Positions 1-22,392 of a stretch of DNA of 22,392 nucleotides are shown here, in pieces. The position numbers were made by a program, and so were the translations under genes. Below the pieces are notes generated by a model. The model was not told the origin of the DNA. It made no database searches and saw only the letters and a list, made by a program, of their open reading frames with translations. Source of the stretch: a virus; IMG/VR virus record IMGVR_UViG_3300027895_000010, positions 1 through 22,392 of that record. One strand, written 5' to 3'. Within the stretch, counting starts at the first letter, position 1. Every line of letters begins with the position of its first letter.

Positions 1-225
1 TTTAAACTTGCTAATCTTGATTCAGTAAGAGCGATTGAACGTGGATTAAATAAACTTCGCTTGATGCCTTCGCCTTTCATGCCTACTGCCGGTTATTTTG
101 TTAGTCTTTGTCAGGAAAAAGAACAGCCCCCACTTTATAAACCTTATGCAAAAATAGACGCACCAAGGGACAAAGATTTGGCGAGAAAGATATTATCGCA
201 ATTAATTAGCGATCTTAAGGCTTGA
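1..225 (+). CDS. Replication protein, lambda P-like (C-terminal fragment)
   Basis: The open frame enters from the left edge and ends at TGA 223-225, so only the last 74 residues are visible. The visible part has a helical stretch (VRAIERGLNKLRL) followed by P-S-P-F-M-P-T-A-G-Y-F-V-S-L-C. This resembles the pattern 'GL..L....PP..PEF..LC' of lambda P-type replication proteins, which bring the host DnaB helicase to the phage origin. That role would fit a gene closing the replication module just before a terminator. The tail is charged and shows no further domain. Alternatives are another helicase-loader or primosome family. The assignment rests on one short motif and lacks the N-terminal half. 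Confidence 0.5.
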   Translation, partial: FKLANLDSVRAIERGLNKLRLMPSPFMPTAGYFVSLCQEKEQPPLYKPYAKIDAPRDKDLARKILSQLISDLKA

Positions 226-255
226 ATTACGTTATAATCTGCGCCACAATTATCT

Positions 256-287
256 TATCAGGTTTTCGATTCCTTTTTTTCCTGATA
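256..287. other. Inverted repeat / hairpin in module-boundary gap
   Basis: TATCAGG (256-262) and CCTGATA (281-287) form a perfect 7-bp stem around an 18-base pyrimidine-rich loop. No U-run follows on either strand, so it is not a simple terminator. It lies between the replication gene end and the terminator at 303. It could be a regulatory or processing hairpin or an operator, but nothing fixes its role. Confidence 0.3.
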
Positions 288-302
288 GTGAGTCTAATTG
301 GG

Positions 303-326
303 GCCCGTATTCTGTACGGGCTTTTT
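303..326 (+). terminator. Rho-independent terminator closing the replication operon
   Basis: GCCCGTA (303-309) pairs with TACGGGC (315-321) around the loop TTCTG, and five T follow (322-326). This is a textbook intrinsic terminator on the + strand, located 78 bases after the stop of the replication gene. Confidence 0.85.
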
Positions 327-329
327 AGT

Positions 330-358
330 TTGTGATATAAGATTTTGTAGGTTAGGAT
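330..358 (+). promoter_or_regulatory. Candidate sigma70 promoter for the late gene block
   Basis: TTGTGA (330-335) and TAGGAT (353-358) are separated by 17 bases, directly after the terminator and 26 bases before the first start codon. Each box matches consensus at four of six positions. Position supports it more than sequence does. Confidence 0.3.
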
Positions 359-384
359 AAATAAAAAATAAATTAGGGGATAAG

Positions 385-621
385 ATGGCTAAGGCAGAAG
401 CGGTTGCACAGAAACGAACACCAGTAGTAACGGAACGTACACGAAAACCACGCGAAGGGTTTAAGAATCCTAATGCTGGAATTGAAGTAGCACCCGGGTT
501 AAATCTTCAAGACGTGCCACGTGATATGATTCGTGCTCACCTCAAAGAGAATGAGAATTTGGCGAAGTTACGTTTTAAGCAAAAATACGGTCATGAGTTT
601 GGCGGTCAACAATCGTTTTAA
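385..621 (+). CDS. Small basic protein of unknown function
   Basis: This 78-aa protein opens the late + strand block after the terminator. AGGGGA (375-380) sits four bases before the ATG. The N-terminal third is rich in Lys, Arg and Thr and looks disordered. The C-terminal half (about residues 42-78) is predicted helical (DMIRAHLKENENLAKLRF) and ends in a Gly/Gln-rich tail. There is no signal peptide or membrane segment. It sits 15 bases upstream of the endolysin gene, so it is probably co-expressed with it. I do not recognise the family. Confidence 0.7.
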   Translation: MAKAEAVAQKRTPVVTERTRKPREGFKNPNAGIEVAPGLNLQDVPRDMIRAHLKENENLAKLRFKQKYGHEFGGQQSF

Positions 622-636
622 TCTAGGGGGGCTAGG

Positions 637-1188
637 ATGGCTAACTTTCAATCGTGTGTAACTTACGTTTTAGGGCATGAAGGCGGTTTAACGAAAAATG
701 AAGCCGATCCTGGAGGCGTTACAAATTTTGGTATCTCACTAAGGTTTCTTCGCGAAGTATCCCCAAACGCGCTAAAAAGCGCCTTAATTTACGGAGATGT
801 CACAGAACAAACGATTGAAGAGTTAACCGTGCAGCAGGCAGAGAAGATTTATTACTCTGAGTTCTGGATAAATGCGCCCTTTGAAAAAATAATGAACGGC
901 ATATTGGGGAAGTACATTTTCGATATGTCGGTCAATCATGGGTTGGCACAGGCAACTAGATTAGTTCAGCAAGCAATTTGTGCTGCACAAAAGAGTAAAG
1001 ATTTCGTAAAGGATGATGCTATATTTGGGTCAAAGACTTTGAGTGCTATTAATTTGGCTTCGTTCATGTTGATTCCTGCGCTGATTGCTACAAGAGCGGG
1101 ATATATGCGGGAGTTGGTAGCCGTTAAGCCGAACCAACAAGTTTTTCTTGATGGTTGGTTGACACGATGTTTTGATGTTAGCTTTTAA
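637..1188 (+). CDS. Endolysin, glycoside hydrolase family 108 (N-acetylmuramidase)
   Basis: This 183-aa lysozyme-like enzyme is predicted to cut the N-acetylmuramic acid to N-acetylglucosamine bond of peptidoglycan at the end of infection. Residues 13-17 carry the GH108 G-H-E-G-G motif, with Glu15 as the expected catalytic acid. It is followed by A-D-P-G-G-V-T-N-F-G-I (about 23-33), the usual family signature. Residues from about 88 to the end match the helical peptidoglycan-binding domain (PG_binding_3 type) that normally follows. The length is typical for the family. There is no signal peptide or membrane anchor, so export would need a holin, and none lies next to it on this strand. GGGGGG lies eight bases before the ATG. 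Confidence 0.92.
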   Translation: MANFQSCVTYVLGHEGGLTKNEADPGGVTNFGISLRFLREVSPNALKSALIYGDVTEQTIEELTVQQAEKIYYSEFWINAPFEKIMNGILGKYIFDMSVNHGLAQATRLVQQAICAAQKSKDFVKDDAIFGSKTLSAINLASFMLIPALIATRAGYMRELVAVKPNQQVFLDGWLTRCFDVSF

Positions 1189-1237
1189 ATTTAGGTTGTG
1201 ATAAATTATATTTATAAATCTAAATTAGGTGGCTGAA

Positions 1238-1465
1238 ATGTACTACGGAACTGATTTAAAACTTAAACAAAATAAAGCGGCTGTAGGTTATGGTGGCGGC
1301 GTTCATATACCAGGTAAAGATTCTCCACGTCCAGGCGCTGCAAAGGGTCAAGGTATGGGTATGGGTGGTTATGATGCAAGTGCTGTGAACAAGGCCATGG
1401 ATAGTGTGCGTGGTGGTGGTGGAAAGCCCACATACTATTGTGGCGGCTCTAAGATGGGACGTTAA
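1238..1465 (+). CDS. Glycine-rich small protein
   Basis: This 75-aa protein starts M-Y-Y-G-T-D. A GTG at 1229 would add three residues, but the strong AGGTGG (1227-1232) overlaps that codon and is well spaced for the ATG at 1238, so I use the ATG. The sequence is low complexity: G-Y-G-G-G at about 16-20, G-M-G-M-G-G in the middle, and G-G-G-G then Y-Y-C-G-G near the end. It ends three bases before the first gene of the tandem paralog array and its YxGG-like motifs loosely echo theirs. No known domain is visible. It may be a disordered virion-associated or decoy peptide. That is a guess from composition only. Confidence 0.65.
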   Translation: MYYGTDLKLKQNKAAVGYGGGVHIPGKDSPRPGAAKGQGMGMGGYDASAVNKAMDSVRGGGGKPTYYCGGSKMGR

Positions 1466-1467
1466 TC

Positions 1468-1680
1468 ATGGCTATCGACCACGAGAGGCATAGAATTACG
1501 ATTAAAGCTGTGTCTGATCGCATGTTGCATCCAATTACGTATAACGACGCAGGGGCTCCACGGTCTGATGGTGAGAAGCGTGTTATGCAGGACCATATGG
1601 ACCGAGAAAATATGCGAGAAGATATGCGCAGGTCTCGTCGTGATGCTCGGTTCAGAGATATGATTACTGGTGGTCGATAA
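1468..1680 (+). CDS. Tandem paralog 1 of the H-x-x-x-Y-x-D-x-G family
   Basis: This 70-aa gene is the first of four consecutive paralogs. The N-terminus (D-H-E-R-H at 4-8, S-D-R at 16-18, H-P-I-T-Y-N-D-A-G at 21-29) aligns with the next three proteins over roughly 30 residues. It is the most divergent copy, with A in place of the first G of D-G-G. The rest is a highly charged Arg/Met/Asp-rich helix ending I-T-G-G-R. It follows the Gly-rich gene by two bases, and its stop TAA overlaps the next ATG (TAATG at 1678-1682), so the two are probably translationally coupled. Function is unknown. No membrane segment or signal peptide is seen. Confidence 0.65.
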   Translation: MAIDHERHRITIKAVSDRMLHPITYNDAGAPRSDGEKRVMQDHMDRENMREDMRRSRRDARFRDMITGGR

Positions 1681-1919
1681 TGAATCATGAAGCCAATAGA
1701 GAACGATTAAAGAATTATTCAGACAGAACTGGCCACAAGGTCGAATATAACGACGGTGGCGTGATGGAAGATAATCACATGAAATTGTTCTCGCCTGCCA
1801 ACCGTGATGAAGACAGATTAAATCGAGAAGCCCACAAAAAAGCGCTGCAAGACAAGACCAATCGCGCGCCTGAATTTAATAGAGGGCTCAATTTACGAAA
1901 TCAACCGGTCAGAATTTAA
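1680..1919 (+). CDS. Tandem paralog 2 of the H-x-x-x-Y-x-D-G-G family
   Basis: This 79-aa protein begins M-N-H-E-A-N-R-E-R-L and has Y-S-D-R-T-G-H-K-V-E-Y-N-D-G-G at about 13-27, the shared signature. The C-terminal two thirds (Asn/Arg/Asp-rich, ending N-Q-P-V-R-I) share nothing obvious with its siblings. The start codon overlaps the stop of copy 1 and the stop directly abuts the start of copy 3. Function is unknown. The pattern of conserved head and variable tail suggests a common docking part with a changing effector part, which is inference. Confidence 0.65.
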   Translation: MNHEANRERLKNYSDRTGHKVEYNDGGVMEDNHMKLFSPANRDEDRLNREAHKKALQDKTNRAPEFNRGLNLRNQPVRI

Positions 1920-2096
1920 ATGGACCACGAGTCACACAAAGAAAGAGTTCTGAGGTATCAGGAAAGGTCTGACCACGCAATTAATTACTATGATGGTGGC
2001 CACAACAAAGAACAGCCCAAGGTGCCAAGAAATAAAAACCCCAAGACTATTTGGGATGGCAGCGAAACCTTTGCGATTAATGCGAGGCACAGATAA
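1920..2096 (+). CDS. Tandem paralog 3 of the H-x-x-x-Y-x-D-G-G family
   Basis: This 58-aa gene starts at the base after the previous stop (TAA 1917-1919, ATG 1920) and its own TAA overlaps the next ATG at 2096. The protein starts M-D-H-E-S-H-K-E-R-V, then Y-Q-E-R-S-D-H-A-I-N-Y-Y-D-G-G at about 13-27, closely matching copies 2 and 4. The short tail is Lys/Pro/Asn-rich and ends N-A-R-H-R. The unbroken frame, tight coupling and conserved motif support a real gene despite its size. Function is unknown. Confidence 0.65.
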   Translation: MDHESHKERVLRYQERSDHAINYYDGGHNKEQPKVPRNKNPKTIWDGSETFAINARHR

Positions 2097-2335
2097 TGGA
2101 CCACTGGGAATTTAAAGAAGCTGTACATAGTTACAGACAGCGGTCAGGTCATGCGATTAATTATTACGATGGCGGGTATTCTGCTACAGATACAGGCGCA
2201 GTTACCGCTAGACCAGTGCAGAAAGGATCGCTAGCTAAAGACAAGATGCGTGATTTGCACGGTAGAGCAGATGGAAGTGTGAACAGAGGAACGCGCCGAC
2301 GTAATGTCGACGCCTTAGTGAATGATTATCAGTAA
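2096..2335 (+). CDS. Tandem paralog 4 of the H-x-x-x-Y-x-D-G-G family
   Basis: This 79-aa protein starts M-D-H-W-E-F-K-E-A-V and shares Y-R-Q-R-S-G-H-A-I-N-Y-Y-D-G-G (about 13-27) almost letter for letter with copy 3. The tail is basic (R-G-T-R-R-R-N near residue 67) and differs from the other copies. The start overlaps the stop of copy 3. The stop (2333-2335) touches the stop of the opposing minus-strand gene at 2336 with no base between them. Function is unknown. Confidence 0.65.
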   Translation: MDHWEFKEAVHSYRQRSGHAINYYDGGYSATDTGAVTARPVQKGSLAKDKMRDLHGRADGSVNRGTRRRNVDALVNDYQ

Positions 2336-2479
2336 TTAGAATGGTATTAAATCTTCGCGGGTATCTTTCCATTCTTGCAATCGATAATCATTAGATTCTT
2401 CAAAATATGGTTCACACTCTGGTGGATCATATTCTTTGTTTTCAATTTCATCGTGGTAATAGCTTTTCATTTTTCCCAT
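2336..2479 (-). CDS. Small acidic protein, third gene of minus-strand cassette
   Basis: This 47-aa ORF on the minus strand runs from ATG 2479 to TAA 2336-2338. An in-frame ATG three codons later is an alternative start. AAGGA stands about nine bases upstream. Fourteen of 47 residues are Asp or Glu, with several aromatics, one Cys and no membrane segment. It overlaps the end of the 81-aa membrane protein gene by 32 bases, which supports co-translation. It may be a soluble partner of that protein. Small acidic phage proteins are often inhibitors or DNA mimics, but nothing here proves such a role. Confidence 0.5.
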   Translation of the reverse strand: MGKMKSYYHDEIENKEYDPPECEPYFEESNDYRLQEWKDTREDLIPF

Positions 2480-2693
2480 AATTTTTATTCCTTTTTTCTT
2501 TATTTTGTTGCACTTGAATTATTGTTGCCAATATCAGCGGAGAAGCAAGCAATAACCACGGATAATATTGATACGCAACACCGAAACATATAAATCCGAG
2601 TATCGTACAAGCCAAATAGCCTCCATCTACACTGATGATTAACGCTATAACTATGGATAATATTAATAATAACTGCCAAGGCTCCATAAACAT
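2448..2693 (-). CDS. Small three-span membrane protein, holin-like or exclusion protein
   Basis: This 81-aa protein has hydrophobic stretches at about residues 6-23, 25-42 and 45-62. A Lys/Arg/Asn-rich tail follows (E-K-R-N-K-N near 65-72). Three membrane spans plus a short charged C-terminus is the class I holin layout. It would release the endolysin encoded at 637, which has no export signal. The start codon directly follows the stop of the upstream 56-aa gene (TAA-ATG), and GGAG lies nine bases before it. The gene runs against all neighbouring late genes, which is unusual for a holin. Superinfection exclusion or a host-altering membrane protein is equally possible. Confidence 0.6.
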   Translation of the reverse strand: MFMEPWQLLLILSIVIALIISVDGGYLACTILGFICFGVAYQYYPWLLLASPLILATIIQVQQNKEKRNKNYGKNEKLLPR

Positions 2694-2864
2694 TTATTCG
2701 TGCTCCACATCTGGTGTATCTTGCAAATTACTTTCGATATTACCAAGCATATAAGCTATTCTTAGGAATGCGTCTTTGATAACTTCTTTCTCAAATACTT
2801 CTCTGCATTCATGGGCATAATCTCTAATTTTATTAAGTCTTTCTATTATTTCGTAGTCAGTCAT
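2694..2864 (-). CDS. Small soluble protein, first gene of minus-strand cassette
   Basis: This 56-aa ORF runs from ATG 2864 to TAA 2694-2696 on the minus strand. AAGGA lies five bases before the start, downstream of the strong promoter at 2896-2924. The sequence starts M-T-D-Y-E-I-I-E-R-L and is mostly charged amphipathic helix, with one Cys at about 20 and an acidic end (D-V-E-H-E). The stop is directly followed by the ATG of the membrane protein gene. It may regulate or accompany that protein, for example as an antiholin-like partner, which is inference from position only. I do not recognise the family. Confidence 0.6.
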   Translation of the reverse strand: MTDYEIIERLNKIRDYAHECREVFEKEVIKDAFLRIAYMLGNIESNLQDTPDVEHE

Positions 2865-2895
2865 GTTGCTTCCTTTTTGTTTAGTTAACGAGCAT

Positions 2896-2924
2896 AGTAT
2901 ATTGCAATGTTAAGTTAGTGTCAA
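2896..2924 (-). promoter_or_regulatory. Strong sigma70 promoter for the minus-strand cassette
   Basis: Read on the minus strand, TTGACA (2924-2919) and TATACT (2901-2896) are spaced by exactly 17 bases, with the ribosome-binding site and ATG of the 56-aa gene about 30 bases downstream. The -35 is perfect and the -10 matches five of six. This is the best host-type promoter in the window. Confidence 0.8.
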
Positions 2925-2975
2925 GCGATAGTTTACATTAGATAAAGATATTTTAATAAATATTTAATTTAAGGG

Positions 2976-3003
2976 TTTTCATATCACAAAAAAATTGTAA
3001 TAC
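2976..3003 (+). promoter_or_regulatory. Possible + strand promoter before the terminase-like gene
   Basis: TTTTCA (2976-2981) and TAATAC (2998-3003) are 16 bases apart and precede ATG 3030. An inverted repeat, ATCACA (2983-2988) with TGTGAT (3007-3012), brackets the -10 and could be an operator. Both signals are weak and AT-rich sequence makes chance matches likely. Confidence 0.25.
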
Positions 3004-3029
3004 TTATGTGATGATAAACGAGGAAATAC

Positions 3030-3470
3030 ATGGGCGAATTAGGCGGAGCACCAACTAAATTAACACCCGAGCGAGCCAAGATTATAGTTGATAATGTCCG
3101 TAGTGATTTATCGATAAGTAATGCGGCAAGAATAGCTAGATTATCTCCTCAGACCCCATTGAATTGGATGAAGCGTGGCCAAGAAGATAGAGAGAAAGGC
3201 GTTGATTCTGATTATGTAAAGTTTTTGGATGACGTGCGTGAAGCGCAAGGGTTAAAGGTCCAAGAATTTATGCGAGCAGTGGCAACGATGAATAAAGGCT
3301 GGCAAGCTGTGGCATGGTTGCTTGAGAAATGTTGCGCTGAAGAATTCGGGAAAGATTCTGAATTATATAAGCAACTTCTTGACGACTATAAAATGTTAAT
3401 GCAATCTATAGTTGACCAAAACAAAGGGGTCAATCATGGCAATAAAGCCGCAAATTCAGAAACCAGTTAA
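3030..3470 (+). CDS. Terminase small subunit-like DNA-packaging protein
   Basis: This 146-aa protein has an N-terminal helix-turn-helix (about residues 26-50). It includes I-S-N-A-A-R-I-A-R-L-S-P-Q-T and then W-M-K-R-G, the usual form in phage small terminases that recognise the packaging site. The middle (about 60-110) has F-L-D-D-V-R-E-A and W-Q-A-V-A-W-L-L-E-K, typical of the oligomerisation helices. The final 30 residues are hydrophilic. CGAGGAAA precedes the ATG. The next gene in the set is not a large terminase and none occurs in the window, so the call depends on the helix-turn-helix pattern. The alternative is a generic phage DNA-binding regulator. Confidence 0.65.
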   Translation: MGELGGAPTKLTPERAKIIVDNVRSDLSISNAARIARLSPQTPLNWMKRGQEDREKGVDSDYVKFLDDVREAQGLKVQEFMRAVATMNKGWQAVAWLLEKCCAEEFGKDSELYKQLLDDYKMLMQSIVDQNKGVNHGNKAANSETS

Positions 3471-3486
3471 ATTGAGGGCTACTAGT

Positions 3487-3669
3487 ATGGCAGGCAAGAA
3501 GAATTGGATTAAAGATGCGATAAAGAAACCTGGGGCATTACGCAAAGAATTGAAAGCTAAACCCGGCGAGCCGATACCAACCAAGAAATTAAAAGCTGCT
3601 GCAAAGAAAGGCGGCAAAGAAGGTCAACGCGCACGCTTGGCTGAAACATTAAAAAAGATGCATAAATGA
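3487..3669 (+). CDS. Small Lys-rich phage protein (M-A-G-K-K-x-W-I type)
   Basis: This 60-aa strongly basic protein reads M-A-G-K-K-N-W-I, then K-K-P-G-A-L-R-K, I-P-T-K-K-L, A-A-K-K-G-G-K and R-A-R-L-A-E-T-L-K-K-M. From memory this is a conserved pattern in many phage and some bacterial small proteins of unknown function. Start choice: GAGGG (3474-3478) lies eight bases before ATG 3487. An earlier ATG at 3436, also with a good AAAGGGG, would add 17 residues overlapping the terminase-like gene. I prefer 3487 because family members begin at this point. It is likely a nucleic-acid-binding or virion-packaged peptide, by composition. It overlaps the next gene by ATGA. Confidence 0.75.
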   Translation: MAGKKNWIKDAIKKPGALRKELKAKPGEPIPTKKLKAAAKKGGKEGQRARLAETLKKMHK

Positions 3670-4085
3670 CACATCAATTATCTGAGGCAGCACTGAAACA
3701 TCGAGCGCCATCTGCGTGGAGACTGGAGGCTAACAAGTCTAGAGCACAAAGTGATCCTGACTCGGATGAGCTTGCTAAGATTAAAGGTTATTTAAAAGCA
3801 GGGGCTACACTTGAGGATATTATCTATATATTTAATATCTCAAGCTTGACCGCAAAACGCATTAAATTTGATAAATACGTGGTAAATACTGAATACAGGT
3901 ATGCATCTCCATGCATCGAGAAAACACTAGAGATTATTGATTTATTATCTAGATTTGTTGATGAGGATTTTATTATGATTGAATATAATCTTAGTGAGAC
4001 TACATTGAGTAAAATAAAGAAAGGCACGTATATACCCCCTAAAAACAAAAACAAAAAGAAATCTTATCTGGATGAAGAGGAATAA
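3666..4085 (+). CDS. Predicted DNA-binding protein with two helix-turn-helix units
   Basis: This 139-aa protein has two segments resembling helix-turn-helix domains of the kind found in phage sigma-like or resolvase-type HTH proteins. The first is at about residues 40-70 (L-K-A-G-A-T-L-E-D-I then F-N-I-S-S-L-T-A-K-R-I). The second is at about 88-121 (L-L-S-R-F-V-D-E-D then Y-N-L-S-E-T-T-L-S-K-I-K-K-G). The N-terminus is polar and the C-terminus Lys/Asn-rich then acidic. The ATG overlaps the previous stop. Roles could be late-gene regulation or DNA packaging alongside the terminase-like neighbour. No specific family is recognised. Confidence 0.6.
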   Translation: MTHQLSEAALKHRAPSAWRLEANKSRAQSDPDSDELAKIKGYLKAGATLEDIIYIFNISSLTAKRIKFDKYVVNTEYRYASPCIEKTLEIIDLLSRFVDEDFIMIEYNLSETTLSKIKKGTYIPPKNKNKKKSYLDEEE

Positions 4086-4087
4086 TT

Positions 4088-4288
4088 ATGAGTTTATTAA
4101 GCGGATTTATTGCAAGTCACATCGTTTCAGTATTAGAAACCGAATTAGCATCACATGCACCTGAACTACAGGCAGCATTTGTATCAGAGCTTAAAGCATT
4201 TGCAGATGTTGTGGGTGCATGGTTAGGCGATAAAGTAGCTGCACATTTGCCAAGTCCAGCTCCTGTTGCGACACCGCCAGCTGAATAA
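4088..4288 (+). CDS. Small amphipathic helical protein, unknown
   Basis: This 66-aa protein, M-S-L-L-S-G-F-I, is a run of amphipathic helices (about residues 1-53) with alternating Ala/Leu/Val and acidic residues, ending in a Pro/Ala-rich tail (P-S-P-A-P-V-A-T-P-P-A-E). It has no clear transmembrane segment. AGAGGAA gives a strong ribosome-binding site seven bases from the ATG. The stop overlaps the next ATG (TAATG). Similar short helical proteins occur among late genes of many phages without known function. Confidence 0.6.
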   Translation: MSLLSGFIASHIVSVLETELASHAPELQAAFVSELKAFADVVGAWLGDKVAAHLPSPAPVATPPAE

Positions 4289-4518
4289 TGTATATCAAAG
4301 TATTTGAAAGCCGAGATACTGCGCGTAGTTACATAGTAATGCATCAACATACGATGAATATAGGTCAAGCCGGAAAGATGTTTATTGAGAATGAGAAGCA
4401 TTTAGCATTGGAAATAAACGAGGGCGAATTGTTTTATTTAATCGATAAATTTTTCTGGAGTAAATTAAATGAAAGAGAAAATGAAGAAAGAAGAAAAGAT
4501 GATGGACAAGAAGATTAA
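4288..4518 (+). CDS. Hypothetical small protein
   Basis: This 76-aa protein starts M-Y-I-K-V-F-E-S-R and is coupled to the preceding stop by TAATG. The first 60 residues look like a small mixed alpha/beta fold (F-L-Y-L-I-D-K-F-F-W near 49-57). The last 15 are very polar (E-E-R-R-K-D-D-G). The final 50 bases overlap the next gene in another frame. No family is recognised. Confidence 0.55.
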   Translation: MYIKVFESRDTARSYIVMHQHTMNIGQAGKMFIENEKHLALEINEGELFYLIDKFFWSKLNERENEERRKDDGQED

Positions 4519-4648
4519 AGAATCTGAAAAGAGTGATATTAAGCAAGATAAAAAGATGATGAAGAAAGATATGAACAAATCTAAGCTTAATGTTAAAGAG
4601 ATGGAAAAGAAAGAATATAAAAAGATTATGAAACCAAAGAAGAAATAA
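4469..4648 (+). CDS. Extremely lysine-rich small protein
   Basis: The 59-aa product contains 25 lysines with many Met and Glu residues and no aromatic residue except one Tyr. It would form a continuous charged helix. GGAG (4457-4460) lies eight bases before ATG 4469, inside the end of the previous gene, with a 50-base overlap in a different frame. The good ribosome-binding site and its place in a run of basic small genes support it. Compositional bias makes chance opening of the frame possible. It may bind DNA or RNA by charge. Confidence 0.5.
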   Translation: MKEKMKKEEKMMDKKIKESEKSDIKQDKKMMKKDMNKSKLNVKEMEKKEYKKIMKPKKK

Positions 4649-4650
4649 TC

Positions 4651-4812
4651 ATGCCATTAGTCAAAGGTAAATCTGCAAAGAGCCGCAAAGGATTCTCAGA
4701 GAACGTACGAAGAGAAATGGATGCAGGCAAGCCGCAGAAGCAAGCGGTTGCAATCGCCTATAGTGAAGCGCGTGAAGGTAAAAAGAAAACTAAATCAAAA
4801 GGGAAAAAATAA
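4651..4812 (+). CDS. Small basic phage protein (P-L-V-K-G-K-S / K-Q-A-V-A-I-A-Y family)
   Basis: This 53-aa protein starts M-P-L-V-K-G-K-S and has E-N-V-R-R-E-M-D-A-G-K-P-Q-K-Q-A-V-A-I-A-Y-S at about 17-38, followed by a poly-Lys tail. The pattern of a short helix, G-K/Y-P, and Q-A-V-A-I-A is one I recall as common in uncharacterised small proteins of phages and bacteria. It begins two bases after the previous stop and its TAA is followed directly by the next ATG. Function is unknown and nucleic-acid contact is plausible from charge. Confidence 0.7.
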   Translation: MPLVKGKSAKSRKGFSENVRREMDAGKPQKQAVAIAYSEAREGKKKTKSKGKK

Positions 4813-5094
4813 ATGTCAAATCAAGAACAAAAAGCTTTTAATCTAAATCAATTACGTAAAGCATACGTTGAATTTATGCAAGTAGTAGCATCAATGCCTG
4901 GTGCGCCAATCCAAAAACAACAAGCATTTTATCGGTTTGATGAAGGTCATATGTGGATGCAAAATGCTGTATTAACTTATGTAGAGCCTGGAGCGCCAGT
5001 CAATGACGCTGCAAATGAAGCACAAGCGGTTGAAGTACAAGCAGAGCCAATAGAACAACAAGCAGAGCAGGCGCCGAGTGAACCATCCGCATAA
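4813..5094 (+). CDS. Helical-hairpin protein resembling the Acb2/Tad1 family
   Basis: This 93-aa protein has two predicted helices (about residues 10-30 and 36-58) joined by S-M-P-G-A-P-I-Q-K-Q. The second helix carries A-F-Y-R-F-D-E-G-H-M-W-M-Q-N-A-V. Acb2 (T4 Vs.4-like) and related phage proteins that trap CBASS or Thoeris cyclic nucleotides are of similar size. As I recall they carry a comparable K-L-E-E-A-x-x-W-A-x-x-A-I pattern after a Pro/Ser-rich turn. The resemblance is motif-level only. Residues 63-93 form an acidic Gln/Glu/Ala/Pro tail, probably disordered. AAAGGGA lies eight bases upstream. It may instead be a structural or unknown phage protein. Confidence 0.5.
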   Translation: MSNQEQKAFNLNQLRKAYVEFMQVVASMPGAPIQKQQAFYRFDEGHMWMQNAVLTYVEPGAPVNDAANEAQAVEVQAEPIEQQAEQAPSEPSA

Positions 5095-5110
5095 TTATAC
5101 AAAGCCAAAA

Positions 5111-5245
5111 ATGAATATAGCATTGGAAATTGCTTTCAAAAAGGCCGTGCAAGATGGCACGGCTCATGATAAGGAAGTAATCAGCAATGCTTTATTTGGG
5201 AAGAAGCTTGAAATTGCGGCGAAGAAACCTAAAGGCAAGAAATGA
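5111..5245 (+). CDS. Small basic protein, hypothetical
   Basis: This 44-aa protein, M-N-I-A-L-E-I-A-F-K-K-A, has an N-terminal amphipathic helix and a basic end (A-A-K-K-P-K-G-K-K). The stop overlaps the next start (ATGA at 5242-5245), which is the main support. The upstream ribosome-binding site is weak. It is another member of the run of short Lys-rich genes here. Confidence 0.45.
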   Translation: MNIALEIAFKKAVQDGTAHDKEVISNALFGKKLEIAAKKPKGKK

Positions 5246-5478
5246 AGGTCAAACGCTTGCATGAGATGTCAGAGCTCGAGCGCTCAATAATGCTGATGGT
5301 CTGGACGGATGTTCAATCATTACCGGCTTATGATACTTGGCGCAAGTATGAGCGCGGGTTTACATTTGAGGGCAAGAAATACCGATACAAATGCAAATAT
5401 AGAGTTGATGACGGTCATTTGCGTTTGATTGAAACCAAGATTGAACATGAACAGGTTATGATTGATTTAATGCATTAA
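5242..5478 (+). CDS. Hypothetical protein
   Basis: This 78-aa protein starts M-K-V-K-R-L-H-E-M. A helix (about residues 8-25) is followed by a basic aromatic stretch (G-F-T-F-E-G-K-K-Y-R-Y-K-C-K-Y-R) likely to be beta strands, and a closing helix. The start overlaps the previous stop by ATGA and the next gene begins one base after its stop. No family is recognised. A small single-domain fold is likely. Confidence 0.6.
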   Translation: MKVKRLHEMSELERSIMLMVWTDVQSLPAYDTWRKYERGFTFEGKKYRYKCKYRVDDGHLRLIETKIEHEQVMIDLMH

Positions 5479-5479
5479 T

Positions 5480-5887
5480 ATGATTTGTGTATTCTGTTTT
5501 TATAATATCTCAAGTGGACCGCAAGCAAGATTCGCATTTGATAAAGATTTCAAGCATTGCAATATTATTTGTTATGATGGTAGTTCATGGATTGCTACAG
5601 AATTTGATTTAACTGGCGTACTAAACAGAAGGATTCAGGTTTATTCTGGCCCTTCTCTTTTGCGTGGACTGAAATATATTCCAAGTTTAATTTCAATTGT
5701 AACCGTGATGGTTGAAGAGAAGAAAAAGGTGTGCTGGAAACCGTTTATGGTGCGTAGTTGTAATGAATTAGACCGCTATATATCAGGCGTTGACATTGGA
5801 TTTACATTTAATCCTAAACACCTATACAATAAGCTATTAAAACATGAAGGCAGCAACTATCAAATACTGCACCTTTGGAGAAGATAA
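5480..5887 (+). CDS. Possible permuted papain-like (NlpC/P60 or LRAT type) protein
   Basis: This 135-aa protein has a conserved-looking His in F-K-H-C-N-I-I-C-Y-D-G (His26), followed by S-S-W-I-A-T-E and, after a beta-rich middle, R-S-C-N-E-L-D-R-Y-I-S-G (Cys94). The order His then Cys, with the Cys at the start of a helix, is that of circularly permuted NlpC/P60 or LRAT-type enzymes. These cut peptides or transfer acyl groups. The end, T-F-N-P-K-H-L-Y-N-K-L, resembles a stretch I recall from podophage proteins near the portal. It could be a peptidoglycan or processing peptidase, or an inactive fold. The start lacks a good ribosome-binding site. Its TAA overlaps the next ATG. Confidence 0.5.
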   Translation: MICVFCFYNISSGPQARFAFDKDFKHCNIICYDGSSWIATEFDLTGVLNRRIQVYSGPSLLRGLKYIPSLISIVTVMVEEKKKVCWKPFMVRSCNELDRYISGVDIGFTFNPKHLYNKLLKHEGSNYQILHLWRR

Positions 5888-6066
5888 TGGGATTTTTCGG
5901 TGGTGGTGGCGATACTGGCGGTCAACAAAGCAAGAGTGATGAATTAATCGACCAGCAATTTAAACACAATCAAGCAGAACTAGAACAAAAGCGTAAGAAT
6001 CTATATCAAGAAAGACTTGATATCATCAAGGGCCAAGGCGGTCAAACATGGACGCCTAAGAGGTAA
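5887..6066 (+). CDS. Small Gly/Gln-rich coiled protein upstream of portal
   Basis: This 59-aa protein begins M-G-F-F-G-G-G-G and continues with a helical, charged Gln-rich stretch (about residues 18-45) likely to form a coiled coil. A TTG at 5875 would lengthen it by four codons. GGAG (5877-5880) and the TAATG overlap with the preceding gene favour ATG 5887. Short proteins of this form often sit immediately before podophage portal genes. The function is unknown, and a head-assembly accessory role is inferred from position. Confidence 0.6.
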   Translation: MGFFGGGGDTGGQQSKSDELIDQQFKHNQAELEQKRKNLYQERLDIIKGQGGQTWTPKR

Positions 6067-6068
6067 TT

Positions 6069-7658
6069 ATGCAACCACCCGAAAATTTTCATAAATTAAA
6101 CGATAGATTTCAAGAAGCCCGATATTATAAGGATAGATGGTTAGCCCTTTATAAAAATCTTTATTTTTATGTAATTCCAGATAGAGATGCGTTCAATATC
6201 AAGTTTAATTATACCGATACTGGTAAACCTGTTACGAATCAGATTTGGGATAATACGGCAATGATAGCGGCCTATCAACGCGCTAATGATTTGCACGGAT
6301 TATTAATGCCCAAAGATAGAGTATGGGGTAAATACGTACTTGACCCACATATGCACGATGAAGAGAATATACAGAAAGGTCAAATCGTACTGGATAAAGT
6401 AAATGAAAGGCTTATGTTCTATCTTAATGAATCTAACTTGGCTCGCGTGGTTGGTTCGAGTAACTTGGATCTTGTCGGTGGAACTGGGGTTATATGGGTG
6501 GAAAGCCCGAGTGACGAAGTACCCTTATACTTTCGTAGTATTCCCGCTGTGGCTCTCTATATTGAGTATTGCAATGATGATTTAATACGTAATTGTTGGT
6601 ACGTTGCAAAGATGACGGGTCGCGCAGTCCTTGATACTTTCCCGGATTATCACGGAAATCAATTTAATAATTTGCGTGACAATCCTAACGACACTTACTC
6701 TGTCAACTATGGGCAGGTCGAGGTGGGACAAAATGAGTATTATATTTACGCTGTACTTGATGACGACCCATTTACAGTTTTGTGGGATAGGTATAGCAGT
6801 TACAGACAGATTATTGTTTATCGAGACCGTGTAAGACCAGGTGAAGCAGAAGGCCGCGGCGTAGGTATTGATATGCTGCCCACCATCCAAGATTTAAATC
6901 GTATTGTTGAGTATTCAAGAAAGAATATGGCATTCAAAGCGAATCCGCCTATGTTCTATGATGCGGGGAGTTATTTTAACCCGTATTCGATTCGGCAATG
7001 GGCAGGAGCTATGATTGCACGTCAACCGAATGGGCGCAATCCATTGGAGGCATTGCAAATGCCCGAATATCCAGATGTCTTTCAGATGACCCTGCATATG
7101 CAAGAAACGATTCAAAAAGCATTTATGGTTGATCCATTAGGTGAAATTCAGACGCCAGTTAAATCTGCGACTGAAATATCTATTAGAGAGAATAGAGCGC
7201 AAAGAACAGCAAGCACAGACATATCAAGATTGATAAATGAGCTGCCCAGGCAAATTTTTGAAGTATCGGCGAAAATTTTAAATGAGCGTGGATTGTTATT
7301 GAAGCCAAAAGAAGTAATACCTGGATTTGAACCATCCAAATTAAAATTTGCTTTTCAATCGCCATTATATGACCTACAAAACCAATCGGATTTAAACCAC
7401 CTTATTACATCTATGCAGATTAAACAACAATTCTTTGGTCAGGCAGCACCTATGATTAGTACAGATATATTTGAGGTGAACCGTTTTATTATGGAGAAAC
7501 TCAATTTACCTGCCAAGTTATCCGTATCTGATGACAAGCTCAAAGCAACACTTGCAGCAGGTGCGCAACAACAACAGCAACAACAGATTACAGGCTCACA
7601 ACCTAGTACTGCGGCAGCTCCTGTATCATTCCCGGCAGATAAAGGTGTAACAATATGA
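6069..7658 (+). CDS. Portal protein (head-to-tail connector, T7 gp8-like)
   Basis: This 529-aa protein fits the T7-type head-tail connector family in length and pattern. It has an N-terminal helical region with R-F-Q-E-A-R-Y-Y-K-D-R-W and N-Q-I-W-D-N-T-A, a long mixed middle, and V-D-P-L-G-E-I-Q-T-P-V-K-S-A-T-E-I near residue 355-371. The C-terminus has a run of seven Gln (500-506) before a Ser/Pro/Ala tail. Twelve subunits would form the vertex ring through which DNA is packaged and ejected and to which tail tubular A binds. AGAGGT precedes the ATG by five bases. The stop overlaps the next ATG. Confidence 0.93.
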   Translation: MQPPENFHKLNDRFQEARYYKDRWLALYKNLYFYVIPDRDAFNIKFNYTDTGKPVTNQIWDNTAMIAAYQRANDLHGLLMPKDRVWGKYVLDPHMHDEENIQKGQIVLDKVNERLMFYLNESNLARVVGSSNLDLVGGTGVIWVESPSDEVPLYFRSIPAVALYIEYCNDDLIRNCWYVAKMTGRAVLDTFPDYHGNQFNNLRDNPNDTYSVNYGQVEVGQNEYYIYAVLDDDPFTVLWDRYSSYRQIIVYRDRVRPGEAEGRGVGIDMLPTIQDLNRIVEYSRKNMAFKANPPMFYDAGSYFNPYSIRQWAGAMIARQPNGRNPLEALQMPEYPDVFQMTLHMQETIQKAFMVDPLGEIQTPVKSATEISIRENRAQRTASTDISRLINELPRQIFEVSAKILNERGLLLKPKEVIPGFEPSKLKFAFQSPLYDLQNQSDLNHLITSMQIKQQFFGQAAPMISTDIFEVNRFIMEKLNLPAKLSVSDDKLKATLAAGAQQQQQQQITGSQPSTAAAPVSFPADKGVTI

Positions 7659-7942
7659 TTGAAGAGTTATTAGACTCAAGACAAATATCACCAAAAGAGT
7701 TTAAACTTTACAAATTATTCACGAGTGAATTGGGTGGTGAGTGTTTAAAGACAATGATTGATGAGTTATTTTGGGAAGAACCACAAGAGGAATATTTTAC
7801 TGAAGCACATTTTGCTTTTTATGATGGGCGAAGGTCTATAATAAGAGGTATTAAGTCAGTAGTAGATAAAGTACAAACATTAATTAATAAACAATTAACT
7901 CCAGAGGATCCGAATGTCAGACCAACTATCGCAGAATTCTGA
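7655..7942 (+). CDS. Bbp19-like phage protein
   Basis: This 95-aa protein starts with ATG overlapping the portal stop (ATGA). The pattern is F-K-L-Y-K-L-F-T-S-E-L-G-G-E-C-L, then acidic residues and F-A-F-Y-D-G-R-R-S-I-I-R-G-I at about 53-66. It fits the Bbp19-type family of small proteins found between portal and scaffold in many podophages, where 'F...GR..I..I' is the core. The function is unknown. Location suggests head assembly. AAAGGTG inside the portal gene serves as ribosome-binding site. Its end overlaps the scaffold start by 29 bases. Confidence 0.65.
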   Translation: MIEELLDSRQISPKEFKLYKLFTSELGGECLKTMIDELFWEEPQEEYFTEAHFAFYDGRRSIIRGIKSVVDKVQTLINKQLTPEDPNVRPTIAEF

Positions 7943-8558
7943 GCCACCAAAGCTTTATGCAGGTAAATTTAAATCAATTGAGGAGCTTGAAGCAGGCTAT
8001 AATAATGCCGCTAAAGTCTACCAAGAAAACGAGGATTTAAAAAACAAGTATTCTGAGGTTACAAAGGTTCCTGATGATTATCAGGTGCCTAGTGATGTTG
8101 CATTACATGACAATGATATTGCGCAATTAAAGATTTCAGCTAAAGAAAGTGGATTGACCCAAGAGCAATTTGAGAGATTAGCACAAAGACAGAACAATCA
8201 TGTGAAGTCGCAGGTAGAAGCATTCGAGGCAGCCAAGAAAGAGGTGGGGGCAGATAATTTAAATCTGTTACAAGACTTTCTAAACAAAACTTATCCCGAT
8301 AAGATTGCAGATAAAATGTTAAAAGAGGCAATTAAGGATAAGGATTTGCGCGGCCAATTGCTTGAACAACGTAGTAAGATGTTAAACTCTTCAGTTCCTG
8401 GCAGTGGTAAAGTTTCTATTGGAAGTTACAATGATGTTACGCATGATGATGTACACAAGGCACGTGATTTAATGATGAAGTCACGTGGTAAGGCGAGAGT
8501 TGAAGCGCAGAAACGTTATGTTGCATTAAGTTCTCAGTTAGCGCATCGAGGGCAATGA
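7914..8558 (+). CDS. Capsid assembly scaffolding protein
   Basis: This 214-aa acidic then basic helical protein lies between portal and capsid genes, the standard place for scaffold in T7-type phages. The N-terminal Y-A-G-K-F-K-S-I-E-E-L-E-A-G-Y is a recurrent scaffold signature in this group. It is followed by a predicted coiled region (about 30-130, with V-P-D-D-Y-Q-V-P). The C-terminal helices carry basic residues (K-S-R-G-K-A-R-V-E-A-Q-K-R, about 189-201), which in scaffolds contact the capsid protein. It would guide procapsid assembly and then leave. AGAGGA lies six bases upstream of the ATG. Confidence 0.85.
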   Translation: MSDQLSQNSEPPKLYAGKFKSIEELEAGYNNAAKVYQENEDLKNKYSEVTKVPDDYQVPSDVALHDNDIAQLKISAKESGLTQEQFERLAQRQNNHVKSQVEAFEAAKKEVGADNLNLLQDFLNKTYPDKIADKMLKEAIKDKDLRGQLLEQRSKMLNSSVPGSGKVSIGSYNDVTHDDVHKARDLMMKSRGKARVEAQKRYVALSSQLAHRGQ

Positions 8559-8650
8559 TGAGTTTATTAGAAATTATTACAAGTGTTGGAATTGGGTTGT
8601 TGATAGGTTTTTTTGTGATATGGATTGATTTGCGTAAGTGGAAAAAATGA
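8558..8650 (+). CDS. 30-residue single-span membrane peptide
   Basis: This short protein starts M-S-L-L-E-I-I-T and has one hydrophobic segment (about residues 5-24, with G-I-G-L-L-I-G-F-F-V-I-W). It ends in a basic tail (D-L-R-K-W-K-K), so it should insert with the C-terminus inside. GAGGG (8548-8552) is five bases from ATG 8558. An adjacent in-frame ATG at 8555 is too close to it. Its TGA overlaps the next start. It could be a holin or holin-like pinhole peptide for the endolysin, or another membrane micropeptide. The reading frame is short, but context and ribosome-binding site are good. Confidence 0.5.
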   Translation: MSLLEIITSVGIGLLIGFFVIWIDLRKWKK

Positions 8651-8838
8651 TGATAGAAATAGTCAAGGCATTGTCATTAAAAGGACCTTATCAAGAAATA
8701 GAGCTAAGTATGGGTGAATATCTGGCTTTACTTGATGAATTATATAAGGCTGATGAGTTTTTACAAAAGAAATATGACCATGCTGGTGCTGTGCCACGAA
8801 TCTATAGTTTATTTGGTGTGAAAATCATAATTAAGTAG
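8647..8838 (+). CDS. Hypothetical small protein
   Basis: This 63-aa protein starts M-M-I-E-I-V-K-A. A GTG at 8638 would add three codons, but the ATGA overlap with the previous stop supports ATG 8647 (or 8650). The middle is a helix (M-G-E-Y-L-A-L-L-D-E-L-Y-K-A-D-E-F) and the end is short strands (I-Y-S-L-F-G-V-K-I-I-I-K). No family is recognised. It is the second of four small genes inserted between scaffold and capsid. Confidence 0.55.
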   Translation: MMIEIVKALSLKGPYQEIELSMGEYLALLDELYKADEFLQKKYDHAGAVPRIYSLFGVKIIIK

Positions 8839-8844
8839 GCAATC

Positions 8845-9078
8845 ATGATGGATAATATTATTAGAGAGATAAAATATAAACTGCGTAATATGTACGTGGG
8901 TTATCGATTTGATGTTATCTATTCAGTTGCTAACACAACATTTACTGTAACGGCATTTCATAAGTTAGATACATTGGGCAGCATAAGTTTTATATCTACG
9001 ACACCAACTAATGAATTTTGGGAGTCGGTGCAAGCGTGGATGGTTCCATTGATTAAGACGGTAATACGTCAAAGCTAA
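8845..9078 (+). CDS. Hypothetical small protein
   Basis: This 77-aa protein starts M-M-D-N-I-I-R-E-I-K and appears as an N-terminal helix, a beta-rich centre (R-F-D-V-I-Y-S-V-A-N-T-T-F-T-V-T-A-F) and a C-terminal helix with two Trp. The start at 8845 or the neighbouring ATG at 8848 cannot be separated. The ribosome-binding site is weak. No known domain is seen. Confidence 0.55.
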   Translation: MMDNIIREIKYKLRNMYVGYRFDVIYSVANTTFTVTAFHKLDTLGSISFISTTPTNEFWESVQAWMVPLIKTVIRQS

Positions 9079-9101
9079 CCCGATGCGTTATGAGGTGGTG
9101 C

Positions 9102-9130
9102 GCCAGGCACTACGAAACGGGAAGCCTGGC
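9102..9130 (+). promoter_or_regulatory. mRNA hairpin upstream of the zinc-ribbon gene
   Basis: GCCAGGC (9102-9108) and GCCTGGC (9124-9130) form a perfect 7-bp GC-rich stem with a 15-base loop. A U-poor tail follows, so it is not a normal terminator. It lies in the leader between two genes if the zinc-ribbon protein starts at 9155, and could affect its translation or mRNA processing. Confidence 0.4.
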
Positions 9131-9154
9131 ATATTTCAAATTCAGGAATTAAGA

Positions 9155-9433
9155 ATGAGCTATGAATGCAATTTAAGATTTAAATGTGATTTTTGTTATG
9201 AAAAAGTTTCCGAAGATTCCTGTAATCAGTTATGCGAGAAATGTATAGAAGTATGGATGTCAATTGAAAGATTACAAGAGGCGATGACAAGAACAGCTTC
9301 TCGTGAATGGGAAACTGTCGAGCTTGAAACGGTTAGAAATGTTTTATTTTCTATCTGTGATGATTTGGGTAATATTCCTTTCTGGGAAAATCTTATAGAG
9401 ACTCATTTGACAAATCAAAAGATTAAATCATAA
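9155..9433 (+). CDS. Zinc-ribbon protein
   Basis: This 92-aa protein starts M-S-Y-E-C. It carries C-D-F-C (about residues 11-14) and C-E-K-C (about 26-29) with other Cys between and before them, a pattern expected to bind one Zn in a ribbon. The remainder is helical and acidic (about 35-85). I chose ATG 9155 because AGGAA lies six bases upstream. An ATG at 9083 lacks a ribosome-binding site and would put the hairpin at 9102-9130 inside the coding region. It may bind nucleic acid or a host transcription factor. It is placed between scaffold and capsid genes. The role is unknown. Confidence 0.65.
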   Translation: MSYECNLRFKCDFCYEKVSEDSCNQLCEKCIEVWMSIERLQEAMTRTASREWETVELETVRNVLFSICDDLGNIPFWENLIETHLTNQKIKS

Positions 9434-9447
9434 AATACAACTATCTT

Positions 9448-9521
9448 ATTACGAAAGCCCGTAAGGCAACCTTTTGTAATTTGGTCACACATAATATTGG
9501 CCGGTAATTCCGCAACCCAAT
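9448..9521 (+). promoter_or_regulatory. Structured 5' leader of the capsid transcript
   Basis: The 149-base gap before the capsid gene contains two hairpins. In the first, ATTACGAAAG (9448-9457) pairs with CTTTTGTAAT (9471-9480) over ten positions including one G-U. In the second, ATTGG (9496-9500) pairs with CCAAT (9517-9521), with an inner CGG/CCG (9502-9504, 9510-9512). No U-run follows either. Possible roles are RNase processing or mRNA stabilisation of the highly expressed capsid message. Confidence 0.4.
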
Positions 9522-9536
9522 AGTTATTGATAGGCA

Positions 9537-9554
9537 CACGTGTAATTACGTGTA
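9537..9554 (+). repeat. Short direct repeat ACGTGTA before the capsid gene
   Basis: ACGTGTA occurs at 9538-9544 and again at 9548-9554, ten bases apart and therefore on the same helical face. The first copy sits in the palindrome ACACGTGT. A loosely placed TTGATA (9527-9532) precedes it. This could be part of a phage promoter or regulator site, but there is no matching copy elsewhere that I found. Confidence 0.25.
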
Positions 9555-9582
9555 TTTGTTTATACGATTGAGGTACGCAAAC

Positions 9583-10467
9583 ATGGCTGATCAAATAGAT
9601 TTAGCAACGGCGTCACAGCTATTCGACACCGAGGTAACAATACGTTACCAAAATAGCCAATACCTGGCTGACACAATCGAAGAAAGACACGGAACAACTG
9701 GCGAAGCTACCAACGTTCCTGTATCTGATATCATTGAAATGCAAAACCAAACATACGCACCTGTTGATATTCCAGTAACACCTGTGGACTCAACAAACGT
9801 TATGATTGTTCCTTATAACTATGCACTCAAAACTGTTATCGGCGGTGGTGAAAAGACTCTTTTTGCTTACGATAAGATTGTTGACCATGCAAAGCTACAT
9901 GCGCTAGCTGCTGCTCGTATGGTGGATTACATTAAGATTAACGCTCTTTATACTTCAGTTGGCTTTAACACTATATTCACAGTTGAATATAACGTTGGCG
10001 TTAACACAGGTATGAACGAGGGTAAGATGGCCGAGGCGCTTTCGTACTTGGAAAACCAAGGCGTTAACGTAATGGAACATTCATGTTCTTTGTGGCTGCC
10101 AGCAATTACCAAACAATCTATGTTAAATGACGATCGCGTTGTTAACATATTTTATAACGATGTTCGCCCATTAGTTGACAACAGATTGTCATCTTATTTA
10201 GGTGTAGACATCCGAACATTAGGTGCAAACGGTATCAATACGATTCCTTTTACTTCTTCTGCTGGCACAGATACATATTTAACGCCATTAGTTCATATGG
10301 ATTCTATGGTACAAATATTTAACCGTGACGTTTCAACAAGTATTACTTGGGTTCCACAAAATGATAGATGGGAATTGTTAACAGTTCTTACATCAGGTGC
10401 CAACGTAATTCAGTATAACGGTATTGCGTTGATTGAAACTCAAAACCCATACGTTGCTAACGCATAA
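9583..10467 (+). CDS. Major capsid protein
   Basis: This 294-aa protein, M-A-D-Q-I-D-L-A, has the usual length and layout of the HK97-fold coat protein of T7-type and related podophages. A polar N-arm with R-Y-Q-N-S-Q-Y-L-A-D-T-I is followed by P-V-S-D-I (about residues 46-50), a long helix-rich centre (D-H-A-K-L-H-A-L-A-A-A-R-M-V-D-Y, about 100-115) and a beta-rich C-terminal part. It lies after the scaffold as expected, and hundreds of copies would form the shell. A GTG at 9550 extends the frame by 11 residues, but GAGGT (9570-9574) eight bases before ATG 9583 fixes the start. The strong leader fits high expression. Confidence 0.9.
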   Translation: MADQIDLATASQLFDTEVTIRYQNSQYLADTIEERHGTTGEATNVPVSDIIEMQNQTYAPVDIPVTPVDSTNVMIVPYNYALKTVIGGGEKTLFAYDKIVDHAKLHALAAARMVDYIKINALYTSVGFNTIFTVEYNVGVNTGMNEGKMAEALSYLENQGVNVMEHSCSLWLPAITKQSMLNDDRVVNIFYNDVRPLVDNRLSSYLGVDIRTLGANGINTIPFTSSAGTDTYLTPLVHMDSMVQIFNRDVSTSITWVPQNDRWELLTVLTSGANVIQYNGIALIETQNPYVANA

Positions 10468-10479
10468 GGAGCTAAAATC

Positions 10480-11919
10480 ATGTCTAATTTTGAAACCCTT
10501 GGTTTTATTACAGAGGGCAATATAAGTACGGCTCCTAATGAATTTTATGCGAGCACGGAAGATACATACGCTTTGATTACAGCTGCCGGATATTTAAATG
10601 ATATCTCTGCTAAAGCAAAACAAAACGATTTGTTTTATGTAAACTACTTAGATACTTCTGTGTTTCCATTGAACACAGGCGAGGCTAGTATCTTAACATT
10701 GCTTAAAGTTAACTATAATCCTGGAACAGGCGATTGGAGTTTAGTACCTGCAAACTTAAACCAAAGCGGTGTAACAACACTTGAAGCCCTTGGTTTTCAT
10801 TCTGCGGAACAATCAAGCACAACTACAAGTGCCACTTCAGTTTATAGTGATTCACAAATAAGTGCCGCTTCAATTGCATTTGCTCGTTGGCCAGTAGCAG
10901 CAACAGCAGGTAATGTTGAAGTAGTTACACCAAGTGCTGGTGAATTAACAGTATTGAATAGTGCTACAGCAGGCGTATCTACAATTGCATACTTTTCGAT
11001 TGTTGGTTCTTTAGCTTTAAAGAATCTTGGAGTATATACAGGTCAATATTCATATGCTGGTGGAAGTGCCACAATTGTAATTGATGATGCAAATATTGTA
11101 GTAGGTCAAATTGTAGTTGCTAACTTTGCAAGCTCTGCAACTGCAGTTAAGATTGAAACTATTAGTGTAGCTGCGGGAGTGTTGACTATAGTATGTAGCG
11201 CAAACCCGGGCGCATCAGTAATTTCTTACTTAGCCGTAACTGCATCTACTGCTTTAACAGCATTAGGTTGTTATGCAGCTAGTGCTGCAAGTGCTGGCGG
11301 AAGTGCTACTGTTACAATTACAGATTCAAACATTACAACATCTAGTATTGTAATGGCAGATATGAGCGCACAAACCAATGCATCATACATTGAAAAAGTA
11401 ACTCCAGGCTCAGGAAGCTTAACGATTCTGTTAAATACTGATGCTGGTGCTGCTACATTCAGTTATGTAGCAACAGCCGTGGCGGAAGGAAGCAACCCAA
11501 ATGATTATTTAATTGCTTCTAACAATCTCTCTGATGTTTCAAGTGCATCTTCTTCACTAGCTAATTTAGGTGGTGTTCCATTAGCGGGCGGCCAATTGAC
11601 TGGTTCTGTATTAACAGTTAAGGCTAATGCTACACAAGCATCAACTTCGTTTACTGCTAATGGTCAATCAGGTGTATTAACTACTTCCTCATTATCAACA
11701 GCGGCAGCAGCATCTACAACTCTCACATTTAATAACAGTAAAATTGTATCAACCTCTGTTATTTTAGTGAGTTTGATGGGTGGAACGAATGCCATTCCAG
11801 GTGTTCAGTTGAGTTGCGTGTATTCAAGTACAGGTGTTGCAAACTTAATTATTACCAACAATAACGTTGCTGGTAGTGCTTTAAGTGGTACATTGTTAAT
11901 TGGATACGAAGTTCTATAA
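10480..11919 (+). CDS. Head-fibre/decoration-like protein with 79-residue repeats
   Basis: This 479-aa Ser/Ala/Thr/Gly-rich beta protein begins N-F-E-T-L-G-F and carries three tandem repeats of exactly 79 residues. They are marked by L-E-A-L-G (101-105), L-K-N-L-G (180-184) and L-T-A-L-G (259-263). Each is followed by a strand after S-A-T and a V/I-x-x-V/I-x-x-G-x-L-T-(I/V) strand. Then comes a linker, S-N-N-L-S-D-V-S-S-A-S-S (about 348-359) and L-A-G-G-Q-L-T-G, wording frequent in phage fibres. A final beta domain resembles the repeats more distantly. It sits between capsid and tail genes with a strong AAGGAGCT ribosome-binding site, so I infer a capsid-surface fibre or decoration protein. 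A tail fibre is less likely by position. Confidence 0.65.
   Translation: MSNFETLGFITEGNISTAPNEFYASTEDTYALITAAGYLNDISAKAKQNDLFYVNYLDTSVFPLNTGEASILTLLKVNYNPGTGDWSLVPANLNQSGVTTLEALGFHSAEQSSTTTSATSVYSDSQISAASIAFARWPVAATAGNVEVVTPSAGELTVLNSATAGVSTIAYFSIVGSLALKNLGVYTGQYSYAGGSATIVIDDANIVVGQIVVANFASSATAVKIETISVAAGVLTIVCSANPGASVISYLAVTASTALTALGCYAASAASAGGSATVTITDSNITTSSIVMADMSAQTNASYIEKVTPGSGSLTILLNTDAGAATFSYVATAVAEGSNPNDYLIASNNLSDVSSASSSLANLGGVPLAGGQLTGSVLTVKANATQASTSFTANGQSGVLTTSSLSTAAAASTTLTFNNSKIVSTSVILVSLMGGTNAIPGVQLSCVYSSTGVANLIITNNNVAGSALSGTLLIGYEVL
10780..11490 (+). repeat. Three tandem 79-residue (237-base) coding repeats
   Basis: Residues 101-179, 180-258 and 259-337 of the head-fibre-like protein align without gaps at conserved L-x-x-L-G, S-A-T, and G-x-L-T landmarks. 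The DNA has diverged, with only short shared words such as GGAAGTGC, so the duplications are old. Confidence 0.75.
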
Positions 11920-11925
11920 TATCTG

Positions 11926-11954
11926 TGGGGAGCTTAAAACGCTCCCCAATTTTT
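11926..11954 (+). terminator. Rho-independent terminator after the capsid block
   Basis: TGGGGAGC (11926-11933) pairs with GCTCCCCA (11941-11948) around the loop TTAAAAC, followed by ATTTTT (11949-11954). The stem is perfect and GC-rich. It separates the capsid and head-fibre genes from the tail genes, the same place where T7 has its T-phi terminator. Confidence 0.88.
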
Positions 11955-11965
11955 AAAGAGTAATT

Positions 11966-12535
11966 ATGCCGACTCACTTACAACTTGTTAATCGTACCCT
12001 TTCGGAATTAGGGCGACCGTCTGTTGCTGCAATTGATGAAAGCCCAGATGCGCAACAAGCAAGTGCAAAGATTTATGAATTAGCTCCTGAATTATATTTA
12101 GTTTATAACTGGTCATTCTTAGTTGTATTTACACAAGACTCAACTCCATTAACATTTAATTTTTCACCTGACTTTATTTACACATATCAATTACCAGGAA
12201 ACTTTGGTCATTTCTTTAAATGGCAAGCCACAGGATCGCAATGGCCTATTTATGAATTTGCAGACGGGTATTTATTGGCTCAAACATTGCCAGTAGGATA
12301 TTATTATATTGTTAATCAAGCCGATCCCACAGTTTACCCTCCGTTATTTGCTCGAGCATTAGTATTGTATGCGGCAGCTAAATTATCTCCAACGCTTACT
12401 AATAATGTGCCATTGACTCAGTATCTCGAAAAAGAATATGAGAAGATGATCGCAAAAGCCATTACAAGCGATGATATGCTTAACCCACATTTTGCTACAC
12501 CATACAATGACTTCAACAGAATTACATTCGTGTAG
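11966..12535 (+). CDS. Tail tubular protein A (head-tail adaptor, T7 gp11-like)
   Basis: This 189-aa protein reads L-Q-L-V-N-R-T-L-S-E-L-G-R, then A-I-D-E-S-P-D-A-Q-Q-A, a helix and Y-N-W-S-F. This is the N-terminal pattern of the tail tubular A family ('N..L..LG....l.....a..l......ll....W.F'). It forms a dodecameric ring below the portal and holds the nozzle. The following part is beta-rich, and residues 135-160 return to helix (A-L-V-L-Y-A-A-A-K-L-S). Length matches the family. AAAGAG lies close to the ATG, just after the terminator. Confidence 0.9.
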   Translation: MPTHLQLVNRTLSELGRPSVAAIDESPDAQQASAKIYELAPELYLVYNWSFLVVFTQDSTPLTFNFSPDFIYTYQLPGNFGHFFKWQATGSQWPIYEFADGYLLAQTLPVGYYYIVNQADPTVYPPLFARALVLYAAAKLSPTLTNNVPLTQYLEKEYEKMIAKAITSDDMLNPHFATPYNDFNRITFV

Positions 12536-12579
12536 TCCTATGATATGATTAATTAATAAATTTCAATGATGGTGTGTCA

Positions 12580-14697
12580 ATGCCAAAAATGGTACGTCAA
12601 ACTAGCTTCGTAGCTGGTGAAACAGATATTAAAGTCTGGAAAAGAACGGACGATCCCGCGTACCTTACAGCCGCACAAAGCTTATTAAATTGTGAAGTGG
12701 GCACAACGGGTCTTGCTAAGAAAAGACGCGGAACCACATACAGATATAATGCTACTGGTGAAGCAGTTCCTAATTCAACAATGTATGAATTCATTGATAA
12801 GAACGGAGTTTATTACATAATCCTAGGAGCAGGCGGACATTTTTATGTCTTATCAGCCCCGGAACAAACAGATTATGTTATCGATTATCAAGATAGATAT
12901 GTTGTGACATATACAGGGGCTTTTGTAACTTATAATCAAGAAATGATTAATTTTGTTCAAGCAATCCCAGTTGATTACACAGATGCTGATTTATTTGATA
13001 TTGACTATACCCAAGACAATGACACACTTATTCTTACATCTCCAAATTACCCTCCTGGCAGAATATACATAAGCAATTACAGTCCACTTACATTTGCATT
13101 CCAGTACTTAGATATCTATCCGTTGCCAGCATATGATTTTAATCAAATAAACTATAATAATACTTCAGTTGCATTAAGTGGCACAGGGTTGAGTGGTTCA
13201 ACGCTTACAGTTACATTTACTAATATGCCATTTGGCGCGGGAATTCCTGTATATACAAATGCATGGGTAGGCGGCCAGATTGTAGGCGGAGGCGTAAGTG
13301 ATTTAGCACCACTGGGGTATGGAATTATTCAGACGGTTTCTCAAAGCACAACCACAGTGCAATTTACAATTCTAGTGCAAATAGCGTTTGATGTATCATC
13401 ACCTGATGCTGTAGGCTCGCAGTACTCCATTAAACAACCGGCTTGGGTTAATACATTGGGCAATCCATATGGGTTAGGTTACCCCGCTAAAGTGCTCTAC
13501 TTTCAAAATAGATTATGGTTTGCTAATACAGCCCTTCTACCCATTACCATATTTGGTTCCAAATTAAATCAACCGGTATCAATGGATGTGGGCGCAGGAA
13601 ACGATACAGATGCAATTATCTATACTATAGGCCAAAGTGATACAGTAGCTATTCAGTGGATGAATGGCGGCAAGCAGTTGGAAATATTTACCAATAATTT
13701 TGAGTTTGCATGCCCTCAAAATGAAGACGTTGGATTAACTCCAAGTTCATTTTCAATTAGGCAGCAATCATCGTTTGGTTCTTCCACTACATTAAAACCT
13801 CAAACATATTTGAATGATACATACTTTGTGCAAAAGACTGGTAAAGCCATGATTAATTATCATTTCACAGGCGTAGGGCTTGCCTATCAGTCAAGTAATA
13901 TTGCACCACAAAGCCAGCATTTAATGAAAAATCCTGTGAATCGAGCGTTATTGCGTGGTACCGATACATCACAAGATAACTTTATTTACTTGCTGAATCA
14001 GGTTGATAACACACTTTCATCTTTCCAGTTTGCATTAGAAAATAAATTAGCAGCATTAACGCCAGTTGAGTTTGAAGAGAATGTGACATTAATTGACATT
14101 GTTACGGTAAATAATCACGTCTATATCTTAAAATACTTCACTTTAACTCAACAATATACGATTGATAGATTTGATAGCGGTATATACATCGATAGCTCAC
14201 AAACCTTCCCCATAAGTACTACAGGTGTAATCGTCGGACTGGATAGGTTTGACGGATATGTTGTGCAAGTGGTGTATGAGCGTCAAGATTACGGTCAATT
14301 TCTAGTGGTTGGAGGGACGATAACGGTGACTCCTTTACCCCCTGATTTTGTACCTGAATCAGATACACAAGTCGGACTACTTTATGATGTTGAAATCAAG
14401 CCCATGTATCCATTCTTTAGTTCTACGAGTTCGCCATTTGAGAAGATTCTTAATCGAATTTATATTGACTATTATGAGTCGCTTGATTTCTTCATTAATG
14501 GTAAATTAGTTCAATATCAGAATTTTCAAGAGATACAATTAGGCTTGCCACTGGTTCCTAAAACAGATACTGCTATATTTTCGCCAGTGGAAGGTTATTA
14601 TAGATTTGATGGAGAGGCCATTGTTATAACACAATCGTCCCCATTTGATTTACAAATCTTATCAATTGGCTATGAGCTAACTATGGCAGTTATTTAA
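12580..14697 (+). CDS. Tail tubular protein B (nozzle, T7 gp12-like)
   Basis: This roughly 705-aa, almost wholly beta protein starts M-P-K-M-V-R-Q-T-S-F-V-A-G-E. It continues with L-N-C-E-V-G-T-T-G-L-A-K-K-R-R-G-T-T-Y, the entry signature of gp12-type nozzle proteins. The central region includes K-V-L-Y-F-Q-N-R-L-W-F-A-N and a Q-W-M-N-G-G-K-Q-L-E-I-F-T stretch (about 352-364) common in this group. Six copies form the tail tube tip to which spikes attach. A GTG at 12574 is an alternative start. GATGG seven bases before ATG 12580 supports the ATG. The C-terminal third (about 560-705) is less family-like. Confidence 0.9.
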   Translation: MPKMVRQTSFVAGETDIKVWKRTDDPAYLTAAQSLLNCEVGTTGLAKKRRGTTYRYNATGEAVPNSTMYEFIDKNGVYYIILGAGGHFYVLSAPEQTDYVIDYQDRYVVTYTGAFVTYNQEMINFVQAIPVDYTDADLFDIDYTQDNDTLILTSPNYPPGRIYISNYSPLTFAFQYLDIYPLPAYDFNQINYNNTSVALSGTGLSGSTLTVTFTNMPFGAGIPVYTNAWVGGQIVGGGVSDLAPLGYGIIQTVSQSTTTVQFTILVQIAFDVSSPDAVGSQYSIKQPAWVNTLGNPYGLGYPAKVLYFQNRLWFANTALLPITIFGSKLNQPVSMDVGAGNDTDAIIYTIGQSDTVAIQWMNGGKQLEIFTNNFEFACPQNEDVGLTPSSFSIRQQSSFGSSTTLKPQTYLNDTYFVQKTGKAMINYHFTGVGLAYQSSNIAPQSQHLMKNPVNRALLRGTDTSQDNFIYLLNQVDNTLSSFQFALENKLAALTPVEFEENVTLIDIVTVNNHVYILKYFTLTQQYTIDRFDSGIYIDSSQTFPISTTGVIVGLDRFDGYVVQVVYERQDYGQFLVVGGTITVTPLPPDFVPESDTQVGLLYDVEIKPMYPFFSSTSSPFEKILNRIYIDYYESLDFFINGKLVQYQNFQEIQLGLPLVPKTDTAIFSPVEGYYRFDGEAIVITQSSPFDLQILSIGYELTMAVI

Positions 14698-14707
14698 CGG
14701 GGTCATT

Positions 14708-15184
14708 ATGGGATTAGAAGCAGCAGGTTTCGCGATGGCAGCAATAGCAGCCGGAGCCACAGTTGGTAAAATGAGTGCTGAGAAAGAAGCAGAGCAAGCT
14801 AATTTATCAGCTATTAATCAACAATCAAAGCTTGCATCATTACAATATCAAGAAAAGAACTTACAAAACCTTGATGCGACAGAGAAAATATTACAACGTC
14901 AAGCAGCGCAATTAAGTACTCGTGGCGTGTCATTTTCATCACCTAGCTTTAACGCAATTCAGCGCGAAACTATAAATATCGGTTCACGTAAGCAAGGAAA
15001 TTTAAATGCTGAGGAAGCATTGTTTAACCAGGGATTAGATATCGAGCGACGCAACGTCAAGACCACATTGCATGCCCAATTATTTGGTGATGCGGCGTCA
15101 TTAGCTTTTGCTGGCCTTGGAATTGCTGAGAAGTGGCCTACACTTGGAAATGGTAGTAAATTACCTCAAGCTGAGGAAATATAA
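14708..15184 (+). CDS. Internal virion protein, T7 gp14-like
   Basis: This 158-aa protein has a small hydrophobic Ala/Gly-rich N-terminus (about residues 3-20) that could enter membranes. A long Gln-rich coiled helix with L-Q-R-Q-A-A-Q-L-S-T-R-G-V-S-F follows, then a second Ala-rich stretch (about 128-140). This layout and its place right after the nozzle gene match the smallest ejection protein of T7-type phages, which forms the outer-membrane part of the DNA channel. CGGGG lies before the ATG. The stop overlaps the next start (TAATG). Confidence 0.75.
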   Translation: MGLEAAGFAMAAIAAGATVGKMSAEKEAEQANLSAINQQSKLASLQYQEKNLQNLDATEKILQRQAAQLSTRGVSFSSPSFNAIQRETINIGSRKQGNLNAEEALFNQGLDIERRNVKTTLHAQLFGDAASLAFAGLGIAEKWPTLGNGSKLPQAEEI

Positions 15185-17310
15185 TGGCCGGAGAATTAAC
15201 CCAAGACAAAGATGCATACCCCATTATTAATCCGCCATCGCCGAAATCTACAGCCAAAGGCTCAATGGAGATAGCCCAAGTATTGGGTAATATTGCAGAT
15301 AGAGCGGCTCAAAAGTCAGCGGACTATGCGAGTGAGGCTTCCAAGACAAATTTACTGCAAACTAAATCAATGCTTGATGATATCTCGGATAAATCACGCC
15401 TTGAGATGGCGAGAAGTCCTGAGCATTCAATAGCAATAGCTCAGAATGCCGAACAAACAGCGGAAAGAATCAAAGCTAACGCAAGATTAAATCGTGAAGA
15501 TAAAGTTAATTTAGACTTGGCCGCTCATAATGTAACGCGTGAATTAAGTTTCAAGGCTCAAGAAAAGCAAATTGCAATTACGAATGAATCAGCAAAATAT
15601 GCAACATTGTCAGCCTTCAATAGTACTCTGCAAGATATTAATAATAGTTTATTTACAAACCCAGAAGCGGCTGAGAAAACAATTGAAGCCCAATACCAGT
15701 CATTGGCAGGGCAGGTAAGAAGTGGAATATTAACTGCTGTTGAGGCGGCAAATCTCCATAAACAACTTGAACATGAAGTTGATAGAGCAGCTATTATTCT
15801 TGAGGGTTATAAGAATGAGAATTTAACGGCAAGTCATGTTAATGCGTTGCATGCGGCTAGTCCTAATCCGCAGCCATTTAGTAATGCTAATTTGCCTATG
15901 ACGCATGACACAATGTTTCATGCAGACAGTCATTTGACGCATCTAAGTACGCAAGATATTAAGTCTAAATGGGCGACGGGTGAATATGTGCCGCCTCAAC
16001 AATTAGCTGGCGTTAAAACAACTGAAAGTCTGCAATCTTTATTAGTTTATAAAGCAGGTGCGGCACAAGCGAGTGGTGATATATTTTCAGGTGTTTCATG
16101 GCCTGAATTAAAAAAACGCCTGGATGTATTAAAGAAATCTGATAGATTGAGCACTGAGCAATCGGGATATAAAGATAGATTAAATAATTATATTGTTGGC
16201 ATTGAGAATGGGAATCAATACTCAAATTATATAAGTCAAACACCCGCAGGAAGTCGGGCATATTTAGACTTTTCAAATCAAAATGCCGTGATCGCAAAGC
16301 ATGCTTATTTTGGCGATGAAGCCTCGGTTGAAAAACAAAGACATGATGCGTACATTGAAAACTTAAATGGGTTAGTTAGCAAAATTGATTCAGTTGGCAT
16401 TGGTGCTGATGTTCCAGACCAATATAGAAACCCAATTCCCGCGCAATACGTTCAACCTGTTGTTGATGCTTTTAAGGCTGGCGCTAATCCTGCTCAAGCT
16501 ATCAATAACATTGCTATTTTTAATCCTAAGAATCGGGCCTCATTAGCTAATTCCATCCCTAATCCACGCCAAGCATTAACTGTATATGAAACGGGGCAAT
16601 TATTAAGTAAGGGCGCAGACCAAGGATTTTTAAGTGATTTCTGGCATTCGCAACAAGACTCAATGCCGACAGACGCCAAACGCTCGACATCTGGGAGTGT
16701 GCGCTCACAATTTCTTGAATTGAATGATAAACAAGGTAAATCAATTAATACCATTCGAGATACTGTTAATTCTAAGATGGCTAAGATTAATCAATACTTC
16801 TCTTCTCAAGCCAATAATAGAGTATTATTAAATGCTTCAACTGAGAAGGCCGTGCGTTATGTGCAATACATGGCAGAGAAGAATGGAGATGCCACGCTAT
16901 CTCATATGGACGATTATGGGGATACGTATGTCAATAACATGCAAAAATCATATGATGTAGCTACCTCTTATAATTACATGCTGGATAGAAATATTATTCC
17001 GATTGATGATGCACAGATGGGGTTATTGTCAAAACATGCGATAAATTCTGTAGAAACTAAATTACATGAGTACATGAATGATGCTCAGGTAAAAGATTAC
17101 ATGAGCAAGAATCAGTTAAGATTGGTTAATACAACGTTGGGGCGCATAGAAGTAGTGAATGGTGCTGGTCAATTAATTCCTGATAAAGACGGTCATGCAG
17201 CCTATTCTGAACTTTATAATGCTGGAATATTAAATCATGCAGAGCACGCCCAAGCAAAAGAGGAAGAAGGCAAGCAATCATTAAGTTTTGGTTATAAGGG
17301 CTTTCTATGA
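15184..17310 (+). CDS. Internal virion protein, gp15-like position
   Basis: This 708-aa, mostly helical and hydrophilic protein carries many Gln/Asn/Ala-rich segments and no signal or membrane span. The N-terminal part (about residues 30-200) looks like coiled helices (A-D-R-A-A-Q-K-S-A-D-Y-A-S-E-A). The middle has D-V-P-D-Q-Y-R-N-P-I-P and Y-V-Q-P-V-V-D-A-F-K-A-G near 410-440. The size, helical content and order after the gp14-like gene fit the periplasmic channel protein of T7 (gp15). Sequence similarity itself is not provable here. GAGGAAA precedes it and its stop overlaps the next ATG. Confidence 0.7.
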   Translation: MAGELTQDKDAYPIINPPSPKSTAKGSMEIAQVLGNIADRAAQKSADYASEASKTNLLQTKSMLDDISDKSRLEMARSPEHSIAIAQNAEQTAERIKANARLNREDKVNLDLAAHNVTRELSFKAQEKQIAITNESAKYATLSAFNSTLQDINNSLFTNPEAAEKTIEAQYQSLAGQVRSGILTAVEAANLHKQLEHEVDRAAIILEGYKNENLTASHVNALHAASPNPQPFSNANLPMTHDTMFHADSHLTHLSTQDIKSKWATGEYVPPQQLAGVKTTESLQSLLVYKAGAAQASGDIFSGVSWPELKKRLDVLKKSDRLSTEQSGYKDRLNNYIVGIENGNQYSNYISQTPAGSRAYLDFSNQNAVIAKHAYFGDEASVEKQRHDAYIENLNGLVSKIDSVGIGADVPDQYRNPIPAQYVQPVVDAFKAGANPAQAINNIAIFNPKNRASLANSIPNPRQALTVYETGQLLSKGADQGFLSDFWHSQQDSMPTDAKRSTSGSVRSQFLELNDKQGKSINTIRDTVNSKMAKINQYFSSQANNRVLLNASTEKAVRYVQYMAEKNGDATLSHMDDYGDTYVNNMQKSYDVATSYNYMLDRNIIPIDDAQMGLLSKHAINSVETKLHEYMNDAQVKDYMSKNQLRLVNTTLGRIEVVNGAGQLIPDKDGHAAYSELYNAGILNHAEHAQAKEEEGKQSLSFGYKGFL

Positions 17311-19316
17311 GTCTTAATGCAGAACGCGAGATTGCGCCACAGGGTGAGATTCAGCCAAAGCCCAGCACTTTTTATTCTGCTACACAAGCATTTGAAAAAC
17401 CATTTTATGAAGTAGGCCTCGCTGCGTCTGCGATTGGAGAGAGGATATCACCTGGATTGTCATCGCCTGAATTTCGTCGTGGTATGGCTGATAAAATCGA
17501 TGTCATTAATAATAATCTATCCGATCCAAGACTTGGATTGGCACAACAAGGATTTAATACCGTATCAGGGATCGTTGGATCAATTGCACCTACTGCCCCA
17601 TTAGGATTTGCTGGTGGACTTGTAGGTCGTTTTGCTATGGGTGCTGCTGGCATGGCGGCACGAGGTGTAGCGTCTGAAGCATTTACAAGTCTAGCTCAAA
17701 AGCCATTATCACAAATGGTCGCTGGTAATTATGCTAAATACTTTCCTTTGATAGGTGAGGCAAGTTTATCGGGCACAACAAAAGCAGCCGTTGAATCTTA
17801 TAGTGCTTACAAGGGTTTTGTTATTCCTGAGCACATTGCAGAGAATTACCATAAAGAAAATGATACTTTAAATGTGCATCAAGCGATTAAGGATTGGTCG
17901 GCTGATAATTATGGATTCTTGATACCTACGGCATCCATTGCAGCGGGATACATTGCATTTAAAGCGGCACGTATTCCGGGCGTTAAACGTGCGAATATGG
18001 CAGAATTTCGTAAAAATCAAGAGGCTCATTTAAGAACTAAAGCCAATCCATTGACTACCAGTCAAGAAACTAATTTTGAAAAGAACTTATATAATGCTGT
18101 TAAAGAGGGAAAGATAACCCAAACTGAGCATGATTGGTATTTGCAATATTTAGAAAATCCACAAGACCACGAAGGATTGATGCAGTCATCAAAGAAAGTT
18201 CTTGATGAGGCACGCATACCACATGATGGCAATGGAAATCATTGGTTTGAAATCTTAAGCAATGAGGATGTAAACAATCTTAAATCTGCGGTGGCAGACC
18301 AATCATCAACTTATTTTAGTGGAACTGACGCAAGCACATTAACTGATTATGTAGTCCATAATCGTATGGATGCTATGCGTACTATGATGGCAGAGAATCC
18401 TAATATAGTGGATGGATTGCGAGGTTATAGTGACCATATCGAGAATAAGCTCGGTATGCGTAGTCAGCATTTCAAAGCCTTAGATGAAATCATTGATAGG
18501 CATTTACCCAAGGGATTAGGCAAGAAGGAATTATTTTCACAGAATAATATTTACAAACATTTGAAGAAAATGGGTGTACATGACGCAAGTGAAGTTCCTT
18601 ACATTGTGCCTGAAGGCGTGCGCTATAAATTAAAACTTGCTAAGAAAATAGATGATATTTTATCTCGCAAAGGTGCGCGCTTTGAGCAATGGTATAAAGA
18701 AGGTTTGCATGAAAAGTTAAAAGAGGAATTGAAATCAATTAAGCTTTTGAACCCTGCGGATGAATTGGCTGATTTGCGCAGTAAATTATTTCCTAGTGGA
18801 GAATTGATTAAAAATCATAAGACCAAGAAATTCTATCATCGTCTAGAGGAGTTGTCGCAACTATGGTCTAATGCCAAACATTTGTTAGATAGAGTTAATC
18901 TTGAGGCTCAATATGGACGTCAAGAGGCTTTCAACAATATATTAAAGCATTTCCTTGATATGGTTGATTCTAATGCTCAAAGGCTGGCTAATCCTGCCAA
19001 AGTAACTGATTACATTAAGCGTCGAATCGAGGATGCAACACCTTTCGTTCCAGAATCCAGAATTGAGAATGATATTATTAATGATGAAGTGCGTACTTCA
19101 TTTGAAGGTAAAGAGGTAAAGCGTGAGGGTGAAACGAAAGTAGATCCTACTGAAAAGACATACATGTTATTTGATTCCATGAGAAAACAGATTGAAGATT
19201 ACGGTTCTGATTTAGACAAAGAAGAATTCAGTTTCATTGAGCAACGATATAATCAATTGAAAGATAATGAAGATGCTTTAAGTAAGCTTGTTGAATGTGC
19301 ATTAGGGGGTAAATAA
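17307..19316 (+). CDS. Internal virion protein with membrane-active N-terminal region
   Basis: This 669-aa protein has a Gly/Ala-rich hydrophobic region at about residues 76-120 (G-I-V-G-S-I-A-P-T-A-P-L-G-F-A-G-G-L-V-G). A second hydrophobic region lies at about 203-220 (G-F-L-I-P-T-A-S-I-A-A-G-Y-I-A-F). Long charged helices follow to the end. The combination suggests a protein packed in the head and ejected into the envelope. I see no lytic transglycosylase motif of the T7 gp16 type in it. The start overlaps the previous stop (ATGA) and the end overlaps the next start (TAATG). Confidence 0.65.
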   Translation: MSLNAEREIAPQGEIQPKPSTFYSATQAFEKPFYEVGLAASAIGERISPGLSSPEFRRGMADKIDVINNNLSDPRLGLAQQGFNTVSGIVGSIAPTAPLGFAGGLVGRFAMGAAGMAARGVASEAFTSLAQKPLSQMVAGNYAKYFPLIGEASLSGTTKAAVESYSAYKGFVIPEHIAENYHKENDTLNVHQAIKDWSADNYGFLIPTASIAAGYIAFKAARIPGVKRANMAEFRKNQEAHLRTKANPLTTSQETNFEKNLYNAVKEGKITQTEHDWYLQYLENPQDHEGLMQSSKKVLDEARIPHDGNGNHWFEILSNEDVNNLKSAVADQSSTYFSGTDASTLTDYVVHNRMDAMRTMMAENPNIVDGLRGYSDHIENKLGMRSQHFKALDEIIDRHLPKGLGKKELFSQNNIYKHLKKMGVHDASEVPYIVPEGVRYKLKLAKKIDDILSRKGARFEQWYKEGLHEKLKEELKSIKLLNPADELADLRSKLFPSGELIKNHKTKKFYHRLEELSQLWSNAKHLLDRVNLEAQYGRQEAFNNILKHFLDMVDSNAQRLANPAKVTDYIKRRIEDATPFVPESRIENDIINDEVRTSFEGKEVKREGETKVDPTEKTYMLFDSMRKQIEDYGSDLDKEEFSFIEQRYNQLKDNEDALSKLVECALGGK

Positions 19317-21736
19317 TGGCTAAGCCAAAAGTCGCTAAGGGCACAAGAATAGATAAGGGTTGCATTGATGCCGCCAAGGCTGCTTTAAGTAACTTTACTG
19401 ATGATGAATTACGAGATTATGTGAGTTCAGTGAATAATCGTGCATCTGAATATGAAGATATAGGGCGCCAAGACGCTGTTAATCGTGCGATTCAAGATAT
19501 TAACAAGCAAGAAATGGAGATATTATTATCTCAGGCGGCAACAAAAGCCAATGATTCATTAAAGTTAGAGAAAAATTCACAAAAGATAGCATCCGGCAAT
19601 GATTTGGATTCGTTTTTGCACATGACTAATAAAAATAAAGACCATAACATTCAAACGGCACGTTATAAATCAAAGCATCAATTATTTAATAATAGTTTAG
19701 GTAGATTGTCACCTGAGCAATATGATTTATTGCTTAAGGGTGAAAGCGACAATGAGATTTACGCGCATTTAGATGGCAAGAAATCATCAAATCCTGAGAT
19801 AGCGGCAATCGGCGATATTCTAAAAGATTATCCAGAATTTAGAAATCTCAAGATGATTCAATCTAATGCATTGCAACCACATGAAATATCGGCTGATAGA
19901 AAGTTTAAAACTACTTATGACCAGGGGCGCGTTAGCAGCGCAGGCCAGAGTGTGATTACACAAGCCGAGAGCAAATCAAGAGTAAATCAAGAGTTAGCTA
20001 AAGAGTATTTTGTTAAGCGGCGCATAGAGACATTGGACTTAAAGAAGACATTCGGCAACACAAGTGGTGCTTTCGATTTGGAAGGCAACCCAAATATGGC
20101 GCGCATTACTGAGATTGTAGGTAAGACATTCGATAATATTGTGCGTGGCTCTTCGCAAATATCAATTAAATCTAGTGTGGTGAGAGATTGGGAAGCGGTG
20201 CAGCGTTCCAGAAGATTATTCTATCATGCAAAGGACTGGTCGACCTGGGGTAATTTTAATGATGAATTTGGGACTGGATCATTGTTTTCCGCGTTATTAA
20301 AAGATGTTGAGACTTCGGGAAGTTCAATTGGCATGGCAGAAATAATGGGTTCTAATCCTGATGCAATGTATAATTCTATGCGTCTTGCGACTATAGAATC
20401 AAAGCCTGAAACATCTATCGGTAAACTAAAGTATTCTGATGAACTTTATAAAAGTGTTAGAGGTTCTGACCAGACTATATATTCACCGAAACTAAACAAT
20501 ATCAAGAATGCACTCGTAACGTTGAGTACGATGAATAGATTAGGGAAGTTGCCTATTCAAAGTATTGCAGACGTGGGTCAAGTTGCGGCATTTGCACAAA
20601 GATTTGGGTACTCATATTGGTCAAATTACTTCGATGGCATAATCCATCAATTCGGTTTATTCCCAGATGAATCTAGAATTAGATTAGCAAAATGTTTGAA
20701 GATGGATTTAGATGTGCATATGGGGTATTTAGGTAAATTTGCTGATGCTACAAGCTTTGGAAATGTCACAAGTAAAGTCACGAATGCATTCTTTAAGTAT
20801 ACCGGGATGAACGCCTTAGATAAAGGAAACGTATTGAGTTCGGGTGCTGCATTAATGAAGGGCATAGGTCATGATGCAGGAAAGACATTTGCAGAATTAG
20901 GTGAGCAGACACGCAGTCAATTTGAGAAATTTAATATAAATGAGCATGAATGGGATGCGTTGCGCTCAAAAGTTGATGATGAACTCTTTGGCCCTGAAAC
21001 AGTGGATGGGTTATCAAGTTCTGAGATTCGAGAGCTTTGGAATCAAAGCGATAAATTAACGCCATTATCTGGCTATCGGGATGCATTGTACAATAAAGTA
21101 TTTGGTATGTTTAATATGGCAAAAGAAAACACTGTATTAAATCCAGGTGCGTTTGAATCCGTGCTCACTGGTGGCAATTTTGCTAGCCCTGGCAGTAGTG
21201 GTGGGATTTTGCTATCTATGTTCAGGCAATTCAAGCAATATCCTATTGCATATTTCAGGCGCATTTGGAATGGAGGAATGAGGGATTTTGATAGTTATCA
21301 GGCGAGATTGATGTATGGTTTTACATTAACCGCAGGAACTATGATGGCTAATTCTTTGAGTATTATTCTTGAGTCAATAGCACAAGGTAAATCCCCTCCT
21401 GATTTTAATAAAATGAATGCTCATGAGAAGATGAAATTTTTAGTGAGAATGGTTATACCTGGTGCGGGCATATTCATGAAGGTCATGGATCCACAAAATG
21501 AAAGTAAGTATTTAGCTACGAATTTGCTTATGTCGCCATCGATGAATTTGGCCTCTGATGCACTGGCCACAGGATTTGCTTTAATGAGCGGCAACCCTAA
21601 GCAAGCCAAAAGTGCGGTTAAGGATTTTGTAAAGAATGCAAACCCTATTAGCTCTATACCTTTTGCTGATCCCTTTTTCCAACAATTAATGGGTGATAAA
21701 CCCTATTTAGAGCCAGGTCAAAGACCACTATTTTAA
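19316..21736 (+). CDS. Large internal virion protein (C-terminal membrane segments)
   Basis: This 806-aa protein has a helical, polar N-terminal half (about residues 1-290) and a more conserved-looking C-terminal half. It includes M-F-R-Q-F-K-Q-Y-P-I-A-Y-F-R-R-I-W (about 635-651) and a hydrophobic helix pair (about 665-692, Y-G-F-T-L-T-A-G-T-M-M-A-N-S-L). A G-A-G-I-F-M segment follows, and it ends P-Y-L-E-P-G-Q-R-P-L-F. The 'M-F..F...P' then membrane-helix arrangement recalls the last ejected protein of podophages, which reaches the inner membrane and pulls DNA in. No peptidoglycan hydrolase motif is seen. GGGGGT lies eight bases from the ATG. Confidence 0.65.
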   Translation: MAKPKVAKGTRIDKGCIDAAKAALSNFTDDELRDYVSSVNNRASEYEDIGRQDAVNRAIQDINKQEMEILLSQAATKANDSLKLEKNSQKIASGNDLDSFLHMTNKNKDHNIQTARYKSKHQLFNNSLGRLSPEQYDLLLKGESDNEIYAHLDGKKSSNPEIAAIGDILKDYPEFRNLKMIQSNALQPHEISADRKFKTTYDQGRVSSAGQSVITQAESKSRVNQELAKEYFVKRRIETLDLKKTFGNTSGAFDLEGNPNMARITEIVGKTFDNIVRGSSQISIKSSVVRDWEAVQRSRRLFYHAKDWSTWGNFNDEFGTGSLFSALLKDVETSGSSIGMAEIMGSNPDAMYNSMRLATIESKPETSIGKLKYSDELYKSVRGSDQTIYSPKLNNIKNALVTLSTMNRLGKLPIQSIADVGQVAAFAQRFGYSYWSNYFDGIIHQFGLFPDESRIRLAKCLKMDLDVHMGYLGKFADATSFGNVTSKVTNAFFKYTGMNALDKGNVLSSGAALMKGIGHDAGKTFAELGEQTRSQFEKFNINEHEWDALRSKVDDELFGPETVDGLSSSEIRELWNQSDKLTPLSGYRDALYNKVFGMFNMAKENTVLNPGAFESVLTGGNFASPGSSGGILLSMFRQFKQYPIAYFRRIWNGGMRDFDSYQARLMYGFTLTAGTMMANSLSIILESIAQGKSPPDFNKMNAHEKMKFLVRMVIPGAGIFMKVMDPQNESKYLATNLLMSPSMNLASDALATGFALMSGNPKQAKSAVKDFVKNANPISSIPFADPFFQQLMGDKPYLEPGQRPLF

Positions 21737-21745
21737 GGAATAATC

Positions 21746-22392
21746 ATGGCAGATTTACCACAACAAAATACCATAGTTCAGTATTTGGCAGACGGTGTTA
21801 CTACAACTTATATCGTGCCCTTTTATACGCCAATTGAAACATCGGGTCAGCCTGATTTAGATGTGTTTACTCAATTGGCATCTGCCACACCTGTTCCTGC
21901 TTCAGATATAAATGAATGGAATGTTGCGTATACTTATACCCCAAATTTAGACCCAATTACGGGAGGTATAGTCACATTTAATGCGGATTATATTCCGCCG
22001 AATGGTTATGTAGTAACAATTGTGCGTGATGTTTCGGCCTCACTTGATGTAATGTTTTCCGATGCTACAACATTTAGTGGTATTACACTTGATTTGGCAT
22101 TAGATAAACTACTTTTAATTAGCCAGCAAAATAAATCCTATACTTTAGAGCGCAATATATCGTATATTGTAAATTCGTATCTTCCTGAATCGACTATTTC
22201 CGCTAATGTACAAATACCTGTACTTGAGTCGCAGCAAGTATGGATGGGTTCTAGTAATGGAGTTATAGCCGCAACATTAGAACAATCCTCAGATACATCT
22301 ACATTGCGCTCAGAATTAGCTAATGAGCAGCCTGTAACTAATGGCGCGGCGTTAGTTGGTTATTACGATACTACAAACGAAGAGCCAACTAC
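21746..22392 (+). CDS. Tailspike/tail fibre, N-terminal part (runs off the window)
   Basis: The frame is open for 215 codons to the right edge. AAGGAA lies five bases before the ATG. The N-terminus (Q-Y-L-A-D-G-V-T-T-T-Y-I-V-P-F, then a beta-rich stretch and I-P-P-N-G-Y-V-V-T-I-V-R-D, about residues 88-100) matches the virion-binding domain of podophage tailspikes and fibres. Further on, L-R-S-E-L-A-N (about 190-196) and G-A-A-L-V-G-Y (about 202-208) recall the L-R-S-D-L-A / G-A-x-L-V-G motif found just before receptor-binding or depolymerase modules. The host-recognition domain is beyond the window. Confidence 0.85.
   Translation, partial: MADLPQQNTIVQYLADGVTTTYIVPFYTPIETSGQPDLDVFTQLASATPVPASDINEWNVAYTYTPNLDPITGGIVTFNADYIPPNGYVVTIVRDVSASLDVMFSDATTFSGITLDLALDKLLLISQQNKSYTLERNISYIVNSYLPESTISANVQIPVLESQQVWMGSSNGVIAATLEQSSDTSTLRSELANEQPVTNGAALVGYYDTTNEEPT

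Follow-up and report, generated by a model that had tools for sequence, protein, structure and literature searches.

Phage T7 has an early region, with gene 0.3 (Ocr), in which the host polymerase drives accessory genes that include acidic anti-restriction proteins. In plasmids, the leading region, which enters early, contains clusters of ArdA and related genes (PMC11541004), and anti-defence genes of archaeal viruses can be recognized by conserved early regulatory sequences (PMC11065993). Hotspots of antiviral systems in P2 and P4 are small variable loci between two conserved genes (PMC9122126). Morons, by the definition cited in PMC6814406, have their own promoter, lie outside the flanking operons and are present or absent between the same neighbours. 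The cassette analyzed here belongs to a known kind of system, the phage accessory hotspot with an early promoter; it has new proteins, with orphan genes among them. We regard it as probably, though by no means certainly, the local version of an exchangeable early accessory (anti-defence or host-takeover) operon with a host sigma70 promoter.

The window, i.e., the whole stretch of DNA that was analyzed, is an IMG/VR virus record of 22,392 nt (22.4 kb). Searches of PHROGs identified a T7-type portal (phrog_332, 3e-50), a major head protein (phrog_3437) and an endolysin (phrog_315), which is located 1.3 kb from the cassette gene m81. A literature search of open-access articles found no description of this phage family. 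The cassette and its flanks contain the following features:

2096..2335, plus strand: conserved gene of the left flank (YYDGG family), with 86% identity in L055 and 73% in L004
2336..2479, minus strand: m47, last gene of the cassette, an ORF for a 47-aa acidic protein of pI 4.3, with an SD-like AAGGA
2448..2693, minus strand: m81, an ORF for an 81-aa small membrane protein (predicted) with a basic tail; SD GGAG at 2706-2703
2489..2493, minus strand: the SD-like AAGGA of m47, inside m81, from the sequence
2694..2864, minus strand: m56, first gene, an ORF for a 56-aa acidic soluble protein of pI 4.6; SD AAGGA at 2875-2871, positive codon score
2896..2924, minus strand: sigma70-type promoter, -35 TTGACA at 2924-2919, 17-nt spacer, -10 TATACT at 2901-2896, an 11/12 match; relatives keep position and spacing
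2994..3005, plus strand: terS-specific motif ATTGTAATACTT, TTTG[TGA][AG]ATACTT in close relatives
3030..3470, plus strand: terminase small subunit gene (terS, phrog_4102, E 7e-14), the right flank, which adjoins the slot in relatives

All three cassette ORFs start with ATG, and the coordinates given for them in the initial annotation were exact. The m56 stop is coupled to the m81 start (TAAATG at 2696-2691), m81 and m47 overlap by 32 nt (2448-2479), and on the minus strand 100% of 2336-2864 lies within ORFs of at least 40 aa, a coverage reached in 0 of 5000 shuffles. The sign of the base skew flips precisely over this stretch: the GC and AT skews were -0.18 and -0.13 in the cassette and +0.16 to +0.18 and +0.18 to +0.19, respectively, in both flanks. 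m56 and m47 had positive codon scores, m81 scored approximately zero, and the overlapping frames had negative scores. The SD-led ORFs, their full coverage and the skew flip bear out the initial claim of three abutting or overlapping small minus-strand genes, and the pI of m47 agrees with its description as acidic. These genes had also been placed inside the late operon and against every other gene. They do oppose every other gene of the window, but not of the genome, which has a second minus-strand block elsewhere (Sak4/Gam-like), and they are located between lysis-side genes and terS rather than within the head-tail block.

The left-flank gene meets m47 head-on with a gap of 0. The terminator match nearest to 2336 was weak, on the plus strand and not above chance, with no clear one on the minus strand, and an Rfam search of 1900-3200 gave no match. 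Four successive plus-strand genes on this side (window 1468-2335) resemble tandem paralogues with the motif DHE...HxxxYYDGG or YNDGG, and their copy number differs among relatives.

The predicted transcription start of the cassette would lie near 2889, and 0.5% of shuffles of the intergenic region scored as well as the cassette promoter. A search with the portal yielded 54 related viral contigs, in which promoters were scanned upstream of the first minus-strand gene. The 19 viral loci with an intact slot include the window, and several are closely related to one another, so that the counts are not fully independent. In 15 of them, a promoter that matched 10/12 or better and had a spacer of 17 nt was located 31-49 nt before the first minus-strand gene. 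The other four (L007, L018, L023 and L032) scored 8-10/12 with a spacer of 16 or 17 nt; i.e., all 19 reached at least 8/12 with a spacer of 16-17 nt. Once the true first gene, read from the sequence, was taken, the promoters of L075 and L008 scored 11/12 and 9/12. The form across relatives was TTGACA/TTTACA-17-TATNNT, 31-49 nt from the ATG, and it precedes first genes that have no relationship to one another (MNHIELYE-type, ArdA, LPD29, J-domain and orphans). When eight genomes were scanned, 8 of 413 predicted genes had a promoter that matched 11/12 or better with a spacer of 17 nt; seven of these were cassette first genes, the eighth opens the Sak4/Gam-like block, and none was a head or tail gene. 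Judged by comparison with relatives, the predicted promoter is real, and the TTGACA-17-TATACT element of host type was correctly recognized in the initial annotation. A sigma70-like sequence alone is not proof of early use.

Cassette promoters overlap with direct repeats that resemble operators (CGATAGTTTGCAT twice, TTATCAT twice) or with dyads (AATATTC-N5-GAATATT); these were seen at L004:5099-5133, in the promoter regions of L020, L034 and L040, and at the L002 and L055 promoters. A single copy of CGATAGTTTACAT is present at window 2926.

The exact TTTG[TGA][AG]ATACTT motif occurred, among the loci analyzed, only just upstream of terS, and it is probably the -10 element of a late promoter or some other control element. 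A leaderless terS message transcribed from a late promoter is possible. The motif was located in close relatives 5-6 nt before the terS ATG, mostly without an SD, at the following plus-strand sites: L002:718, L004:5234, L005:1240, L008:2249, L010:1775, L055:4924 and L075:4948.

In most relatives, the plus-strand lysis-side genes and the plus-strand terS are separated by a minus-strand operon. Across 22 loci, 84 minus-strand slot proteins fell into 47 clusters, including 33 singletons. The portal of L055 is 96% identical over the stretch present in that contig, yet its cassette is otherwise different. In L019 and L026 the slot is empty, with approximately 50 nt between the end of the plus-strand gene (799 and 1460) and the start of terS (847 and 1512/1518, respectively). 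Our comparison of this uncultured podovirus family showed a slot, a fixed leftward promoter of predicted form TTGACA-17-TATNNT and fast-changing small genes. The conserved unit is the slot with its promoter and not the genes. The window cassette is not a unique insert. As for conservation of the frames, which the initial annotation raised, m47 has likely relatives, and none were detected for m56 and m81.

The opposite strand, the own promoter and the variable slot between conserved genes uphold, from sequence, the view of the cassette as an independent unit. Like morons by the definition cited in PMC6814406, it has its own predicted promoter, lies outside the flanking operons and is present or absent between the same neighbours, which adjoin in relatives without an insert. 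Unlike them, it comprises several genes and occurs in most of the family under a common promoter, and one group also has the last gene in common. The P2/P4 hotspots (PMC9122126) are likewise small loci of 1-5 kb with high gene turnover and two conserved phage genes as flanks; they carry defence against other phages, whereas the recognizable genes here are anti-restriction and accessory genes. In the archaeal viruses of PMC11065993, a constant promoter likewise precedes small genes that vary and are presumed to act against host immunity. The motif there stands before many separate genes and early expression was measured, whereas here each genome has one operon, with early expression predicted.

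Slot genes with an assigned family are a minority among the relatives' cassettes. ArdA (PF07275, 2e-38 and 1e-35, over the Pfam cut-off) was found in L018 and L020, i.e., 2 of 22 cassettes, and also matched a PHROG of anti-restriction proteins; a known anti-defence gene is therefore present in the slot of relatives. Other occupants were LPD29 (PF18847, 1.4e-18), a J-domain protein (PF00226, 1.2e-10) and an HNH_3+NUMOD4 protein. HNH, SSB and J-domain genes do not count as anti-defence genes on their own. Purifying selection was detected in single pairs for the F1 first gene (L002/L055, w 0.03), the J-domain gene (w 0.05) and the last gene of family F0 (L011/L012, w 0.07). The positions of the two recurrent types are as follows:

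L018:1007-1525 and L020:3782-4327: ArdA genes of uncultured podoviruses
L011:4205-4681, L012:4320-4796, L015:4450-4935, L032:1667-2197 and L072:2854-3339: J-domain loci

The J-domain protein, which is about 160-176 aa long and has an additional conserved domain at its C-terminus, occurs repeatedly in the slot; PF00226 was tested in L011, and the others cluster with it. By eye, the edge of contig L031 seems to contain the beginning of a further ArdA-like gene. The portal is shared with two isolates at approximately 24%: in MEP301, all genes around terS are on the plus strand and no minus-strand cassette was found, and the record of Vibrio phage 1.257.O begins near terL, with the terS side outside it.

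None of the three cassette proteins matched a family above the cut-off; hence, the window's cassette has no known anti-defence gene. No match to m56 was found in PHROGs, NCBIfam, PADLOC, phages, Pfam above the cut-off or an IMG/VR peptide-pattern scan, and no homologue of m81 in phages, plasmids, the IMG/VR pattern scan or 16 Rickettsiella-order genomes; tblastn against phages and plasmids gave no relatives of either. Since both are without homology, their function is guilt by position only. Assignment of m56 to F1 was rejected because the F1 profile search of the window was not significant, and the Pfam match of m81 to Cytochrom_B558a (E 9e-4, under the cut-off) was rejected as one of membrane composition. 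The hydropathy of m81 showed two long hydrophobic blocks, and its single-sequence AlphaFold model had three helices (5-21, 25-43 and 45-78; mean pLDDT 74.5). The three membrane spans initially assigned to it are plausible on the model, and in its build m81 resembles small membrane proteins, with two to three hydrophobic helices and a basic tail.

We defined F0 as the family of acidic last genes with the motif YH(G)DE...EWKxxRxD and proteins of 35-47 aa; it is usually the last gene of the operon in the window's group. The m47 protein matched the L010 last gene by phmmer (4e-5 and 8e-5), clustered with F0 and shared its position, acidity and the YH(G)DE and EWKxxRxD motifs. In a composition-controlled permutation, p was 0.0025 for the mean, and the best score was reached in 0 of 2000. 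A profile search of the window with the F0 relatives was not significant for m47, and its membership is therefore likely but not proven, with pairwise, permutation and positional evidence as its basis. The AlphaFold model of m47 was a single helix of low confidence (66).

Relatives keep anti-restriction genes in the slot, and for this reason an early role of the operon in anti-defence or host takeover is probable. We infer its early timing and function as follows. Host RNA polymerase with sigma70 would read the operon on DNA entry, ahead of phage-dependent late terS transcription, which would use the separate element TTTG[TGA][AG]ATACTT, and the cassette products would act at once. The products may counter host defences or redirect host machinery, as their slot neighbours ArdA, LPD29 and the J-domain protein suggest. 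In such an operon, m47 could be a small factor that binds proteins or behaves like a DNA mimic, and m56 and m81 could be recently acquired phage- or host-specific accessory factors. The T7 early region is similar in its acidic proteins and in its early accessory genes, which here too would be read by host polymerase. Here, however, the cassette is on the opposite strand beside terS and has no sequence homology to it, and no phage RNA polymerase was noticed on general inspection of the gene maps. The plasmid leading-region hotspots (PMC11541004) resemble it as clusters of small accessory genes, including ArdA, at a fixed position of early expression (presumed here). In contrast, the present locus is in a phage genome with an ordinary sigma70-like promoter and no conjugation, and the window's own cassette lacks a gene of known anti-defence family.

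A bolder reading, which we put forward tentatively, is that F0 is a new phage microprotein family whose early function is a core one, as a DNA mimic or an inhibitor of a host protein, and that m56 and m81 are a new host-specific counter-defence or exclusion module. Superinfection exclusion by m81, which was raised initially and is one option only, seems unlikely. The protein would enter the inner membrane soon after infection and block further phage DNA entry, as T4 Imm does. In favour are its predicted build, small and polytopic with a basic tail, the host-type promoter ahead of it, and the slots of L012, L015 and L055, which also encode small membrane proteins, these with a single helix and a basic tail. 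However, m81 has no sequence relationship to anything, including known exclusion proteins (no match in phages at E up to 0.5, in PHROGs below 0.01 or in PADLOC), and cluster comparison showed that the membrane gene is not conserved in the slot. Membrane damage by m81 likewise finds no support from homology. The assigned occupants of relatives point to early anti-defence or host takeover instead.

Slightly less likely still is a moron for lysogenic conversion, in which a resident prophage would express the unit independently of the lytic programme and the lysogen would benefit. The moron structure proposed initially is indeed there, with a host-type promoter, opposite strand, variable content and sites empty in L019 and L026; it is the lysogenic role that lacks support. 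The family genomes are mostly 33-36 kb, and three contigs have a 127-nt terminal repeat, consistent with circular assembly. The whole genomes carry a replication protein and a second block, with Sak4-like and Mu Gam-like genes, on the strand opposite to that of the late genes; a Cro-like HTH gene is divergent from this block. This regulator would suit lysogeny, but 18 viral records from the family yielded no tyrosine integrase (PF00589), the window itself being a fragment. Integration was found only in distant relatives (portal 57-64%) in Rickettsiella genomes, where an R. massiliensis element and two elements of another genome from that taxonomic order have integrase and repressor-like genes. 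The Rickettsiella prophages examined had no comparable consensus promoter at the slot, which was filled by a minus-strand SSB in 4 of 4 Rickettsiella-order elements, suggesting that the minus-strand slot is old. These SSB genes, named by eye, are upstream of terS:

L081:3636-3788, minus strand
L082:8086-8511, minus strand
L093:10334-10759, minus strand
L094 (reverse complement) 10507-10890, minus strand

Family portal relatives are integrated in Rickettsiella-order chromosomes in L080-L082, L084, L093 and L094, some decayed and some with the portal intact. An Aquirickettsiella gammari contig is listed with a coverage of 421.

A holin or antiholin misplaced into the operon would fit the size of m81 (about 80 aa), its two to three helices, basic C-terminus and nearby endolysin; this is highly improbable, as the host promoter would drive m81 at infection, which is unfavourable for a holin, and a lysis function should be conserved, whereas m81 has no relatives. 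That the ORFs are chance or decayed sequence, with the promoter for antisense regulation only, would suit the lack of m56 and m81 homologues and the near-zero m81 codon score but is scarcely credible against the full coverage, SD sequences, skew inversion, purifying selection on equivalent tiny genes of relatives and conserved m47 family.

The distant relatives of the family have their home in Rickettsiella, an intracellular group (Legionellales). For the family itself, the fixed promoter beside terS is a signpost to mostly unannotated small proteins, the 84 in 22 loci with 33 singletons in this set. If these are early anti-defence genes, the promoter would provide a simple route to collecting candidates across the podovirus family.
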